A DNA stretch of 64,000 nt from an uncultured Holophagaceae bacterium (GTDB lineage: Bacteria > Acidobacteriota > Holophagae > Holophagales > Holophagaceae). Below, piece after piece: positions 1 through 64,000 of this stretch (the stretch's first letter is position 1; every line of letters begins with the position of its first letter). Location of the stretch: the NCBI GenBank assembly GCA_903913215.1, contig CAIWKE010000003.1, positions 310,001 through 374,000 on the forward strand. Direction: 5' to 3'. The notes below the pieces were generated by a model. That model saw only the letters and a program-made list of their open reading frames with translations, was not told where the DNA came from and made no database searches. The position numbers and the translations under genes were made by a program.

Positions 1-1386
1 GCGGTTGAAATCGTAGCCGCCCACCATGGCGCGGATCTCGCCGCTCATGGGATCCACGGCCATGAGGGCCCCTTCCACCTGGGGATCCTGGTCCAGCTCC
101 AGGCTCTTGGGGGTGCCATCCTCGGCACTCTTCACCGCAAAGAGCGGCGCGGCGCCGCGGGGCAGCAGTTTTTGGATGTCCTTGCCTGCCCAGGCGAAGG
201 CGCTTTCGGGCACGTCCAGCTGGCCCGCACCGATGCGCACCTGGGCCTTGCCGCCCTTCCAGCCGAGGATGACGCCCCGCACGCTGTCGCCCTTCTCGAA
301 GTAGCGCTTCCAGCCGTTCAGCTGAGTGGTCTCGGGATCTGACACGAACTGCACCGCCTCCTTGCGGAAGCCCCGGCGCCGATCCACGGCCTTGAGGCCG
401 TTGCGCACGGCTTCGTTGGCGGACTCCTGCCAGAAGCTGTTCAGGCTGGTGGTGACCTCCAGGCCGCCATTCAGGGCCTGCTCCCGGCCGTACTTCTCGT
501 AGAGGTACTTGCGGACCTCCTCCACCACGTAAGGGGCCACGGCCTCTTCGCGGGCGTTCTCCCGGGCCAGGCGGATGGGCTTCTCGACGAGCAGGCTGGC
601 CTCGGGGGCCTTGAGGTAGCCCTCCTTCACCATGCGGATGAGCACGTGATTCCGACGCGTCTTGGCGGCGGCCCGGGCCTTGGGATCAGGGTTGTAGGGG
701 TTGTACCAGTTGGGATTCTGGACCAGGCCCGCCAGCAGGGCGCACTCTTCCACGTTGAGCTGGGGGGCGCTCTTGCCGAAGTAGAATTCCGAAGCGGCCT
801 CGATGCCGTAGCGGCCGCCGCCGAAGTAGACCTCGTTGGCGTACATCTCCATGATCTGCTTCTTGGAGTAGGCCTTCTCCAGCTTGCGGGCCAGGACAAT
901 CTCCTGGAGCTTCCGCTGCAGGCCGCCCGAGAGCAGCCGGCGCTCCCGCTTCGCTGTCACGGTGCGGATGAGCTGCATGGTGAGGGTCGAAGCCCCTTCC
1001 CGCCGCCTGCCGAAGCTGGTGACGAAGTTCCAGCCGGACCGGGCCACACCCATGGCCGAGACGCCGCCATGCTCCCAGAAGTCCTTGTCCTCCGTCGCCA
1101 CCAGGGCGTTCACGAAGGCCTTGGGAATGTCCCCGTATGGGATCACCACCCGATGCTCCTCGGCGAAGATGCCGATGACGTTGCCGCTCTGGTCCAGCAC
1201 CTTGGTGATGGTCTTGGGCACTCGCAGGGCGAAAAGGGTCAGGAATCCGTCCGCATCGCGGGACAGGTAGGACCAGGTCACACCCAGGCCCACGGCACCC
1301 AGGAGCGCGCCGATCCCGGAGACCAGGAGCAGACGGCGGAGCCACTTGCGGAGGGTGGGGGAGGGCTTGGGGAGCTTGGCGGCCAT
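1..1386 (-). CDS. mrcA: Penicillin-binding protein 1A, bifunctional transglycosylase/transpeptidase (C-terminus beyond window)
   Basis: Class A PBP that polymerises and cross-links peptidoglycan at the outer face of the inner membrane. The 462 visible codons run from a basic N-terminus and one membrane anchor (about residues 16-38) into a GT51 transglycosylase domain. This carries the catalytic-Glu motif ATEDKDFWEHGG and the STLTMQLIRT segment typical of the family. Translation then passes the inter-domain region and enters the transpeptidase fold (GALMAVDPMSGEIRAMVGG) before the window edge, so the SxxK, SxN and KTG motifs are not seen. The ATG at 1386 is chosen because the anchor begins soon after it. 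It diverges from nadK with 29 bp between starts and has only a GGGGAT-type weak Shine-Dalgarno. Confidence 0.95.
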   Translation of the reverse strand, partial: MAAKLPKPSPTLRKWLRRLLLVSGIGALLGAVGLGVTWSYLSRDADGFLTLFALRVPKTITKVLDQSGNVIGIFAEEHRVVIPYGDIPKAFVNALVATEDKDFWEHGGVSAMGVARSGWNFVTSFGRRREGASTLTMQLIRTVTAKRERRLLSGGLQRKLQEIVLARKLEKAYSKKQIMEMYANEVYFGGGRYGIEAASEFYFGKSAPQLNVEECALLAGLVQNPNWYNPYNPDPKARAAAKTRRNHVLIRMVKEGYLKAPEASLLVEKPIRLARENAREEAVAPYVVEEVRKYLYEKYGREQALNGGLEVTTSLNSFWQESANEAVRNGLKAVDRRRGFRKEAVQFVSDPETTQLNGWKRYFEKGDSVRGVILGWKGGKAQVRIGAGQLDVPESAFAWAGKDIQKLLPRGAAPLFAVKSAEDGTPKSLELDQDPQVEGALMAVDPMSGEIRAMVGGYDFNR

Positions 1387-1415
1387 ATCCCCAGGATACC
1401 GGCTACATTGTTGCC
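1387..1415. promoter_or_regulatory. Compact divergent promoter between PBP1A and nadK
   Basis: Only 29 bp separate the two start codons. On the + strand TACATT (1404-1409) ends 6 nt before the nadK ATG. On the - strand TATCCT (1393-1398) ends 6 nt before the PBP1A ATG. Both resemble -10 hexamers, and their position would put transcription starts at or next to the ATG. No convincing -35 is visible; any -35 would lie inside the opposite coding sequence. Confidence 0.45.
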
Positions 1416-2294
1416 ATGTCCCAACGACTCGTTCTCGTGGCCAAAGCCAAGTCGCCGCACCTGGGTTCCACCCTGGGGGCTGTGGTGCCGCTCTTCCTGG
1501 CGCGGGGCTGGCAGGTCATCGGCGAACCCAGCCTGGCCGAGGCCTGGGCCCTGGCGAACCTGGACCCGGCGGCCCTGCACACGGACCCCGATCTGGGCCG
1601 GGACGAGTCCCCGGCCCAGCTCTGCCTGGTCCTGGGCGGCGACGGCACCCTCCTCTACGCCGCTCGGCGCGTGGGCCTCCGAGGCACGCCCATCCTGGGC
1701 ATCAACCTGGGCTCCCTGGGCTTCCTCACGGCCCATCCCGTCTCGGGCGCCCTGGAGGCCGTGCAGGCCTTCCTGGCCGGCACCCTGGTCCCTGATGTGC
1801 GGCCCATGCTGGAGGCCGAGCTGTGGCGGGACCGCATGCTCCTGGTGCGGCAGACGGTGCTGAACGACGCTGTGCTGGCCAAGGGCGCCATGGCCCGCAT
1901 CATGGACATGCGCCTGCAGGTGGGGGACCAGGACGCGGGCCCCATCAAGGCCGATGGCCTCATCATCGCCACCCCCACTGGCTCCACCGCCTACGCGCTC
2001 TCGGCCGGTGGGCCCATCGTGCACCCCAGCCTGGAGGCCTTCGTCATTGCCCCCATCTGCCCGCACACGCTGACCCTGCGCCCTTCGGTGGTGCCTTCTT
2101 CGCGGCCCATCACCATCACCCTGGAAGCCGCCGAGGACGCCCACCTCACCCTGGATGGCCAGGTGGGCCACCGCGTCCACCCTGGCGACCAGGTGCGCCT
2201 GAGCCAGGCCAGCACCCAGATCACGCTGCTTCAGCGGCCGGGGTTGGACTTCTTCTCCCTGTTGCAGCAGAAGCTGCATTGGGGGGATCGGTAG
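1416..2294 (+). CDS. nadK: NAD kinase
   Basis: Phosphorylates NAD to NADP in the cytoplasm, the sole route to NADP. The 292-residue protein has the GGDGT nucleotide-binding motif at about residues 74-78. It then has the NDAVLAKG segment and the DGLIIATPTGSTAYALSAGG motif (about residues 186-205) that defines the family. Length matches bacterial NadK. The ATG at 1416 has no Shine-Dalgarno; a TACATT box sits 6 nt upstream, which fits a leaderless or very short-leader mRNA. It is the only gene on its transcript that I can see. Confidence 0.96.
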   Translation: MSQRLVLVAKAKSPHLGSTLGAVVPLFLARGWQVIGEPSLAEAWALANLDPAALHTDPDLGRDESPAQLCLVLGGDGTLLYAARRVGLRGTPILGINLGSLGFLTAHPVSGALEAVQAFLAGTLVPDVRPMLEAELWRDRMLLVRQTVLNDAVLAKGAMARIMDMRLQVGDQDAGPIKADGLIIATPTGSTAYALSAGGPIVHPSLEAFVIAPICPHTLTLRPSVVPSSRPITITLEAAEDAHLTLDGQVGHRVHPGDQVRLSQASTQITLLQRPGLDFFSLLQQKLHWGDR

Positions 2295-2494
2295 CCGATC
2301 AGCCTGGAGCCAGGGCCTCCACACACTTTCTCACTTCTTCCCAGGGCCCCACCATCCCAGCTGGCTTGGTGCGATCTTGGTTAGGACACGGATTCTTTTC
2401 ACACCCCACGGGGTTGCTGCTTCTGGTCGGGATCGTCTCCACAGCCCGGGACCAGGCAGCTTCGCCCGCCGCTTCGTCCCGGGAGCCATGCGCC

Positions 2495-2758
2495 ATGCAG
2501 CACACCATGCAGCACCACCACGCCATCCTCCGGGTCAAGGCGGATCAGGTCGAAGCCACCCGAGTATTGCTGCTGGAGTGCGCCCTGCTGGTGGCCGACC
2601 GCAAGGGTGAGAACGGCCCCCTCAGCTGGTTTGCCTCATTCGATGAGAGTACGCTGGCCTTCCACCGGGAGAACATCCAGCCCCTCCTCAAGAAGTTCGA
2701 CGACTGTATGGTTGCTCCACCTGCGACCACCGTGCGCGAGGTCTTCTTGAGCGCCTGA
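2495..2758 (+). CDS. Small antibiotic-biosynthesis-monooxygenase-like (ABM fold) protein
   Basis: An 87-residue protein whose pattern resembles dimeric ABM/YgiN ferredoxin-like proteins. It has an N-terminal strand HAILRVKADQ, a long helix around residues 16-30, then PLSWFASFDESTLAFH and ENIQPLLKKF, which match the F-x-x-F-x-(D/E)...H...(H/N)-x-x-P-L-L layout of that fold. Start choice: GGGAG at 2480-2484 is well spaced for the ATG at 2495; 2507 is an alternative. Such proteins are small monooxygenases or quinol-related enzymes, but no catalytic function can be assigned. About 200 bp between nadK and this gene hold no feature I can support. Confidence 0.55.
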   Translation: MQHTMQHHHAILRVKADQVEATRVLLLECALLVADRKGENGPLSWFASFDESTLAFHRENIQPLLKKFDDCMVAPPATTVREVFLSA

Positions 2759-2833
2759 GCGGCTGCCCTGCCGGGACCCCACCATTCCCCCGCCACGAGG
2801 TTCCGGCCCCAAGAGAACCCAGCCCGGGAACTC

Positions 2834-3076
2834 GTGCCATCTCTGCTCGCAATCCTCGGCTTCCTCCGCGAAGCTTATGCGGGCCTGAGCCCCCGAGGAG
2901 GCCTGCAGTCTCTGAACGCAGAGGCCTGGTCCCGCGGCGGTACCAAGAAAGGCCTGGGTCCGGTCACCCGGCGGGACATCCCTGAACACATGCGGCAGCA
3001 CGACCAGGCTCACATAGCCGAGATCCGGATTTGGCGGGAGAAGAAGGGACAGGGGCCGACATCGGCCTTGCCCTGA
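2834..3076 (+). pseudogene. Probable C-terminal remnant of a DinB/YfiT-type four-helix protein
   Basis: The 80-codon frame (GTG at 2834) ends in GPVTRRDIPEHMRQHDQAHI, resembling the C-terminal helix of DinB-superfamily proteins, where a histidine-rich segment closes the metal site. The frame stays open back to 2759 but carries no recognisable N-terminal half, so most of the four-helix bundle and the first metal ligand are missing. I read it as a decayed or truncated gene. It could instead be a short intact gene of unknown role. The assignment rests on pattern resemblance only. Confidence 0.38.
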
Positions 3077-3141
3077 GGATGTTTGGGCTCACACTCACAA
3101 GCTGCAGCCACAATCCGCAGCGTGCCAACCTGGAGCTTCAC

Positions 3142-3492
3142 ATGTGCTTAGGGCCTGATTTTTTCGATGCCCGGGAGGAGCAGCTCAGGAGCAGTGAGGC
3201 TCGGGGCGAGCTGGAACTCTCTGCCTTCCTGAAGGCCAGGCGGATCTCCTTCCACCGGGTGATGATGGCCGGGCTGCTCCAGATGCGGGAGACCGTCAGC
3301 ACTGCGGACCTGGACCCGTTCTTCCCGTCCAGACTCGGCCGGACCTTCCTCCGCGAAGACAAAAACTGTCAGATCATCTTCGTCCGAAAGTCCCGGCAGG
3401 CCGCGTTCCTCCTGGCCATCCGCGCAACCCAGTCTCCGCTGCGGCTGAGGTCCCGCTCCTCCCGGCGAGTGGCCGCTCCTCCGGCTCTGTGA
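3142..3492 (+). CDS. Hypothetical protein, 116 residues
   Basis: No family recognised. The frame has strongly G/C-biased third codon positions, as expected for coding sequence in this genome. A TGGAG box at 3131-3135 is suitably spaced from the ATG at 3142. The protein is charged (segments DAREEQLRSSEARGELEL and RLGRTFLREDKNC), with no signal peptide or membrane segment, and ends in an Arg/Ser-rich tail. Because it lies between a probable gene remnant and an SRPBCC gene, it may itself be a fragment of a larger gene. Confidence 0.35.
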   Translation: MCLGPDFFDAREEQLRSSEARGELELSAFLKARRISFHRVMMAGLLQMRETVSTADLDPFFPSRLGRTFLREDKNCQIIFVRKSRQAAFLLAIRATQSPLRLRSRSSRRVAAPPAL

Positions 3493-3557
3493 CCACGCCA
3501 CACCCCGCAGCACCATCGAAGGATCTTAAGCCCACCCCAACCTCAGGAGCAGCGGCC

Positions 3558-4004
3558 ATGTTCACTCACACCATCCACCTCCAACGTGTGCTGCGCGCCA
3601 AGCCCGAGCGGGTCTACCGGGCCTTCCTTGATCCCGACGCCATGGTGAAGTGGCTGCCGCCCCACGGCTTCACGGGTAGGGTCCAGCACTTCGACGCCCA
3701 GGTTGGCGGCACCTACAAGATGTCCTTCACCAATTTCAGCACGGGGCACAGCCACGCTTTTGGTGGTGAATTCCTGGAGTTGATCCCCCACGAGCGCATC
3801 CGCCACACGGACTCCTTCGACGACCCCAACCTGCCCGGGACCATGCAGACCACCATCACCCTGAAGGCCGTCTTCTGTGGCACCGAGCTGAGCATCACCC
3901 AGGAGGGCATTCCCGAAATGATCCCCCCTGAGGCCTGCCACCTGGGCTGGCAGGAGTCCCTGGCCCTGCTGTCGCTGCTGGTGGAGGCGGAGATCCCGGA
4001 CTAG
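3558..4004 (+). CDS. SRPBCC (AHSA1-like) domain protein
   Basis: 148 residues with the Aha1/START-like small-molecule-binding fold. The N-terminal signature is IHLQRVLRAKPERVYRAFLDPDAMVKWLPP, followed by GGTYKMSF and FGGEFLELIPHERIRHTDSF. The end LGWQESLALLSLLVE is the typical long C-terminal helix that lids the cavity. The ATG at 3558 is preferred over earlier in-frame starts because AGGAGC lies 8 nt before it and the domain starts directly. Members of this family bind hydrophobic ligands or act as stress-related proteins. The ligand here is unknown. Confidence 0.85.
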   Translation: MFTHTIHLQRVLRAKPERVYRAFLDPDAMVKWLPPHGFTGRVQHFDAQVGGTYKMSFTNFSTGHSHAFGGEFLELIPHERIRHTDSFDDPNLPGTMQTTITLKAVFCGTELSITQEGIPEMIPPEACHLGWQESLALLSLLVEAEIPD

Positions 4005-4133
4005 ACGTGCCACAGCCTCGTTCCGGGGCATGGGTCCACACAATTTCTTACAGTTCCGCGGGGGGCATTCCGGCTCGCTGCGAACCCGATCAAGCTGGAC
4101 CCCAGGGCAGCGTCTGCCCATCCTGGAGCCCCC

Positions 4134-4631
4134 TTGTCCCGACTCGTCCGCTCCTGCCTGGTCGGCCTTGGTCTCACAGTCGCCCTGGTCGCGGATGACA
4201 AGGGAGTGGCCCCGAAGCAGCTCATAGCCTATGGCAACGACTACCCCTCCGCCTGCCTGCCGGAGGAAGCCGCCCGGCTGAGGCAGGAGATCACCAGGCT
4301 GGCGGGCCTGCGGAATCCCGCCGGGGCCTGGGCCCTGGCGCAGGCCATGCTCTGCGGGCGTGAGACTTCGGGTGACTGCCTCGTCCTGGCCCACATGCCT
4401 GCCCAGCTGCGCTCCACGGACGATGGCCCGGACGGGACGTATCGCAGTTGGGTGGGCCCCAGCGCGGAGCTGCGACGCCAGGGCTGGGCCTTTGGCGTGA
4501 GCACCGCACTGAACGTGGACGACGACCTCGTGATGTCGTTCCAAACCGATGAGGCCTCGGTGGGGAGCTTCACGCTGAGATTCCGGGGCAAGGAGTGGCT
4601 GCTTGTGGCCCTGGGCAGCGGCGGGGACTGA
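4134..4631 (+). CDS. Hypothetical secreted protein
   Basis: 165 residues beginning with a TTG codon preceded by GGAG (4123-4126). The first ~22 residues (MSRLVRSCLVGLGLTVALVA) form a plausible Sec signal peptide, so the mature protein is probably periplasmic. The remainder contains two cysteines (residues ~43 and ~73) that could pair, and no motif I recognise. It is followed 21 bp downstream by a small membrane protein on the same strand, so the two may be co-transcribed. Confidence 0.6.
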   Translation: MSRLVRSCLVGLGLTVALVADDKGVAPKQLIAYGNDYPSACLPEEAARLRQEITRLAGLRNPAGAWALAQAMLCGRETSGDCLVLAHMPAQLRSTDDGPDGTYRSWVGPSAELRRQGWAFGVSTALNVDDDLVMSFQTDEASVGSFTLRFRGKEWLLVALGSGGD

Positions 4632-4652
4632 GGCACAACCCTAGGAGCTGGG

Positions 4653-4928
4653 ATGGCACTAAGCGCAGAAAAATTGAAACAGCGCATCGAAGGCATCCAC
4701 CGGATGGGCCGCTTCAGGTTCATTTTCCTGGTGGGAGTCCTTGGCTGGGGCCTCAGCACGGCCCTCGTCTTCACCCTAATCCGGTATTTCCTGGCCCCAC
4801 CCTTCCAGGTGAGGGCAGGCGCCATCGCCGTCCTCACTTTCTCCCTCGCGGGCATTCGCTTCGGGTGGCTGATCTGGCAGGCCAACGAAAGGCGGTATCA
4901 GACGAATCAGCAAGGCCCACGCTCCTGA
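4653..4928 (+). CDS. Small two-helix membrane protein, hypothetical
   Basis: 91 residues, with AGGAG well placed before the ATG. Two hydrophobic segments are visible, about residues 21-46 and 55-77, joined by a short basic loop, with a hydrophilic tail. The N-terminal charged helix (SAEKLKQRIEGIHRMGRFR) suggests both termini are cytoplasmic. No family is recognised. The following 266 bp before the oxidoreductase operon contain no gene; the stretch is C-rich on the + strand. Confidence 0.6.
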   Translation: MALSAEKLKQRIEGIHRMGRFRFIFLVGVLGWGLSTALVFTLIRYFLAPPFQVRAGAIAVLTFSLAGIRFGWLIWQANERRYQTNQQGPRS

Positions 4929-5194
4929 TCCACCGGCGAATTCGGCTTCAGCCAACAAGGGTCACTGGCCCCGAGACCTGCGAGATGGGCTGTCCAGCGG
5001 TGCCTTGAGGCGGCCCGTTCCACCCCATAGACTCCAGACCCCAGACCCGACCCCCACAGACCGCCCCCCCGAGAGCCACCGGTGACCCCATTGGTCGGCG
5101 GTGGTCTGCGCAGGCCCCCCCATGTGATCCCGGACACACTGGGTGGGGCCGACACTTCACCCCGAGCAGGACCTGCTTCCTACCCGGAGTCTCC

Positions 5195-6595
5195 ATGGCC
5201 CTCAAAGAACGACCGAAACCTTTTCTGCTGCCCGAGTATTGCAAGGGCTGCAGCCGTTGCATTGACGCCTGCGCCAAGGACTGCATCCACCTCGGTGATC
5301 AGATCAATCCCCTCACGGGTCTCATTCCCGTGGAGCTGGACCTCACCAACTGCAACGCCTGCGGTCTGTGCATGGACGCCTGCCCCGAGCCCTACGGCCT
5401 GCGCCCGGCGCATGAGGGCCAGATCCTGGACTTCGAGCTGGAGGATCCCGCCAAGCTCTACGGCGTGAAGCCCAGCGACGCCCCGGAGCCCGTGGACGTC
5501 CCCGGCGAGACCCTGCCCCTGCCCCGCACGGAGCCCCTGGTCATCAAGGGCACCTACGCCTCGGCCATCGGCGCCATCCTGGCCGGCTGCCGCCACGTCT
5601 ACGGCTACCCCATCACTCCCTCCACCGAGGGCGCCGAGCTCATGGCGAAGTTCCTGCCCAAGCTGGACGGCACCTTCATCCAGGCCGTCAGCGAAGTGGC
5701 CGCCGTGAACATGATGTACGGCACCGCCGGCGCGGGCCTGCCCACCATGACCTTCACCTCCTCACCAGGCTTCAGCCTGATGCTGGAAGGCGTCTCCTAC
5801 ATGATCGGCGCGGAGCTGCCCGGTGTCTTCGTGGACATCATGCGCGGCGGCCCCGGTCTGGGCAACATCGCCCCCGAACAGTCCGATATCAAGCTGGCCT
5901 GCCACGGCCTCGGCCACGGCAATACGCAAGCCATCGTGCTGGCCCCCGCCACCCCCCAGGAGATGCTGGATCTCACCATCCTGGCCTTCGAACTCAGCTT
6001 CAAATACCGCAACCCCGTGGTCATGCTGGGCGACGGCTACCTGGGCCAGATGACTGGCAAGGTGCAGCTGCCCGAGACCCTCACCAAGCCCGGCATCCCC
6101 AGGTGGGCGGTCTACGGCGACGCGGACCACCGCAAGAACCTGATCTCGTCGATCTTCCTCACGGAGACGGACCTCGAGGCCCACAACGTCCACCTCAACG
6201 CCAAATACGATGCCATGAAGGTGGAGGCCCGCTCCGAGTCCTACCTCTGCGACGACGCCGAGGTGCTGCTCATCGCCTGCAACACGCCCGCCCGCACCGC
6301 CAAGGGTGCCGTGCAGGAGCTGCGCCACCACGGCATCAAGGCCGGGCTCTTCCGCCCCATCACCCTCTGGCCCTTCCCCGTGGAGGACCTGAAGCTGGCC
6401 CTCCAGGGCGTCGAGCGCGTGATCGTGGTCGAGGCCAGCGCCGGGCAGCTGGAGGATGAAGTCCGCCTGGCCCTCAGCCGCGCCGGTGTCCGTGACTACC
6501 CCGAGATGGAATCCGTCCGCCGCATGGGCGGCATCCTGCCCCAGCAGGACGAGATCATGGCCCAGGTGCTGGGACAGAAGGAGGTCCGCGCATGA
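5195..6595 (+). CDS. vorB: 2-oxoacid:ferredoxin oxidoreductase, ferredoxin-alpha fusion subunit (VorB/KorA type)
   Basis: Part of an enzyme that reversibly oxidises a 2-oxoacid (2-oxoglutarate or branched-chain type) to acyl-CoA with ferredoxin reduction. Residues ~10-70 are a two-[4Fe-4S] ferredoxin domain (Cys 16/19/22/26 and 53/56/59/63). The rest is the alpha subunit pyrimidine-binding domain (YGYPITPSTEGAELMAKFLP, MTFTSSPGFSLM, MRGGPGLGN). In most organisms the ferredoxin is a separate delta subunit. GGAG precedes the ATG by 5 nt. The next gene overlaps by ATGA, indicating translational coupling. Substrate cannot be settled from sequence reading alone. Confidence 0.92.
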   Translation: MALKERPKPFLLPEYCKGCSRCIDACAKDCIHLGDQINPLTGLIPVELDLTNCNACGLCMDACPEPYGLRPAHEGQILDFELEDPAKLYGVKPSDAPEPVDVPGETLPLPRTEPLVIKGTYASAIGAILAGCRHVYGYPITPSTEGAELMAKFLPKLDGTFIQAVSEVAAVNMMYGTAGAGLPTMTFTSSPGFSLMLEGVSYMIGAELPGVFVDIMRGGPGLGNIAPEQSDIKLACHGLGHGNTQAIVLAPATPQEMLDLTILAFELSFKYRNPVVMLGDGYLGQMTGKVQLPETLTKPGIPRWAVYGDADHRKNLISSIFLTETDLEAHNVHLNAKYDAMKVEARSESYLCDDAEVLLIACNTPARTAKGAVQELRHHGIKAGLFRPITLWPFPVEDLKLALQGVERVIVVEASAGQLEDEVRLALSRAGVRDYPEMESVRRMGGILPQQDEIMAQVLGQKEVRA

Positions 6596-8022
6596 GCAAG
6601 GCCAGCGTCATCTACGACAAGTTCGAGCGCCACTCCCACGCGCAGGGCCTCAAGGGCCACGCCACTCACTACTGCCCCGGCTGCGGCCACGGCCTGGCCC
6701 ACAAGTTCCTGGCGGAAGCCATCGACGAGCTGGGCATCCAGGACCGTACGGTGGCCATCAGCCCCGTGGGCTGCTCCGTATTCCTCTACTACTACTTCGA
6801 TGTGGGCAACAGCCAGGCCGCCCACGGCCGCGCCCCCGTGGTGGCACTGGGCCACAAGTTCGCCAACCCCGAGGCTGTGGTCATCAGCTACCAGGGCGAC
6901 GGCGACCTGGCCTCCATCGGCCTCGCGGAGACCATCGCCACGGCCCAGCTGGGCGCCCCGATCACCGTCATCTTCGTCAACAATGCCATCTACGGCATGA
7001 CCGGCGGCCAGATGGCCCCCACCACCCTCATGGGCCAGACCAGCACCACCAGCCCCGCGGGCCGCAACGAATACAACGGCCAGCCCATGAAGATGGCCGA
7101 GCTCATCGCCGGGCTCGACGGCCCCATCTACGTGGAGCGCGTGGCCCTCTTCGATGCCAAGCAGCGCATCAAGGCCAAGAAGGCCATCCGCAAGGCCATC
7201 AAGAACCAGGTCGAAGGCCGTGGGTATTCCTTCATCGAGGTGCTGGCCGAGTGCCCCACCCACCTGAAGATGAGCCCCGAGGAGACCGAAAGCTGGGTGA
7301 AGGACTTCATGGAGCCCGTCTATCCCCTGGGCGTCAAGAAGGACCTGGCCACGGAGCCCTGGTTCAAACGCAATCCCCCCAGCTTCAAGGGCGAGAAGAT
7401 CCTCTCCCTCTGCGGCGCCACCTCCGAGCATCCCGAGCGCTTCTGCCAGGGCTTCCCCACCCACCTGGCCCTCAATGACGTGTCCCTGAAGCTGGCCGGT
7501 TCCGGCGGCGATGGTGCGCAGACCGCTGCCATGCTCATCGCCCGCGCCGCCATCAACGAGGGTTTCGACGCCACCTGCATCCCCAGCTATGGCCCCGAGA
7601 GCCGCGGCGGCACGTCCTACGCCGATGTCCACGTGGCCGAGGAAGAAGTGCTCAACCCCGGCTCCCACGATCCCCAGATCCTGCTGGCCTTCAACGCCCC
7701 CAGTCTGGCGAAGTTCGGCCCGAGCGTCCGCAAGGGCGGCTACATCATCTACGACAGTTCCGTGGTCAATGAGCTGCCTGAGCTGGATCCCAGCATCAAG
7801 CTCATCCCCGTGCCCTTCACCGGCATCGCCACGGACCTGGGCAAGGCCGTCGTGAAGAACATCGTGGCCCTGGGCGCCCTCCAGGCCGCCACCAACCTGT
7901 TCCCCAAGGAGACCATGCTCTCCGCCATCCGCATCGCCCTGAAGGACAAGTGCGCCCTCATCCCCCTGAACGAAGAGGCTTTCGCCTGGGGCATCAAGGC
8001 CGTGGAAGCTTTGAATACCTAG
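6592..8022 (+). CDS. 2-oxoacid:ferredoxin oxidoreductase, beta-gamma fusion subunit
   Basis: 476 residues. The N-terminal ~270 residues are the thiamine-diphosphate-binding beta subunit: CPGCGHG near residue 26, then GDGDLASIGLAE and NNAIYGMTGGQM for Mg-TPP binding. From about residue 285 a gamma domain follows (GSGGDGAQTAAMLIARAA, SYGPESRGGTSYADVHV), which normally is a separate ~20 kDa chain. With the upstream ferredoxin-alpha gene this gives all four activities in two polypeptides. The ATG overlaps the upstream stop by 4 nt. A palindromic repeat lies 13 bp after the stop and may end the transcript. Confidence 0.92.
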   Translation: MSKASVIYDKFERHSHAQGLKGHATHYCPGCGHGLAHKFLAEAIDELGIQDRTVAISPVGCSVFLYYYFDVGNSQAAHGRAPVVALGHKFANPEAVVISYQGDGDLASIGLAETIATAQLGAPITVIFVNNAIYGMTGGQMAPTTLMGQTSTTSPAGRNEYNGQPMKMAELIAGLDGPIYVERVALFDAKQRIKAKKAIRKAIKNQVEGRGYSFIEVLAECPTHLKMSPEETESWVKDFMEPVYPLGVKKDLATEPWFKRNPPSFKGEKILSLCGATSEHPERFCQGFPTHLALNDVSLKLAGSGGDGAQTAAMLIARAAINEGFDATCIPSYGPESRGGTSYADVHVAEEEVLNPGSHDPQILLAFNAPSLAKFGPSVRKGGYIIYDSSVVNELPELDPSIKLIPVPFTGIATDLGKAVVKNIVALGALQAATNLFPKETMLSAIRIALKDKCALIPLNEEAFAWGIKAVEALNT

Positions 8023-8035
8023 AGCCTTAAAAAGA

Positions 8036-8136
8036 TGAACCACCAAGGCACCAAGGCACCAAGAAAAGACACAAAGTAACCAAAGAAGGCCCTATTCAGT
8101 TCTTGGTGCCTTGGTGTCTTCGTGTTGATCAGTTCT
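8036..8136. repeat. Interspersed palindromic repeat, CACCAAGG subfamily
   Basis: The left arm starts AACCACCAAGGCACCAAGGC and contains three 8-bp CACCAAGG/A units. After a ~30 bp spacer the right arm is the approximate reverse complement, beginning TTCAGTTCTTGGTGCC and ending GTCTTCGTGTTGATCAG. It sits 13 bp after the oxidoreductase stop codon. It shares the TTCAGTTCTTGG motif with the element at 35943-36138. Confidence 0.85.
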
Positions 8137-8173
8137 GCTTTTCAGATCCAACCCCGATAACCAGGAGGCAGCC

Positions 8174-8437
8174 ATGACGGACATCGCCATCCAGACCACC
8201 CTCAGTGAAGAGGAATGGAAGATCGTCATGGCCCTCCGGGAGATCCCCGACAGCCCGCTGCGCAAGAAGGTCTCCGGCCTCCTGGCGGAGCTGACCCACT
8301 TCATCCAGCAGCCCCGCTGCCTGGGCATGCAAGGGGATGGCTTCCCCTGCGGCACCCCAACGAGTACCTGCGAAGAGTGCCAGCAGATGCTGAAAGTCCT
8401 GGACGACATGGCCGAGCGGCTGCCCGTTCAGGGATGA
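8174..8437 (+). CDS. Hypothetical small cysteine-containing protein
   Basis: 87 residues after a strong AGGAGG ribosome site. The N-terminal half is predicted helical (LSEEEWKIVMALREIPDSPL). The centre contains four cysteines in the order RCLGMQGDGFPCGTP then CEECQQML, a spacing that could bind a metal. No signal peptide, no recognised family. It stands alone between the palindromic repeat and the convergent lipocalin gene, whose 3' end is 34 bp away. Confidence 0.6.
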   Translation: MTDIAIQTTLSEEEWKIVMALREIPDSPLRKKVSGLLAELTHFIQQPRCLGMQGDGFPCGTPTSTCEECQQMLKVLDDMAERLPVQG

Positions 8438-8471
8438 AGTCCATCAGAACACTCGCTAGATTTGGAAAATC

Positions 8472-9551
8472 TCAGAAGCGCCCCTTCAGGGAGTGGGCAT
8501 AGCCCGTCAGCTCCACGTAGGCTTCACCCACGTCATGGCCGCCCGGGTCCAGCACCCGACAGGCGCCTTCCCAGTAGGTGATGCCGGTGCTGCGGCCCGT
8601 GCGCAGCTCCTGATCCTCCAGCAGAGGCACCAGGGTGAAGCGCTCGCCCCAGGCTTCCAACTCCAGGGGTAACGGATAGGTCGCCCCGTTGCGGGGGCTC
8701 TTCCAGCTCCCCTTGGGGCTCATGCCGAAAGCGTGGGTGCTCCTGCGTAGGTGCCCCTGGGAATCCACCTCCGACAGAGTCGAGAAAGGATCCTGGCTGC
8801 CGTCCGCGTGGCGGAGGCGATAGACCATGAGGCTGCGACCATCCCACAGCTGGATGCCCGCCCAGTCCCAGCCCACTTGGTTGGCATCAAGCTGGTTGGA
8901 GCTGAACTCATGGTCCATCCAGCCCTGGCCCTGCACCGTCAGCTGGGTGCCCTCGGGCAGGCGGAGCGAGCCCTGGGCCCGGAGCCGGGGGAAGGTGATG
9001 TAGTGGCTGGCCGCCGTGGGGTCCGCACCCTTCCGGCTGACCCCGTTCTCCCCGAAGACGACCGGCGGCGTCGTGGGATCGAGCCTCAGATCTAGTACCG
9101 CCCCCCGCACCGAGAGGTGCAGCTGGATCCGCCCCACGGCGTCCTGCTCCGCCTTCCAGTCCTGCTGGAAGACCTCCAGCTTCGTGCCAGAAGCACCCGC
9201 CAGCAGCCCCGCACGGTCCAGCCGCTCATCCACCAGGAAGCGGTGGCCCACCTCGTCCGTGAGGGCCGCGTGGGCCAGGTGGAGCTGGTCTGTGCGCCAG
9301 GCGCGGAGGCCCTTCCAGGCTCCAGGCGGGCTGGCCTGCCGGAAGAAAGTGAGCTGGTAGCCGAAGCGGCGGCCTTCCGGCGTGCGCAGGTGCCCTGTGA
9401 AATACCACCACTCCGTGCGGAAGCCCGGGTGGCTGCCGTGGTCCCGGGGGAACTGGAACGCATAGCCTGGCTTGGCCTCGGTGAAGGCCTGCCCCACCAG
9501 GGGCTGGAACGGCAGCAGCAGGGTCAGCAGGGTCAACAGCCACATCCTCAT
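8472..9551 (-). CDS. AttH/CrtC-like lipocalin-domain protein of an ABC operon
   Basis: 359 residues with a Sec signal peptide (MRMWLLTLLTLLLPFQPLVG) and the family signature FPRDHGSHPGFRTEWWYFTGHL followed by FGYQLTFFRQ. These mark the hydroxyneurosporene synthase/AttH two-lipocalin fold. Family members bind or hydrate hydrophobic isoprenoids, and AttH-type members sit beside FtsX-like ABC exporters. Here the start codon overlaps the permease stop (ATGA), so it is the third gene of a coupled ATPase-permease-lipocalin operon. I infer that it accepts a lipophilic substrate extracted by the transporter; the ligand is unknown. Confidence 0.85.
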   Translation of the reverse strand: MRMWLLTLLTLLLPFQPLVGQAFTEAKPGYAFQFPRDHGSHPGFRTEWWYFTGHLRTPEGRRFGYQLTFFRQASPPGAWKGLRAWRTDQLHLAHAALTDEVGHRFLVDERLDRAGLLAGASGTKLEVFQQDWKAEQDAVGRIQLHLSVRGAVLDLRLDPTTPPVVFGENGVSRKGADPTAASHYITFPRLRAQGSLRLPEGTQLTVQGQGWMDHEFSSNQLDANQVGWDWAGIQLWDGRSLMVYRLRHADGSQDPFSTLSEVDSQGHLRRSTHAFGMSPKGSWKSPRNGATYPLPLELEAWGERFTLVPLLEDQELRTGRSTGITYWEGACRVLDPGGHDVGEAYVELTGYAHSLKGRF

Positions 9552-12112
9552 GCGCCCTCCTCCACTTCGCGGTCCGCCCCCAGGCGCGCGCCCCAGCGGG
9601 CCGTGGGCCAGAGGACCAGCACCGCCGCGCCCAGGGTGGCCAGGACGATGAGGGTCAGGAAGGCGCCGGGCACCGTGAACGACAGGGTCCAGCCGAAGAC
9701 CTGGGGGTTCAGCACGTCCACCAGGATGCGCGCCAGGAGGAGCCCAAGGCCTAGACCCGCCAGCAGGCCCGCCAGGGTCACGCCCAGGCCCTCCAGCAGC
9801 AGGATGGTCGTGAGCTCCCCCCCGGTGGCGCCCATGGCCCGCAGCGACCAGATCTCGCCCCGCCGGGCCAGGGCCAGGCCCGTGAGGCCCTGGGCCAGAC
9901 CCAGAACCGCCACCAGCAGGCCGATAGCCTCCAGGGCGTAGGTGAGGGCGAAGGTCTGGCGGAAGATGGTGGTGACCTGATCGCGCAGGGCGCGGTTGCT
10001 GCGGATCTGCAGGCCCGGCTGCTCGCGCCGCAGCCGCGCCGCCACGGCCTCGGGCTCGACGCCGGGTTTGAGGTACAGCGCCACGCTGGCCACCCGCTCG
10101 TCCCCGAACCAGGCCAGGAAGACCGGCCGGTCCAGGATCAGGCTGCCCCGCTCGTTCCCATAGTCCGCGAGGATGCCCCGCACGGTGACCCGGCGCGGCC
10201 CGCCCGGTGCGGGCAGCTCCAGCACCTCGCCCAGCTTCACGCCAAAATGGCGGCTGAAGGTTTCCGACACCAGCACACCAGGATCCCGGGTGCCGCCCGC
10301 ACGCATGGCCAACAGAGGGCCGGGAAAGGGACCGCCCGCGGCCAGGATCAAGCCACCGCGCGCCGCCTGGATCCCCATGTCACCGGCACCGAGGAAGGTG
10401 GGGCGGCCCCGGAAGCTGATGGGCAGCATCTGGAAGCGGTCGGCCGCAACCACATCCGGGTCCGAAGCCAGGCGGTTCGCTGTGGCTGGGCCCATGCGGT
10501 GCTGGGAACCCGCGCCTGCGGCGCCAATGGGGGCCGCGTAGAGATCCGCCCGCAGGCTGCTGCCGATCCAGACCAGCACGGTGTGTTCAAAGCTCTGCAC
10601 CATGACGCCCATGCCCGCCGCCATGCCCACGGCCACGGCCAGGGCCGCGGCGGCGAAGCCATGGCGCCCCGTGGGCCGCAGCAGTGGCCGCAGGGCCAGA
10701 CGCAACCGCCAGCTGCGGGTGAAACGGCCAGGCTGACCCAGCAGACTGAGGCAGGCCACGGCCAGCAGGGAGCCCCCCAGCAGGGCCAGGGCGGAACCCA
10801 CGTAGGCATGCCAGGCCACGCCTGGCGCCGCATGGATGCCGTAGGCCAGCGCCGCGCCCAGAGCCAGGATCAAGGCCCCGGCCAGACCCAGGTGCCCCGT
10901 GCGCAGGGGCGGCGGTCCCCCGTCCCGGGCCAGCAGCTGCACCGGCGGCGTGAGGGCGGCGCGCCGGGCGGGCACCCAGGCGGCGGCCAGGCTGGCGAGG
11001 GTGCCAATCCCCAGCGCCAGCAGGGCCTCGCCCCCGTGGATGCCAGCCCACTGCGCAGCGCTTGCGCCATAGAGGGCATTCACGGTCTGGCTCACGGCCC
11101 GCACGCTGCCCTGGGCCAGCACCCAGCCCAGACCCAGGCCCAGCAGGCTGCCCAAGGGGCCCAGCAGGGCGGCCTCGCCCAGCACCAGCCGTGTGATGGC
11201 GGCGGGGGGGTGGCCCAGGGCCCGCAGGGTGGCCCAGGTCTCCCGGCGCCGGTTCACGGAGGCGTCGAAGGCCTGGAAGAGCAGGTAGGCCCCCACAACG
11301 AGCGCAATGAGGCTGAGGATCGTGAGGTTGAAGCGGAAGGCGGCGGTCATGGTGCGGCCGCTTTCCGCCCGCTGCTCGGGGGGTTCCAGCACCAGGCCCC
11401 GGGGCAGCAGGGCCAGGGCCCGGGCCTCCAGCTCCGCCGTGGCGATGCCCGGACGACGCCCCCACTCCAGGCGGTCCAGCTCCCCTTCCCGCCCCAGCAG
11501 GTGCTGGGCGGCGGGCAGGTCCATCACCAGGAGGTTGCGCTGGAGCCGGGGCCGGTTGGGCGCGTCCGGCAGGATGCCCGCCACCCGCAGGCGCACCGGC
11601 CGCTCCTGCACGAAGCCCTCCAGCACCGAGCCTTCCCGCAGACCTTCGGCAGCCAGGGCCGCCGAGATCAGGACGGCCTCGGGATCCTGGAGCAGGTGGT
11701 AGAACCCTTCGTCGGCCCCGCTGCGCGGCTCCATGGACGTCTCAGTCGGAGCCTCGCCCGCCGCCGAGCCCAGGCCCACCAGATCCAGGCCCATGAGCTG
11801 GAAGCCTTCGAGTGTGCCCTTCCGGGCGAAGCTGCCTTCCACCACAGGGCGCATCCAGCCCCACTGGGTGAGGGGCAGCAGGGCGCGGAGTTCGGGCTCG
11901 CGCAGGGGACCGGCCTCGGCCCGCAGGATGAGGTCCGAGCCCTGCCCCACGCCGCGGGTGAACTGCTCGAAGCTGGCCACTGCCGCCCGATTGGCCAGGC
12001 GGATGGACAGGAATACCGCCACGCCCAGGGCCACGGCCGCCAGGGTCAGGAGCGTCCGGCCCCACTCCAGGAGCAGGGCCCGGAGGATGAGCCGACGGGC
12101 CAGCCAGCTCAA
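9548..12112 (-). CDS. FtsX-family ABC transporter permease
   Basis: 854 residues with the arrangement of large FtsX/MacB-type permeases. It has an N-terminal membrane helix (LLTLAAVALGVAVFLSIRLA), a large periplasmic domain, a cluster of helices around residues 260-450, a second periplasmic domain, and three C-terminal helices. The start is a TTG whose bases overlap the TGA of the ATPase gene (TTGA, 12109-12112), implying coupled translation. Such permeases use mechanotransmission to extract lipids or lipoproteins from the inner membrane. The attached lipocalin gene suggests a hydrophobic cargo. Confidence 0.9.
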   Translation of the reverse strand: MSWLARRLILRALLLEWGRTLLTLAAVALGVAVFLSIRLANRAAVASFEQFTRGVGQGSDLILRAEAGPLREPELRALLPLTQWGWMRPVVEGSFARKGTLEGFQLMGLDLVGLGSAAGEAPTETSMEPRSGADEGFYHLLQDPEAVLISAALAAEGLREGSVLEGFVQERPVRLRVAGILPDAPNRPRLQRNLLVMDLPAAQHLLGREGELDRLEWGRRPGIATAELEARALALLPRGLVLEPPEQRAESGRTMTAAFRFNLTILSLIALVVGAYLLFQAFDASVNRRRETWATLRALGHPPAAITRLVLGEAALLGPLGSLLGLGLGWVLAQGSVRAVSQTVNALYGASAAQWAGIHGGEALLALGIGTLASLAAAWVPARRAALTPPVQLLARDGGPPPLRTGHLGLAGALILALGAALAYGIHAAPGVAWHAYVGSALALLGGSLLAVACLSLLGQPGRFTRSWRLRLALRPLLRPTGRHGFAAAALAVAVGMAAGMGVMVQSFEHTVLVWIGSSLRADLYAAPIGAAGAGSQHRMGPATANRLASDPDVVAADRFQMLPISFRGRPTFLGAGDMGIQAARGGLILAAGGPFPGPLLAMRAGGTRDPGVLVSETFSRHFGVKLGEVLELPAPGGPRRVTVRGILADYGNERGSLILDRPVFLAWFGDERVASVALYLKPGVEPEAVAARLRREQPGLQIRSNRALRDQVTTIFRQTFALTYALEAIGLLVAVLGLAQGLTGLALARRGEIWSLRAMGATGGELTTILLLEGLGVTLAGLLAGLGLGLLLARILVDVLNPQVFGWTLSFTVPGAFLTLIVLATLGAAVLVLWPTARWGARLGADREVEEGA

Positions 12113-12795
12113 AGGGCGGCGTCCTGGATGCGGCTGTCGTCCAGGAAGCGGCCATCCTCCATGCGCAGGATGCGATGGCAGATGCCCGCGGCCGCTTCGG
12201 AGTGGGTGACCATGATGAGGGCCGACCCCTCCTGTTCCGTGAGCTCCGCCAGCAGCTCGAGCACAGCCTGGCCCGAGGCCCGGTCCAGATTGCCCGTGGG
12301 CTCATCTGCCAGCAGCACCGCAGGTCGGGCGGCCAGGGCCCGGGCCACGGCCACGCGCTGCATCTCGCCCCCGGAGAGTTCCGCAGGCCAGGCCTCGGCC
12401 CGGTGCTCCAGCCCCACAGCCAGGATGAGGGCGGCGCAGCGCTCGTGAATCTCGGCCTCGGGCCACTTCAGCATGCGCAGCGGCAGCTCAATGTTTTCCG
12501 CGGCGCTGAGGGTGGGGATCAGGTGGAAGAACTGGAAGATGGTGCCCAGCCGAGTCCGCCGGAGCTGTGAAAGGCGCACGGGGCTGGCCAGATGGAAGGG
12601 CTCCCCGTCCAGGGAGAGGGCCCCCTCATCGGGCCGGTCCAGGCCCCCCAGGAGGTTCAGGAAGGTGGTCTTCCCACACCCGGATGGGCCCAGCAGCGCG
12701 ATGCGCTCGCCCGCCTCCACATCCAGATCCAGGCCCCGGATCACCCAGCGGGAGCCGAACTGCCTCCCCACGCCTCGAGCCTGCAAGACCGCCAC
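12109..12795 (-). CDS. ABC transporter ATP-binding protein (LolD/MacB class)
   Basis: 228 residues: Walker A GPSGCGKTT (about residues 36-44), signature LSGGEMQR, Walker B VLLADEPTGNLD and switch His in MVTHSE. The start is GTG with AGGGGGG upstream. It is the first gene of the ATPase-permease-lipocalin operon and overlaps the permease by 4 nt. The class powers FtsX-type permeases acting on lipids, lipoproteins or peptides. Confidence 0.94.
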   Translation of the reverse strand: MAVLQARGVGRQFGSRWVIRGLDLDVEAGERIALLGPSGCGKTTFLNLLGGLDRPDEGALSLDGEPFHLASPVRLSQLRRTRLGTIFQFFHLIPTLSAAENIELPLRMLKWPEAEIHERCAALILAVGLEHRAEAWPAELSGGEMQRVAVARALAARPAVLLADEPTGNLDRASGQAVLELLAELTEQEGSALIMVTHSEAAAGICHRILRMEDGRFLDDSRIQDAAL

Positions 12796-12852
12796 GGCAA
12801 CCCCCCTGGCCCACTCTAGCGGAGCCGGAGGGTCGCCACAGAGATGTCCAGC

Positions 12853-13251
12853 TTATTCAGCCTTCCTCTTGAGCTTCAGGGCTCCGCTGGCCATGGGGGA
12901 ACTCCACGTGCCCTCCATGCTCGTGCCATCCTCGGAGACCGTGGCCTCGAAGTCCATGGTGGACTCCGGCACCTTCAGCTTGAGGCCCTTCACCTTCGCC
13001 TTGCTGAAGCTGTCTGAGAAGTCACCCACGGCAGTGCCGAACCAGGTGGACTCGCCCTTGAGGGTGTCCCCGGCGCTGGACTTGATGGTGACCGTCAGCT
13101 TGCCCCCGACCTGATCGAATTCCCAGCGGCCCTCCCAGGCGCCCACCAGCTTGGTGGCCAGGGCGGCGTCCTCGGCCGGGCCGGCCGGAGCCGCTGGAGC
13201 CAGGGCCACCAGACTTACAGCCAACAAAGCGAACCGAGCCGTCTTCCACAT
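12853..13251 (-). CDS. Hypothetical exported protein
   Basis: 132 residues from the ATG at 13251, chosen because GGAGG lies 7 nt before it and a Sec signal peptide (MWKTARFALLAVSLVALAPA) begins there. The mature part reads as a small beta-rich domain: AWEGRWEFDQVGGKLTVTIK, GESTWFGTAVGDFSDSF, and a final SMEGTWSSPMASGALKLKR. The alternating G/W-T/S pattern is like lipocalin-type extracellular proteins, but no family is assigned. It lies 57 bp upstream of the ABC operon on the same strand, so co-transcription is possible. Confidence 0.65.
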   Translation of the reverse strand: MWKTARFALLAVSLVALAPAAPAGPAEDAALATKLVGAWEGRWEFDQVGGKLTVTIKSSAGDTLKGESTWFGTAVGDFSDSFSKAKVKGLKLKVPESTMDFEATVSEDGTSMEGTWSSPMASGALKLKRKAE

Positions 13252-13322
13252 GGGCAATCCTCCGATGGCGACGAGTGTAGCCACCCCGAGGGCGGCTGGA
13301 TAGAGAAGCCACAGCCCGCAGG

Positions 13323-14156
13323 CTAGCGCGGGAGCTTGCCCTCGATGCGCTCCAGGCGCTGCCGGAACTGGTGAGTCAGCTCTTCCACCTTCTCGTGGAG
13401 ATGGGCGATCTCCAGCTCAGCCTTGACGTTGATCTCGTACTCAACGTCGTCGCGGATGTGGTCCTTGGCGGCCTGCCGATTCTGGGCCAGGAGGACGAGG
13501 ATGGACAGGATGATGGCCTCCAGGGACACCACCATGGTGAGGAAGCCGAATGGATAGGGATCGAAGGAGGCACGCTTGCTGACATTCAGATAGATCCAGA
13601 CGGCGAACCAGCCAGCGTTCAGCAACAGGAAGGTCATGCTGCCGGAGAAGTTGGCGATCCAGTCCGTGAGCTTTTCCAGCAGGGAGCGCTGATCGTCGAT
13701 CTCATCCTGGACGTTGCGGGCCACGCGGGTGCGCAGGAGGAGGTCCGCCTTGCGGGTCATGGCGCCCATGGCCCCCAGCAGGTGGAGGGCCGCTTCGGGT
13801 TTCTTGGTCACCAGCAGCAGCAGGTCCTCCCGGTCCAGTTCCAGTAGTTCCGTGGACACCAGGGCCCGGGCCGTGGCCGAGCGGGGCCCCGCATCCAGCA
13901 TGGCCAGCTCGCCGAAGACATCGCCGCGGTGGCGCGCCGTGAGGATGATCTTCTGCCCCGCCCGGTCCACCACGGAGATCTCCATCTCCCCGGAGGTGAC
14001 GATGTACATGGCATCGCCCGCATCCCCGGCTTCGAAAATGGTCTCGCCGGCCTGCAGCGTCTTCAAGTCCACGGCCTCGGCCAGGAGGGCCATCTCCTCG
14101 GCGCCCAGGGCCGCGAACAGGGGCAGATCGGCCAGGATTTCAGCGGCAGCGGCCAT
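13323..14156 (-). CDS. Cyclic nucleotide-binding domain / DUF1003 membrane protein
   Basis: 277 residues from the ATG at 14156 (GAGGAG upstream). Residues ~5-120 form a cNMP-binding domain (ADLPLFAALGAEEMALLAEA, GDAGDAMYIVTSGEMEISVV, GELAMLDAGPRSATARA). A DUF1003 module follows with two membrane helices (MTFLLLNAGWFAVWIYLNV and FLTMVVSLEAIILSILVLLA) and a C-terminal coiled coil. The RSATARA phosphate-binding cassette looks intact, so nucleotide binding is plausible. Its role, perhaps nucleotide-controlled membrane function, is unknown. Divergent from the ThrE-type exporter. Confidence 0.85.
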   Translation of the reverse strand: MAAAAEILADLPLFAALGAEEMALLAEAVDLKTLQAGETIFEAGDAGDAMYIVTSGEMEISVVDRAGQKIILTARHRGDVFGELAMLDAGPRSATARALVSTELLELDREDLLLLVTKKPEAALHLLGAMGAMTRKADLLLRTRVARNVQDEIDDQRSLLEKLTDWIANFSGSMTFLLLNAGWFAVWIYLNVSKRASFDPYPFGFLTMVVSLEAIILSILVLLAQNRQAAKDHIRDDVEYEINVKAELEIAHLHEKVEELTHQFRQRLERIEGKLPR

Positions 14157-14248
14157 GGATGGGGCTCCTCGGGGAAGACTAAGCGACACCTAGCATACCG
14201 TCCGACCCCCGGCTGCCTCCGGCCCGGTAGGGCATACTGAGCCAGTCC

Positions 14249-15040
14249 ATGTCTGAACCACCGCACCTCCCCATGACCGAGCCGCAGCAGCGGGAGATCA
14301 CCCGCCTCTGTGTGGAGTCGGGCCTGCGCCTCATGCAGCACGGCGCTGAAAGCGCCCTCATCGAAAGCCTCTCGTGCCGCCTGGGCTTGGCCTTGGGTGT
14401 GCGGAGCGTGGAGGTGGCAGTCATGGCCAACGCCCTCATCCTCACGACCCTCGGCGCGGACCACTGCATCACGACGGTGCGCCGGAGCGCGGACCGGGGC
14501 ATCAACATGCACGTCATCACCGAGGTGCAGCGGGCCATTCTGGAGGTCGAGGAGGGCCGCCTGGACCCCGCCTCGTACCGGGCCGCCTTGGAAGCCGTGC
14601 AGCCCCTGCGCTACCCGCGCTGGCTGCTCTCCCTGGTCATTGGGCTGTCCTGCGCCTGCTTCGCCCGCCTCGCCGAAGCCGATGTTGAAGCCTGCGGCCT
14701 GGTGTTCCTGGCCTCGGGCCTGGCGATGTACGTGCGGCTGCGGCTGGCGAAGCTGCACTTCAGCCCTCTCCTCACCTTTTTCGCCTCGGCCTTCGTGGCC
14801 ACTTCCCTGGCCGGCCTGGGCCTGCTGCTGAAGCTCACCCTCACACCGCGCATCGCCCTGGCCACCTGCGTGCTGTTCCTGGTGCCGGGCTTTCCGCTCA
14901 TCAACGGCGTGTCGGACATGGTGAAGGGCTACTCGAACATCGGCCTGGCTCGCCTCGCCTGGGCGACTCTGCTATCGGCAGCCTCCTGCGGCGGCATCCT
15001 GCTGGCCATGACGGTCTGGAAGTTGTGGGGTTGGCCATGA
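14249..15040 (+). CDS. Threonine/serine exporter ThrE-type, N-terminal half (YjjP-like)
   Basis: 263 residues with a cytosolic N-terminal domain (ITRLCVESGLRLMQHGAESA, typical ThrE/YjjP) and four to five membrane helices, ending KGYSNIGLARLAWATLLSAASCGGILLA. The LVPGFPLINGVSDMVKG segment is the conserved pore-region motif of the family. The partner half is encoded immediately downstream with an ATGA overlap, so the two chains probably form one exporter of small amino acids or dicarboxylates. A CATACT box lies 10 nt before the ATG. Confidence 0.85.
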   Translation: MSEPPHLPMTEPQQREITRLCVESGLRLMQHGAESALIESLSCRLGLALGVRSVEVAVMANALILTTLGADHCITTVRRSADRGINMHVITEVQRAILEVEEGRLDPASYRAALEAVQPLRYPRWLLSLVIGLSCACFARLAEADVEACGLVFLASGLAMYVRLRLAKLHFSPLLTFFASAFVATSLAGLGLLLKLTLTPRIALATCVLFLVPGFPLINGVSDMVKGYSNIGLARLAWATLLSAASCGGILLAMTVWKLWGWP

Positions 15041-15501
15041 ACCTGCTCCTCGGCCTGCTGAGCAACATGTTGCTTGCCGCCATTCCTGCCGCGGGTTTCG
15101 GCATGTCCTTCAACGTGCCCAGGCGGGTGCTCCTCTGGTGCGCCGCGGGCGGCGCCCTGGGCCGCGGTCTGCGCTTCCTTCTGCTGAGGACCGGCATGCC
15201 CATCCCGTGGGCCACCTTGCTGGCCGCGGCGGCCGTGAGTTCCCTGGGGGTCTACGCCGCCCAGCGCCTCCGGGCCCACCCCAAGGTCTTCACCGTGGCG
15301 GCCATGATCCCGATGATCCCCGGCGTGCCCATCTACACCGCGCTCATCGCCCTCATCGAGATCCAGCGCCGGGGCCTCACCAACGAGCTGCTCTCCACTG
15401 CGCTCAGCTCCGCCCTGCTCTCGGTCTTCATCGTGGCCGCCCTGGCCATCGGCCTAGCCCTGCCCGGCCTCCTCTTCTACCGGCGACGTCCCGTCGTGTG
15501 A
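15037..15501 (+). CDS. Threonine/serine exporter ThrE-type, C-terminal half (YjjB-like)
   Basis: 154 residues, four to five hydrophobic helices. The motif VAAMIPMIPGVPIYTALIAL mirrors the PGFPLINGV motif of the upstream half, as expected for the two pseudo-repeats of this transporter family. The ATG at 15037 overlaps the upstream TGA. The gene ends convergently with truB, and a diverged palindromic repeat lies between the two stops. Confidence 0.85.
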   Translation: MNLLLGLLSNMLLAAIPAAGFGMSFNVPRRVLLWCAAGGALGRGLRFLLLRTGMPIPWATLLAAAAVSSLGVYAAQRLRAHPKVFTVAAMIPMIPGVPIYTALIALIEIQRRGLTNELLSTALSSALLSVFIVAALAIGLALPGLLFYRRRPVV

Positions 15502-15527
15502 GCGGAACCTGCTGCAAAAAGGAAGAA

Positions 15528-15584
15528 ATCCACCACGAAGTCACGAAAACACGTTTGTGTCTTCGAGTCTTAGCGGTGGATCAG
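15528..15584. repeat. Interspersed palindromic repeat, CACGAAGA subfamily (diverged)
   Basis: The left arm begins ATCCACCACGAAGTCACGAA. The right arm TGTCTTCGAGTCTTAGCGGTGGAT is its imperfect reverse complement, with a very short loop. It is placed between the convergent stops of the ThrE-type exporter (15501) and truB (15607), a position suited to a bidirectional terminator. Mismatches in both arms suggest an old copy. Confidence 0.75.
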
Positions 15585-15606
15585 TTGATCCTTGTCAGCC
15601 CCGGTC

Positions 15607-16503
15607 CTACAACCCGCCGCGCAGGTTGGCGAAGGTGCGCAGGCCCTCTTCGGTGGGCTTGAGCAGGGCCACCAGGCGCTCGTTGTGGAGTGCCCTCAAG
15701 GGGGCTCCGGGGTCCGGGAAGCCCTCGGGCAGGGCCCAGGCAGCGGGCAGGCTTTCACCCAGCTCGATGGCGCGACCGTGGCCCAGGCGCTCGGCCTCCT
15801 CGTCCGTGAGCAGGCGGGAAGGGCACCAGGGAAGCAGCTCCCTGCCCTGCACGAGGCCTTCCTGCCCCGCACCAGGATCCGCCCAGGGGCCGATGGCCGT
15901 GCGGCATAGGGCCTTCAGATGGGCGCCACAACCCAGGGCGCGGCCCAGCTCCCGGGCCAGGCTCCGCACGTAGTAGCCGCCCCGGCAGGTGAGTTCCAGG
16001 GTGCTGCTGCCGGGCAGGTCGTGGCTCAGCCAGCGGGCGGAGAGCAGGAAGACCCGGCAGGGCTTCATGATCACTTCCTCGCCCCGGTGGGCCTTCTTGT
16101 AGGCGGCCTCGCCGTCGATCTTCTTGGCGCTGGTGGCGGGGGGCACCTGTTCGGTCCAGCCCAGGAAGGGGGCCAGGGCGGATTCCAGGGCCTCCAGGCT
16201 GGGCGGGGCTCCGGCCAGCTCGGTGAGAGGCTTGCCATGCAGATCGCAGGTGTCCGTTTCCAGGCCCCAGGCCACCTCGGCCACATAGGTCTTGGGCAGG
16301 GGATGGAGCAGCTCCATGAGCCGCGTAGCCTGGCCCGCCAGCACCAGCAGGAGGCCCTCGGCAAAGGGATCCAGGGTGCCACCGTGGCCCAGGGCCAGCT
16401 TCTTCTGCCCAGCCTCGAAGGCCCGGCGCTTGAAGCCCCGGATGACGTCAAAGCTGCTCTGGCCCACGTCCTTGTGGACGAGGTGGATGCCCGCTTCGAC
16501 CAT
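15607..16503 (-). CDS. truB: tRNA pseudouridine-55 synthase
   Basis: Isomerises U55 to pseudouridine in the T-loop of tRNAs. 298 residues with the catalytic motif LGHGGTLDPFAEGLLLVLAG (Asp in GTLDP), YVAEVAWGLETDTCDLHG, and the later GGYYVRSLARELGRALGCGAHL. The ATG overlaps the rbfA stop by one base (TGATG), the usual rbfA-truB coupling of the nusA-infB neighbourhood, though infB itself is not here. It ends 11 bp past the weak palindromic repeat. Confidence 0.95.
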   Translation of the reverse strand: MVEAGIHLVHKDVGQSSFDVIRGFKRRAFEAGQKKLALGHGGTLDPFAEGLLLVLAGQATRLMELLHPLPKTYVAEVAWGLETDTCDLHGKPLTELAGAPPSLEALESALAPFLGWTEQVPPATSAKKIDGEAAYKKAHRGEEVIMKPCRVFLLSARWLSHDLPGSSTLELTCRGGYYVRSLARELGRALGCGAHLKALCRTAIGPWADPGAGQEGLVQGRELLPWCPSRLLTDEEAERLGHGRAIELGESLPAAWALPEGFPDPGAPLRALHNERLVALLKPTEEGLRTFANLRGGL

Positions 16504-16928
16504 CAGGCTTGGCTGTCCGGCGCAGGCGCCGCTTCAGTCCCTGCTTCGGGCTCGGGCTCCGGCGGCCGCGCCGCACGCTCCTGCTCCAGCTCCGCCAGCA
16601 GGGTCTCCATGTGGTTGCCCGCGTCCAGGGTGCTGTCCGGGAAGAAGCGCAACTCGGGCACCCGCTTCATCTTCAAGCGCGTGGCCAGCTGGCTGCGCAG
16701 GAAACCGGCCCCGCGGCCCAGGGCCTTGCGGGTCTGGGCGTCCTGGGCCTCCTGGTCGCCACCGGTGGGCGGCAGAACGGTGAAATAGACCTTGGCCACG
16801 CTGCGATCGCCAGACAGCCGGACGGCCGTAAGAGTCACGAAGCCCAGTTCGGGATCGCGCAGCTCCCGCTGGACCAGCGTGGAGAGGAGGAAGTGGACCT
16901 GATCTTCTAGACGTTCGGGGCGTAGCAT
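16503..16928 (-). CDS. rbfA: 30S ribosome-binding factor A
   Basis: Cold-shock and assembly factor needed for 16S rRNA 5' maturation. The start at 16928 (MLRPERLEDQVHFLLSTLVQ) is preferred because AAAGGA lies 5 nt before it; an in-frame TTG is 15 nt upstream. It has the KH-like core, REL(R)DPELGFVTLTAVRLSGD and AKVYFTVL, then RVPELRFFPDSTLDAGNHME near the end, all typical. The ~25-residue C-terminal tail is rich in Pro/Glu/Ala and beyond the usual domain. A TACAAT box (16949-16954, minus strand) is a likely -10. Confidence 0.93.
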   Translation of the reverse strand: MLRPERLEDQVHFLLSTLVQRELRDPELGFVTLTAVRLSGDRSVAKVYFTVLPPTGGDQEAQDAQTRKALGRGAGFLRSQLATRLKMKRVPELRFFPDSTLDAGNHMETLLAELEQERAARPPEPEPEAGTEAAPAPDSQA

Positions 16929-17016
16929 GTGGATCCTTTGCAACCGTCATTGTAGCCCACCCCCGCCCGGGCCGCCGATGCCCCCTCAGGCTATGCTTGG
17001 ACTTTAGAGGATTGCC

Positions 17017-17739
17017 TTGGCGGACTGGTTCGAAGAGTGGTTTGACGCGGACTATGCCCTGCTCTACGCCCACCGGGACGCGGAGGAGGCCCGCATGGCC
17101 GTGGGCCGGGTGCTGCGCCTGGCGCCCGAATTGGCCCAGGGCCCTGTGCTGGACCTGGCCTGCGGGGCGGGTCGCCACCTGGAGATCCTGCGCCGGGCCA
17201 ACCCCCTGGCCTTCGGCATGGACCTCTCCCCCACCCTCCTGGGCATGGCCGCCGGCAGCCTACGCCCATGGCTCCTGCGGGGCGACATGCGCCGCCTCCC
17301 GGTGAAGGAGGGCTCCCTCAGCGGCATCTGCCTCTGGTTCACGCCCTTCGGATACTTCCCGGATGACGAGAACCGGGCTCTGATGCTGCACCTGGGCGCG
17401 CTGCTGCGGCCGGGCGGCGTCCTGGTCATGGACTACCTCAATGCCGACCTGGTCTCTCGCAGCCTGGAGGCCGAGGACACGGTGGAGCGGAATGGCATCC
17501 GCGTCGACAGCCGGCGCAGCATCGAGGAGCAGCGGCTCCTGAAGCGCATGACCCTCACCAACCTGGCCAGTGGCGAGACCCGCAAGGCCCTGGAGAGTGT
17601 GCGTCTCTACAGCCCCGCCGAGCTCCAGGCCATGGCGAGCGAGGCCGGTCTCCACCTGCGCCGGGTCCTGGGCACCTACGCCGGCGAGGCCTTCCAGCAG
17701 GACAGTCCCCGGTGGATCGGGATCTTCGAGAAGGCATAG
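17017..17739 (+). CDS. SAM-dependent class I methyltransferase
   Basis: 240 residues starting at TTG (GAGG upstream). Motif I VLDLACGAGRHLEILRRANP binds SAM; GMDLSPTLLGMA is motif post I with the acidic ribose ligand. The CLWFTPFGYFPDDENRALML stretch with an aromatic-rich loop follows, and LLRPGGVLVMDYLN is the usual motif III. Substrate unknown; the fold matches small-molecule methyltransferases. It precedes pgk by 55 bp with a possible promoter between. Confidence 0.85.
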   Translation: MADWFEEWFDADYALLYAHRDAEEARMAVGRVLRLAPELAQGPVLDLACGAGRHLEILRRANPLAFGMDLSPTLLGMAAGSLRPWLLRGDMRRLPVKEGSLSGICLWFTPFGYFPDDENRALMLHLGALLRPGGVLVMDYLNADLVSRSLEAEDTVERNGIRVDSRRSIEEQRLLKRMTLTNLASGETRKALESVRLYSPAELQAMASEAGLHLRRVLGTYAGEAFQQDSPRWIGIFEKA

Positions 17740-17764
17740 CCACCCCCTCGATCTTCAGCGAAAA

Positions 17765-17794
17765 TGGTATGTTTGCCCTATCCAAGGAGCGGCC
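17765..17794 (+). promoter_or_regulatory. Candidate pgk promoter and ribosome site
   Basis: TGG followed by TATGTT (17768-17773) reads as an extended -10 (TGnTATGTT). AAGGAG sits 5 nt before the pgk ATG at 17795. A -35 is not clear. This would give pgk-tpiA a leader of about 15-20 nt. Confidence 0.4.
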
Positions 17795-18991
17795 ATGAGC
17801 TTCCAGTCCGTGCGCGATCTCGACGTCAAAGGCCACAGGGTCTTCCTGCGGGCGGATCTGAATGTGCCGCTCAAGGATGGCAAGATCGGCGACGCCACCC
17901 GCATCCGCGAAACACTGCCCACGCTGAGGTGCCTGCTGGAGGGCGGCGCGGCGGTGGTGATGGCCTCGCACCTGGGCCGCCCCGAGGGCAAGGGCTTCGA
18001 GGCCGCCTACAGCGCCGCGCCCGTGGCCGCCTGGCTCCGGGAGCAGGGTTTTGACTGCAAGCTGGCCAGCTATGTCGTGGGCGAGGCCGTGGAGGCGGAA
18101 GCCGCCGCCCTCAAGCCCGGCCAGGTGCTGTTGTTGGAGAACCTCCGCTTCGAGAAGGGCGAGACCAAGAACAAGGAGGACTTCGCCGCCAGCCTGGCCA
18201 AGCTGGCCGACACCTATGTGAACGACGCCTTCGGCGCCGCCCACCGGGCCCACGCCTCGGTGAGCGGGATGGTCGCCCACTTCCCGAAGGACCGCGTGGC
18301 CGCTGGCTTCCTCATGGAGAAGGAGCTGAAGGCCCTGGCCAAGGTCATCGTGAATCCCGACAAGCCCCTGGTGGTGATCTTCGGCGGCGCCAAGGTCAGC
18401 GACAAGATCGAGCTCATCCAGAACTTCCTGGGCAAGGCTGACGCCATCCTCATCGGCGGCGCCATGAGCTACACCTTCCTCAAGGCCCAGGGCTACGAGA
18501 TCGGCAAGAGCCTCTGCGAGGGGGACAAGCTGGAAATGGCGTTGGATCTGGTGAAGCAGGCCGAAGCCAAGGGCACGCGCCTGCTGCTGCCCCTGGACCA
18601 TGTCGCCGCCTCGGAGTTCAAGGAGGACGCCAACTGCCTCATCACCCTGGACCAGAACATCCCCGCAGACCGCCTGGCCCTGGACATCGGCCCCGAGACC
18701 GTGGCCGCCTACGCCGCTGAGATCCGTGCGGCCAAGACCCTGCTCTGGAATGGCCCCATGGGCGTCTTCGAGATGCCCGCCTTCGCCAGTGGCACCCTGA
18801 CCATGGCCGAAGAACTGGCCGAGGCCGCCGACAAGGGCGCCTTCGTGCTGGTGGGCGGCGGCGACAGCGTTGCCGCGGTGAACAAGGCCGGGGTGGTCGC
18901 CCGCATGTCCCATGTGTCCACCGGTGGTGGCGCCAGTCTGGAATTCCTCAGCGGCCTCGAGCTCCCGGGCGTGGCCGCCCTTTCGAAGTGA
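17795..18991 (+). CDS. pgk: Phosphoglycerate kinase
   Basis: Glycolysis and gluconeogenesis: 1,3-bisphosphoglycerate + ADP to 3-phosphoglycerate + ATP. 398 residues, standard length. Signature [15 protein letters not shown] near residue 15, [39 protein letters not shown] and the C-terminal [14 protein letters not shown] with [11 protein letters not shown] are all present. The ATG at 17795 is set by AAGGAG. tpiA starts 8 nt after the stop, forming a pgk-tpiA operon. Confidence 0.97.
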
Positions 18992-18999
18992 GGCTAGAA

Positions 19000-19734
19000 A
19001 TGCGCTGCGTCGTCGCCAACTGGAAGATGAACCTGAGCTTCGAGGAGGCCCGCACTTTCTGCGAAGACTTCCTGGGCCACGTGAGCCTGGGTGCTGGCAC
19101 GGAGGCCGGCATCGCCCCGCCCTACACCATGCTGCATCTCGTCAGCGACCTGGTGCGCCCCAAGGGCCTCCATGTCTTTGGCCAGAACGGCCACGCCGAA
19201 CCCAAGGGCGCCTTCACGGGCGAAGTCTCCATGCCCCAGCTGCGGGATGCGGGCTGCTCTGGCGTGCTGCTGGGCCACAGCGAGCGCCGCCAGCTCTTTG
19301 GTGAAACGGATGCGGCCCTGATCAAGAAGGTGAAGGCCGCCTGGCAGTGGGACCTGCTGCCGCTGCTCTGCATCGGCGAGACCCTAGAGCAGCGGGATGC
19401 AGGCCAGACCCTGGACGTCCTCGGACAGCAGCTGGCCATCCTGGGCGAGACCGGCCCCGGTCCCCTCTGGGTGGCCTACGAGCCCGTCTGGGCCATCGGC
19501 ACGGGTCGCCGCGCCGAGGCCCCCCAGGTGGCCGAGGCCCATGCCTTCATCCGGGCCACCCTCAACCGCTACTTCGCGGGCACCGAGTACCAGGTGCCCA
19601 TCCTCTACGGTGGCAGCGTCACCCCCGAGACCTTCACCGAGCTGCTGGGCATCCCCGAAGTGGCCGGCGGCCTCGTGGGCGGCGCCAGCCTCGACCCCGC
19701 CAAGTTCGCCGCGCTGGTCAAGCAGGCGGGCTGA
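19000..19734 (+). CDS. tpiA: Triosephosphate isomerase
   Basis: Interconverts DHAP and glyceraldehyde-3-phosphate. 244 residues from the ATG at 19000 (MRCVVANWKMNLSFEEARTF). The catalytic Lys is in NWKMN, His in LLGHSERR, Glu in AYEPVWAIGTGRRA, and the phosphate-binding YGGSVTPE and GGLVGGASL are intact. The usual VxGNWKMN reads VVANWKMN here, a minor change. It is coupled to pgk by an 8-bp gap. Eleven bp after the stop an almost perfect palindromic repeat with a following T-run probably ends transcription. Confidence 0.97.
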   Translation: MRCVVANWKMNLSFEEARTFCEDFLGHVSLGAGTEAGIAPPYTMLHLVSDLVRPKGLHVFGQNGHAEPKGAFTGEVSMPQLRDAGCSGVLLGHSERRQLFGETDAALIKKVKAAWQWDLLPLLCIGETLEQRDAGQTLDVLGQQLAILGETGPGPLWVAYEPVWAIGTGRRAEAPQVAEAHAFIRATLNRYFAGTEYQVPILYGGSVTPETFTELLGIPEVAGGLVGGASLDPAKFAALVKQAG

Positions 19735-19744
19735 ACAGACAACT

Positions 19745-19820
19745 GATCCACCACGAAGACACGAAGACGCAAAGAAAAAATGAAATCATTTTTCGTGTCT
19801 TCGTGTCTTCGTGGTGGATC
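19745..19820. repeat. Interspersed palindromic repeat, CACGAAGA subfamily, acting as likely terminator
   Basis: Left arm GATCCACCACGAAGACACGA and onward (two 8-bp CACGAAGA units plus CGCAAAGA). The right arm is almost its exact reverse complement, ending GTCTTCGTGGTGGATC. Each arm is about 32-35 nt with a loop of a few bases. It fills the gap between the convergent stops of tpiA (19734) and the zinc-ribbon gene (19829) and is followed on the + strand by TTTTTCTTTC. Confidence 0.9.
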
Positions 19821-19828
19821 TTTTTCTT

Positions 19829-20569
19829 TCAGTGCTGCTCGAAAAACCGCTCGGCGGCATCGACGGCGAGGCCCAGGAGGCCGGCGCTGCTGAGCCAGTG
19901 GCCGCCGGTGTTCATCTGCTGCTCGAACGCGGCGGGGGAACCGGCATGCTCGAGGCTCGGCAGGGCGGCCCGCTGGGCCTCCTTCAGCTCCTCCAGTTCG
20001 CGCTCCCGGGCGCGGTCCAGGCCCCCGCTGGCGATGAAGGCCAGCACGCGGCGCAATTCGTCCTGGTCGAACCAGAGGCCGTGAGCCTTGCAGACATCCA
20101 GCACCACGCCGGAGCGCTTGGCGTAGTTCATGCGGTTCATGAACTGGTGGCACTGAGGGCAGCGCCGGTATTGCACGGCATCCAGCCCCAGCACCGGCGG
20201 TGCCTCAGGCGTAGGCAGGGCCCCCAGTACGGCGCCTTGGCGCTCGCGGCTGGCGCCCAACTGCTCGAAGACGGCCCGGTCCAGCCAGAGGCCACCGCAG
20301 GCCTGGCATTCACGCACCTCCAGATCGCCCATACGGGTGGTCCCCAGGGGCTTGGTGCAGGCGGGACAGGGGGCCCCGTCCAGAGCCAGGGCCTCCCGGG
20401 GGGCCAGGGCGGTACCACAGGCGGGGCAGTGAGTGGCTGAGAGGGGGGCCAGGGCGAAGCAGGCCGGACAGGCCACGCTGGCCAGCTGGGCCTGACAGTA
20501 GGGGCACTGCGGGGCATCGGCAGGAACGGAGGCCCCACAACCCGAGCAGCGGAGGACCCGGGCCTCCAT
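19829..20569 (-). CDS. Zinc-ribbon protein with two TFIIB-type zinc-finger modules
   Basis: 246 residues from the ATG at 20569, which overlaps the upstream stop by one base. Several CxxC pairs follow in series: CSGCGASVPADAPQCPYC, CPACFALAPLSATHCPACG, then two zf-TFIIB-like repeats (CPACTKPL...CQACGGLWLDRAVFEQL and CPQCHQFM...CKAHGLWFDQDELRRVL). The second repeat has CKAH in place of the last CxxC, so its site would be Cys/His. The C-terminal region is helical (ARERELEELKEAQRAAL). Partners of this family are unknown; here it is coupled to a Pro-rich lipoprotein. Confidence 0.82.
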   Translation of the reverse strand: MEARVLRCSGCGASVPADAPQCPYCQAQLASVACPACFALAPLSATHCPACGTALAPREALALDGAPCPACTKPLGTTRMGDLEVRECQACGGLWLDRAVFEQLGASRERQGAVLGALPTPEAPPVLGLDAVQYRRCPQCHQFMNRMNYAKRSGVVLDVCKAHGLWFDQDELRRVLAFIASGGLDRARERELEELKEAQRAALPSLEHAGSPAAFEQQMNTGGHWLSSAGLLGLAVDAAERFFEQH

Positions 20570-21411
20570 CAGTCCTGCTTGGCAGGGGCAGGCGGTTCTG
20601 GAGGCGGGGGCGGGGGCAGGACTGCGGGCGGCGGTGGCGGCAGGGTCTGGGGCGGCGGGGGCGGCTCCACAGGCGGCCTGGGAGCTGGCGGCTCCCGGCG
20701 GGGCGCCGAGGGATCCTCGTAGAATCGCTGCTCCGTGAAGCGGGTCCACTGGAAGTAAGCGCTCAGCTTCTGCACCACCACCCGGGCGAAGCCCCTGGCC
20801 TCTTCCTCGCGGATGCGGCCATCGTCATCGCGGTACCCCGGGGGCAGCGGATCCATAGCCTCCACCACCTCGCGCGGGTCCACGTAGTCGGTCCAGAGGG
20901 GCTCCGGATCCCCGGCCCGCATGAGGCGCAGTTGGGCCCGCACGGCCTGGGGCCGGTAGCCCAGGCGGTCCATCCGATTCTGGGCGCGGTCTTCATGCAT
21001 GGCCGCGTGGCTGCCCGCCCAGAGGCCCCAGAAGAGACCGTCGAAGACGCTGTACCCCCGGTTGCCTGACGCGGCGCTGAGGGCTCCCACGGCCAGCCCG
21101 GTGGCCAGGCCCACGGAGGCGGCGCTGGACGGGGCAGAGGCCACGCTGATGTCCTGGATGTCCACCTGGAGATCTGCCGCGCCCACCGGGGGCTTCACGC
21201 CCTCGGGCACCACCACGACCCGGGTGGCCAGCCGGGCCTGGAGGGCCGCGGTGTACTCCTGTCTCAAGCCATCCCGATCATCCAGCTGGGCGGGCAGCTT
21301 GACATGCACCGCCACCGGGACGGGATGCTGGCGGAAGGCCTCGACCTCGGGCCGGGTGCAGCCCAGGAAGAGGGGAATGGCGGCAAGAAAGATCCAGGTT
21401 GCGCGCCTCAT
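20569..21411 (-). CDS. Lipoprotein with proline-rich C-terminal tail
   Basis: 280 residues with a strong GGAGG site. The signal peptide ends in a lipobox (IPLFLGC, Cys about 18), so it is membrane-anchored. Residues ~20-100 look like an alpha/beta domain that senses or sums Pal-like motifs (VPVAVHVKLPAQLDDRDG, AADLQVDIQDISVA). A glycine/alanine-rich hydrophobic stretch follows, then a conserved-looking LWTDYVDPREVVEAMDPLPP region. The last ~45 residues are almost entirely Pro plus Glu/Ala, a likely extended periplasmic stalk. Function unknown; coupled to the zinc-ribbon gene by a 1-nt overlap. Confidence 0.75.
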   Translation of the reverse strand: MRRATWIFLAAIPLFLGCTRPEVEAFRQHPVPVAVHVKLPAQLDDRDGLRQEYTAALQARLATRVVVVPEGVKPPVGAADLQVDIQDISVASAPSSAASVGLATGLAVGALSAASGNRGYSVFDGLFWGLWAGSHAAMHEDRAQNRMDRLGYRPQAVRAQLRLMRAGDPEPLWTDYVDPREVVEAMDPLPPGYRDDDGRIREEEARGFARVVVQKLSAYFQWTRFTEQRFYEDPSAPRREPPAPRPPVEPPPPPQTLPPPPPAVLPPPPPPEPPAPAKQD

Positions 21412-21468
21412 GGGAGACCTCCACCCCTAAGTGTGCGGCCGGGGACGCGGAGGTGTCCAGGAGCCAGC

Positions 21469-21480
21469 TAGAATGTAAAT
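21469..21480 (+). promoter_or_regulatory. -10-like box for aroF, leaderless arrangement
   Basis: TAGAAT at 21469-21474 ends 6 nt before the aroF ATG. No Shine-Dalgarno lies in the correct window between them. A -35 is not recognisable. The spacing would start the transcript at about the A of the ATG. Confidence 0.45.
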
Positions 21481-22512
21481 ATGCTCATCCTCATGGAAGC
21501 CAGCGCCACGCCAGACCAGGTAGGGGAGGTCCTGGCCCTGCTGGAGGCCGCCAACCTCCGCTGTCAGGTGAACGAGACGCCGGAATCCCTCAGCATCGTG
21601 GCGCCGAACGCCTCAAAGGCCTTCAAACCAGACCGCATCGAACCCATGGCGGGCGTACGCCGGGTGGTGCCCATCACGAGCCCCTACAAGCTGGCCAGCG
21701 CCGATGCGGTGGCGGGGCGCACGGTGGTGGATGTTCGGGGTGTGAAGATCGGCGGCCCCGAGCTGGCCCTGGTGGGCGGGCCCTGTGGCGTGGAAAGCCG
21801 GGAGCAGCTCTTCACCGTGGCCCGGTACGTGGCTGAGGCCGGCGTGAAGCTGCTGCGGGCCGGGGCCTACAAGCCCCGCACCAGTCCCTACGACTTCCAG
21901 GGCCTGGGCCTGGAGGGCCTGCGCCTGCTGGCGGAGGCCCGGACGGAGTTCGACCTGGGCATCGTCACGGAGGCTACGGAAGTCGAGACTTTCGATGCGG
22001 TGGAGGAAGTCGCCGACATGGTGCAGATCGGTGCCCGCAACATGCAGAACTTCGCCCTCCTGCGCCGGGCGGGCCGCTGCGCCAAGCCGGTGCTGCTCAA
22101 GCGGGGGCCCTCCGCCACCCTGGAGGAGTGGCTCTTCGCCGCAGAATACGTGCTGGGCGAGGGCAACCGCAACCTGGTGCTCTGTGAGCGGGGCATCCGC
22201 ACCTGGTCCGACCATGCCCGCAACACCCTGGATGTGAGCGTCGTCCCCGCTGCCCAGGCCCTCACCCACCTGCCCGTCATGGTGGATCCCAGCCACGCGG
22301 TGGGCCGGCGGGATCTCGTGATCCCCTGCGCCCTGGCGGGCGTGGCCGTAGGCGCAGCGGGCCTCCTGGTAGAGACCCACTGCCATCCTGAGAAGGCCCT
22401 CAGTGATGGTCCCCAGGCCCTGCTGCCTTCGGAGTTCCTGCGCCTGGTAGAGCAGGCCCGGGCCGTCCACCGTGCTTTGCAAACGCCCAGCCTCACCGGC
22501 CTTTGGATGTAG
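21481..22512 (+). CDS. aroF: 3-deoxy-7-phosphoheptulonate synthase (DAHP synthase, type I-beta)
   Basis: First step of the shikimate pathway: PEP + erythrose-4-phosphate to DAHP. 343 residues with an N-terminal ferredoxin-like (ACT-resembling) regulatory domain (about 1-70), then the TIM barrel: GGPCGVESREQLFTVA, LLRAGAYKPRTSPYDFQGLG, VQIGARNMQNFALL, PVLLKRGPSATLEEWLFAAEY, LCERGIRTW and MVDPSHAVGRRDLV. Metal-ligand Cys, His, Glu and Asp positions appear intact. The N-terminal domain makes feedback control by an aromatic amino acid or prephenate likely (known for TM0343-type enzymes). Single gene, divergent from the lipoprotein. Confidence 0.96.
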   Translation: MLILMEASATPDQVGEVLALLEAANLRCQVNETPESLSIVAPNASKAFKPDRIEPMAGVRRVVPITSPYKLASADAVAGRTVVDVRGVKIGGPELALVGGPCGVESREQLFTVARYVAEAGVKLLRAGAYKPRTSPYDFQGLGLEGLRLLAEARTEFDLGIVTEATEVETFDAVEEVADMVQIGARNMQNFALLRRAGRCAKPVLLKRGPSATLEEWLFAAEYVLGEGNRNLVLCERGIRTWSDHARNTLDVSVVPAAQALTHLPVMVDPSHAVGRRDLVIPCALAGVAVGAAGLLVETHCHPEKALSDGPQALLPSEFLRLVEQARAVHRALQTPSLTGLWM

Positions 22513-22575
22513 GTCTGGAGGTAGGCGCTGGCTGCAACGGCCTATTCGTGGCATACTAGGTGGTTCGGAGTTTCC

Positions 22576-22914
22576 ATGAACGGCCTTGCCCTCGCATTCC
22601 TCATCCTCTTCGGTGTGCTCCTCATCGGAGCCGTCCTGCTGCAGCCCGGCACCAAGGGTGGCCTCGGCGCCTCCTTCGGCGGGGGCGGGGCGAACTCCGC
22701 CTTCGGCGCCCAGGGCGCCACGCCCTTCCTGTCTAAAGCCACCTACTGGCTGGCCGCGGGTTTCCTGGGCACGACCCTCATCATCGAGGTCCTGATCATC
22801 CGCCAGAACCGCTCCGTTCTCGAGAAGACCGCCGACAAGCCCGCGGCCACCGCGCCCGCGCCCGTGGTGCCGGTTCCCGCGCCTCCCGCGCCCGTCGTTC
22901 CGGTCAAGAAGTAG
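22576..22914 (+). CDS. secG: Preprotein translocase subunit SecG
   Basis: 112 residues: two membrane helices (about 3-24 and 56-78) separated by the conserved LLQPGTKGGLGASFGGGGAN loop, which stimulates SecYEG translocation. The C-terminal ~35 residues are a Pro/Ala/Val-rich tail, common in SecG of this length class. GGAG is placed 6 nt before the ATG. A tRNA gene follows after 72 bp. Confidence 0.93.
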   Translation: MNGLALAFLILFGVLLIGAVLLQPGTKGGLGASFGGGGANSAFGAQGATPFLSKATYWLAAGFLGTTLIIEVLIIRQNRSVLEKTADKPAATAPAPVVPVPAPPAPVVPVKK

Positions 22915-22986
22915 CGACCTCGCCTCGCTTCGGAAACGGGTCATTGACCGCGTTGCCGCTTTGCGAGACACTTGGGATTCCTCGTT

Positions 22987-23072
22987 GCCCGCGTGGTGAA
23001 ATTGGTAGACACGCCATCTTGAGGGGGTGGTGGCCACAAGCCGTAGCAGTTCGAGTCTGCTCGCGGGCACCA
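22987..23072 (+). tRNA. tRNA-Leu(GAG), CCA encoded
   Basis: Acceptor arm GCCCGCG pairs with CGCGGGC; discriminator A and a genomic CCA follow (23069-23072). D-arm TGGTGAAATTGGTAGACACG, anticodon stem CCATC/GGTGG with loop TTGAGGG (GAG at 23021-23023, reading CUC/CUU), long class II variable arm, and T-loop GTTCGAGTC are all present. No intron. Confidence 0.95.
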
Positions 23073-23080
23073 AAGAAGAG

Positions 23081-23105
23081 AGCGCCGGAAACGGCGCTTT
23101 TTTTT
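23081..23105 (+). terminator. Rho-independent terminator after tRNA-Leu
   Basis: AGCGCCG, loop GAAA, CGGCGCT, then eight T residues. It lies 8 bp downstream of the tRNA 3' end. It is the clearest canonical terminator in the window. Confidence 0.92.
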
Positions 23106-23146
23106 GTCCGGGCATGAGTGCCATTCGTAGCTGGTAGCGTCAGTGC

Positions 23147-24268
23147 ATGCCCTGGCCCTCCGCTGCATCCCTGCTCGCCCCGCTGGCGCCCTGGTTCGAT
23201 CGGGTGAGGCGGGATCTGCCCTGGCGGGCAGCGGACCTCGATGCAGTCCACCCGGATCCCTACGCGGTGCTGGTCTCGGAACTGATGTTGCAGCAGACCC
23301 AAGTGGCCACGGTGGTGCCCTACTTCAACCGCTGGTTGGAGGAATTCCCGGATCCCGACACCTTGGCTGCGGCCACCGAGGACGCAGTCCACAAGGCCTG
23401 GGAAGGCCTGGGCTACTACCGCCGGGCCCGGTTTCTCCAGGCCGCCGCCACCTCCGTGGCCCGGGAGGGCTGGCCCGGCGACTTGGCGGGACTGGCCCAG
23501 CTGCCGGGTCTGGGGCCCTACACCGCCGCGGCCCTGGGGGCCATCGCCTTCCAATGGCCCACACCGGCCCTGGACGGCAACGCCTTCCGCGTGCTGGCGC
23601 GGCTGCTCCTCATTGAGGGGGAGCCCAAGCTGCAGGCCACGGAGTTGAGGACCTGGCTGGCCCCGGCCCTCTCGGCCCTCGGTCCCTCGCGGCTGACCCA
23701 GGCCCTCATGGAGCTCGGTGCCACGACCTGCGGGCCCAGCCCCGCCTGCGACCGCTGTCCCCTGGTCCAGGGCTGCGCGACCCGGGCGGCGGGGCGCACG
23801 GGGGAGATCCCTCCGGTGACGAAGCGAGCCAAGCCCAGGGCGGATACGCTCTGGCTCCTGGCCCTGGAGGCCGAGGGGCACTTCCTGCTGCACAGCCCTT
23901 CAGCAACGGGACTACTGGCCGGTCTCTGGCGCTGGCCCACCCTCGATGCCGCCGCCCTGCCCCCACAGCCCTCAGGCCCATGCCCTGCGCCTGGGGCGGT
24001 AGGCCCACAGCCCTACCGGGCCTGGCCCGGCTGGACCCAGGTCTACACCCACCGCCGCGAGGCCGTGAGTCCCCTGCACCTGCAACTGGAGCAGCGCTTC
24101 AAACCGGGTGCGGGCCTGTGCTGGGTGCCCCGCACCGGGCTGGAGGCCCTGCCACTGGGCAAGCGCGACCAGCGTCTCCGGGACCTGCTGCCCACGGCGG
24201 GTCAGAGCCCGCTGGAGGCGCCGGAGCCGGCGGCGCTCATCCGATGGCTTGCAAGCGACTGCCGCTAG
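23147..24268 (+). CDS. mutY: A/G-specific adenine DNA glycosylase
   Basis: Removes adenine mispaired with 8-oxoguanine. 373 residues with HhH motif LPGLGPYTAAALGAIAF, the catalytic Glu region ELMLQQTQVATVVPYF, catalytic Asp in ALDGNAFRV, and a [4Fe-4S] site CGPSPACDRCPLVQGC. The C-terminal NUDIX-like 8-oxoG-recognition domain (WLLALEAEGHFLLHSP, GLLAGLWRWPTL) is present. TAGCGT at 23135-23140 ends 6 nt before the ATG and no Shine-Dalgarno is visible. The stop codon shares the tetranucleotide CTAG (24265-24268) with the stop of the convergent kinase gene. Confidence 0.94.
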   Translation: MPWPSAASLLAPLAPWFDRVRRDLPWRAADLDAVHPDPYAVLVSELMLQQTQVATVVPYFNRWLEEFPDPDTLAAATEDAVHKAWEGLGYYRRARFLQAAATSVAREGWPGDLAGLAQLPGLGPYTAAALGAIAFQWPTPALDGNAFRVLARLLLIEGEPKLQATELRTWLAPALSALGPSRLTQALMELGATTCGPSPACDRCPLVQGCATRAAGRTGEIPPVTKRAKPRADTLWLLALEAEGHFLLHSPSATGLLAGLWRWPTLDAAALPPQPSGPCPAPGAVGPQPYRAWPGWTQVYTHRREAVSPLHLQLEQRFKPGAGLCWVPRTGLEALPLGKRDQRLRDLLPTAGQSPLEAPEPAALIRWLASDCR

Positions 24269-25467
24269 GGGAGGGGCGCTGCTGCGATAGCCAGTTGCAA
24301 TCCCGCCTGCAGTTCCTCGATGCTGAAGGGCTTGGACAGCAGGGCTACATGTGGATGGGCCGCGATGAGGCTCAGGGCCTTCTCATCGGCCCGGCCCGTG
24401 GCCAGGAGCACCGGCACCTCGGGGCAGAGGCTGCGCAGCCGAGGCAGGGTGCCCTTTCCACCCAGTCCCGGCATATTCATGTCGAGGATCACCAGGTCCG
24501 GCTGAAGGCCCGCCGTGATCTGCGCCAGGCCCTCCTCCCCGCTGGCTGCGGCCGAGACCCGGTGGCCCAGCAGCTCCAGCAGCATGCCCACGGAGGTCCG
24601 CAGGAGGTCGTCATCATCCACCAGGAGCACGGTCAGGGTGGCCAGCGCGGCCTCGACTGGTGGCTCCACTGACTCAGAGGCCTCCACTTGGCCATCCGGT
24701 AGTACCGGGAACAGGAGCGTAACCCTGGTGCCCTTGCCGGGCTCGCTCTGGAAGCTCAGCTGGCCATGGTGGCTCCTCACGGTCGTGTAGACGATGGACA
24801 GGCCCAGGCCCGTGCCCTTGCCCACCTCCTTAGTGGTGAAGAAGGGGACCATGGCCCGCTCGAGGACCTCCTTGCTCATGCCGCAGCCGGTGTCACCCAC
24901 CATGATCTCGACACTGTCGTCGCCGAGGTTCCGGGAACGCAGCGTGAGCGTGCCCCCTTCCTCCATGGCGTCCATGGCGTTCACGCAGAGATTCATGAAC
25001 ACGTGGGTCAGAGCGCTGGCATCCCCCACGATGGGGTGCAGGTCCGGGGCCAAGTCCAGGTCCAAATGCACGGTGGCCAGGGTGTGGTACTCCAGGAGCC
25101 GGACTTCCTCCAGGAGCACAGCGTTCAGGTCCAGGCTGCTGGTCTCTGAGGGGCCCTGGCGGGCGAAGTTCAGGAGCCGCTTGACCATCTGCCGGCCGCG
25201 GATGGCCGCGTCCCGCATGGTCTCCAGGGCCGGGTAGACCGGTGCGTCCTTGGCCTGGATGGTCAGGTGGGCCGTGGCCAGGGAGAGGATGGCGCCGAGG
25301 ATGTTGTTCATGTCATGGGCAATGCCGCCCGCCATGATCCCCAGGCTCTCCATTTTCTGGGATTGCAGCAGTTGGGCCAGGAGTTCGATCTTCTCCTTGT
25401 TGGCCACGGCCAACTCAGTCGCGCGAATGCTCATCTCAATATTTTTGGCAGCTAGCTTCTCATTCAT
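24265..25467 (-). CDS. Hybrid sensor histidine kinase, catalytic part (downstream of an in-frame stop)
   Basis: 400 residues from the ATG at 25467. HisKA with phospho-His in GGIAHDMNNILGAIL (about residue 51), HATPase with N-box MNLCVNAMDAM, G-boxes GDTGCGM and GKGTGLGLSIV, then a receiver domain with DDDD at ~285, phospho-Asp in VILDMNMPG, and Lys in LSKPFS. No transmembrane segment. The reading frame continues upstream without shift for 22 codons to a TAA at 25534-25536, beyond which lies a coiled-coil segment. Start is therefore uncertain: this may be a re-initiated product or half of a broken gene. It is closely related to the kinase at 62271-63842. Confidence 0.8.
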   Translation of the reverse strand: MNEKLAAKNIEMSIRATELAVANKEKIELLAQLLQSQKMESLGIMAGGIAHDMNNILGAILSLATAHLTIQAKDAPVYPALETMRDAAIRGRQMVKRLLNFARQGPSETSSLDLNAVLLEEVRLLEYHTLATVHLDLDLAPDLHPIVGDASALTHVFMNLCVNAMDAMEEGGTLTLRSRNLGDDSVEIMVGDTGCGMSKEVLERAMVPFFTTKEVGKGTGLGLSIVYTTVRSHHGQLSFQSEPGKGTRVTLLFPVLPDGQVEASESVEPPVEAALATLTVLLVDDDDLLRTSVGMLLELLGHRVSAAASGEEGLAQITAGLQPDLVILDMNMPGLGGKGTLPRLRSLCPEVPVLLATGRADEKALSLIAAHPHVALLSKPFSIEELQAGLQLAIAAAPLP

Positions 25468-25533
25468 GCTACTAAGCTCAGAAGCCCGCTTCCAGCGTTC
25501 TGTTTCATATGCTAACTCTTTATATGCAATTAT

Positions 25534-25860
25534 TTACTCGGCCGCCCTCTTGCCTTTTTCAGCCTGCTGGAAGGCCAGTTCCTTCTCCGCAAGGATGAGT
25601 TCTGCAGCTCGTTTCTCTTTTTCTGATTGCTGAAAAACAAGCTCTTTATCAGCGATTATCAGTTCGGCGGCCCGTTGCTCGCGCTCAGATTCCTGATATT
25701 CAAGCCTTTTATTGGCAGTTGATAATGCACTCAATAAAATTGCATTTTCAGTTACAAGTTCCTTATTTACAGTAACGAACTCTGAGGCTAGTTTTTCATT
25801 TTCAAGCACAAGTCGGTGTAATTTTATGGCAACACCCACAAATTCAGGAGAATTTTGCAT
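25534..25860 (-). pseudogene. N-terminal coiled-coil part of the hybrid kinase, ended by an ochre codon
   Basis: 108 residues after AGAGG, ATG at 25860. Heptad-like repeats (EREQRAAELIIADKELVFQQ, then EKEKRAAELILAEKELAFQQ and EKGKRAAE) are the linker common in cytosolic hybrid kinases. The expected next residue in each repeat is Leu. Here the codon is TAA, one T-to-A change from TTA, and the sequence IIAYKELAYETERWKRASEL continues in frame. This segment is conspicuously A/T-rich (codons AAA, TTA, ATT) compared with the G/C-rich kinase half, suggesting a separate origin. Confidence 0.7.
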
Positions 25861-25935
25861 ACATTACCTCTAACTCAATATGGACCTCCTCGCGGGTTTT
25901 GGGATTCGCGAATCTGAATTGGTCTGCTGAAACCC

Positions 25936-26916
25936 TCAAACCCGGTGCAGTCCGCGCGGCGTGATCTTCAGGTCCAGCGGCCGCAGGCCCATGGCGCGCA
26001 GAGCGGCCTCCGCCGCCTCTCGCTGGCCATCCTTGACCACCAGGAGGCAGCAGCCCCCGCCCCCGGCGCCGCAGGGCTTCATGCCCGCGTACCAGCCCTC
26101 CCGGCGGCCCCGGTCGCGCACGGCACGCATGGCATCGGTCTCCACGGCCGGAGAGAGCTGCATCCGCGCCCGCCCCTCCCGCTCCAGCAGCTCTGCCACG
26201 GCCGCAGGATCCAGCGGCAGGGCCAGGGCCATGTCCGCGGCGATGGCCCGGATGTCCATGAGGGCCTGGCGCGTGGTGGTGTCGCCGTCCAGGAAGCGCT
26301 TGTAGGCCTCCCAATTGGTGAGGCCCGAGTGGTGGGGCTTGCCGGTGTAGAACACCACCAGGTCAGCCAGCAGGCCTGGATGGGGCTCCAAGTGCTCCCA
26401 TCGGGGGGCGGGTTCGTCCCAGTGCAGGGCCAGGGCTCCGCCCAGGGCAGCGGGGTAGTAGTCCTGCCAGCCCGTGGGAGTTTGAAGCTCCCTACTTTCC
26501 AAGTCCCGCATCAGTGGCACTTTGGAGGCAAGAGCTTGACCGGCTTCCAGGTTCAGGGCGGCCCCCAGCAACCCCACGCCCAGACAGGAGGAGACGCCCA
26601 GGCCGGAGCCCTGGGGCACGGGGCTGTGGAGGCGCACCCGGGCCGGGGGTACGCTGGAGGCGTCCAGCACCCGCCAGACCCAGGAGAGCCCCTGCGGCGG
26701 CGCCTCGGGCCAGGCCTCGAAGTGGTAGTCCAGCCCCAAGTCCCGGCTCTGGAGGTGATGGCCCGCCCCGCCCCGCTGAACCTCGATCTCGACCCACAGG
26801 TCCACGGCGGCGTTCACCGTGATGCAGCCGCCCACCATGGCATAAATGGGCCAGAGATCCAGCGTCCCCCCGGCGAAATCAATGCGGACGGGGACGCGCC
26901 AGGTCTCCAACATCAT
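25936..26916 (-). CDS. GHMP-family sugar kinase (heptose-7-phosphate kinase-like)
   Basis: 326 residues. N-terminal PVRIDFAGGTLDLWPIYAMV resembles HddA-type D-glycero-D-manno-heptose 7-phosphate kinases. Motif 2 PQGSGLGVSSCLGVGLLG is the GHMP phosphate loop, and KPCGAGGGGCCLLVV is motif 3. It starts 1 bp after the cpoB stop, so it is the last gene of the tolB-pal-cpoB operon. Heptose kinases supply LPS core or S-layer sugars; whether the substrate is a heptose or another sugar (for example fucose) is not decidable here. Confidence 0.85.
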   Translation of the reverse strand: MMLETWRVPVRIDFAGGTLDLWPIYAMVGGCITVNAAVDLWVEIEVQRGGAGHHLQSRDLGLDYHFEAWPEAPPQGLSWVWRVLDASSVPPARVRLHSPVPQGSGLGVSSCLGVGLLGAALNLEAGQALASKVPLMRDLESRELQTPTGWQDYYPAALGGALALHWDEPAPRWEHLEPHPGLLADLVVFYTGKPHHSGLTNWEAYKRFLDGDTTTRQALMDIRAIAADMALALPLDPAAVAELLEREGRARMQLSPAVETDAMRAVRDRGRREGWYAGMKPCGAGGGGCCLLVVKDGQREAAEAALRAMGLRPLDLKITPRGLHRV

Positions 26917-26917
26917 C

Positions 26918-27628
26918 CTAAAGCCCGAGTTCGCTCAGTTCCTGCTGGGCCGTGCGAGCCTCGGCGCTGCCGCCGAAGCCGTCCACCAGCTCTCGGAAGC
27001 CTTTCACAGCCGCTGGCTTCAAACCTTGCTTGAGCAGGCACTGGGCACGCTTGAGCTTGGCGGGCAGGAACTGGGGTGAGGCCGCGTGGTCCTTCAGGAT
27101 GCGCTCGAAGGCGACCTGAGCCTTGTCGAAGGCCTGCACGTTGTAGTGGCAGAGGCCCAGGAAGAAGAGGGCGTCAGGGCGCTTGGCGCTCTGGCGGTAG
27201 GTGTTCAGGAAGAGTTCCAGCCCCTCGGCGGCCAGGGGGTAGTTGCCCCGGTTGTAGTCCACCACGGCGACGTTGAAGGCCCGCTCGTCCTCGGTGCTGG
27301 CAGCGGCAGGCGCCTCTGCTGCAGGCTTGGCTGAGGTGCGGGGCTGGCTGCCCAGGCGGTTGTTGAGGGCCCGGGTGGTCTCCTGCACCTGGCGCAAGCT
27401 CTCCTGCAGGTCTGCCTGGAAGCGGCGGTCCTGGACCCGGGCCTCAGCCGCGGCCTGTTGATCGGTCTGGGCGTGCTTGTTGCCGTCCTCCACCTGCTGC
27501 CGGAGCTTGAATACCTCCAGCTTGAGATCGCCCACTTCCTGCTCCACGCGGCGGAGCTGTTCTTCGGATCCACAGCCCACCATCACCAGGGCGGCCAACG
27601 TAGGAAGCAACATCGTGCGTGCGCTCAT
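26918..27628 (-). CDS. cpoB: Tol-Pal system coordinator CpoB (YbgF)
   Basis: 236 residues from the ATG at 27628 (GGAG upstream). A signal/lipobox-like start (TLAALVMVGCGSEEQLRRVE) is followed by a trimerising coiled coil (QEVGDLKLEVFKLRQQVEDG). An Ala/Pro linker leads to TPR repeats (FNVAVVDYNRGNYPLAAEGL, PDALFFLGLCHYNVQAFDKA, KLKRAQCLLKQGLKPAAVKG). CpoB links outer-membrane constriction with PBP activity at the septum (known from E. coli). It lies after pal and before the GHMP kinase. Confidence 0.9.
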   Translation of the reverse strand: MSARTMLLPTLAALVMVGCGSEEQLRRVEQEVGDLKLEVFKLRQQVEDGNKHAQTDQQAAAEARVQDRRFQADLQESLRQVQETTRALNNRLGSQPRTSAKPAAEAPAAASTEDERAFNVAVVDYNRGNYPLAAEGLELFLNTYRQSAKRPDALFFLGLCHYNVQAFDKAQVAFERILKDHAASPQFLPAKLKRAQCLLKQGLKPAAVKGFRELVDGFGGSAEARTAQQELSELGL

Positions 27629-27704
27629 GGGGACTCCGGTACAGATCTCCATCCTAAACGAAAAGCGGAGGCCGAGGCCTCCGCTTCACGTCATCTTGCG
27701 GATG

Positions 27705-28424
27705 CTACTTGAGCTTGAACTCGCCGCGGCGGTTCTGGCTCCAGCAGGCTTCCTTGGCCTCAGTGCAGAGGGGCTTTTCTTTGCCGTAGCTGATGGTGGT
27801 GAAGCGGGCTTCATCCACGCCCAGAGTCTTCAGATAGGCCATGGCAGCCGCCGCACGCTTGTTGCCGAGGGCGAGGTTGTATTCGTTGGTACCACGCTCA
27901 TCGCAGTGGCCTTCGATCTCGACCTTGGCGGCGGGGAAGGCCTTCATGAAGTCGGCGACACCCTGGAGGATGGTGCGGTCCTTCTCCTTGATCTCAGCCT
28001 TGTCGTAATCGAAGTGCACAGTCACGAGGGCAGCGGCAGCGGCCTTGCGGAACGCAGCGGCCTTCTCGGCCTCGGCGGCCTTACGGGCAGCCTCTTCGGC
28101 GGCCAGCTTCGCGTCAAGGGCGGCCTTGTCGGCAGCGGCCTTGTCAGCGGCGACCTTGTCGGCAGCGGCCTTGTCGGCAGCGGCCTTGTCGGCAGCAGCG
28201 GCGTTCCAGCCGTCGGTCCAGCCCTTGGCCTTGTGGGGGTTTTCCTTGTCGTTCAGGTAGGGATTCGAGGCGAGGGCCTTCCCGTCCTTGAACGCCTGGG
28301 AGCCCTCATTGAAGGCTGCCTGGGTCTCCGCCTTGATCTGCTCAGCAGTCTTGGGCGGCGTGCACGCGAGGCTGCCAAGGGTGAGCACGATGGCCGCGGG
28401 GACAAGGTAGTTTCCGTATCGCAT
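27705..28424 (-). CDS. pal: Peptidoglycan-associated lipoprotein Pal
   Basis: 239 residues. Signal peptide with lipobox (LGSLACTPPK) anchors it to the outer membrane. A central Ala/Lys/Asp segment contains five near-identical AADKA repeats. The C-terminal OmpA domain (VTVHFDYDKAEIKEKDRTIL, EIEGHCDERGTNEYNLALGN, KRAAAAMAYLKTLGVD) binds meso-DAP peptidoglycan. The RBS is AGGAGG. It is longer than E. coli Pal because of the repeat-rich helical spacer, which may span a thicker periplasm. Confidence 0.94.
   Translation of the reverse strand: MRYGNYLVPAAIVLTLGSLACTPPKTAEQIKAETQAAFNEGSQAFKDGKALASNPYLNDKENPHKAKGWTDGWNAAAADKAAADKAAADKVAADKAAADKAALDAKLAAEEAARKAAEAEKAAAFRKAAAAALVTVHFDYDKAEIKEKDRTILQGVADFMKAFPAAKVEIEGHCDERGTNEYNLALGNKRAAAAMAYLKTLGVDEARFTTISYGKEKPLCTEAKEACWSQNRRGEFKLK
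28110..28203 (-). repeat. In-frame 15-bp tandem repeat inside pal
   Basis: About five tandem copies of a 15-bp unit (gtcggcagcggcctt on the + strand) encode KAAAD repeats in the Pal linker. The copies differ at a few third positions, so this is an old expansion. It can vary in length by slippage without shifting the frame. Confidence 0.85.
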
Positions 28425-28489
28425 GATTCTGATCCTCCTGGATAAGTCTGAGTATAGATGGTCGATACTCAGGGAATTGTCATAAATTT
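28425..28489 (-). promoter_or_regulatory. tolB-pal intergenic hairpin with -10-like box
   Basis: CTGAGTAT (28448-28455) and ATACTCAG (28465-28472) form a perfect 8-bp inverted repeat with a 9-nt loop. The minus-strand reading contains TATACT (28451-28456), a good -10 for pal, with the AGGAGG site further on. It may be a pal promoter, an operator or a transcript-processing hairpin. Confidence 0.45.
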
Positions 28490-29788
28490 TCAGCGTCCGC
28501 GGATCCAGCGGGGGCTCTGGCAGCCCGCGAACTCGGCCAGACGCACGATCTGGCGGCCCGAGAGATCCGTCGTGAAGAGCTGGGAAGTTCCGAAGCGGTT
28601 GCTTGTGAATACCAACCGACGCTCATCCGGGGACCAGGCCGGACTCTCGGAAGTGCTTACTCCGGTGGTGATCTGGTAGGCCTTGCCCTCGCCCAACTTG
28701 TAAACAAACAGATCAAATTTTCCTTCAAACCGGGACACGTAAGCCACCATGGCGCCATTGGGGCTCCAGGAGGGACTTGCGTTGTAGAGCCCTTCGCCCG
28801 TGAGGCGGCGGAGGTTGGAGCCATCATCCTGCATGAGGAAGACCTGGGGGGCTCCCTCTCGATCTGAGGTAAAGGCGATCTGAGTCCCGTTGGGGTTCCA
28901 ACTGGGCTCGGTGTTGATGCAGGTGCCGTCCGTGAGGCGGCGCGCCCGACCGCTGCCCAGATCCAGGATCATGATGTCCGTGTTGCCGCGCCGATCGCCC
29001 TGCACGAAGGCCAGGCGTTTGCCATCGGGCGACCAGACGGGCGACGTGACCATGCCCCCGGCGCCGGTGGTGGGATAGAACTTCTCATCGGGGCCATTCT
29101 GCTTCCGCTGGCCCCAGATCTCCGGCGCCCCGCCCTTGTAGGTGACATAGACCAGGCGGCCATCCGCCGCCACCGAGGGCGAGAGGGTCAGGCTGCCGTG
29201 GCGGGTGAGCTGCACGAGACCAGCCCCATCCCGGTCAACTTGAAACACCTCCTTCACGCCCGGCGAAAGCTGGCGCACAAAGACGATGCGGCTGGAGGCC
29301 ACCCCTTTTTCGCCCGTGAGTTGCTTCACCATTTCATCGGCCAGGGTGTGGGCCAGGTAGCGAAGGGGGACGATCTCGTTGGCGTCGAAAGTTTTGGAAA
29401 AAGCACCCTTCTCGGCCGCCGTGTCCAGGGCCGTGGCTTCCAGGCGGAGGTCACCGCTGGCCGACTTGGTCAGCTTGGTGCTGAGCAGCCACTGTGCCCC
29501 AGCCTCCTTCCAGGCCTTGGCCGGGGCGGAATCTGCCGGCAGACGCTCCTGGAGCATGGCAAAAACGCCTGATTCATCCAAATCATGCTTGAGCACCGCT
29601 GTGAACTCCGTGGCCACGCTGGCCTCATCCAGAGGCGCGGCCTTGGGGGCGGCCAGGAGCTTGGGGGCGGTCATCCCCAGCACCAGCTTGGCGCTGCTGG
29701 AGGCGCTGAGGACGACCTCTGTCTGCTGAGCCCACAATCCTGTGGTCCCAAGCATGCAGAAGAGGGTCCAAATGAGAAATCGCTGCAT
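28490..29788 (-). CDS. tolB: Tol-Pal translocation protein TolB
   Basis: 432 residues with a Sec signal peptide (MQRFLIWTLFCMLGTTGLWA). An N-terminal anticodon-binding-like domain is followed by a six-bladed beta-propeller of repeats such as SPVWSPDGKRLAFVQGDRRG, EPSWNPNGTQIAFTSDREGA, SPSWSPNGAMVAYVSRFEG and SPAWSPDERRLVFTSNR. Periplasmic partner of Pal in outer-membrane constriction. CGGAG precedes the ATG. First visible gene of tolB-pal-cpoB-GHMP; tolQRA are not adjacent. Confidence 0.95.
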   Translation of the reverse strand: MQRFLIWTLFCMLGTTGLWAQQTEVVLSASSSAKLVLGMTAPKLLAAPKAAPLDEASVATEFTAVLKHDLDESGVFAMLQERLPADSAPAKAWKEAGAQWLLSTKLTKSASGDLRLEATALDTAAEKGAFSKTFDANEIVPLRYLAHTLADEMVKQLTGEKGVASSRIVFVRQLSPGVKEVFQVDRDGAGLVQLTRHGSLTLSPSVAADGRLVYVTYKGGAPEIWGQRKQNGPDEKFYPTTGAGGMVTSPVWSPDGKRLAFVQGDRRGNTDIMILDLGSGRARRLTDGTCINTEPSWNPNGTQIAFTSDREGAPQVFLMQDDGSNLRRLTGEGLYNASPSWSPNGAMVAYVSRFEGKFDLFVYKLGEGKAYQITTGVSTSESPAWSPDERRLVFTSNRFGTSQLFTTDLSGRQIVRLAEFAGCQSPRWIRGR

Positions 29789-29822
29789 GAGTGCTCCGGG
29801 CCTGGTGAGTGCGTCTGTTTTC

Positions 29823-30224
29823 CTAGCCTATCAGATCAGCTGAGCGAGCATTCCCGGGCCTTTCCGATAGAGTCCCGATGCGCTGAAGCAGAGAAAAGTT
29901 CCGCGGCGGCATAGGCAGGCACTTCATTTCCTCCAGATTGAACCAGCCCCATGCCAGCTCGGTGCGGGGCTCGCCCACAGCATCCACCAGGAAGGGATGC
30001 AGGCGCGGTTCACCCTCCAACGGGGCCCAGGCCTGAGCGCCGCTGACCCGCAGCCCCAGTTCCTCAAACACCTCCCGCTCCAGGGCCTGCCGGGGGGTTT
30101 CTCCGGCCTCCGCCTTGCCGCCAGGGAACTCCCAGAGGCCCGGCAGAAGGACATTCCGGGGATCCCGCCGTTGGAGGAACCAGCGCTCCCCGCGTCGCAG
30201 CAGGCCCAGGGCCACGTCGGTCAT
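29823..30224 (-). CDS. mutT: NUDIX hydrolase, 8-oxo-dGTP diphosphatase type
   Basis: 133 residues. Complete Nudix box in GGKAEAGETPRQALEREVFEELGL (Gly, Glu, REVFEE). GLLRRGERWFLQRRDP and LPGLWEFPGGK match MutT proteins. It probably sanitises oxidised nucleotides, in keeping with MutY elsewhere in the window. The ATG overlaps the rnhB stop (ATGA), so it is translated with rnhB. Confidence 0.85.
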   Translation of the reverse strand: MTDVALGLLRRGERWFLQRRDPRNVLLPGLWEFPGGKAEAGETPRQALEREVFEELGLRVSGAQAWAPLEGEPRLHPFLVDAVGEPRTELAWGWFNLEEMKCLPMPPRNFSLLQRIGTLSERPGNARSADLIG

Positions 30225-31039
30225 TCAGGCGCTTCCGACCCGGTGTCCGCCACCTGCACCAGGCGATCCGCGTAACGCCGCCGCAGGGTCTCCACCCAGA
30301 CCCGCTTGAGGCTCCCATAGGCGGGGCGCAGCTCCGTGGCCACCCAGGCGTGGAGTTCGGCCACTGTCGAGCAGCGTTCCAGGCTGTGCAGGAGGTTGTC
30401 GCGCAGCGCCTCATCCACCTGCTGCAGCGCCGCCACGGGGGCGTAGCTGATGCGATGTACGGGGCTCACGCCCAGGGCCTCTATCTGCGCCCGATGCAGG
30501 GGCGTACCGTAGCCCTTGTGCTGGCCGAACCCGTAACCGGGGTGCAGCTCCTCCAGGCCGATCATGAGGGCATCGCGATGGGCCTTCGCCAGGATGCTGG
30601 CAGCCCCGATGGCGCAGCTGAGGGCATCCCCGTCCACCACCAGGCGCTCAGGCAGGCCTGTGCGGGGCGCCCGGTTGCCGTCGATGAAGAGAATCCGGGG
30701 GCGCAAGGCCAGATCCGCCACGCACTGGCGCATGGCCATCATGGTGGCCTCAAGGATGTTTTCCCGGTCGATGGCCAAGGAGTCGATTTCGGCGATGCCG
30801 TAGGCGGGGAGAATGGCCTTCAGCTCCGCCGCCAGGGCCTCGCGGCGCTCGGGTTTCAGCTCCTTGCTGTCCCGCACGCCCCGGAGCACATGGCCCCACT
30901 TTTTCACGGTCTCCGGATCCAGCACCGCGCAGGCCGCCACCACGGGCCCCGCCCAGGCCCCCCGCCCCGCCTCGTCCACACCCCCCCACGCCACGCCCGG
31001 CGGCACATTTCCCAGGTCCCAGTCGAGGGGGTTCAGCAT
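30221..31039 (-). CDS. rnhB: Ribonuclease HII
   Basis: 272 residues. DEAGRGAWAGPVVAACAVL (catalytic Asp-Glu), DSKELKPERRE, ILFIDGNRAP (third acidic residue) and AASILAKAHRDALM are the family motifs. It removes RNA from RNA-DNA hybrids and single ribonucleotides. The C-terminal ~70 residues extend past the catalytic core. Coupled to the downstream Nudix gene. Confidence 0.94.
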   Translation of the reverse strand: MLNPLDWDLGNVPPGVAWGGVDEAGRGAWAGPVVAACAVLDPETVKKWGHVLRGVRDSKELKPERREALAAELKAILPAYGIAEIDSLAIDRENILEATMMAMRQCVADLALRPRILFIDGNRAPRTGLPERLVVDGDALSCAIGAASILAKAHRDALMIGLEELHPGYGFGQHKGYGTPLHRAQIEALGVSPVHRISYAPVAALQQVDEALRDNLLHSLERCSTVAELHAWVATELRPAYGSLKRVWVETLRRRYADRLVQVADTGSEAPE

Positions 31040-31161
31040 GCCTAGAACCTATCAGGTGTGGGCCAGGAGGCCAATCCACCCTGAAATTTGGGCCTCATCC
31101 CCGCCCCAGGGAACCTATATTTCTCCTGCGCGGCTGCATCCCCGCAGAAAGGGGGCATGCG

Positions 31162-31713
31162 ATGAAATCGCTCCTGAACATGAAACCCACCCTCATGGAG
31201 TGGCGCCGGAGGGCTGGCCCCGGCTTGGCCTACGATCTCCACACCGCAGAGGGCATTGCCGCCAGCCTTGTGTTCCCGGATCGGGGCAGCACCCTGGCGC
31301 GGGTGGAGACTGCTGAGGGGGCCTGGACCATCATGCACCCGGACCTACTCAACCCGGTCACCACGGTGCGCGTGGCGGGTGCGACGGACAACCTGGCCCT
31401 GTTCTATCCCCATGCCTTGCGGCACGGCAGCTTGGAGTTCTCGGATGGCGTGGCCTATGACTGGGCTGCCCTCGATGGCACTCCCGCCGGTGGAGCCTTC
31501 CTGAGCCAGGCAGGCACCCCTCTGGTCCGCCTCCACCCCCGCCTGGGCCTGGACCCAATCCAGGATCTGGAATCAGGCATGGTGGAGTTGGGGCACCCCC
31601 CGCAACAGGCCTGGCGCCACGGCATCCTGGCCGCCTTGGGCTGGTATCTCCTGGTGCTCGACCACTTCAAGGAGAACCCGGAGCACGCCGCAGAATTCTC
31701 GCTGCGGCTCTAG
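31162..31713 (+). CDS. Hypothetical protein, beta-rich
   Basis: 183 residues, ATG preceded by AAAGGGGG. No signal peptide. The pattern of short strands (GLAYDLHTAEGIAASLVFPD, LARVETAEGAWTIMHPDLLN, VTTVRVAGATDNLALFYPHA) suggests an antiparallel beta structure, ending with a long helical segment (AWRHGILAALGWYLLVLDHF). Tubby/scramblase-like folds look similar, but I would not assign one. It is convergent with the glycosyltransferase; a structured repeat starts right at its stop codon. Confidence 0.65.
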   Translation: MKSLLNMKPTLMEWRRRAGPGLAYDLHTAEGIAASLVFPDRGSTLARVETAEGAWTIMHPDLLNPVTTVRVAGATDNLALFYPHALRHGSLEFSDGVAYDWAALDGTPAGGAFLSQAGTPLVRLHPRLGLDPIQDLESGMVELGHPPQQAWRHGILAALGWYLLVLDHFKENPEHAAEFSLRL

Positions 31714-31860
31714 CTCAACATTTCAGCGATTCCCAGGCGATCAGCTAGGTCAACCCGGATCTGGCCCAAGCTTGGCGCTGCGAGGCAGCGCAAAGTGACA
31801 AGGCCAGACCGGGTTGAAGCCAGTTCAACATTTCAGCGATTCCCAGGCGATCAGCCAGGT
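31712..31860. repeat. 39-bp direct repeat flanking a nested stem-loop
   Basis: Two 39-bp copies at 31712-31750 and 31822-31860 differ at two positions and lie exactly 110 bp apart. The right copy is the 3' end of the glycosyltransferase gene; the left is a stray duplicate. Between them, TCAACCCGGATCTGGCC (31750-31766) pairs with GGCCAGACCGGGTTGA (31802-31817) with one bulged base, enclosing a second perfect hairpin GCGCTGC-GAG-GCAGCGC (31775-31791). Confidence 0.85.
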
Positions 31861-32496
31861 ATCCATCACCCCTCTGAAATGACTCCGCGGCGGCCCCGGC
31901 AGATAGATGGCCTGGATGGGGATGTGGGCCCAGTGCAGCTTCCAATCGGCGGCCTTCATGGCCATTTCCATCTCGATGGCGAAGCCCTCGGAGCGCAGCT
32001 GTAGGCGGTTCACCACCGCGCGGCGGATGAGGCGGTAGCCGCTTTGGGTGTCCTCCCACTTGACCCCCGCGATGCGGCCCAGGGTCCAGCTGCCCAGGGC
32101 GTTGGTGCGCCAGCGCTTGGGCGGTATCTTGGCCCGATCCAGGAGGCGGGAGCCGATGAGGAAGTCCGCGTCCGGGTGCACCGCCAGGTAGTCCAGGAAG
32201 TGCTGCAGGTCACCCGGCGCATGTTGGCCGTCCGCATCCAGGAAGAGGTAGAAGTCGAAGTCGTCCTGGCGCAGGTGCGTGATGGCCGCCCGCAGGGCCT
32301 GCCCCTTGCCGCCGCCCAGGCCAGGTTCCAGGCGCAACACCTCAGCGCCGGCAGCCCGGGCCACGGCGCTGGTCGCGTCTGTGGAGCCGTCGTCCACCAC
32401 CAGCACTCGATAAAGGTTGAAGGGGTTCAGCCCCTCCAGCACCGCCCCAAGGTGATCAGCTTCATTGTGGGCGGCGAGGATCGCGACGATCTTCAT
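31825..32496 (-). CDS. Glycosyltransferase family 2 (dolichyl-phosphate-sugar-synthase-like)
   Basis: 223 residues: AILAAHNEADHLGAVLEGLN, VVDDGSTDATSAVARAAG and the DxD motif in FLDADGQHAPGDLQHFLDYL give the GT-A fold; SGYRLIRRAVV is the later family motif. It likely transfers a sugar to a polyprenyl phosphate or glycolipid. The ATG overlaps the upstream M61 peptidase stop (ATGA). Its last 12 codons are duplicated 110 bp away. Confidence 0.88.
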   Translation of the reverse strand: MKIVAILAAHNEADHLGAVLEGLNPFNLYRVLVVDDGSTDATSAVARAAGAEVLRLEPGLGGGKGQALRAAITHLRQDDFDFYLFLDADGQHAPGDLQHFLDYLAVHPDADFLIGSRLLDRAKIPPKRWRTNALGSWTLGRIAGVKWEDTQSGYRLIRRAVVNRLQLRSEGFAIEMEMAMKAADWKLHWAHIPIQAIYLPGPPRSHFRGVMDTWLIAWESLKC

Positions 32497-34292
32497 GAGC
32501 GCTTTCCGCGCTTCGCTGCAGCCACGGGAAAGGCCTGGCCATAGCTGGCCTTGAAGGCGCGCCGCTGCCCGGCCGTGGCTGCGGCTCGGGCCACCAGGCG
32601 GTGGCTGCGCTCAGGATTCTCGGCCAGCCTGACCTGGAACTCCTGGACCCGGCCACGGTCCGAAGCCAGCACGCGCACCTGGGCGCCGACACCGGGGGTG
32701 GCCAGGGCCTTCTGTGCCTCGGCGGTACTGCTGGTGCGCCAGCCATCCACGGCCAGCAGCTCCATGCCGAAGCTGAGGCCCGCCTGGGCCGCGGGGCTTT
32801 CGGGGATCACATTCTGCACCGTGGGGGCGCCACTGTTCAGTACCAGGCCCGTCCAGGCCCGGGCCCGGGCGGAGGCCATGGGGTCCGCCTGCGCCTCAGC
32901 GCTCAGTTTCTCCCAGGGGGCGCTGGCCAGCAGGTCGAGGCCATAGGCCTGGTGCAGCAGATTGGCATCCAGCTCGGCGCGCCCGGAGATGTAGGCCGCC
33001 CAGAAGGGCGCCGGATCCAGCCCTGAGAGCTCCTCGAAGGCCTGACGCAGGTCCGCATCGTGAAGCCCAGTCTCGCCGTGGCGCGTCCACAGCAGGGCGA
33101 AGTACTCCGGAAGTCCGGCCTTGCCACCGCTGCCGATGCGGAGGGTGGCATCCATGAGCCAAGCCACCAATTCACCCTTGGCGTAGTAGCTCACGGAGCT
33201 GTTGGGGCTGAACTCGTGGGGCTTGTAGAGGCGAATCCAGGCGTCGTAGCTGGACTCCTCCAGGCTCTGCTCCAGTCGGCCGGGGCGCTGGGTCTCCTCA
33301 CTCCAGCCCCGGGCCAGCTCCTTGGCCGCGTGGGACCAGGGCACCACCCCGGCCCGCAGGACGATGAGGTATTCCATGTAGGAGGTGAGACCTTCGTGGA
33401 ACCAGAGCAGCCGCGTGGGGTTCTCGCGGCTGTAATCGAAGGGCCCGAGCACTGCGTCATGGAGGCGCTTCACGTTCCACGCGTGGAAGAACTCATGGGC
33501 CACCAACTGGAACAGCGAATAGTAGCCCTCGGGCTGGTCCAGGCTGTGGCTGTCGGCGATGAGGCTGGTGCAGTCCCGGTGTTCGAGGCCGCCGCGAAGC
33601 TTCGGCGCGAAGGTGAAGAGGAAGAGGTAGCGCTGGAAGGGGAAGCCCCCGAAGATCGCCCCGGCCGCCGCCACGATCTTCTCCGTGGCCGCGGCGATGC
33701 GGGCCTCGTCGCCATTGTGCAGTCCCGTAAAGGCCAGCTCGAAGTGGGTGCCACCGCTCAGGAACTTCCGCCGACGGAAGGTGCCCAGCTCGAAGGGGGA
33801 GTCCACCAGGGTGTCGAAGTCCCGGGCAAGGTAGGCGCCCTGCTTATTGGGCAGGGCCGAGGCCACCTGCCAGCCTGCGGGGAAACCCTCGAAGCGCACT
33901 TCCACAGGCCGCTCCAGCTGACCTTGCAGGTACAGGAAGGTAGCCGCAGGGATGATCTGGGCGTGGGTGGCATCCACGTGGTTGGTCCGCACCGTGAGGT
34001 CGTTGGCGTAGACCCGATAGCGCAGGCAGAGGTCGGTCTTCGAGGCCGGCAGCGCCCAGCTCTGCTTGTCCACCTTGTCCAGAGCCACTTCCCGGCGCCC
34101 CTTCAAGAGGCGCACGCGGTCCAGGAAGCGGGCATAGTCCCGGACCAGGTACGAGCCCGGCGTCCAGGCGGGCAGCGACAACACCGCGCCCTGGCCCAGG
34201 GCCTCGGCGGGTACCACCAGCTCCACCTCGAAAAGGTGCTGGGCCAGGTCCAGAGGCCGGAGGGTGGCTCGCAGGGGCGCGGATTGGGTCAT
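32493..34292 (-). CDS. M61 family metallopeptidase with PDZ domain
   Basis: 599 residues. N-terminal beta-domain (LEVELVVPAEALGQGAVLSL, WTPGSYLVRDYARFLDRV), then the zinc site HEFFHAWNVKR with the third ligand in WFHEGLTSYMEYL, and a C-terminal PDZ domain (VIPESPAAQAGLSFGMELLAVDG). This is the glycyl aminopeptidase-like M61 arrangement. No clear signal peptide. It overlaps and is coupled to the glycosyltransferase gene, an unusual pair. Confidence 0.9.
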   Translation of the reverse strand: MTQSAPLRATLRPLDLAQHLFEVELVVPAEALGQGAVLSLPAWTPGSYLVRDYARFLDRVRLLKGRREVALDKVDKQSWALPASKTDLCLRYRVYANDLTVRTNHVDATHAQIIPAATFLYLQGQLERPVEVRFEGFPAGWQVASALPNKQGAYLARDFDTLVDSPFELGTFRRRKFLSGGTHFELAFTGLHNGDEARIAAATEKIVAAAGAIFGGFPFQRYLFLFTFAPKLRGGLEHRDCTSLIADSHSLDQPEGYYSLFQLVAHEFFHAWNVKRLHDAVLGPFDYSRENPTRLLWFHEGLTSYMEYLIVLRAGVVPWSHAAKELARGWSEETQRPGRLEQSLEESSYDAWIRLYKPHEFSPNSSVSYYAKGELVAWLMDATLRIGSGGKAGLPEYFALLWTRHGETGLHDADLRQAFEELSGLDPAPFWAAYISGRAELDANLLHQAYGLDLLASAPWEKLSAEAQADPMASARARAWTGLVLNSGAPTVQNVIPESPAAQAGLSFGMELLAVDGWRTSSTAEAQKALATPGVGAQVRVLASDRGRVQEFQVRLAENPERSHRLVARAAATAGQRRAFKASYGQAFPVAAAKRGKRS

Positions 34293-34390
34293 CCCTCCAT
34301 CCTAAGCGCTCCGTCTCAGATGGGGGACTAGGCACGCGCAATTGCGTTTCTCCGCGCTCTCAGGGGGGGTGCAGCATCCATCTGTTTTTT

Positions 34391-34494
34391 TACCGCAGAG
34401 AGCGCAGAGAACGCCGAGGGGGCCGGGTATTTCTCTGCGCCCTCTGCGGCCTCTGCGGTTGAATTCTTTTTCTCCGCGTTCTCAGCGGTTGGCG
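34391..34494. repeat. Interspersed palindromic repeat, CGCAGAG subfamily, composite
   Basis: A left arm ACCGCAGAGAGCGCAGAGAA is followed by a short CCGGGTA-containing spacer and a right arm CTCTGCGCCCTCTGCGGCCTC ending GCGGTT. A second, different right-arm module TCTCCGCGTTCTCAGCGG then follows. The same two right modules occur in reverse order at 59280-59357. It lies just past the TetR stop (34518). Confidence 0.82.
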
Positions 34495-34517
34495 TTTCTT
34501 TTTTTTTCGACACGCCC

Positions 34518-35219
34518 TCAGCCACGGATGCCGTGCAGCCAGCGCTGGGTGACCCACACGATCTCGGCCTCGGTGATCTGGTATTGGGGATCCCGCAGCT
34601 TCTCCTCGATGAGTGAACCCACGAGCGAGGTGAACAGCAGCACTTCCTTGCGGGCCTGGTCCAGGCCGATGCCGAACACGTGGTGCATGAACTGGCCCAG
34701 GGGGGCCAGGCCCTTCTCCACCCGGGGCATGAGGTCCCGGAAGGTGGAATCGGGCGAGGGGACGGCGATGGAGCGGAGGATGAAGCCCGTGAACTCCTGG
34801 CTCTCCATGAGCAGGTCCAGGTAGGCATGGGACAACTGGAGGCAGGCGGCTTCCACGGCCGCGTCCCCCTTGATGGGCGCTGCCAGGATGGGCTCCACCA
34901 TGGAGTGGATCCGCTCGGCCATGCTGGCCAGGGCCACCAGGCAGAGTTGCCGGAAGAGCCCTTCCTTGCTGCCAAAGTGATAGTAGAGCGTGGGCTTGGA
35001 GACCCCGGCCTCCTCGGCCACCTCCTTCACCTGCACACCGTCGTAGCCCTTGGCCGCGAAGTGCGACAGGGCCGAGAGCAGCAGGCGGGCCTTGAGATCC
35101 CCCTCCCCGCTGAGGCGCTCCAGGGCCGCATGGAAGCTGCCCAGGGCGCCGACACCCAGGACCTCCGGGCCGAATACCGGGACCATCTCTTTGAGACCGT
35201 GGTCGGGAACAGTGGACAT
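34518..35219 (-). CDS. TetR-family transcriptional regulator
   Basis: 233 residues. A ~40-residue N-terminal extension precedes the HTH (ALSHFAAKGYDGVQVKEVAE, EAGVSKPTLYYHFGSKEGLF). The C-terminal ligand domain is helical (ACLQLSHAYLDLLMESQEFT). GAGGAAG lies before the ATG at 35219. No adjacent gene is an obvious target: upstream is miaE on the same strand, downstream the M61 peptidase. Confidence 0.9.
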   Translation of the reverse strand: MSTVPDHGLKEMVPVFGPEVLGVGALGSFHAALERLSGEGDLKARLLLSALSHFAAKGYDGVQVKEVAEEAGVSKPTLYYHFGSKEGLFRQLCLVALASMAERIHSMVEPILAAPIKGDAAVEAACLQLSHAYLDLLMESQEFTGFILRSIAVPSPDSTFRDLMPRVEKGLAPLGQFMHHVFGIGLDQARKEVLLFTSLVGSLIEEKLRDPQYQITEAEIVWVTQRWLHGIRG

Positions 35220-35305
35220 GGGCTTCCTCAGAATTCCTCACAGCATGCCACGAATGCCTACTGGGGGTTAAGGGACCATGGGGGTAATGAGAGAAGAATG
35301 GTCCC

Positions 35306-35899
35306 CTAATGCACCACCGACCGCCAGGGCAAGGCCTGGATGACCTCGGCTTCGCGATCCAGCCACCAGTCCAGGCGGGCCTGGGCCTCGGCCCCGAAGC
35401 GCTCCTCCGCCAGGCTGCGGAAGGCCAGGGCGTGACCCGCCTCGCAGCGCTCCAGTTCCAGCAGGAAGGCCAACCAGGACGTCGCGCCCAGGTCCGGGTG
35501 GTTGGCGCCCTCCTGCTCCAGCAGCCACAGGCGCTCGCAGCTGCGGGCCTCGATAAGGGCGCCGATGAGGAGGCGGTCCAGGAGGCCCTTGGCCGCCAGC
35601 TTGTGCAGGCCCTGGGCGTAGGCGTTGCCTGTGTCCGGCTGCAGGGGCCAGCCCTGGGCCTGCATGAGCTCCAGCACCCGCCGATAGTGGTTCAGTTCTT
35701 CCTCCGCCAACCGGGCCAACAGCACCGAGGCCCGGGGCAGGTCCGCCAGGCTGAGGCTGAGATTCAGGGCATTGAGGGCGGCCTTCTTCTCGCAGTGGGC
35801 ATGGTCCGAGAGTAGCGCTGCCGGGTCCGCCAGGGCCGCGGCCGCCCAGGCGGCAGGGGTCTGGAAGCGCAGAGGCAAGGGTGGCTTGAAAGCGTTCAT
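35306..35899 (-). CDS. miaE: tRNA-(ms2io6A37) hydroxylase MiaE
   Basis: Di-iron monooxygenase hydroxylating the isopentenyl group of ms2i6A37 in tRNAs, using O2. 197 residues from the ATG at 35899. Ferritin-like helices carry HAHCEKKAALNALNLSL, LAEEELNHYRRVLELM, GALIEARSCERLWLLEQE and ERCEAGHALAFRSL, providing the Glu/His ligands of two E-x-x-H pairs. The presence of this O2-dependent enzyme bears on the organism's oxygen exposure. An element of the palindromic family lies ~45 bp upstream of the start. Confidence 0.88.
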   Translation of the reverse strand: MNAFKPPLPLRFQTPAAWAAAALADPAALLSDHAHCEKKAALNALNLSLSLADLPRASVLLARLAEEELNHYRRVLELMQAQGWPLQPDTGNAYAQGLHKLAAKGLLDRLLIGALIEARSCERLWLLEQEGANHPDLGATSWLAFLLELERCEAGHALAFRSLAEERFGAEAQARLDWWLDREAEVIQALPWRSVVH

Positions 35900-35942
35900 G
35901 GGTTGGGGCCTCTGATACCAGGTTGAGATCAAAATGATTGAA

Positions 35943-36138
35943 GTGATTCACCGCCAAGACGCCAAGAACGCCAAGAAAAAGCCAACTACGACGGCGGGAC
36001 GACAACGAGGCAAGAAGAGGTTCCTTCTTCGCGGTCTTGGTGGTGATTACATAGGCTCCGGCGATGCGCTCCGCCTCAAGGGCTCTTTCATAACCTTATT
36101 CAGTTCTTGGCGGCTTGGCGTCTTGGCGGTGATTTTTT
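35943..36138. repeat. Interspersed palindromic repeat, CGCCAAGA subfamily, composite, overlapping the EamA 3' end
   Basis: Left arm GATTCACCGCCAAGACGCCA with three CGCCAAGA(A) units; right arm TTCAGTTCTTGGCGGCTTGG ending GTCTTGGCGGTGATT. The ~110-bp centre contains another partial right arm (TTCTTCGCGGTCTTGGTGGTGA), suggesting an insertion of one element into another. The right arm runs into the EamA coding region. Confidence 0.85.
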
Positions 36139-36986
36139 TCAAGCTCCCCGCCCCTCACCCGGTTGAGGACGAGGGCGGCACCGATGACTGCCCCGCCCAG
36201 GGCCAGCCGGGGCCAGTCCAGGGTCTCGTGGAAGACCAGTCCCGAGGCGAGGATGGCCAAGGGGATCTTCAGGTTGTTGAAGATGGCCAGGGTGCCGATG
36301 TCCGTGCGCCGGGCCCCGGCGTTGAAGAGGAAGAAGCCCAGGCCCGAGGCCACCACGCCCAGGTAGAGCAGCACCAGGCCCTGGCACGGGCTCATGGCCA
36401 GCACGCGCTCCCACTGGAGCCCCGGCAGGGCCATGGCCACCGCCACCAGCGCCGCGCCCAGGTAGAGCAAACCCATGAGCTCGCGATCCCGCTTCCCAGT
36501 GCCGGGCACGGCGCGGCGGTAGAGCACCTGACCCAGCGCGAAGCAGAGGTTGGCCGCCTGCATGACCAGGAAGCCCAGCAGGAGGCCCCGGCGGCCCAGT
36601 CCCGTCCACACGCAGATGCCCGTGCCCAGCACCGCCAGGGCCGCCACGCCCAGGAAGCGCCAGGAGAAGTGCCGCTCCAGCAGGTCGTCCACCAGGGTCA
36701 CAAAGAGCGGCGTGAAGATGGTGAAGAGGGCCACCTCCGAAGCCCGCAGCCAGCGAAAGGAGGCGATGTAGAGCAGGTACATGAGGCCGAACTGCAGGGC
36801 ACCGATGCCCGCGAAGACCAGGCAGCGCTGCCAGCCCAGCCCTCGGGGGCGCAGGAAGGGCAGGAACACCAGGGCCGCCAGCACCGTCCGCGCCGCCGTC
36901 ACAAAGGGCGCCCCCAGCCCCGCCACCTGGGCCGTGAGCCCGAAGGAGAGGGCCCAGAGCAACGAGACGATGAGCAGCAGGGACAT
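36096..36986 (-). CDS. EamA/DMT-superfamily transporter
   Basis: 296 residues from the ATG at 36986 (GGAG upstream). Ten hydrophobic segments in two five-helix EamA repeats (LLLIVSLLWALSFGLTAQVA and LYLGVVASGLGFFLFNAG are examples). It probably exports metabolites or amino acids; substrate unknown. The last 12 residues (KNHRQDAKPPRTE) and the stop codon come from the palindromic repeat, so the native C-terminus appears to have been replaced or extended by element sequence. Confidence 0.87.
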   Translation of the reverse strand: MSLLLIVSLLWALSFGLTAQVAGLGAPFVTAARTVLAALVFLPFLRPRGLGWQRCLVFAGIGALQFGLMYLLYIASFRWLRASEVALFTIFTPLFVTLVDDLLERHFSWRFLGVAALAVLGTGICVWTGLGRRGLLLGFLVMQAANLCFALGQVLYRRAVPGTGKRDRELMGLLYLGAALVAVAMALPGLQWERVLAMSPCQGLVLLYLGVVASGLGFFLFNAGARRTDIGTLAIFNNLKIPLAILASGLVFHETLDWPRLALGGAVIGAALVLNRVRGGELEKNHRQDAKPPRTE

Positions 36987-37156
36987 GAAACTCCAGTGGG
37001 CCGGTCCAATCAGACGCAACCACCTTCAGCATAGGGGAGAACAAAGCCAATCGCCGGGAGCGCGGAAGTGGCTGAGGAACGCAGAGAAAATTACTGAATT
37101 CGCTGTTCTCCGCGAGCCTCGGCTCCCTCAGTGCCTATCAGCAATTTCAGGTCGCT

Positions 37157-37792
37157 TCAGTCAAGGCGGTGTCCCAATGATAGAAACAGCTCGCGCCAGC
37201 CATCAGGCAGGGCCGCGGCGTCCCGCGCGATGGTGGCCTCGTCGCCGCGCACGAAGGGGCCCGTGCGGCCCTTGGCCCCGTGCTCGGCGATGTTGCGCAG
37301 GGTGGCTTCGGCCAGGGGCAGCAGGCCCCGGCCTGGCAGGGCCACACCCTGCTCCCGCAGCAGAGCCTCGGCCCCCAGCCAGAGGGTGGCCGCATGGCCG
37401 GAGCTGAGCACGGCGGCCGCGTGGTACAGGGGTTTCAGCTCCTCGGGCAGGTCGAAAGCCACAAAGCCCAGGTCGCCAAAGGCCCGGCGCAGCAGGTCCG
37501 GCACAGCCCCCGTGATCGCCAGGGGCGTGCCCGCCCAGTCGCGGGCCCGGCCATCAAAACTCGTGAGGGGATGGGCGCAGGGCACGCCCGCCAGCTGCAG
37601 GCTGCCCGCCAGGTGGACACAGCGACCCGGGAAGTGGCCCGCCAGCTGCGCCACCGCTGCGTCCGGCACCGCCAGGACAACCAGACCCGCCGGACGCTCC
37701 GTATGGGGCAGCAGCATCGCCCGATCGCCCCAGGCCTCCGCCAGGGCGCGCCCGGCGCGCCCACGACCCAGGATGCTGAAGGCAGCGGTCAT
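37157..37792 (-). CDS. Rossmann-like NAD(P)-binding protein with DUF2520 domain
   Basis: 211 residues. N-terminal Rossmann motif FSILGRGRAGRALAEAWGDR, VLAVPDAAVAQLA, then a DUF2520-type region (PLYHAAAVLSSGHAATLWLGA and GPFVRGDEATIARDAAALPD). Proteins of this form resemble F420-dependent NADP reductase and panE-like folds; reaction unknown. A gap of 32 bp separates it from the upstream GNAT gene. Confidence 0.83.
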   Translation of the reverse strand: MTAAFSILGRGRAGRALAEAWGDRAMLLPHTERPAGLVVLAVPDAAVAQLAGHFPGRCVHLAGSLQLAGVPCAHPLTSFDGRARDWAGTPLAITGAVPDLLRRAFGDLGFVAFDLPEELKPLYHAAAVLSSGHAATLWLGAEALLREQGVALPGRGLLPLAEATLRNIAEHGAKGRTGPFVRGDEATIARDAAALPDGWRELFLSLGHRLD

Positions 37793-37824
37793 GGCGTTAG
37801 TGTGGCGTACATAGGGCTGTGGGC

Positions 37825-38772
37825 TCAGCTGAGCAGGCGCGTCAGGAACACGCTGTTGGAATCCTCGCGGTAGCCGCCGAAGGGTGGACAGGGCTCGAAC
37901 CCGAACCGGGCATAGAGCCGACGAGCTGGCTCAAAGGCTGGCTGGGAGCCGGTCTCCAGGCTCAGGCGGGCATAGTCCCGCGCCTCGGCCTCCCGCAGGA
38001 TGAACGCGAGCAGGGCCGAGCCCACACCCTTCCGCAGGTGGGCGCGGGCCGTGCGCATGGACTTGATCTCGCCGTGGGTCGGGTCCAGTTCCTTCAGGGC
38101 TCCGCAGCCCAGCAGGTGCGCCCCGGACCAGGCGGTCCAGACCGTGATCCCAGGGGCGCGCAACCCGCTGTGGTCCAGAGCGTGGACACTCTCCCGCGGC
38201 GAGATCCGCTGCATGTCCTCCAGGTGTTCGGCCAGCAGGGCCTGGATCTCGGGGCCATCGAGGTCATCGCGCCGGATATCGCAGGCTTCCTCCTGAGGCC
38301 CAACACGGAGCGCCATCCGAAGGCCGACGGGATCCGCGCCGGGCAGAGGGGGCTGCAACTCGAAGCCCAGGGCTTCGTAGATGGCCCGCGCTGGAGCGTT
38401 GTCCGCGTAGACATTCAGGGTGAATACACCCGGGGACCCCGTGGCCCGAGCCTTCTCAATGAGGTGAAGGCAGAGGCTGCGCCCCAGCCCTTGGCCTCGC
38501 TGGGAGGGTGAGACCACGATGCGGGCCAGGTGAAATCCCCAAGGGCGCCGTAAGATCTGGCCGAAGCCGAGCAACTCCCCACTGGCAGCCACCAGTGCAA
38601 AGGTGGTCTCCACCGAGCCCCCTATGGCCTCCCAGGTGGCCGCGGGACTGCCCGGGAAGGAGAGCAGGGGGCCGCCCCAGCGCCGCATCAGTTCCGGTGT
38701 GTCCATCCAGGTCAGGATCTCCTGCAGGTCCTCCTGCAGGGCGGGACGAAGGGAGCAAGACGGAGCGGTCAT
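37825..38772 (-). CDS. Tandem GNAT acetyltransferase, two domains
   Basis: 315 residues. Domain 1 (about 1-155) has motif A IVVSPSQRGQGLGRSLCLHLIEKA, containing the acetyl-CoA loop RGQGLG, and ends ARAIYEALGFELQ. Domain 2 (about 165-315) has RTARAHLRKGVGSALLAFILREA and PARRLYARFGFEPCPPFGG. The second domain resembles YafP/PhnO-type small GNATs. No Shine-Dalgarno is visible before the ATG at 38772. Substrates unknown. Confidence 0.88.
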   Translation of the reverse strand: MTAPSCSLRPALQEDLQEILTWMDTPELMRRWGGPLLSFPGSPAATWEAIGGSVETTFALVAASGELLGFGQILRRPWGFHLARIVVSPSQRGQGLGRSLCLHLIEKARATGSPGVFTLNVYADNAPARAIYEALGFELQPPLPGADPVGLRMALRVGPQEEACDIRRDDLDGPEIQALLAEHLEDMQRISPRESVHALDHSGLRAPGITVWTAWSGAHLLGCGALKELDPTHGEIKSMRTARAHLRKGVGSALLAFILREAEARDYARLSLETGSQPAFEPARRLYARFGFEPCPPFGGYREDSNSVFLTRLLS

Positions 38773-38863
38773 GCAGAGAGTTTGACGGAATTCCGGCTGG
38801 AGGGCATGGGGCGCTGCGCCACAGGCTGTGGGCGAGGAGCAGCGCCCGCAGCCTTCAGCCCAC

Positions 38864-38876
38864 TACACTGATTCCC
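38864..38876 (+). promoter_or_regulatory. -10-like box immediately before a start codon
   Basis: TACACT (38864-38869) ends 7 nt before the ATG at 38877, with no Shine-Dalgarno between. Same layout as nadK, aroF and mutY. Confidence 0.4.
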
Positions 38877-39572
38877 ATGCCCTCCCCCTCCCCGGCCCCT
38901 TGGCCCCTGCCACCCGCCGTGCCCTGGCCACGCTTCCTGCGCCTGCTGCGGCTGCCGGACCCGCCGCGGGGCTGGCTGGAGCACGCGGCAGAGCTGCCCG
39001 AGCTGCAGAAACGGCCCCTGCTGCTGCGCTGGATCGCGCAGCACCCCAAGGCCTCGGCCCACCTGCGCTCGCGCCTGCTGTTGCGCCTGCCCTGGCGCGC
39101 CCTGGCGGCCATCGCTGCGGACCCGGCGGCCCATCCCCAGGCCCGGCAGCAGGCCACGGAAAAGCTGCAGCAACTCTGGCCGGTGCTCAGCCTGGGTGAG
39201 CGGCGCAGCCTGGCCCACCACGTTCCACGCCAGCTCTGGGCCCTGGTCTGGAAGGCCCCCGCCACCACGGTGCTGGAGGCCTTCCTCCAGCATCCCAAGC
39301 TGGGCCTGGAGCCCCTCATCGCCCTCATCCAGCCGCCCCTGCGCCCGCCCCAGGCCGATGCCCTCGCCCTGTCCCGCTGGCACGAGCTGGGCCCGGTGGC
39401 CGAGCAGGTGCTGCAGGCGCTGGACCAGAGCCTGACCCTGCCCGACTCAGGCCTCGCCCTGGGCCACGCCGCCCCCTGGATCAAAGCTCTGGATGACGAG
39501 GCCCGCATCCTCATGGCCAGTCGCATCCAGACACCCGCGCTGCGGCGCATGGTGCATCCCCGGCGGGACTGA
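38877..39572 (+). CDS. Hypothetical helical-repeat protein
   Basis: 231 residues, very rich in Leu, Pro, Ala, Arg. Helical stretches of about 20 residues alternate with Pro (AAELPELQKRPLLLRWIAQH, ASAHLRSRLLLRLPWRALAA, EKLQQLWPVLSLGERRSLAH, EAFLQHPKLGLEPLIALIQ), compatible with a HEAT/ARM-like solenoid. No signal peptide. Start chosen by the -10-like box and absence of plausible earlier initiation. Function not recognised. A palindromic repeat remnant (39593-39640) follows 20 bp after the stop. Confidence 0.6.
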   Translation: MPSPSPAPWPLPPAVPWPRFLRLLRLPDPPRGWLEHAAELPELQKRPLLLRWIAQHPKASAHLRSRLLLRLPWRALAAIAADPAAHPQARQQATEKLQQLWPVLSLGERRSLAHHVPRQLWALVWKAPATTVLEAFLQHPKLGLEPLIALIQPPLRPPQADALALSRWHELGPVAEQVLQALDQSLTLPDSGLALGHAAPWIKALDDEARILMASRIQTPALRRMVHPRRD

Positions 39573-39592
39573 TGCGGGCAGTACCCAGCGGT

Positions 39593-39640
39593 TGACCGCT
39601 TTTCCTCCGCGTTCTCGGCGTTCTCTGCAGTTGGCGGTTC
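39593..39640. repeat. Partial palindromic repeat (CGCGTTCTC module)
   Basis: Single right-arm module (TCCTCCGCGTTCTCGGCGTT then CTCTGCAGTTGGCGG) between the convergent stops of the helical-repeat gene and elbB (39648). Without a matching left arm it is a fragment. Confidence 0.7.
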
Positions 39641-39647
39641 CTTCGCC

Positions 39648-40325
39648 TCAAACCCGCTTCAGCACCTCGGCCACACACCGCTCGATGCCCACGAGGACAT
39701 CGCTGAGGCGGGCGTCACCGAACATGTAGGCGGGGCTGGTGATGAGCTTGAGAGCCTCGTCAATGACCACTCCCCGGGCGTCAGGGGTAGCCTGGTGGTG
39801 GTGGCCCAGCTTCGCCATGGCGGCGGCGCAGCCCGCATCATCGCCGAGGGTCAGCTTCGCGTCGGCCTTGCCCTTGAGGGCCAGGGCCACCAGGGCCGGG
39901 GCGATGCAGATGGCGCCCACGGGCTTCTTCGCCGCGAAGAACCCGCCCAGGAAGGCCGCCACATCGGGCCGCACGTCCCCCTCGGCGCCCTTGAAGGCAA
40001 AGCTGCAGTGGTTCTTGGCCACGCCGAACCCGCCGGGCATGAGCAGGGCGTCGTAGTCCTCAACCTTGGCCTGGGCGAGATCCAGGCACTGACCCACCCG
40101 GGCGATGCGGCTGGACTCCTCCAGGATGTTGCGCACAGCGCCGGGCACCGGCTCCCCAGTGACGTGGTTCACCACATGGAACTGGTCCGCGTCCGGCGCG
40201 ATGCACTGGACCTCGGCACCGTGCTGGTCCAGGGCCAACAACGTGAGCACCGCCTCACGCACTTCCGCCCCGTCGAGATGACCGCAGCCAGCCAACAGCA
40301 CCGCGACCTTGATGGTCTTCGCCAT
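39648..40325 (-). CDS. elbB: ElbB, DJ-1/PfpI-superfamily glyoxalase-type protein
   Basis: 225 residues from the ATG at 40325 with a strong AAAGGAGG site. VAVLLAGCGHLDGAEVREAV, VVNHVTGEPV, ARVGQCLDLAQAKVEDYDAL, LMPGGFGVAKNHCSFAFKGA and AKKPVGAICIAPALVAL are ElbB (isoprenoid-biosynthesis enhancing, sigma cross-reacting protein 27A) motifs. The nucleophile elbow Cys is in GAICIAP. The role in E. coli is ill defined, with glyoxalase activity reported for the family. Its first codons and leader are duplicated about 185 bp upstream together with a palindromic repeat. Confidence 0.93.
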   Translation of the reverse strand: MAKTIKVAVLLAGCGHLDGAEVREAVLTLLALDQHGAEVQCIAPDADQFHVVNHVTGEPVPGAVRNILEESSRIARVGQCLDLAQAKVEDYDALLMPGGFGVAKNHCSFAFKGAEGDVRPDVAAFLGGFFAAKKPVGAICIAPALVALALKGKADAKLTLGDDAGCAAAMAKLGHHHQATPDARGVVIDEALKLITSPAYMFGDARLSDVLVGIERCVAEVLKRV

Positions 40326-40597
40326 GGGAGCCTCCTTTGGGCAGTTGGATTCCAACTGAGAGAAATCTAACCGCAGAGAACGCAGAGAGCGCAGAGAAAT
40401 CCGGTATTCAACTCTGCGCCTTCTGCACTCTCTGCGCCCTCTGCGGTTAATGGCTTTCCCTTGGCTTGCACCACGGTCAGCAACCTCTTGGACCAACTGG
40501 TCTTCGCCATGGGAGCATCCGTTGGGTAGTTGGATTTTAACTGCGAAAAAATTTAACCGCAGAGGACGCAGAGAGCGCAGAGGAATCCGGTATTCAT
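40314..40597. repeat. Imperfect direct duplication of the elbB start region with its repeat element
   Basis: About 100 bp at 40314-40412 recurs at 40499-40597. Both begin GGTCTTCGCCATGGGAG, continue through a TTGGATT...AACTG segment into AACCGCAGAG..., and end ATCCGGTATTCA. The upstream copy lacks the AAAGGAGG ribosome site because of substitutions (CATCCGTT for CCTCCTTT). Confidence 0.85.
40368..40450. repeat. Interspersed palindromic repeat, CGCAGAG subfamily (complete)
   Basis: Left arm TAACCGCAGAGAACGCAGAG and on (three 9-bp units) and right arm CTCTGCGCCTTCTGCACTCT to GCGGTTAA, reverse complementary with a spacer ATCCGGTATTCA. It lies between elbB and the divergent aminotransferase. Confidence 0.85.
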
Positions 40598-40663
40598 CCC
40601 AGCGATTTCTGAACCCTCTGCGTTTGATTGCTTTTCTCCGCGTTCTCAGCGTTCTCCGCGGTG
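40552..40663. repeat. Interspersed palindromic repeat, CGCAGAG subfamily, with extra right module
   Basis: Left arm TTTAACCGCAGAGGACGCAG, the ATCCGGTATTCA spacer, a damaged CTCTGCG right arm, then a CTCCGCGTTCTCAGCGTTCT module ending CCGCGG. It precedes the aminotransferase start (40691) by 28 bp, so it lies within that gene's leader or promoter region. Confidence 0.8.
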
Positions 40664-40690
40664 AGCAACTGGTTGGATTACTCTGAATGG

Positions 40691-41848
40691 ATGCGCCTGT
40701 CCTCCCGTCTGCCTGCCAGCTTTGTGCCGAACCCGCTGTCGGCGGCGCTGGCCCGGCTGCGTTCGGAGGGCCACGAGGTGCTGGACCTCACGGTGTCGAA
40801 TCCCACCCGCTGCGGCTTCCGCTATCCAGAGGCGGATATCTGCGCAGCCCTGGGCTCGCCTTTGGTGCTGAGCTACGATCCTGACGCCCAGGGCTCCCGC
40901 AGCGCCCGGAAGGCCATCGCCGCCCACCACGGCAACGGGCTTCGGGCCGAGGAACTGCAGCTCACGGCCTCCACCAGCGAGGGCTACGGGCTCCTCTTCA
41001 AGCTGCTGGGGGATCCTGGCGACGAAGTGCTGGTGCCCAGTCCCAGCTATCCCCTCTTTGACTGGCTGGCGCGACTGGAGGGCCTCAGCGCCCGGGCCCT
41101 GCCCTCCTACTTCCACGAGCGCTGGCATCTTGACATGGGCGCCCTGGAGGCGGCCCTGTCCCCCCGGACCCGCGCGGTGGTGGTGGTGAATCCCAACAAT
41201 CCCACCGGGCACTTCCTGTCGCTGCGGGAGTGGGCCGACCTCACAAACTTCTGCGCCCGCGCGGGCCTGGCCTTGCTGGTGGACGAGGTCTTCGCGGACT
41301 ACGCCCTGGAACCGCCCACGGATCGCCTGGCCACGGCCCTCCTGGACCTGGAGCCCCCCTGCCCTGTATTCCTCTTGTCAGGGCTCAGCAAGGTGGCCGC
41401 CCTGCCCCAGCTGAAGCTGGGCTGGATCGCCGTCCGCGGTCCCGGCGCCGCAGAACACCTGGAGGCCCTGGCCTTCCTGGCGGATCAGTACCTCTCCGTG
41501 TCGGCACCGGCGCAGGCGGCGGCCCCCCGCCTGCTGGAGCTCGCGCCAGCCCTGCGGGAGCAGATACTCGCCCGGCTCCACGCCAACCTGATGGCGCTGG
41601 ATTCGAGCCTTGAAGGCCACCCCCATCTGGCCCGCCTGCCCGTGGAGGGCGGCTGGTCCGTGCTGCTGCGGCGCCCGGCTGTGGACTCCGACGAAGCCTG
41701 TGCCCTGCGCCTGCTGGAAACACAGGGCGTCCTCATCCACCCCGGCTCCTTCTTCGACCTCCACGGTGACGGCCACCTGGTGCTGAGCCTGCTGGGCCCC
41801 GAGACCACCTTCCGCAGCGGCATCCGTGGGTTGGTGGCTGCGCTCTAG
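40691..41848 (+). CDS. Pyridoxal-phosphate class I/II aminotransferase
   Basis: 385 residues from the ATG at 40691. LDLTVSNPTRCGFRYPEADI, TASTSEGYGLLFKLLGDPGD, VLVPSPSYPLFDWLARLEGL, VVVVNPNNPTGHFLS, LLVDEVFADYAL and the PLP-lysine segment LSGLSKVAALPQLKLGWI follow the fold type I aspartate-aminotransferase pattern. Substrate not determined; the family includes Asp, aromatic and Met aminotransferases. The frame stays open into the repeat upstream, so the shorter start is preferred. No strong Shine-Dalgarno is present. Confidence 0.9.
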   Translation: MRLSSRLPASFVPNPLSAALARLRSEGHEVLDLTVSNPTRCGFRYPEADICAALGSPLVLSYDPDAQGSRSARKAIAAHHGNGLRAEELQLTASTSEGYGLLFKLLGDPGDEVLVPSPSYPLFDWLARLEGLSARALPSYFHERWHLDMGALEAALSPRTRAVVVVNPNNPTGHFLSLREWADLTNFCARAGLALLVDEVFADYALEPPTDRLATALLDLEPPCPVFLLSGLSKVAALPQLKLGWIAVRGPGAAEHLEALAFLADQYLSVSAPAQAAAPRLLELAPALREQILARLHANLMALDSSLEGHPHLARLPVEGGWSVLLRRPAVDSDEACALRLLETQGVLIHPGSFFDLHGDGHLVLSLLGPETTFRSGIRGLVAAL

Positions 41849-42232
41849 CCGTTTCTTGAATTCACGGGATTGGCTGGACCATGGTGCCCGCTGCACCACC
41901 GCCTGGCTAGCCTCGTTCAACAGGAGCCACCGGCAGACAAATCCTTTGGCCGGGGATGGACGGTGATGGACGGGGATGAAAAGCAGAACCTGTTCTATCC
42001 CCGTCCATCACCGTTCATCCCCGGCGAAAAAATGCCTCTGAGTAGTCTCCCCCTCCAGCCCTTTACCGCGTCTTCTGGGTCAGGCTTGATTCAGGGGCGC
42101 AACACAGCAGACCCCAAGGCTGGATTGGCCCAAGGCTCCCCAGCAAAGGGCGATGAGCCCAAAAAAGTCAGATCTTGGTGCCTTCTCGATATCGGCTGCG
42201 CTGATACGCGAGACAAACAGACTGTTGGTGGT
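41849..42232. other. Gene-free stretch (384 bp) with a palindromic element
   Basis: It lies between convergent stops of the aminotransferase and the histidine phosphatase. Apart from the long palindrome at 41950-42024 I see no gene. The part at 42060-42232 has mixed composition and no convincing coding frame. Confidence 0.6.
41950..42024. repeat. Near-perfect 28-bp-arm palindrome, GGGGATGGACGG type
   Basis: Left arm CCGGGGATGGACGGTGATGG plus ACGGGGAT (41950-41977) and right arm ATCCCCGTCCATCACCGTTC plus ATCCCCGG (41997-42024) differ at one base. The 19-nt loop contains its own small palindrome AGAACCTGTTCT. Three GG(G/T)GATGGAC-like units per arm give the same architecture as the other palindromic elements, with a different unit sequence. 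Confidence 0.9.
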
Positions 42233-42748
42233 TCATCTTTTCCCGCTTTCGAATTCCTGAATGCGCTCCTCCAGGCTCACCTCGCCCTTGGGGTTGATGC
42301 GCAGGATCCACAGCCGGTCGTAGGTGAACAAGGACCAGTGGGGCACGGGGCCCTTCCAGCCCAGCGCCTTGGCCAGGGGCTTCATGAGGTCGTGGTGCCA
42401 GCAGACCAGGACGGTCTGGCCACGATGCCCCCGGAGGATTTCCGCCGCCAGAGCGGCGCTGTCGGCCTTGGGGCGCAGCAGCGGCACCAGACCCAGCTTC
42501 GCGGCGGTGGGCGCCAGGGTCTGCTGGGTGCGCTGGTGATTCGATGCGTAGAGCCAGGTGGGATGGAATTCGCTCAGGAGCGGCACAAGGCCCTGGGACC
42601 GAGCCTGTCCGGTCTGCGACAAGGATGAGTCCTCATCCAGCATGGACAGGCGCTCCGCGTGGCGGAGCAGGATGACCGTCGTGTCCTGGGCCCACAGACT
42701 CAAGGTCATCCCCAGAAACAGCAGAATCGCCTTCAGCGAGCGCGGCAT
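42233..42748 (-). CDS. Exported histidine phosphatase (SixA/PGM-like)
   Basis: 171 residues from the ATG at 42748 (AAGGAG upstream; a GTG two codons earlier is possible). Sec signal peptide PRSLKAILLFLGMTLSLWA, then the catalytic TTVILLRHAERLSML (RHG-type motif with His nucleophile), SLSQTGQARSQGLVPLL, ASNHQRTQQTLAPTAAKL and the second catalytic His in VLVCWHHDLMKPLAKAL. Likely a periplasmic phosphatase; substrate unknown. Confidence 0.88.
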   Translation of the reverse strand: MPRSLKAILLFLGMTLSLWAQDTTVILLRHAERLSMLDEDSSLSQTGQARSQGLVPLLSEFHPTWLYASNHQRTQQTLAPTAAKLGLVPLLRPKADSAALAAEILRGHRGQTVLVCWHHDLMKPLAKALGWKGPVPHWSLFTYDRLWILRINPKGEVSLEERIQEFESGKR

Positions 42749-42889
42749 GGTCACTCCTTCCTTTCAGCGTAGCGGATGAAGAGGTCATGTGTGTGATGGC
42801 TGACACATGCGTCAAAGCCCGTCCCTGGGCCATCGGCGGAACCCAATCACGGTTTCCTCCCAGGAACGTCCTCACACCCCGCGCAACCC

Positions 42890-42965
42890 CAACTCAAACA
42901 ATGTGCCAACAGTATTGATTGTTTACGTTATGAATTCTTTGGAATATTGATATTTTACTTGACGC
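42890..42965 (+). promoter_or_regulatory. A/T-rich region upstream of the large membrane protein gene
   Basis: A conspicuously A/T-rich 75 bp (ATTGATTGTTTACGTTATGA, then TTGGAATATTGATATTTTAC) in an otherwise G/C-rich region. Several -10/-35-like hexamers occur, but I cannot single out one pair. It is the most likely promoter region for the downstream gene. Confidence 0.35.
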
Positions 42966-43040
42966 ACTGCAGGCCAGGGCGTGGCATGGGAACAACCACC
43001 CACCCTGCAGGTCGTATTCACCTCTCCCGAGGATCTGTCG

Positions 43041-44831
43041 ATGTCCATGCCCGACGGCAGCCCTGCCAGCGCCCCCCAGCCGGAGCACCCCCCCCTCCCG
43101 CTGGAGGCCCGGCTGGACGAGCTGGCGGCCCTGGTCACGAGCCTGGAGGCCCGCATCGCCAGCCTCGAGGGTGGCCAGGTCGTGACGTCCGCCGTGGCGA
43201 CAGCAAAGGCCGACATCAGTGAGGTCTTCCCCGCGGCCATCCCTGTGGAAAGTCTGCCCAGCCCCTCGGGGCTCATGACCCTCATCGGTCGCGTCTGCCT
43301 CATCCTCGGCGGTGCCACCCTCATCCGCGCCCTAGTGGACGCCGGCACCATCCGCAATGGGTGGGGTGTGGCCCTGGGGCTGGCCTATGCCATCACCTGG
43401 GCCCTCCTCGCCCGGCGCGCCCGGCACCCCCTGGACGCGGCCTTCCACGCCCTGGCCTCCATCCTCATCGCCTACCCGCTGCTCGTGGAATCCACCACCC
43501 GCTTCGGCATTCTGCCGCCGCCCCTGGCCGCCTTCCTGCTCCTGACCGTGACCCTGGTGCACGGCAGCGTGGCCTGGCAACGGGACCTGAAGCCCATCGC
43601 GTGGCTGGCCACCCTGGCCTCCCTGGGCGCGGGGCTCGCCATGATGGCGGCCCGCCAGACCATCGAGCCCTTCCTGGCTGTCTTCCTGGTGCTGGGCCTG
43701 GTCTCTCTCTGGGGCACCGCCGACCGGAAGTGGCAGGGCCTGCGCTGGCCCACGGCCCTGGCGGCGGATCTGGGCGTGCTGATCCTCAGCTCCCTGGCCG
43801 CCTGGCCCGGAGGCGTACCCGATGCCTACAAGACCATCACTCCCGGTGGCACCATCCTCCTGGCCCTGCTCCTGCCCCTGGCCTACATCGGCAGCTTCGC
43901 CGGGCGCATGCTCGCGCAGCGCCGCCGGGTGAACACCTTCGAGATCGCGCAGACAGCCCTGGCGCTGCTGCTGGGCTTCGGTGGCGCCCTGCGGGTGGCC
44001 CTGGCCACGGGCTCCGGCGCTGGGCTGCTGGGACTGGGCATCTCCCTGGCCGGTCTGGGTTGCTACGCCACGGCCATCCCCTTCGCCGGGGACCAGGACG
44101 AGACCCGCGCGAACTTCCACTTCTTCACCTTCCTGGCCCTGGTCTTCCTGCTGGTGGGCGGCCCCATCGTCCTGCCCCTGCCCCTCTTCGCCACGCTCTG
44201 CGGCCTGGTGGGCTGCGCGGCCCTGGTCCAGGCCCTGCGCGTGGAGCGCCTGGTGCTGGCCGTCCAGAGCGGCATCTACCTCGCAGTGTGCGCGGCGGCC
44301 TCGGGCCTGGTGCGCTGGAGTTTCAAGGCTTTCCTGGATCCTGCGGGCCCCGTGGCACCCGTGGAGGCCGCCAGCCTCGCCGCCCTGCTGTTCTGCGGCG
44401 CCACCTTGGTCCTGTTCCTCCTGCGCCGTCCCAGCGAGTTCGCCACGAAGCTCCGCACCCTCATGCTGGCGCTCGGCGCCCTGGTGGCCCTGGGTTGCGG
44501 CGCCCTGGTGATCCGAGGGATCTGCGCTGCCACGGGCGTGGGTGCTGCGGATGCGGGGGTCCTGGCCGCGGTCCGCACCGGCGTCCTGTCCTGCCTCATC
44601 CTTGCCCTGGCTGCACTCGGCAGGAAACTCCCGGTCCTGGATGTGCGCTGGCTGGTCTATCCGATGCTGGGCATCACGGCCCTCAAGTTCCTCTTCGAGG
44701 ACATCCCCGTAGGTCGGCCGCTCACCCTGTTCATCGGCTTCATGTGCTTCGGCGCCACGCTGATGCTGGCCCCACGCCTGCTGAAAGCTTCGCCTGCCAA
44801 GGGCCCCGTGAGCCCCGAGGAGCCGCTGTGA
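43041..44831 (+). CDS. Large polytopic membrane protein (DUF2339-like)
   Basis: 596 residues from the ATG at 43041 (GAGGA upstream). The N-terminus is hydrophilic with a coiled coil (LEARLDELAALVTSLEARIA). From residue ~75 there are about 15 or more hydrophobic helices evenly spaced to the end (for example MTLIGRVCLILGGATLIRAL, LTLFIGFMCFGATLMLAPRL). The layout, coiled coil followed by many regular helices, resembles DUF2339 membrane proteins; I cannot confirm it. The cytochrome operon starts 179 bp downstream on the same strand. Confidence 0.7.
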   Translation: MSMPDGSPASAPQPEHPPLPLEARLDELAALVTSLEARIASLEGGQVVTSAVATAKADISEVFPAAIPVESLPSPSGLMTLIGRVCLILGGATLIRALVDAGTIRNGWGVALGLAYAITWALLARRARHPLDAAFHALASILIAYPLLVESTTRFGILPPPLAAFLLLTVTLVHGSVAWQRDLKPIAWLATLASLGAGLAMMAARQTIEPFLAVFLVLGLVSLWGTADRKWQGLRWPTALAADLGVLILSSLAAWPGGVPDAYKTITPGGTILLALLLPLAYIGSFAGRMLAQRRRVNTFEIAQTALALLLGFGGALRVALATGSGAGLLGLGISLAGLGCYATAIPFAGDQDETRANFHFFTFLALVFLLVGGPIVLPLPLFATLCGLVGCAALVQALRVERLVLAVQSGIYLAVCAAASGLVRWSFKAFLDPAGPVAPVEAASLAALLFCGATLVLFLLRRPSEFATKLRTLMLALGALVALGCGALVIRGICAATGVGAADAGVLAAVRTGVLSCLILALAALGRKLPVLDVRWLVYPMLGITALKFLFEDIPVGRPLTLFIGFMCFGATLMLAPRLLKASPAKGPVSPEEPL

Positions 44832-45010
44832 TCGATGTCATCACGCGGGCAAACGTGACCAATATCCCGCACAGCGTCCTGCCGGGCGGTCCTAGAAAGC
44901 GAATAATTGAACGCACCACTTCACATCCTGTTCGCACCCCCCGCCTGAATCCTGGGCCTCGGGTTGCCAGATACTGAAGCGGTTGAACAAATCCACACCT
45001 GGAGTCTCCG

Positions 45011-45592
45011 ATGAACAGAAGCCTGATCCGATCTTCGCTCCGCGCCGCGCCCATCCTGGCTCTGCTGCTGGTCTTTGCGACGGGCAAGGCCAGCGCCGAG
45101 ACCCCGGCCGCCAAGCCTGCCGCCAAGCAGGCTGCGCCGACGCCGGAAGGAATCCAGGTGCCCAAGCCCCCCTTCACCGAGGGCATCTTCCCCTGCACCG
45201 CCTGCCACGACGGCAAGGCCGTGAAGCTCAACACCAAGCAGCGCGAGCTCAAGGACATGCACACGGACATCGAGCTGACCCATGGACCCGAGTCCCGCTG
45301 GTGCCTGGACTGCCATGACGCCAACGACCGCGACCACCTCAAGCTGGCCAGCGGCGAGAAGGTGGAGTTCACGGCCTCCTACAAGCTCTGCGGCCAGTGC
45401 CACGGCGACAAGCTGCGCGATTGGCGCGTGGGCATCCACGGGAAGCGCACGGGCATGTGGAACGGCCCGAAGCAGTACCTGCTCTGCGTGCACTGCCACA
45501 ACCCACACCAGCCGCACTTCAAGCCCATGAAGCCACTGCCTCCACCCACCCGGCCCGAGGCCATCCAGGTTACGAAAGGGGGTGCGCGATGA
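45011..45592 (+). CDS. Periplasmic tetraheme cytochrome c
   Basis: 193 residues with a Sec signal peptide (APILALLLVFATGKASA) and four CxxCH haem sites at about residues 62, 98, 127 and 159 (CTACH, CLDCH, CGQCH, CVHCH). Histidines between them (MHTDIELTHG, IHGKRTG) can be distal ligands. It is the first gene of a coupled operon with a four-cluster Fe-S protein and NrfD, an arrangement known from menaquinol-linked complexes (CbcSTU-like in Geobacter, DsrJOP-like). It probably passes electrons between the quinol-side module and periplasmic carriers. GGAG precedes the ATG. Confidence 0.9.
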   Translation: MNRSLIRSSLRAAPILALLLVFATGKASAETPAAKPAAKQAAPTPEGIQVPKPPFTEGIFPCTACHDGKAVKLNTKQRELKDMHTDIELTHGPESRWCLDCHDANDRDHLKLASGEKVEFTASYKLCGQCHGDKLRDWRVGIHGKRTGMWNGPKQYLLCVHCHNPHQPHFKPMKPLPPPTRPEAIQVTKGGAR

Positions 45593-46527
45593 CGGACCAG
45601 GAAACTCGAGTGCCCGCCCAGGGCTGTGAGGACACCAGTGCCGCCTGCGGGGCCGGAGGCCGCCGCGAGTTCCTTGGCGCGGCCGTGGCCGCCGTGGCCA
45701 CCGCCCTCACGGGCTGCGGCAAGGTCAGCTCGGAGGAGTTCCTCCAGCACAACTTCCGCGAGCTCTCCAAGGACGAGGTGGCGCAGGTCATCGCCCGCCT
45801 GGAGAAGGAATACAAAGACAAGTTCAAGAAGGACGTCAAGGTCGCCACCACGGAGCCCATCCCCGGCGTGATCTTCGGCTATGCCCTGGACCTGAGCCGT
45901 TGCATCGGCTGCCGCAGCTGCGTCCACGCCTGCGTCAAGGAGAACAACCAGTCCCGGAAGCCCGAGATCCAGTGGATCCGCGTCCTGGAAATGGACAAGG
46001 AGGAGGGCGTCGACCTCCAGCACGCCGAGCAGTATTACAACCCCGACGAAGTGCCCCGCGAGGGCCACTTCTACATGCCCGTCCAGTGCCAGCAGTGCAA
46101 GAAGCCCCCCTGCACCAAGGTATGCCCCGTGGGTGCCACATGGAAGGAAAAGGACGGCATCGTGGTGGTGGACTACAACTGGTGCATCGGCTGCCGCTAC
46201 TGCATGGCCGCCTGCCCCTACGGTGCCCGCCACTTCAACTGGGGCGAGCCCCACATCGATGCCGCCGACGTGAACCCGGTCACCCACTACCTGGGCAATC
46301 GCCCCCGCCCCAAGGGCGTGGTGGAGAAGTGCACCTTCTGCGTCCAGCGCACCCGCAAGGGCCTCTACCCGGCCTGCGTGGAAATCTGCCCCACGGGCTC
46401 CCGCAAGTTCGGCAACCTGCTGGATCCCAAGAGTGAGATCCGCCAGACGCTGGAGACCAAGCGTGTCTTCAAGCTGAAGGAAGACCTGAACACCCAACCC
46501 ACCTTCTTCTACTTCTACGGGGTGTGA
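45589..46527 (+). CDS. Four-cluster ferredoxin-type subunit (NrfC/HybA/DsrO-like), Tat-exported
   Basis: 312 residues. Near residue 24 a twin-arginine signal (GRREFLGAAVAAVATALTGCGK) indicates export in folded form and possibly lipid attachment. Four cysteine groups follow: CIGCRSCVHACVKEN, CQQCKKPPCTKVCP, CIGCRYCMAACPYG and CTFCVQRTRKGLYPACVEICP, enough for four [4Fe-4S] clusters. The ATG overlaps the cytochrome stop (ATGA). It would relay electrons between the tetraheme cytochrome and the membrane NrfD subunit. Confidence 0.92.
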   Translation: MTDQETRVPAQGCEDTSAACGAGGRREFLGAAVAAVATALTGCGKVSSEEFLQHNFRELSKDEVAQVIARLEKEYKDKFKKDVKVATTEPIPGVIFGYALDLSRCIGCRSCVHACVKENNQSRKPEIQWIRVLEMDKEEGVDLQHAEQYYNPDEVPREGHFYMPVQCQQCKKPPCTKVCPVGATWKEKDGIVVVDYNWCIGCRYCMAACPYGARHFNWGEPHIDAADVNPVTHYLGNRPRPKGVVEKCTFCVQRTRKGLYPACVEICPTGSRKFGNLLDPKSEIRQTLETKRVFKLKEDLNTQPTFFYFYGV

Positions 46528-46531
46528 GGCC

Positions 46532-47794
46532 ATGACCAATCTGCGGAACTTCAAGCAGTTCATCCTCGATACCGTGGGCCTCATGCTCCGGGGCAGCCGG
46601 ATGTATTACATCTGGGTCGGCTTCCTCCTCCTGCTCATCACCTCCGGTGTCGTCGCCTACATGGGTCAGGTCAACAACGGCCTCCTGGTCACGAACATGC
46701 GCGACCAGGTCTCGTGGGGCTTCTACATCGGCAACTTCACCTTCCTGGTGGGCGTGGCCGCGGCCTCCATCATGCTGGTGATCCCCGCCTACATCTACGA
46801 CTGGGGTCCGATCAAGGAGATCACCATCCTGGGTGAGATGCTGGCCGTTACAGCCCTCATCATGTGTCTGGGCTTCGTCATGGTGGATATCGGCCGCCCG
46901 GACCGCTTCTGGCACATCATGCCCCTGGTGGGCCGCCTCAACTGGCCCCAGTCCATGCTGGCCTGGGACGTCATCGTGCTGAACCTCTACCTCCTGCTGA
47001 ACTGGTTCGTGGTCACCTACCTGCTCTTCAGCGCCTACCTGGAGAAGCACTACAATAAGAAGATCGTGCTGCCCCTGGTGCTGGCCTCCATCCCCATGGC
47101 CGTCAGCATCCACACGGTCACGGCCTACCTATACAACGGCTTGGCTGCCCGCCCCTTTTGGAACTCTGCCATCCTGGCCCCCCGCTTCCTGGCCTCGGCC
47201 TTCTGCTCGGGTCCTGCGGTGCTGCTGATCCTCCTCCAGGTGCTCCGGAAGACCACCCGCCTGAAGATCACCGATGAGGCCATCTTCAAGATCGCCGAGT
47301 TGATGGCCTACACCATGGGCTTCAACCTCTTCCTCACGGCCGCCGAGTCCTTCAAGGAGCTCTACTCCGGCACCGAGCACGTGGTGTACTTCAAGTACCT
47401 GCTCTTTGGCCTGGAGAAGAACGGCGTGCACTACAACACCCTGGTGCCTTTCGCCTGGGCTTCGATCATCACGGGTTTCATCGCCTTCATGCTCTTCCTG
47501 ATCCCCAAAACCCGCATGAACTGGACCACCCTGAACATCGGCTGCGTGCTGATCTACGCCAGCGTATACATCGAGAAGGGCATGGGCCTCATCATCCCCG
47601 GCCTGACCCCGGACGCGCTGGGCGAGATCTACGTCTACCGCCCCTCCTTCACGGAGGTGGCCGTGGCCGCCGGCATCTTCTCCCTGGGTGCCCTGGTCTT
47701 CACCGTCATGCTCAAGGCCGCCGTGCCCATGATGTTGGGTGAGTTCACTGTCACCGGCGGCGTGAAGAAAGCAATAGAGCCCGAACACAGCTAG
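46532..47794 (+). CDS. nrfD: NrfD/PsrC-type membrane quinol subunit
   Basis: 420 residues with eight to ten membrane helices. YYIWVGFLLLLITSGVVAYM, WGFYIGNFTFLVGVAAASIM, LGFVMVDIGRPDRFWHIMPL (conserved quinone-site region) and NWPQSMLAWDVIVLNLYLLL are typical of NrfD/DsrP. It starts 4 bp after the Fe-S gene and forms the membrane anchor of the three-gene complex. No catalytic molybdopterin subunit is encoded beside it, so this is an electron-transfer module and not a terminal reductase by itself. Confidence 0.92.
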   Translation: MTNLRNFKQFILDTVGLMLRGSRMYYIWVGFLLLLITSGVVAYMGQVNNGLLVTNMRDQVSWGFYIGNFTFLVGVAAASIMLVIPAYIYDWGPIKEITILGEMLAVTALIMCLGFVMVDIGRPDRFWHIMPLVGRLNWPQSMLAWDVIVLNLYLLLNWFVVTYLLFSAYLEKHYNKKIVLPLVLASIPMAVSIHTVTAYLYNGLAARPFWNSAILAPRFLASAFCSGPAVLLILLQVLRKTTRLKITDEAIFKIAELMAYTMGFNLFLTAAESFKELYSGTEHVVYFKYLLFGLEKNGVHYNTLVPFAWASIITGFIAFMLFLIPKTRMNWTTLNIGCVLIYASVYIEKGMGLIIPGLTPDALGEIYVYRPSFTEVAVAAGIFSLGALVFTVMLKAAVPMMLGEFTVTGGVKKAIEPEHS

Positions 47795-47807
47795 TCGTTT
47801 CATCCTC

Positions 47808-47840
47808 CTCGCAAAAAGGGGCACAGCCCCTTTTTGCGAG
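47808..47840. terminator. Bidirectional terminator after the cytochrome/NrfD operon
   Basis: CTCGCAAAAAGGGGC (47808-47822), loop ACA, GCCCCTTTTTGCGAG (47826-47840): a perfect 15-bp inverted repeat between convergent genes. The internal A/T blocks give U-runs in both directions. Confidence 0.85.
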
Positions 47841-47866
47841 ATTTCAATGCTGCTGAGTAGAGCCCG

Positions 47867-48949
47867 TCAGATCCCCGGATCCTCATCGTGGGCTTCATCG
47901 GGATTGGCATTCAGGATCGCCCGGAAACGGTCGAAGTTGCTCAGGAAGAGGTCCACGACCTGGGGGTCGAAGTGCTTGCCCCGTCCCTCCTGGATGAGGC
48001 TGGTGACCCGGTCCTCGGCCCAGGACTCCTTGTAGTGGCGGCGGTTGCTGACGGCGTCGTAGACATCCAGCAGGGCCGTGATCCGTGCTTCGAGGCTGAT
48101 CTGCTCGCCCTTGAGCCCCTTGGGATAGCCACTGCCGTCCCACTTCTCGTGATGGCCGATGGCAATCTGGGCGCCCATCTTGATGAAGGGCACGGTGGAG
48201 CCCTTGAGGATGGCGGCCCCCATGGTGGTGTGCCGCTTCATGATCACCCACTCGTCTTCGGTGAGGGAGCCGGGCTTTTGGAGGATGGCATCGGGCACAC
48301 CGATCTTGCCGATGTCGTGCATGGGCACGGCGGCCTGAATGGTATCGATGCGGTCCTGGTCCCAGCCCAGCAGGGTTGCCATCTCGGCGGCGTAGAGGCC
48401 CAGGCGGCGGACATGCATGCCGGTCTCGTTGTCCCGGTGCTCACTGGCGGCGATGAGGCGCAGGGCGATCTCCTGGCGGGACTCCCGGATCTCGTGGGTC
48501 TGTTCGCGCACTTTCTGGGCCAACTGCGCCTCGCGGTCGCGGAAGGCGATCTCCAGCATGCGGCGACGTAGGGCCCCGCTCACCTGCACCAGGATCTCCC
48601 GGGGTTGGAAGGGCTTCAGCACAAAGCCGAAAGCGCCCTGCTGCAGGCACTCGATGGCAATCTCCGCATCCTCCAGGGAGCTCACCATGACCACGGAAGT
48701 GTCGGGAATGCGCGGCTCGATGGCCTTGACCAGATCCAGGCCGGAGGCACCGGGCATCTGGATATCGCAGAGGATCAGATCAATGGTGTCTTCGGCCAGC
48801 ACCGCCAAGGCACCAGCCACGTGCTCGGCCTCGCGGACCCGGTAGCCCGCCTTGGTGAGGATCCGCTGGAGGGAGAACCGCACGATGGGCAGGTCATCGA
48901 CCACGAGAATGCTCGTGAGCTCTGGCACCACCTTGATGTCATCGTTCAT
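47867..48949 (-). CDS. Response regulator with HD-GYP domain
   Basis: 360 residues from the ATG at 48949. Receiver domain with DD at 18-19, phospho-Asp ~62 in LILCDIQMPGASGLDLV and Lys in GFVLKPFQPREI. A helical linker follows, then HD-GYP: HRDNETGMHVRRLGLYAAEM, HDIGKIGVPDAILQKPGSL, HTTMGAAIL, GHHEKWDGSGYPKGLKGEQI. All metal and GYP signature residues are present, so it should hydrolyse cyclic di-GMP when phosphorylated. No kinase is adjacent. Confidence 0.95.
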   Translation of the reverse strand: MNDDIKVVPELTSILVVDDLPIVRFSLQRILTKAGYRVREAEHVAGALAVLAEDTIDLILCDIQMPGASGLDLVKAIEPRIPDTSVVMVSSLEDAEIAIECLQQGAFGFVLKPFQPREILVQVSGALRRRMLEIAFRDREAQLAQKVREQTHEIRESRQEIALRLIAASEHRDNETGMHVRRLGLYAAEMATLLGWDQDRIDTIQAAVPMHDIGKIGVPDAILQKPGSLTEDEWVIMKRHTTMGAAILKGSTVPFIKMGAQIAIGHHEKWDGSGYPKGLKGEQISLEARITALLDVYDAVSNRRHYKESWAEDRVTSLIQEGRGKHFDPQVVDLFLSNFDRFRAILNANPDEAHDEDPGI

Positions 48950-49053
48950 GGCCCCCCCTAGGGTCAGGGTCTCAACGGCCCCTTTGGCCGTTTCCTGAAG
49001 TTTCCCATCATCGTACCGGCAGAAAGGGCCTTGGGGAGAGGAACGGTTCCCCC

Positions 49054-49500
49054 CTAGCGGGCCCACTCCAGCGAATCCCGCTTGGCCGAGTAGTGGGCCC
49101 CAAGGCCCAGCCCCATGGCCCGCTCACAGAGCTCCAGGGCCCCGTGGAAGTCCCCCAGCTCGCTCTGGGCCTGAATGCCCCGCTCAAAGCAGCAAAGGCC
49201 TTCCAGCAGCCTCCGGTACTCGTGCGGAAAGGCCGCCTCCAATTCCGGCAGATAGCCCAGCACCAGGCCCACGGAGCCTGCGCAGTCTTCCCAGGCACCC
49301 ACCTGGGCCTGGGCATCGGCAGCCAGGTCATAGGCCAAGGCCTTCACGGCATTGGGCAGGCTGGCCTGGGACTCGAAGGTGCGGCGCAGGTATTTCAGGG
49401 CCGATTCGGGGCCGCTGAAGGCCGCCTCCCGGTGCCCCGCCTGCAGGTCCTCCAGGACATCCTTCACCGACTTGCGGACGGGCTCATTGCGCTTGGCCAT
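49054..49500 (-). CDS. Hypothetical helical protein coupled to guaA
   Basis: 148 residues. The ATG overlaps the guaA stop (TAATG). The sequence is helical with TPR-like spacing (VEDVLEDLQ-type N-terminus, ESALKYLRRTFESQASLPNA, DLAADAQAQVGAWEDCAGSV, FERGIQAQSELGDFHGALEL, RAMGLGLGAHYSAK). No signal peptide. The tight coupling suggests co-expression with guaA. Function unknown. Confidence 0.65.
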   Translation of the reverse strand: MAKRNEPVRKSVKDVLEDLQAGHREAAFSGPESALKYLRRTFESQASLPNAVKALAYDLAADAQAQVGAWEDCAGSVGLVLGYLPELEAAFPHEYRRLLEGLCCFERGIQAQSELGDFHGALELCERAMGLGLGAHYSAKRDSLEWAR

Positions 49501-51029
49501 TACTCGTACTCGATGGTGGCGGGCGGCTTCGAGGTGATGTCGTAGACCACGCGGTTGATGCCCTTCACCTCGTTCACGATGCGCTGAGCGATCTTCTCCA
49601 GCAGTTCGTGGGGGAGGCGCGCCCAGTCGGCAGTCATGAAGTCCTCGCTGGTCACGGCCCGCAGGGCGCACATCCACTCGAAGGTGCGTTCGTCCCCCAT
49701 GATGCCGACGGTCTGCACCGGCAGCAGTACGGCGAAGGCCTGGCTGGTCTTGCGGTACCAGCCGCTCTCCTTCAGTTCCTGCATGAAGATGGCGTCAGCA
49801 TTCTGCAGGATGGTGGCCCGCTCGCGGGTGATGGCCCCGGGCAGACGCACCGCCAGGCCGGGCCCGGGGAAGGGGTGGCGCTGGTTCATCTCCTCGGGCA
49901 GGCCCAAGGCCAGGCCCGTGGCCCGGACTTCGTCCTTGAACAGCTCCCGCAGGGGCTCCACCAGCTTCAGCTTCATGCGCTCCGGCAGGCCGCCCACGTT
50001 ATGGTGGGACTTCACTAGGATGGCTCCGCCAATGCCGCTGCTCTCGATGACGTCGGGGTACGTGGTGCCCTGGCCCAGGAAGTCCGCATGGACCTTGGTG
50101 GCCTCCCGCTCAAAGACCTCGATGAAGTGGCCGCCGATGATCTTGCGCTTGGTCTCGGGATCCGTGACGCCTTCCAGGGCGCCCAGGAACTCATCTGAGG
50201 CATCCACCCAGATGACGTTGAGCTCGAAGGGGGCGAAGTAGGCCTGCACCTGCTTCATCTCGTCCTTGCGCATGAGGCCGTGGTCCACGAAGACGCAGGT
50301 GAGCTGCTTCCCGATGGCCTTGTGCAGCAGCAGGGCCGCCACGCTGGAGTCCACGCCGCCGCTGAGGCCCAGCACCACGGTGCCCGAGCCCACCTGGTCG
50401 CGGATGACCTTCACCTTCTCGTCGATGAAGTTGCCGGCGTTCCAGTCCAGGATCATGCCGCAGTGCTTCACGAAATTGAGCAGCAGGGGCGTGCCCTGGG
50501 AGCTGTGGGTCACTTCAGGGTGAAACTGGATGCCGTAGATGCGGCGAGCCGCGTCCTCCATGGCCGCCACGGGCACGCTGGGGGTGCGCGCCGTCACCGT
50601 GAAGCCCGCCGGTGCGGCCTCCACGTGATCACCGTGGCTCATCCAGACCTGCTGCATGTGGGGCAGACCCGCGAAGAGCACAGAGCCCTCGGGGGTGACC
50701 TGGATCTCGGCCTTGCCGTACTCGCGGCTGGTGGCCCGGTGCAGCTGCCCACCCAGGTTCCGGGCCATGATCTGCTGGCCGTAGCAGATGCCGAGTACCG
50801 GCACGCCCAGGTCGAGGATGGCCATGTCCAGTTCCGGCGCTCCGGGCTCCAGCACGGAGTTGGGCCCCCCGGAGAGGATTACGCCCTTCAGGTCCGGCCC
50901 GGCGATCTCGGCGGCGCTGGTCCCACTGTTGTAGACTAGGCCGAAGGCCCCCAGCTCGCGCAGGCGCCTCGTGATGAGGCGGGTGTACTGGCTGCCGTAG
51001 TCGATGATGGCGATGCGCTCGTGGTGCAT
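49500..51029 (-). CDS. guaA: GMP synthase (glutamine-hydrolysing)
   Basis: 509 residues from the ATG at 51029 (GGAG upstream). Glutaminase half: IIDYGSQYTRLITRRLRELG, ILSGGPNSV, nucleophile Cys in PVLGICYGQQIMARNLGG, and IYGIQFHPEVTHSSQG. ATP-pyrophosphatase half: VVLGLSGGVDSSVAALLLHK (P-loop), then KSHHNVGGLPERMKLKLVEP and PFPGPGLAVRLPG, with the C-terminal dimerisation domain to KPPATIEYE. It makes GMP from XMP and glutamine. Confidence 0.97.
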   Translation of the reverse strand: MHHERIAIIDYGSQYTRLITRRLRELGAFGLVYNSGTSAAEIAGPDLKGVILSGGPNSVLEPGAPELDMAILDLGVPVLGICYGQQIMARNLGGQLHRATSREYGKAEIQVTPEGSVLFAGLPHMQQVWMSHGDHVEAAPAGFTVTARTPSVPVAAMEDAARRIYGIQFHPEVTHSSQGTPLLLNFVKHCGMILDWNAGNFIDEKVKVIRDQVGSGTVVLGLSGGVDSSVAALLLHKAIGKQLTCVFVDHGLMRKDEMKQVQAYFAPFELNVIWVDASDEFLGALEGVTDPETKRKIIGGHFIEVFEREATKVHADFLGQGTTYPDVIESSGIGGAILVKSHHNVGGLPERMKLKLVEPLRELFKDEVRATGLALGLPEEMNQRHPFPGPGLAVRLPGAITRERATILQNADAIFMQELKESGWYRKTSQAFAVLLPVQTVGIMGDERTFEWMCALRAVTSEDFMTADWARLPHELLEKIAQRIVNEVKGINRVVYDITSKPPATIEYE

Positions 51030-51103
51030 GGGTGCTCCAGCCTCCATCTTCAGGCATCGGGGCGACCTTGACCAGTTCGGGAGGCCCTGATCCAGAGTTG
51101 GCG

Positions 51104-52870
51104 CTACTTTGCCGCGCCCCGCCCCTTCAGCGCCGCCAGCAGGCCCCGCAGGGCATTGCGGTCATAGTCATTCCCGGCCTTGGCCAGGGCCGCCTCCACC
51201 CGGCGGATGGCCTCGGCGTCCCGGTCCTGGGCCAGCAGCCCCATGACCTCTCGGCCCAGCGGGGCCATGTAGTCGGGCAGGCTGAACTTCAGGGGCACCG
51301 TGGGTTTGACGGGAGGGGGCTGGCCAGGGGGCCCGGGCAGGATCAGGTCAGGCATCAGGTCCGGAACCCGCTCCTGCTTCCGTTCCAGGAATGCCGCGAG
51401 TCGGCTCTCATAGGACGCCACCAGACGTCGTTCCGCCTCGCTGCTGGCCAGCCGCCGAAGCTGGGCGGCGATGGCCTGGGCCTCAGCCTCCAGGTCCAGG
51501 TTCAGGCAGGCCACCCCCAGGTTGATGCGGTGGGCCAGCTGGTTGGGCTCCAGTTCCACGGCCCTGCGCCCCTCCTGGAGGGCCCGGGCGGGATCCCGTG
51601 GCTCGAAGCTGTACTGGCGGCAGAGGGCCATGTGGATCCCCGGGAAGTCCGGGCGCAGGTCCCGGGCAGCCTCCAGCCAGGCCAGGATCTGGGTCGCCTC
51701 GGCCGCCCCGCCGCGGGGTTGCTGCTGGGCCAAGAGAGCAAGGTGGTAGGGCACTCGGAAGTCCTGGCTGCCTAGGGCCAGGGCCGCCTGGAACGCCTGC
51801 CGGGCTGGCTCCGCCTCACCGCGCAGGAGATGGCTCAGGGCCAGGGCCGCCTGCACCTCGGGGGCCTTGGGCGCCAGGCCCTGGGCCCGGGCCAGGAGGG
51901 GCTCTGCGGCGGCCACCAGGTGGGTGTGTTGGAGGAACTCCGCCTGGACCACCAGGGCCTGGGCCTCGTCCAGGCGCCGAACCTGGAAGTCGGCATCGCT
52001 GAGCTTCAAGGCCAGGGGCAGGCTCAGGTAGCGGAAGGCCGACCGGTTGGCATAGGCCCCCACGGTCGCTGTGAGCTTGCCCAGGTCGCCGAAGGCCGAC
52101 CGGGCGGCCTGGAGCGGATCGGGCTCCACTTGGCTGGCCTTCAGGAAGGCCCCGAAGAGCTCCGCCTTTTGCGCCTGCTCATCCAGGAAGAGGTAGTGCA
52201 CCAAGGCCCAGCTCTGGGCGTAGAAGATGCCGGTCTTCTCCCCCTCCTGATAGTGGGGCGAGTCGTGGGTCACCGTGAGCAGGGTCTCCATGGGCAGGCG
52301 GACACTGCTGCGCAGCTTCTGGAGGCGGCCCCGCGGCACGCGCCCGATGAAGACCTGGTCGGCCCGGATCTGGGTGGCGCCGTAGAAATCCGCGATGCCT
52401 TCGTCCAACCACGTGGGCAGGGCCGGGAAGTTCTGGTGGACGATGCTGTGGGTGTACTCGTGAAAGAGCACAAAGTAGGGCTGGTCCGCCTGGTGATCCA
52501 CGTCCAGGCGCAGGATGGCGTAGTTGCGCTCCGCGCCGCCGATGAAGACTCCGGCGGGACGGGAGGGATCCTGGCCCGTGAAGAACTTCGGGAACAGCCG
52601 CTTCATGGCCGCCTCGTCCTCCACCACCACGATGAGCATGGGCTTGGGCGGATCCACACGGAGCCCGGGAATGACCTTGTCGAAGACGCTGCGAATGCCT
52701 TCGAAGCCCAGGAGCGCCGTGCGAGCCTCCGCCTCGCCGGCGTTGGAATAGACGGTGAAGTGCGGCGAACGCAGCTCCACCCATGCATCCGGGCGGGCGG
52801 CCCCGAGCCCCGTTCCCCAGGTCAGCAGCAGGCTGAACCCGAGGAAGCGGAGCCGTGCCAGGACCGCCAT
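51104..52870 (-). CDS. Exported peptidase-MA-like protein with TPR repeats
   Basis: 588 residues with a signal peptide (LRFLGFSLLLTWGTGLGA). A DUF1570/peptidase MA-type domain has WVELRSPHFTVYSNAGEAEA, the zinc site LFHEYTHSIVHQNFPALPTW and LDEGIADFYGATQ (about residues 135-165). TPR repeats follow (FLQHTHLVAAAEPLLARAQG, VQAALALSHLLRGEAEPARQ, and others). It probably acts in the periplasm; substrate unknown. It starts 10 bp after the glyS stop, so it may share the glyQS transcript. Confidence 0.85.
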   Translation of the reverse strand: MAVLARLRFLGFSLLLTWGTGLGAARPDAWVELRSPHFTVYSNAGEAEARTALLGFEGIRSVFDKVIPGLRVDPPKPMLIVVVEDEAAMKRLFPKFFTGQDPSRPAGVFIGGAERNYAILRLDVDHQADQPYFVLFHEYTHSIVHQNFPALPTWLDEGIADFYGATQIRADQVFIGRVPRGRLQKLRSSVRLPMETLLTVTHDSPHYQEGEKTGIFYAQSWALVHYLFLDEQAQKAELFGAFLKASQVEPDPLQAARSAFGDLGKLTATVGAYANRSAFRYLSLPLALKLSDADFQVRRLDEAQALVVQAEFLQHTHLVAAAEPLLARAQGLAPKAPEVQAALALSHLLRGEAEPARQAFQAALALGSQDFRVPYHLALLAQQQPRGGAAEATQILAWLEAARDLRPDFPGIHMALCRQYSFEPRDPARALQEGRRAVELEPNQLAHRINLGVACLNLDLEAEAQAIAAQLRRLASSEAERRLVASYESRLAAFLERKQERVPDLMPDLILPGPPGQPPPVKPTVPLKFSLPDYMAPLGREVMGLLAQDRDAEAIRRVEAALAKAGNDYDRNALRGLLAALKGRGAAK

Positions 52871-52880
52871 GGCCGCCCGG

Positions 52881-54956
52881 TTACTGCCAGAGGCTGAAGT
52901 CCGCCACCCGCAGGAAGGCCTGCCGGAGCCGGAAGAGCAGGCTGAGGCGGGCCGCCCGCAGAGGCGCGTCCTCGCACTTCACCATCACAGAGTTGAAGAA
53001 GGCCTCCAGGGGCTGCGCCAGATCCGCCAGGGCAGCCAACAGCGCCCCCTGTTCAGTCTTCGCTTCAACCTCGACCAGCTTGTCAGCCAGCAGAATCTCT
53101 TCGGCCTGTGTCAGCAGCCCCCTCACGAGCTCGCCGGAGGCGAGTTCGTCCTTCAAGATATTCCCAATGCGCTTCGCACTCTGCGCCAGGGAGGTGAAGC
53201 GGGCATCTTCGGCGAAGGCGGACAGGGCCTCGCACCGGGCCCGCAGGTCCGCCAGGTCCAGCCAGCCCGCAGCCAGGGCCGAGCGACGCACCGAGGGGGC
53301 GTAACCCGCCTGCTCCAGCTGGTAGGCCACCCGGTCCTTGAAGAAGGCCAGGAGGGCCTCGGTGCTTTCGGCCGCGGGCTTCGTGGCTTTGGGGCCCACG
53401 ATGCGCAGGGCCGCCTCGATGAGATCAGCAGGGGTGAATGGCCAGCCCTGTTCCCAGAGGATGCGCACCACGCCCTGCCCTGCCCGGCGCAGGGCCAGGG
53501 GATCCTTGGAGCCGCTGGGGATGAGTCCCACGGCGAAGCAGCCCGCCACGGTATCCAGCTTGTCGCACAGCGAAAGCAGGCAGCCCAGGGACGTACCGGG
53601 GATCGCGTCCTCAGCCCCCACGGGGCGATAGTGCTCCTTCACGGCCTGCCAGACTTCCTCGTGGGCGCCCTCATGGCGGAGGTACTCGCCACCCATGATG
53701 CCCTGCAGTTCCGGGAACTCGCCCACCATGAGGGTGCGCAGGTCGCACTTGGCCATGCGGGCCGCTTCCAGGGCGCGGTCGATGTGCTCGTCGTCCTTCG
53801 AAAGGCGCGAAGCGAGGGTCTTCGTCAAGGCGACCACGCGCCCCGTCTTGTCGTAGTAACTGCCCAGTTCCCGCTGGAAGGTGAGCGCCTGAAGTTTTTC
53901 CAGCCGGGCCGACAGCGGCTGCTTCCGGTCCTCCGCGAAGAAGAAGCGGGCATCGTAGAGCCTGGCCTTCAGGACCCACTCGTTGCCCGCCTTCACGTAG
54001 CCTGCGGGATCGTCTGTGCGATTGGCGGCCGTGAGGAAGAAGGGCAGCAACTCCGTGCCATCCAGCCTCTCGATGCAGAAGCTCTTCTGGTGCTCGCGCA
54101 GGGAGGTGACCAGCACCTCCTTGGGCAGTTCCAGGAAGCTGGCCGGGAACTCGCCCCGCACGATCTTGGGGAATTCCACGATCTCCGCCAGGGTATCCAG
54201 CAGCTCTGCGTCGGCCACCAGGCGACCACCCGCTTCTGCGGCCTGGTCCTGCAACTGGGTGGCGATGCGGCTGCGGCGCAGGTCCAGGCTCACCACCACA
54301 CCGGCGGCTTCCAGCTTGGCCTCGTAGACCCCCGGCGTGGCGATCAGGATGGGCGCGGGGTGCTCGCGGTGATGGAGGCGGTGACCCCAGGTGGTGTTGG
54401 TGGCGGTGACGCCATCAACGGTGATGGGGATGACCGTCTCGCCCAGCAGGCACAGCAGGTTGCGGATGGGGCGCACGAACTCGAAGTCCGAGCGGCCCCA
54501 GCGCATGGCTTTGGGGACGTGCAGTCCGGCGATGAGGCCGGGCAAGGCCTCCATGAGCAGGTCCGTGGTGGGGCGGCCCACCTTGGTGACCGTCACCACG
54601 GCGCAGGGTTCCTTCTTGCCGGTGGGCTGCTCGAAGCGCACGGCGCTGAAATCCAGACCCCACTTCTCGGCGAACTTCAGGCCCTGGATCGTGGGCTGGC
54701 CCGCCTCGTCCACGCACATGCGCTGGGGCGGCCCCACCTGAATGTCGGTCTGGTCCAACTGGGCCAGGGGCAGCCCAACCGCGCGCCAGGCCAGCTTGCG
54801 CGGCGAGTAGAAGGTCTCCAGCGCGACCGCGCCAAGTCCCTGAGCCGAGGCCCAGGCCGTGAAGGCGGTCTCGAAGTCCTCCGTGAGCGGCTTCAGGAAC
54901 CGCGCCGGGATCTCCTCACAGTGCAGTTCCAGCAGGAAGGTCGAATTGGCGCTCAC
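52881..54956 (-). CDS. glyS: Glycine-tRNA ligase beta subunit
   Basis: 691 residues, usual length. [20 protein letters not shown] at the N-terminus, FLGELPKEVL-type catalytic-support region ([20 protein letters not shown]), RDGTELLP-like segments, the HD-like domain around [40 protein letters not shown], and the C-terminal anticodon-binding DALR region. Overlaps glyQ by 4 nt. Confidence 0.96.
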
Positions 54957-55858
54957 TGAGCACCCCCCTTCGCCGAAGCTGCGACATGTTCCGTTTCATG
55001 CTCCAGATAAGCCTTGGCGCACCCACAGGCCAGGTCCCGCACGCGCTTGATGATGCCCGGCCGCTCCGTGGTGCTCACGGCCCCGCGGGCATCCAGCACA
55101 TGGAAGGTGTGGCTCATCTTGAGGGCCTGCTCGTAGGCGCTGAGGAAGTGGCCGTGGTCCTTCAGCAGGCGCCAGCCCTCCTTCTCGAAGCTCTCGAAGA
55201 GGCTGCGGTGCAGGTCCAGGTCCGCGTGCTCGAAGCTGTAGGCGCTCAGCTCGAACTCCTCGCGCTGGCGCATCTGGCCGTAGGTGACCGGGAAGACGCC
55301 TTCGTCCGTCTTCACCTCGCCGTGAATGAGGTCGAAGATGTTGTCATAGCCCCCCAGGAACATGCAGATGCGCTCGATGCCATAGGTCAGCTCGGCGCTC
55401 ACGGGTCGGCAGTCCTGGCCGCCCACCTGCTGGAAGTAGGTGAACTGGCTGATCTCCATGCCATCCAGCACCACCTGCCACCCTACGCCCCAGGCGCCGA
55501 GCGAGGGGGACTCCCAGTTGTCCTCCTCAAAGCGGAGGTCATGCTTGGAGAAGTCGATGCCAAGCGCCTCCAGGCTCTCGATGTAGAGATCCTGCACCGC
55601 AGCGGGGCTGGGCTTGAGGATGACCTGGAACTGGAGGTGCTTATAGACCCGGAAGGGGTTCTCACCGTAGCGGCCATCCGCCGGGCGGCGGGAGGGCTCG
55701 ACGTAGGCCACATTCCAGGGTTTGTCCCCCAGGGCGCCAAAGAAGGTGAGCGGATTCATGGTGCCCGCGCCCTTCTCCAGGTCGTAGGGCTGGCCGATGA
55801 GGCAGCCCCGGTCGGCCCAGAACCGCTGCAGGCGGAGGATCAGTTCCTGGATGTGCAT
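54953..55858 (-). CDS. glyQ: Glycine-tRNA ligase alpha subunit
   Basis: 301 residues. [60 protein letters not shown] and [20 protein letters not shown] are alpha-subunit motifs, with the class II motif 3 region in [18 protein letters not shown]. First gene of glyQS. The alpha2beta2 form is typical of bacteria. Confidence 0.97.
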
Positions 55859-55910
55859 GGGAGCTCGCCAAAACCAGTATTGTAGCGGGTTATCGGCGAT
55901 TTGGTAAGCG
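55859..55910 (-). promoter_or_regulatory. glyQS promoter
   Basis: On the minus strand TTACCA (55902-55907) and TACAAT (55879-55884) are separated by exactly 17 bp, a good sigma-70-type pair. The predicted transcript starts about 14 nt before the glyQ ATG. No T-box or riboswitch-like leader fits in this space. Confidence 0.6.
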
Positions 55911-56332
55911 CCAGTAGGGCTCGCGGGCGACCCCGCCTGGATTCCCAGCGCATGCCTAGGAGGTCCTCACGACGTGTGTGTCTGCGAGCAGATCGTATAG
56001 GCAGCTTGAGGCAGGAGCACCGGAAGGGCATCCATGAGCACGACCAGCAGGACCAGTTACCGGACCTGCACAACCGCCAGCGCCAGGCAGAGGACCAGGT
56101 CCACGGCCAAGGCCAGAAGCCAACCCGTGCGACTGGCGGCGATGAGATCATCGGCATCAGCTGCGGAAAAGGTGTCCGTCGGCTCGTCTTGTAATCGGAA
56201 ATTTGCCCCCATTTGATGCCTACTTCGCAAGCATCTTGATTATTTTCCAATCCTTGGCAGGCCCTGGGCCGCTCCGCCCCCGGTTGTCCTACAGCGTCCC
56301 TCATGTTCAGCTGGAGGTCTCCAGGAGCCCCC
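55859..56332. other. Gene-poor stretch (474 bp) between glyQS and the YciI-like gene
   Basis: Besides the glyQ promoter there is no gene I can support. On the minus strand a short frame at about 56175-56065 reads IAASRTGWLLALAVDLVLCLAL followed by AVVQVR and a stop, then LVLLVVLMDALPVLLP, hydrophobic like a membrane protein but interrupted. It may be a decayed gene. Confidence 0.35.
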
Positions 56333-56626
56333 ATGTACGCACTCGTGCTTGTTCGCTACCGCCGTCCCCTCGCCGAGGTGGAGGCCGTCACCGAGGCCCA
56401 CCGCGCCTACCTCAAGAGCCTCCAGGAACAGGGCATCGTGGTGGCCTCCGGCCCCCTGGACCCACGCTTCGGCGGCATGTGGCTGGTGCGCGTGCAGGAC
56501 GAGAATCCCCTGGCGGACCTGGACAAGCTCCGGGACGGCGACCCCTTCCACCAGCACGGTCTCGCCAACTACGAGCTGCTGCCCTGGAAGGTCATGCAGG
56601 GCAAGGATGGCTTCGACAAGATGTAG
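56333..56626 (+). CDS. YciI-like (YCII-domain) protein
   Basis: 97 residues from the ATG at 56333 (AGGAG upstream). YALVLVRYRRPLAEVEAVTE, HRAYLKSLQEQGIVVASGPL, GMWLVRVQDENPLADLDKLR and DPFHQHGLANYELLPW match the ferredoxin-like YCII fold with the conserved His and Asp. Typical small dimeric proteins of uncertain enzymatic role. It ends 4 bp from the convergent MCE gene. Confidence 0.88.
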   Translation: MYALVLVRYRRPLAEVEAVTEAHRAYLKSLQEQGIVVASGPLDPRFGGMWLVRVQDENPLADLDKLRDGDPFHQHGLANYELLPWKVMQGKDGFDKM

Positions 56627-56629
56627 GAC

Positions 56630-57601
56630 CTAAGGCGCCTGCGGCTTCGGCGCCTGCTTTCCCGCTTCCACGTACTTCCTGGCCTTTTCCCGCTCGGCCT
56701 CGCTGGGCGTGCCCCAGACCACGCGGTTGGGCTTCTGCTTGAGCAGCTCCAGCAACTCCTCCACGGAGGCCAGGGAGCGGCGGAGGCTCTTGAGGCTCTG
56801 TTCCAGCTCCGGTTGGTTTTCCGTGGCGAAGCGGCCCATGAAGGTCTCGGCCTGCTTGAGCGTGGCCGCCAGACTCACGAGGATCTGATCCAGCTCGGGC
56901 CCGCGCTTCTCCAAGAGGGCCCTGACACTGCTGAGGCTCTTGTCCAGGGAGGCCAGGGCCTTGTCCGCCTCGCCCATGCTGTGGTCCGCGTGGCCCACCA
57001 GACCACGGCTCTCCTGGGCCAGGGCCTGGAAGTCCCGCAGCGTGCGGTCCAGTGATGACAGAGCCTGGTGCACCGAAGGATGGTCCAGCAGGTCCCCCAG
57101 GCCCTTCTGCTCCACCCGGGCCCGCAGCCCATCCACGCCCGCAGTGAGGCTGGCCATGAGGTGGTCCGCCCGCTCCAGCACCCCGGCGATGGAGACGCCC
57201 GAATCACCCGGGAGCTCCTCCCCCGCCACCAGAAGCTGCCGCCGCTCCGCCAACTCCGGCAGACGCAGGTCCAGCATGACACTGCCCACGCCCTTGGGGG
57301 CCAGGCTGGCCCGGGTGCCGCGCCAGAGCTGGATGTCCTCGCGCACGGCGATGCGGGCCAGGAAGTGGTAGTCCTTGCCCTCCTGCCGCATGTCCACGCG
57401 TTCCACGGAGCCCACGTGGTATCCCTTCAGCTGGACGTCCGTGCCCGGGGCCAGGCCCTCCATCTGGTCCAGGTGCACCGTCAACGGATAGGTGCGCTCC
57501 GTGACTGCCTTGGCGTTCTTGAACACCACCAGACCCCCGAAGAGGGCCAAGGCCAGGAGCACGAAGAGACCGAGCCGGGCATCCTGCTTCTCGAAGTTCA
57601 T
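56630..57601 (-). CDS. mlaD: MCE-domain lipid-transport protein (MlaD-like)
   Basis: 323 residues: an N-terminal membrane helix (LGLFVLLALALFGGLVVFKN), the MCE domain (YPLTVHLDQMEGLAPGTDVQ, LKGYHVGSVERVDM, RASLAPKGVGSVMLDLRLP), then a long coiled-coil region (LDRTLRDFQALAQESRGLVG, DKALASLDKSLSSVRALLEK, LKQAETFMGRFATENQPELE). The coil makes it longer than E. coli MlaD and like the PqiB/Mce-type tunnel formers. It overlaps the ATPase gene by 4 nt; anchored to the inner membrane, it would bind phospholipids. Confidence 0.9.
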   Translation of the reverse strand: MNFEKQDARLGLFVLLALALFGGLVVFKNAKAVTERTYPLTVHLDQMEGLAPGTDVQLKGYHVGSVERVDMRQEGKDYHFLARIAVREDIQLWRGTRASLAPKGVGSVMLDLRLPELAERRQLLVAGEELPGDSGVSIAGVLERADHLMASLTAGVDGLRARVEQKGLGDLLDHPSVHQALSSLDRTLRDFQALAQESRGLVGHADHSMGEADKALASLDKSLSSVRALLEKRGPELDQILVSLAATLKQAETFMGRFATENQPELEQSLKSLRRSLASVEELLELLKQKPNRVVWGTPSEAEREKARKYVEAGKQAPKPQAP

Positions 57602-58263
57602 GGGGTCTCCAACGACGGGATGGGCGCATTCAGGTGGAGGTGCTCCGGGATCATCTCCGCGAAGGGGCCGGGCTCTTCCTGGGCGAGCACCAGGGTGATC
57701 CCCGGGTCCGCCACCCAGGCCTGGATGAGCGCCAGGGTCAGGGCCCGATCCGCGCTATCCAGTCCCTCCAGGGGATCGTCCAGCAGGATCAGCTCCGGCT
57801 GCAGGGCCAGGATCCGGGCCAGGTTGCCGTGGCGGCGGGCCGCGCCGCTCAGCGCATGGGGCCGCAGCGCCGCCACGGACCCGAGGCCCACCTGCTCCAG
57901 AGCCGCCTCCACCCGCGTCTGGATCTGGGCCGGGGGCAGCCCCAGAAAGCGCAGAGGCAGGGCCAGGTTTTCGCGGAGGCTGAGGTTCGAGAGCAGGCCT
58001 CCGGAGGCGAAGGCAAAGCCCACCCGCAGGCGGCCCAGGAGCGCCATGGCCCCCTCCCCGGGCCAGAGCCGCTGGCCGCCCACGGTCACAGTGCCCCGCC
58101 GGGGCTGCTCCACGCCGCCGAGTACCCGCAGCAGTCGACTCTTGCCGGCGCCGCTGGGCCCCGTCAGCAGCCACTTCCCGCCCTTGAGCACCGACCAGTC
58201 CAGGTCCCGGAGGAGCCAACGTCCTTCGGGATCGGTCAGGGAGAGCTCGCGCAGCTCGATCAT
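57598..58263 (-). CDS. ABC transporter ATP-binding protein of the Mla-type system
   Basis: 221 residues. Walker A TGPSGAGKSRL (about residues 36-46), signature LSGAARRHGNL (variant of LSGG), Walker B LILLDDPLEGLDS and a later LVLAQEE. The signature has Ala for the second Gly and Lys/Gln absent, which may reduce activity; the core motifs are otherwise intact. It lies between the permease and MCE genes, 14 bp after the permease stop. Confidence 0.87.
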   Translation of the reverse strand: MIELRELSLTDPEGRWLLRDLDWSVLKGGKWLLTGPSGAGKSRLLRVLGGVEQPRRGTVTVGGQRLWPGEGAMALLGRLRVGFAFASGGLLSNLSLRENLALPLRFLGLPPAQIQTRVEAALEQVGLGSVAALRPHALSGAARRHGNLARILALQPELILLDDPLEGLDSADRALTLALIQAWVADPGITLVLAQEEPGPFAEMIPEHLHLNAPIPSLETP

Positions 58264-58277
58264 GGCGCTCGCCTCGC

Positions 58278-59063
58278 TCAGAAGTAGAAGAGGGCTGCGA
58301 CCAGCCCGTCGATGAGGAAGACCGCGACCAGAGCCGACACCACGGTCTTGGTCACAGCCTGGGGGATCTCGGTCTGGCTGCGCCGAATCCGCAGGCCGAA
58401 GTGGCAGGCGTGGAAGGTGATGGCCCCCGCAAAGAGCACCACCTTCAGGAGGGTGGCCACGAAGTCCCGATTGGACAGAGTCTGTCGCACCGAGTCCATG
58501 TAGAACCCGAAGGTGACGCTGTACTTCAGCTTCGCCACCAGGAAGCCCCCGCCCAGGGCGGCCGCATCAAAAAAGACCACCAGGGCGAAGAGGGCGACCA
58601 GCACCCCCAGCCAGCGGGGCAGCAGCAGGTACTGGTAGGGATTCACGCCATGCAGGACCAGGGCATCCACCTCGCCGTTGAGTTGCATGGTGCCCAGCTC
58701 CGCCGCGATGGCCGTGGAACTGCGCCCGATGACCAGCACCGCCGTGAGCAGGGGCCCCAGCTCCCGCAGGATGATGAGCACCATGAGTACGCCGATGTAG
58801 TTCTCCGCCCCCAGCCCCGAAAGCTGGCTGAAGGCCTGGATGAGGGTCACAGCCCCCAGCAGCAGGGCGGTGCCCCCCACCAGCAGGAAGGCGTCCAGCC
58901 CCGTGAAGCGGATCTGCAGGCGGGTCTGACCCAGGACCGCCGCCACCTGGTCCAGGCGCAGAAGCAGGGCGTGGCGGAGTGTGCTCAGCACCAGATGCCC
59001 CTGGTCGCCCAGGAACTCCAGGAAGCCGCGCACCGGTGCGCCCAGTCGCGCAAGGAAAGTCAT
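58278..59063 (-). CDS. mlaE: MlaE-type ABC permease
   Basis: 261 residues, five to six membrane helices. QAFSQLSGLGAENYIGVLMV, the family motif ILRELGPLLTAVLVIGRSSTAIAAELGTM, and LNGEVDALVLHGVNPYQYLL are diagnostic of MlaE/YrbE permeases. It starts the operon permease-ATPase-MCE. No MlaC (periplasmic carrier) or MlaB (STAS) homologue is encoded next to it. Confidence 0.93.
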   Translation of the reverse strand: MTFLARLGAPVRGFLEFLGDQGHLVLSTLRHALLLRLDQVAAVLGQTRLQIRFTGLDAFLLVGGTALLLGAVTLIQAFSQLSGLGAENYIGVLMVLIILRELGPLLTAVLVIGRSSTAIAAELGTMQLNGEVDALVLHGVNPYQYLLLPRWLGVLVALFALVVFFDAAALGGGFLVAKLKYSVTFGFYMDSVRQTLSNRDFVATLLKVVLFAGAITFHACHFGLRIRRSQTEIPQAVTKTVVSALVAVFLIDGLVAALFYF

Positions 59064-59150
59064 CTCTCACCCAAGGGATGGCCCAGGCTAGCACCAACGA
59101 CCCTATTCCCGCGAAGAAGAACCGGGGCCTTGCGAAGAAAAGAACAAAGC

Positions 59151-59357
59151 ATTAACCGCAGAGAACGCAGAGAGCGCAGAGGAAAATAGAGTGCGGCGAA
59201 ACCCCTGGATGAGGAGGCCCTTGCCAAGGTCGATTCCCACAGGAATATCCGTTCCTCAGATCTGGGCACTGCCGTTGAGTGCTTTTTCTCCGCGTTCTCA
59301 GCGTTCTCCGCGGTTGGCGTTTTCTTTCTCTGCGCCCTCTGCGTCCTCTGCGGTTAC
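59151..59357. repeat. Interspersed palindromic repeat, CGCAGAG subfamily, composite
   Basis: Left arm ATTAACCGCAGAGAACGCAG and onward; ~110 bp of unrelated spacer; then a CTCCGCGTTCTCAGCGTTCT module and a second right arm CTCTGCGCCCTCTGCGTCCT ending GCGGTTACC. It ends 8 bp from the CAP-protein stop (59365). Confidence 0.83.
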
Positions 59358-59364
59358 CTATTTT

Positions 59365-60048
59365 TTAGGGGTTCGGCACGAAGCCGTCCGCATAGTCGAT
59401 GACGGTCACCACTTTGTAGAGCGTGTGCGGGGCGCTGCCGGCGCCGGCCTGGTGGAGGTCGGGATTGAAGAGGTTGTGGCGGTGGCCCCGGTTGGCCACG
59501 CCGTCATCAATGAGGAGCTGGAAGACCACCTGGTGGGCGTCCACCTCCAGCGTCCCGATGTTCTCCGCCACCAGGCCCTGCCAGGTGCCCAGGCGGTTGA
59601 GGCGCTCCGAGAGGCGGCTGCCGTCGGCTCCCACGTGCTCCAGAGCGCCCCGGGGCCCCAGGTCCTGGGCATGAAGGCGGGCGGCCCGGGCCAGGCCCTC
59701 ATTGAAGCGCAGCGGCCCCAGGGGCCTCACGGTCTCCAGAAAGCGGATGGCCTCATCCACGGCGGCAAGGCCCTCATCAGTGCGCAGGGGAATGCGTCCA
59801 GGGCGCAGCCAGAGCGTGCCCTCGAAGTCCCGCAGCGCCCGCAGCTCCCGGGCGAAGGCCCGGGGCTGCACCCGCACGTCGCTCATGGCCTGGACGACCG
59901 CGCGGTCCTCGGCCAGGGCCAGCTTCGTGGCGGGCACGGGAACCGGGGCCGAGACCGGATCTGGCGCCTGGGCCCCAAGCCCCCCGCACAGCACGCTGAA
60001 CGCCATCGGGAGGGACCAGCGCAGCGCAGGAAGGAGGGGGACCCGCAT
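59365..60048 (-). CDS. Exported CAP/SCP-domain protein
   Basis: 227 residues from the ATG at 60048 (GAGG upstream). Signal peptide WSLPMAFSVLCGGLGA; CAP domain with FNEGLARAARLHAQDLGPRG, LEHVGADGSRLSERLNRLGT, ENIGTLEVDAHQVVFQLLID and RGHRHNLFNPDLHQAGAG. The His-Glu pairs of the CAP cavity are present. Last gene of the GntR-ABC operon, 22 bp after the permease. Function unknown in bacteria. Confidence 0.87.
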   Translation of the reverse strand: MRVPLLPALRWSLPMAFSVLCGGLGAQAPDPVSAPVPVPATKLALAEDRAVVQAMSDVRVQPRAFARELRALRDFEGTLWLRPGRIPLRTDEGLAAVDEAIRFLETVRPLGPLRFNEGLARAARLHAQDLGPRGALEHVGADGSRLSERLNRLGTWQGLVAENIGTLEVDAHQVVFQLLIDDGVANRGHRHNLFNPDLHQAGAGSAPHTLYKVVTVIDYADGFVPNP

Positions 60049-60070
60049 GGACACCTCGGAGCAGAAGATC

Positions 60071-60877
60071 CTATCGGATCCCGTGGGTTCGGGCCTGAGT
60101 CTGCACCGCGGCCGGCCGGTGCTTGAGGGTCCAGACCACCTGGGCCCAGCCCCCCAACAGCACCAGGACCAGGGTGGAGGCCATGGTGAGCGACACCCAG
60201 CGGTGGCCCCGCTGCAGATCCGCCCGTCCCTCGGAAACCTGGAGGTAGCCCGCCACGGCGAGGCCCAGGCTGACGGCGATGAGCAGGCCCAGCCAGAGGT
60301 GGGCCATCTCCCGGAAGCCGTCCACGGCCATGAGCCTCAGGCTCAGGAGTCGCACCCCCAGGAAGAAGAGGGCCCAGGCGGCCAGATCCAGGGCCAGCCA
60401 GAGCGAGCGGGAGCGAACCTGGATGGAGAGCGCGTGGAAGAGCAGCAGCAGGACCAGACTGCCCGCCAGCCAGACCCCCATGATGGAGCCGACTTCCCGC
60501 ATCCCGAGTTGCCGCCAGAAGCCGCTCAGCAGCAGCGGTGGCAGGCAAGCCAGGAGCCCCGACAGGAAGGCCAGCCCCACCCCCGCGAGCACCTTGCCCA
60601 AGAAGATCTGGGCCTCATGCAGGGGCTGGTTCAGGAGGAAGCCGAAGCGCCGCTCTTCCAAGTCCCTGCTCAGCATGGTGGCCCCATAGAGGGCGGCCAC
60701 GGCCCAGGCGTACATGGTGCCGGTGGCCACCGCCAGGAAGGAGGTCTTGTCAAAGGCCTGGGCCGGATCTGGATTCAAGTGCAGCCCGATGAACTGCAGC
60801 AGGCCCATGCCCAGGGACAGCAGCAGCACGTTGCGGCGGCCAATCCACTCCCGACGGGTGACAGCGAGGACGCTCAT
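60071..60877 (-). CDS. ABC-2 type transporter permease
   Basis: 268 residues with six hydrophobic helices (LLLSLGMGLLQFIGLHLN, FLAVATGTMYAWAVAALYGA, FLGKVLAGVGLAFLSGLLAC, and others). MLSRDLEERRFGFLLNQPLH is the typical ABC-2 cytoplasmic segment. It starts within the ATPase stop (ATGA). With the ATPase it forms a YtrBC/BcrAB-like exporter for peptides or other envelope-active compounds. Confidence 0.88.
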   Translation of the reverse strand: MSVLAVTRREWIGRRNVLLLSLGMGLLQFIGLHLNPDPAQAFDKTSFLAVATGTMYAWAVAALYGATMLSRDLEERRFGFLLNQPLHEAQIFLGKVLAGVGLAFLSGLLACLPPLLLSGFWRQLGMREVGSIMGVWLAGSLVLLLLFHALSIQVRSRSLWLALDLAAWALFFLGVRLLSLRLMAVDGFREMAHLWLGLLIAVSLGLAVAGYLQVSEGRADLQRGHRWVSLTMASTLVLVLLGGWAQVVWTLKHRPAAVQTQARTHGIR

Positions 60878-61773
60878 GAGGCCACCTCCGTGTCCGCACC
60901 CACCAGGGTGACAAACAGCTCCTCCAAACTCAGATCCTGGACCTGCACCTCGGGTCGAGCCGCGAGCAGGGGCGCGGGATCGCCCTGGAGGACCGCTTCA
61001 CCGCCCAGGCTGCCCACGCGGAAACCCAGGGGCCCGTAGGGCGCCAGATCCTCCAGCCGCAGCGCCTGGGCCGGAGCCCAGCTGATTTTCCGGTACCGGG
61101 CCTTGAGGTCTTCCAGGCTCGCGTCCACCAGAAGGCGACCCTGGTGCAGGATGCCCACCCGATCCGCCAGCCCCTCGATGCCCGCCAGGTCGTGCGTGGT
61201 GATGAACACCGTGGTGCCCCGCTCTGCCAGCTCCCCCAGCAGCTCGTCGTAGACCTCACGCCGGGCCACGGCATCCAGGCCCAGGGTGGGGTCGTCCAGC
61301 ACCAGCAGGGAGGGGCGGGGCCCCAAGGCCAAGGCCAGGGAGACCTGGGCCTTCTGGCCCCGGGACAGCTTCCCGAAGGGCAGCTCCTGGGGCACGCGGA
61401 AGCGATGCAGGCGCGCCTCCACACCCACAGCGTCCCAGCTGGGATAGAGCCCGGCGCAAAACTGGAGGACCTGGCGGGTGGTCATGGTGGGAGGCGCGTC
61501 GGGCTCCTCGGAGACCACCCCTACGCGGTGCATGAGGCTGCGCCGTGAGGCCCAGACGTCCTGCTCGAACAACTCGATGTGGCCGCTGCAGGGCTTCTGG
61601 TGGCCCAGGAGGCAGCGTACCAGGGAGGTCTTGCCAGAGCCGTTGCGCCCCAGCAGGGCGTAGACCTGGCCCGGGGCCACGGTGAAGGTGACCTCTTCCA
61701 GAGCCACCATGCGGCCATAGCGGACACCCAGCTGGCGGCAGTCCACGGGATTCATCGCTACGGTGCTGGTCAT
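60874..61773 (-). CDS. ABC transporter ATP-binding protein
   Basis: 299 residues. Walker A LGRNGSGKTSLVRCLLGH, Q-loop GVVSEEPDAPPTMT, signature KLSRGQKAQVSLALAL (LSRGQ variant), Walker B SLLVLDDPTLGLDA and switch ITTHD. Such LSRGQ signatures are common in YtrB/BcrA-like ATPases. Overlaps the GntR stop by 4 nt. Confidence 0.93.
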   Translation of the reverse strand: MTSTVAMNPVDCRQLGVRYGRMVALEEVTFTVAPGQVYALLGRNGSGKTSLVRCLLGHQKPCSGHIELFEQDVWASRRSLMHRVGVVSEEPDAPPTMTTRQVLQFCAGLYPSWDAVGVEARLHRFRVPQELPFGKLSRGQKAQVSLALALGPRPSLLVLDDPTLGLDAVARREVYDELLGELAERGTTVFITTHDLAGIEGLADRVGILHQGRLLVDASLEDLKARYRKISWAPAQALRLEDLAPYGPLGFRVGSLGGEAVLQGDPAPLLAARPEVQVQDLSLEELFVTLVGADTEVAS

Positions 61774-62177
61774 GACTTCTCTCCCCGTCGGACTGGCTGA
61801 AAGGTTTTCCAGGCCGAAGCCAGGGCTGTGCTCGCATCGGGAAGGGTGGCGCTGACCGTCTGGGCCGTGGCGGCAAAGCGCAGGGCGCCCTCCCGCAACA
61901 TGGCGCCGCGCTCCGCGGCGCTGAACCCCGGCGGCCGCTCCGCCACATAGGTCCCGTCCCCCCGGCGGACACTCAAGACGCCCGCCTCCACCAGGTGCTG
62001 GTAGGCCTTGACCACGGTGTTTGGATTCACCCCCAGCTCCCGGGCCAGATCCCGCACCGAGGGCATCAGGGCCCCGGCGATGAGGCCCCCCGTGGCCACG
62101 AGGCGGCGCACGCCCTCCTCGATCTGCCGCCAGAGCGGTGCCGCGGCGCTGGGGTCCACCTGCAGAATGGCTTTCAT
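61770..62177 (-). CDS. GntR-family regulator, YtrA subfamily
   Basis: 135 residues: a winged-helix domain (IEEGVRRLVATGGLIAGALM, PSVRDLARELGVNPNTVVKA, YQHLVEAGVLSVRRGDGTYV) with a short C-terminal dimerisation helix. Short YtrA-type regulators sit in front of ABC exporters and repress them until a cell-wall-active compound or other signal appears. A perfect inverted repeat overlaps its promoter, implying autorepression. CAGGAGC precedes the ATG. Confidence 0.92.
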   Translation of the reverse strand: MKAILQVDPSAAAPLWRQIEEGVRRLVATGGLIAGALMPSVRDLARELGVNPNTVVKAYQHLVEAGVLSVRRGDGTYVAERPPGFSAAERGAMLREGALRFAATAQTVSATLPDASTALASAWKTFQPVRRGEKS

Positions 62178-62198
62178 GGTCCGGCTCCTGAAGTCGTC

Positions 62199-62222
62199 AC
62201 TGTATCACTGAACTAATACAGT
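62199..62222 (-). promoter_or_regulatory. Probable GntR operator, inverted repeat
   Basis: ACTGTAT (62199-62205) and ATACAGT (62216-62222) are exact inverted 7-mers with a 10-bp centre, in the promoter of the GntR-ABC operon. Confidence 0.7.
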
Positions 62223-62245
62223 AAGTCAGAAGCGTGCATCGTCAA
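62206..62245 (-). promoter_or_regulatory. Promoter of the GntR-ABC operon
   Basis: On the minus strand TTGACG (62240-62245) resembles a -35, and CTGTAT/TGTATT (about 62215-62221) a -10, separated by 18-19 bp. The -10 overlaps the inverted-repeat operator, so a bound repressor would occlude polymerase. Confidence 0.5.
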
Positions 62246-62270
62246 GAGGCAACTGAGATGTTTTTCCAGC

Positions 62271-63842
62271 TCAACCCACCTGGAACTGCCCCAACTGCTG
62301 CCGCAGCACCTTCATGGTGAAGGGCTTCGGCAGCAGAGATACGTGGGGATGGGCCTCGGCGAGGTCCAGGGCCACCTGGTCCGCGCGCCCCGTAGAGAGC
62401 AGCACGGGCAGTTTTGGATGCTGGGCCCGCAGTCGCACCAGGGTGTTGGCGCCGCTGAGGCCCGGCATGTTGAGATCGAGGATGACCAGGTCCGGCGCGG
62501 CGCGATCCACCAGCCATCCGAGGGCCTCCTCCCCGCTGGTGGAAACGGCCACCTCATGCCCCAGGGCCTGGAGCATCATCTGCACGGAACTCTGCACCAG
62601 CTCATCGTCGTCCACCAGCAGCACCCGCAGTGGGCGGCGGGTGGTCGGCTCGGCGCCCGATTCGGGCTGGGCGGGCAACGGCGCCGCCGCGTGGCAGGCC
62701 GGAAAGCGGAGGCTGATCCGGGTGCCCTGACCTGGTTCACTTTTCAGCTGCATCTGGCCCTGGTGGGATTTCACCGTGCTGTACACGATGGAAAGGCCCA
62801 GGCCCGTCCCCTTGCCCACCTCCTTGGTGGTGAAGAAGGGATCCAGGGCCTTGGCCAGCACTTCCTTGGGCATGCCGGTGCCGGTGTCCTCCACCTCCAC
62901 CTCCACCCAGTCCGTGCCGAGGTTCCGGGTCCGCAGGGTGAGCGTGCCGTTCTCGGGCATGGCGTCCACAGCGTTCACGCAGAGGTTCATGATGGCGTGA
63001 GAGAGGGCGTTGGCGTCCCCCAGCATGGGCCGCAGGTCCGGGGTCAGCTCCCGCACCAGCCGGACCCGGGAGAGCGTGGTCCGTTCCAGCAGGCGGACCT
63101 CCTCGTGGATGAGCGCATTGAGGTTCAGTTCCAGGCACTCGGCGGGACTCTGACGGGCGAAGCGCAGCAGGCTCTTCAGCATGGTGCCACCCCGTTCCGA
63201 AGCCTGGATGATGGTGCCGAAGGCTCTGTAGACAGGGCTGCCCGGGGGCTGGGTCTCCATGTGGATGGAAGCCAACCCGAGGATGGCGCCCAGCACGTTA
63301 TTCATGTCATGCGCCACGCCGCCCGCCAGGCTGCCCAGGCTTTCCATCTTCTGGGCGTGGAGGAGTTGGGCCTGCAACTCCGCCTTCTCGGCCTCGTCCT
63401 GACGACGCTGCGAAATATCACGATGGAAGGCCAGCAACACCGGCATGTCCCCCCCGGACACCAGGCTCACCAGGACTTCCATGGCGATGGTGTGCCCGTC
63501 CTTGTGGACATGCTCCACCTCGAAGGTGAGGGCCTCGCCGGCCAGGATGCGGGCGATGCGCTCCGGGTGAGTGCGGAAGCCGCCGGGCACGTTGAGCTCC
63601 CGCAGGTTCATGGCCAGCATCTCGGCCTGGGTGTAGCCGTGCATGCGGGCAAAGGCCTCGTTCACTTCCAGAGCCTTGCCATCCAGGCTGTGCACCAGGA
63701 TGCCCTCGCTGGCCGTGCTGAACATCACCTGGTAGCGCTCGGCCTTTTCCTGCAGCAGGGTCAAGGACAGGGGGGCCTCGGAGCCGTCCGCCTGAGGCAA
63801 GCCTGGATCAGGCGTGGGCGCTGGGGGAACTGGGGAAGTCAT
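62271..63842 (-). CDS. PAS-containing hybrid sensor histidine kinase
   Basis: 523 residues, cytosolic. PAS domain about 35-150 (YQVMFSTASEGILVHSLDGK, EVNEAFARMHGYTQAEMLAM, VEHVHKDGHTIAMEVLVSLV). HisKA with H178 in AGGVAHDMNNVLGAILGLAS; HATPase with MNLCVNAVDAMPENG, DTGTGMPKEV and GKGTGLGLSIVY; a C-terminal receiver with DDDE near 410, phospho-Asp in VILDLNMPGL and Lys in LPKPFT. From HisKA to the end it is similar throughout to the kinase at 24265-25467, including EVGKGTGLGLSIVY. Paralogues, one with PAS and one with a coiled coil as sensor. Confidence 0.94.
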   Translation of the reverse strand: MTSPVPPAPTPDPGLPQADGSEAPLSLTLLQEKAERYQVMFSTASEGILVHSLDGKALEVNEAFARMHGYTQAEMLAMNLRELNVPGGFRTHPERIARILAGEALTFEVEHVHKDGHTIAMEVLVSLVSGGDMPVLLAFHRDISQRRQDEAEKAELQAQLLHAQKMESLGSLAGGVAHDMNNVLGAILGLASIHMETQPPGSPVYRAFGTIIQASERGGTMLKSLLRFARQSPAECLELNLNALIHEEVRLLERTTLSRVRLVRELTPDLRPMLGDANALSHAIMNLCVNAVDAMPENGTLTLRTRNLGTDWVEVEVEDTGTGMPKEVLAKALDPFFTTKEVGKGTGLGLSIVYSTVKSHQGQMQLKSEPGQGTRISLRFPACHAAAPLPAQPESGAEPTTRRPLRVLLVDDDELVQSSVQMMLQALGHEVAVSTSGEEALGWLVDRAAPDLVILDLNMPGLSGANTLVRLRAQHPKLPVLLSTGRADQVALDLAEAHPHVSLLPKPFTMKVLRQQLGQFQVG

Positions 63843-63925
63843 CCTGGGATCACCGGTGGAGTGGTTAAAGATCCCGGGAAGGGACTCCTATAGGATATCG
63901 GTCAGTCCTAGCCCCGCCATGAAAA

Positions 63926-63952
63926 CGGGGGCCGCATGGGCCCCCGCTCTTT
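63926..63952 (-). terminator. Terminator-like hairpin near the right edge
   Basis: GGGGGCC, loop GCATG, GGCCCCC on the + strand. On the minus strand it is followed by GTTTTC and on the + strand by GCTCTTTTT, so it could act both ways. It would end a gene entering from the right edge. Confidence 0.6.
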
Positions 63953-63972
63953 TTCGGTTTGCTTCGACCCGT

Positions 63973-64000
63973 CTAGGTCGCAGGTCCATCAATCTCGGCG
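63973..64000 (-). CDS. Possible 3' end of a gene entering from beyond the window
   Basis: Eight codons on the minus strand read AEIDGPAT followed by a TAG at 63973-63975, with a terminator-like hairpin ~20 bp further on. Too short to identify; the frame is inferred from the terminator position. Confidence 0.25.

Follow-up and report, generated by a model that had tools for sequence, protein, structure and literature searches.

The hairpin that follows a family 2 glycosyltransferase (GT) gene in the window (the whole 64,000-nt stretch of Geothrix-like Holophagaceae DNA analysed here) is probably part of a small mobile element that holds no gene, consists of a 75-nt nested hairpin and a substitute gene 3' end, and pushes the native end of its target gene downstream. 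We put the probability of this reading at about 0.6. The observations behind it are filled, empty and decayed sites, the same layout at several genes, and displaced ends of rimO that match relatives in two genomes (G005 and G015). No description of such an element was found in the open-licence literature.

Hairpin and gene-end copies at the GT locus

An earlier note on this DNA, made from the sequence alone, had described two 39-nt repeats 110 nt apart around a nested hairpin and had assigned one of them to the GT 3' end. Both statements are confirmed. The direct repeats are identical at 37 of 39 positions with a spacing of 110 nt, and the right copy takes in the final codons of the GT ORF together with its stop (Table 1). 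The left copy lies between the GT gene and a convergent ORF that encodes 183 aa, the stop of which overlaps it by 2 nt; this ORF, which matches no Pfam or NCBIfam family at E 0.001, stands between rnhB and the element. In several hairpin-free relatives the rnhB start lies, as read by eye, closely 3' of the GT stop. One codon of the window's downstream GT-end copy has changed from Trp to stop.

Table 1. Features of the GT locus in window coordinates; positions of the outer stem and inner hairpin are alignment columns converted to window coordinates.
Feature	Position	Strand	Size	Basis
Ribonuclease HII gene (rnhB)	30221..31039	-		ORF and family models
Convergent ORF	31162..31713	+	183 aa	ORF list
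Second GT 3'-end copy, downstream of core	31712..31750	-		repeat search
Hairpin core, CTGGCKTCAAC...GTTGA family	31749..31823	-	75 nt	folding, homology and alignment
Outer stem, bulged bases on 3' arm, enclosing inner hairpin 31771-31795	31750..31817	-	16 pairs	folding, alignment
Repeat copy, 3' end of GT gene now in use	31822..31860	-		repeat search, ORF list
GT, family 2 glycosyltransferase, host gene	31825..32496	-		ORF and family models

When folded, the insert forms an outer stem of 16 bp, interrupted by a bulged base, around an inner hairpin (-49 kcal/mol, z -6.2), a stability reached by 0 of 200 shuffles, and the fold is strong on each of the two strands. The core of about 68 bp first proposed holds as a hairpin, and its extent by homology is 75 nt. 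The suggestion that it might be a terminator between convergent genes is not supported for the T-tailed type, though a terminator of another kind is conceivable: no T-tailed hairpin was found in 31500-32100 on either strand (within the loop and tail limits of the tool), no T run follows either hairpin arm as read from the window sequence, and the hairpin is scattered in its presence among relatives. A search of Rfam at E values up to 1 gave a sole match, far under the gathering score and outside the core. Within the window's own genome (G000, an assembly of 3.9 Mb) a search with the 191-nt region gives one match at E 0.001, and the core alone finds itself and short partial matches only, the best of 26 nt (E 0.01). 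The genome search for further cores proposed by the earlier note thus yields no second full copy in G000, and related copies are found in other genomes.

Presence and absence in the genus

The genus sample comprised 47 genomes, G000 included, and the GT 3' end could be placed in 45 of them (no match in G024, a weak match in G041). Nineteen of these 45 GT ends have the hairpin in the same place, five have it in decayed form (G002, G019, G038, G042 and G044) and 21 are without it; the states were scored by eye, those of G004 and G040 with the help of further results. All 19 carriers have the order gene end, hairpin, second gene end in the orientation of the gene, and in G004 a contig end breaks the arrangement inside the hairpin. 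Behind the second GT-end copy of G020 and G011 a partial second core is retained. The core covariance model finds one to three places per genome among the genus carriers listed, and the database records with the same element come from Geothrix and other Holophagaceae.

Hairpin presence was mapped on a tree of the GT gene body, trimmed of the last 60 nt, for 43 of the 45 genomes (all but G043 and G040). Presence takes 14 changes, compared with a mean of 14.6 for shuffled labels (230 of 500 shuffles were as low), on a tree that is weakly supported, with 7 of 40 inner branches starred and 20 open; the starred branches alone force at least 5 to 6 state changes. Presence at the GT locus is therefore scattered about as shuffled labels would be. 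The close trio G010, G001 and G046 provides the empty site with one repeat copy that the earlier note had proposed to look for in close strains: the first two genomes are filled, and G046 has an exact empty site in which the flank after the single gene end agrees with the sequence after the downstream copy at 55/60 positions in G010 and 53/60 in G001.

Conservation of the core and of the GT-end copies

Eighteen distinct cores aligned over 75 columns have a mean column identity of 93%; the GT gene bodies of 16 carriers are 6-26% different. Pairing in the stems is kept in 97.9% of 468 cells of the alignment, one stem pair is seen as UA, AU, CG and GC (all four Watson-Crick types), and between loci the stem sequence varies with pairing retained. 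Because the arrangement at the GT locus is conserved in the genus, a chance origin is excluded. On the gene strand there are 9 G-U wobble cells against 7 A-C mismatch cells, which is no clear excess, so that nothing favours gene-strand RNA over DNA. Core distance tracks GT-gene distance among the 16 carriers (Mantel r 0.64, 0 of 5,000 permutations as high; r 0.47, P 0.006 when G011 and G020 are removed), which suggests that part of the history at the GT locus was vertical or limited to close relatives.

When the two GT-end copies were compared with the nearest hairpin-free relative in 16 genomes, the downstream copy was closer in 3, the gene's own end in 6, and 7 were ties, which marks neither copy as the native one. 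The copies differ by 3.6 mismatches of 33 within genomes and by 5.5 between genomes (16 genomes, P 5e-5), and each half of the repeat tracks its own genome (G009, G011 and G020 left out). Since the two copies are alike within a genome, duplication or conversion within lineages also appears to act. Eleven of 18 genomes have no amino-acid difference between the pair over 28 codon differences (four of them stop-to-stop), the remaining seven have 11 synonymous and 20 nonsynonymous differences, and G040 has 4 synonymous and none nonsynonymous, counts whose overall synonymous ratio would be similar if the gene were under constraint and the copy next to it neutral.

Other loci with the hairpin

The layout with a hairpin between two copies of a gene end occurs at three genes unrelated to one another, which family models identify as GT2 glycosyltransferase, RimO and GlmS, with gene-end copies of about 36 nt at GT, 54 nt at glmS and about 100 nt at rimO. 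Several loci of G049, which belongs to another genus, are matched by the core covariance model. On one of its contigs glmS ends in a tandem hairpin array, and a second contig holds the array, a glmS-end copy and a tRNA-Val gene; the two contigs probably adjoin, and their glmS ends differ over 18 codons by 5 synonymous and 2 other changes. Contigs C14 and C7 of the same genome have cores without an evident gene-end copy. The core on C7 lies within a GC-rich tandem repeat array with an 87-bp period. A third genus (G103) has two cores 188 nt apart, with 24 nt of the spacer recurring behind the second, and a third core without such a long repeat.

A scan of genome_contigs with the exact hairpin pattern returned 38 stretches, of which folding and flanks mark 10 as real (Holophagaceae, Geothrix and the NC_groundwater_1575 assembly) and 28 as chance. 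Two matches of the same pattern in viral contigs lie in apparent coding sequence and were set aside by eye as chance, and among the plasmids and phages searched there was no core match at E 0.01. Seven genomes of the genus have at the end of a third gene a hairpin with the tip of the core and other arms, without the same gene-end copy; its outer stem takes in the region around a convergent gene's stop codon. The 22 matches in G115 were dropped as a different, MITE-like repeat after inspection by eye of 18 of them. That repeat (TATAGTGAAACAAC ... GGCTATA) is dispersed and has a hairpin tip resembling the core; the G115 assembly in which it was matched 22 times is 64% complete and may be contaminated.

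Probable exchange of gene ends at rimO

The core covariance model matches rimO in G005, G009, G015 and G042. The order there is the rimO stop, 11 nt, a core ending GTTGA (ATTGA in G042), and then a copy of the rimO 3' end of about 100 nt. The hairpin is absent at 27 of the 31 rimO ends read, and the four carriers amount to four changes on the GT-body tree. At this gene the two gene-end copies differ in their ends: rimO now ends FRNRQRS in G005, G009 and G015, and behind the G005 hairpin is an end reading FRSKRSAP, which is the rimO end of the hairpin-free G002.

Of the 27 hairpin-free genomes, 22 could be anchored, and both ends of each carrier were compared with these over equal lengths. The best match of the displaced copy exceeds that of the gene's own end in G005 (0.95, to G002, and 0.80), G009 (0.85, to G002, and 0.80) and G015 (0.88, to G019, and 0.83); in G042 the order is reversed (0.80 and 0.83). 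The next 100 nt behind the displaced copy are best matched by the same relatives in G005 (G002, 0.91) and G015 (G019, 0.88), and in G009 and G042 no relative exceeds 0.51. G005 agrees with G002 at 93/98 positions of the displaced copy and at 368/400 over the 400 nt from the displaced copy, and its own rimO end at 68/96. The rimO body of G003 is nearer to that of G005 than the body of G002 is, yet its end is unlike the displaced end of G005. The own end and core of G005 agree with those of G009 at 141/148 positions and the gene bodies at 690/750. As the other five rimO pairs have end and core less alike than the body, a recent transfer is suggested for G005 and G009 only.

By this comparison the native rimO end appears to have been displaced clearly in G005 and G015, partly in G009, and not in G042. 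The match of displaced end and flank to hairpin-free relatives in G005 and G015 makes the hairpin look like a mobile element that swaps gene ends. We prefer gains over losses here, since under repeated loss the displaced copies would have had to stay coding while unused, and most rimO ends are hairpin-free. The insertion with a long target duplication proposed in the earlier note is accordingly kept in its first half, on the strength of related copies at other places and of empty sites in which one repeat copy stands. A plain target duplication does not fit the differing rimO copies, nor the downstream copy and flank that in two of the four carriers clearly agree with a relative's native end.

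Alternative explanations

An ancestral functional 3' hairpin, either an mRNA stabiliser or a terminator free of T runs, could have been duplicated in tandem together with the gene end, after which the second hairpin would have decayed and gene conversion would have kept the ends alike. Core distance that follows gene distance, GT copies that track each other, the partial second cores of G020 and G011 and the conserved stem would all be expected of such a history. We nevertheless regard it as unlikely, because state changes at GT are about as numerous as with shuffled labels, the displaced rimO ends and flanks of G005 and G015 match hairpin-free relatives, the hairpin is without a T tail, and the wobble counts do not favour the gene strand.

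Integration of a larger element into a gene 3' end leaves attL and attR on its flanks, and the order attL, hairpin, attR could be the remnant of such an element whose integrase targeted these gene ends. The layout is the same as after integration of this kind. We consider this origin to have only a small chance, given that no farther gene-end copy was found in the sequence that follows 44 GT ends (a median of 1,500 nt searched, least 62; G040 and a duplicate G004 row left out) or 31 rimO ends (1,121-1,500 nt), and hence no larger version of the element is seen within about 1.5 kb; to judge from the conserved core and the tandem arrays, the unit is more likely the hairpin itself.

The hairpin might also be an attC-like site, folded and inserted at secondary sites by the integron integrase of Geothrix. 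At E 1e-40 this enzyme is present in 32 of the 47 genomes (29 above the cut-off), attC arrays adjoin it in several, and on our reading of the alignments attC and core have in common the short sequence TCCGRGTTGA and the arm on which bases are bulged. Sites of attC type have paired outer boxes RYYYAAC / GTTRRRY. The core ends TCAAC/GTTGA are without such paired boxes, and Geothrix attC have GCCTAAC/GTTAGGC. Searched against seven integron loci (121,667 bases), the core model gave one weak match (E 0.02), which lies in none of the listed attC. Genomes without the core at GT have the integrase as often (15/21) as those with it (14/19; 3/5 for decayed sites), and none was found at E 1e-40 in the window's genome. 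We therefore judge an attC origin very improbable. As read from the loci, several Geothrix chromosomal integrons have long attC arrays beside IntI, with sites of 108-126 nt; a literature search for Geothrix and integron found a single sewage survey. Retro-duplication, in which cDNA of an mRNA 3' end (a 5'-truncated gene end plus hairpin) recombines beside its gene, would suit the constant right boundary at the hairpin end and the copied gene-end length that varies between loci, but is hardly credible given that 15 of 47 genomes have a reverse transcriptase domain, with 7/19 core, 0/5 decayed and 8/21 hairpin-free GT states among them.

Two known classes of short repeats were also rejected. A MITE would have a short fixed target-site duplication in place of gene-end copies of three lengths with differing ends at rimO, and would be expected in many dispersed copies, not as the one full core of G000 and the one to three places per listed carrier. 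A REP system would have its Y1 transposase, which was found (PF01797) in 5 of 47 genomes and not in G000. The element contains no mobility gene, and none of the enzymes compared across the 47 genomes (Y1 transposase, integron integrase and reverse transcriptase, with genome lists per enzyme and hairpin state compiled by hand) is correlated with it. No homing endonuclease ORF is present, and the 75-nt core has no room for one.

Proposed mechanism

We propose that the fixed part of the mobile element is the 75-nt nested hairpin, which would travel with the 3' end of its host gene. On arrival, the target gene would take the element's last codons and stop, the hairpin would come next and the native end would lie just behind it, so that the gene would stay whole after insertion with its end replaced. 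For two or three of the four rimO carriers, comparison with relatives supports such a replacement, and GT and glmS may by analogy have undergone the same. If the two copies recombined, the hairpin would be removed precisely and the empty site would result, and the tandem structures of G034, G020, G103 and G049 may have arisen by expansion of units. Spread between species would be mostly by homologous recombination, for which the duplicated gene end would provide the homology arm. To enter a new gene for the first time, the element would presumably need a nuclease or recombinase supplied in trans, with the hairpin or the site as its substrate. One could tentatively go further and see here a minimal bacterial homing-like element without a protein gene, in which a folded hairpin with grafted last codons of the target spreads via host recombination and the conserved gene end serves as address label, an extension that we hold to be doubtful.

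If the main reading is right, the exchange of gene 3' ends by mobile elements, known from fungal mitochondria, also takes place on bacterial chromosomes, where the element measures <200 bp. Housekeeping proteins such as RimO would have their C-termini altered by it, and gene annotation would easily overlook it. Geothrix, with some cultured strains, offers natural filled, empty and decayed sites for seeking the responsible enzyme.

Comparison with known systems

Like integrative elements at gene 3' ends, the hairpin element would restore the target end and displace the old one; unlike them it is without integrase or cargo, and the insert is about 110-190 bp. The double-hairpin elements of Allomyces mitochondria resemble the core as GC-rich nested hairpins that are thought to be mobile, and, unlike what is proposed for the Holophagaceae hairpin, we know of no gene-end exchange by them. 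MITE, REP and RU sequences are described as short non-coding repeats that form hairpins and are mostly intergenic and scattered (PMC2229807, PMC2759123, PMC3733652). The hairpin element shares these properties and differs from repeats so described in its few copies per genome, its long gene-end copies and the Y1 transposase of so few genomes.

The closest analogue is the homing element of fungal mitochondria that carries a gene end. In the gene hybrids with mobile ORFs described in PMC3630166 (atp6, atp9, cox2 and nad3), a foreign C-terminal part that continues the gene is inserted together with an endonuclease ORF, and the native C-terminal part sits downstream and is closer to relatives than the inserted one. 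A foreign end with the native end downstream is likewise what we find at rimO in G005 and G015 and partly in G009, though not in G042. The fungal elements encode an endonuclease ORF of about 0.4-1 kb (PMC3630166), whereas the hairpin of the bacterial chromosome has 75 nt and no ORF.
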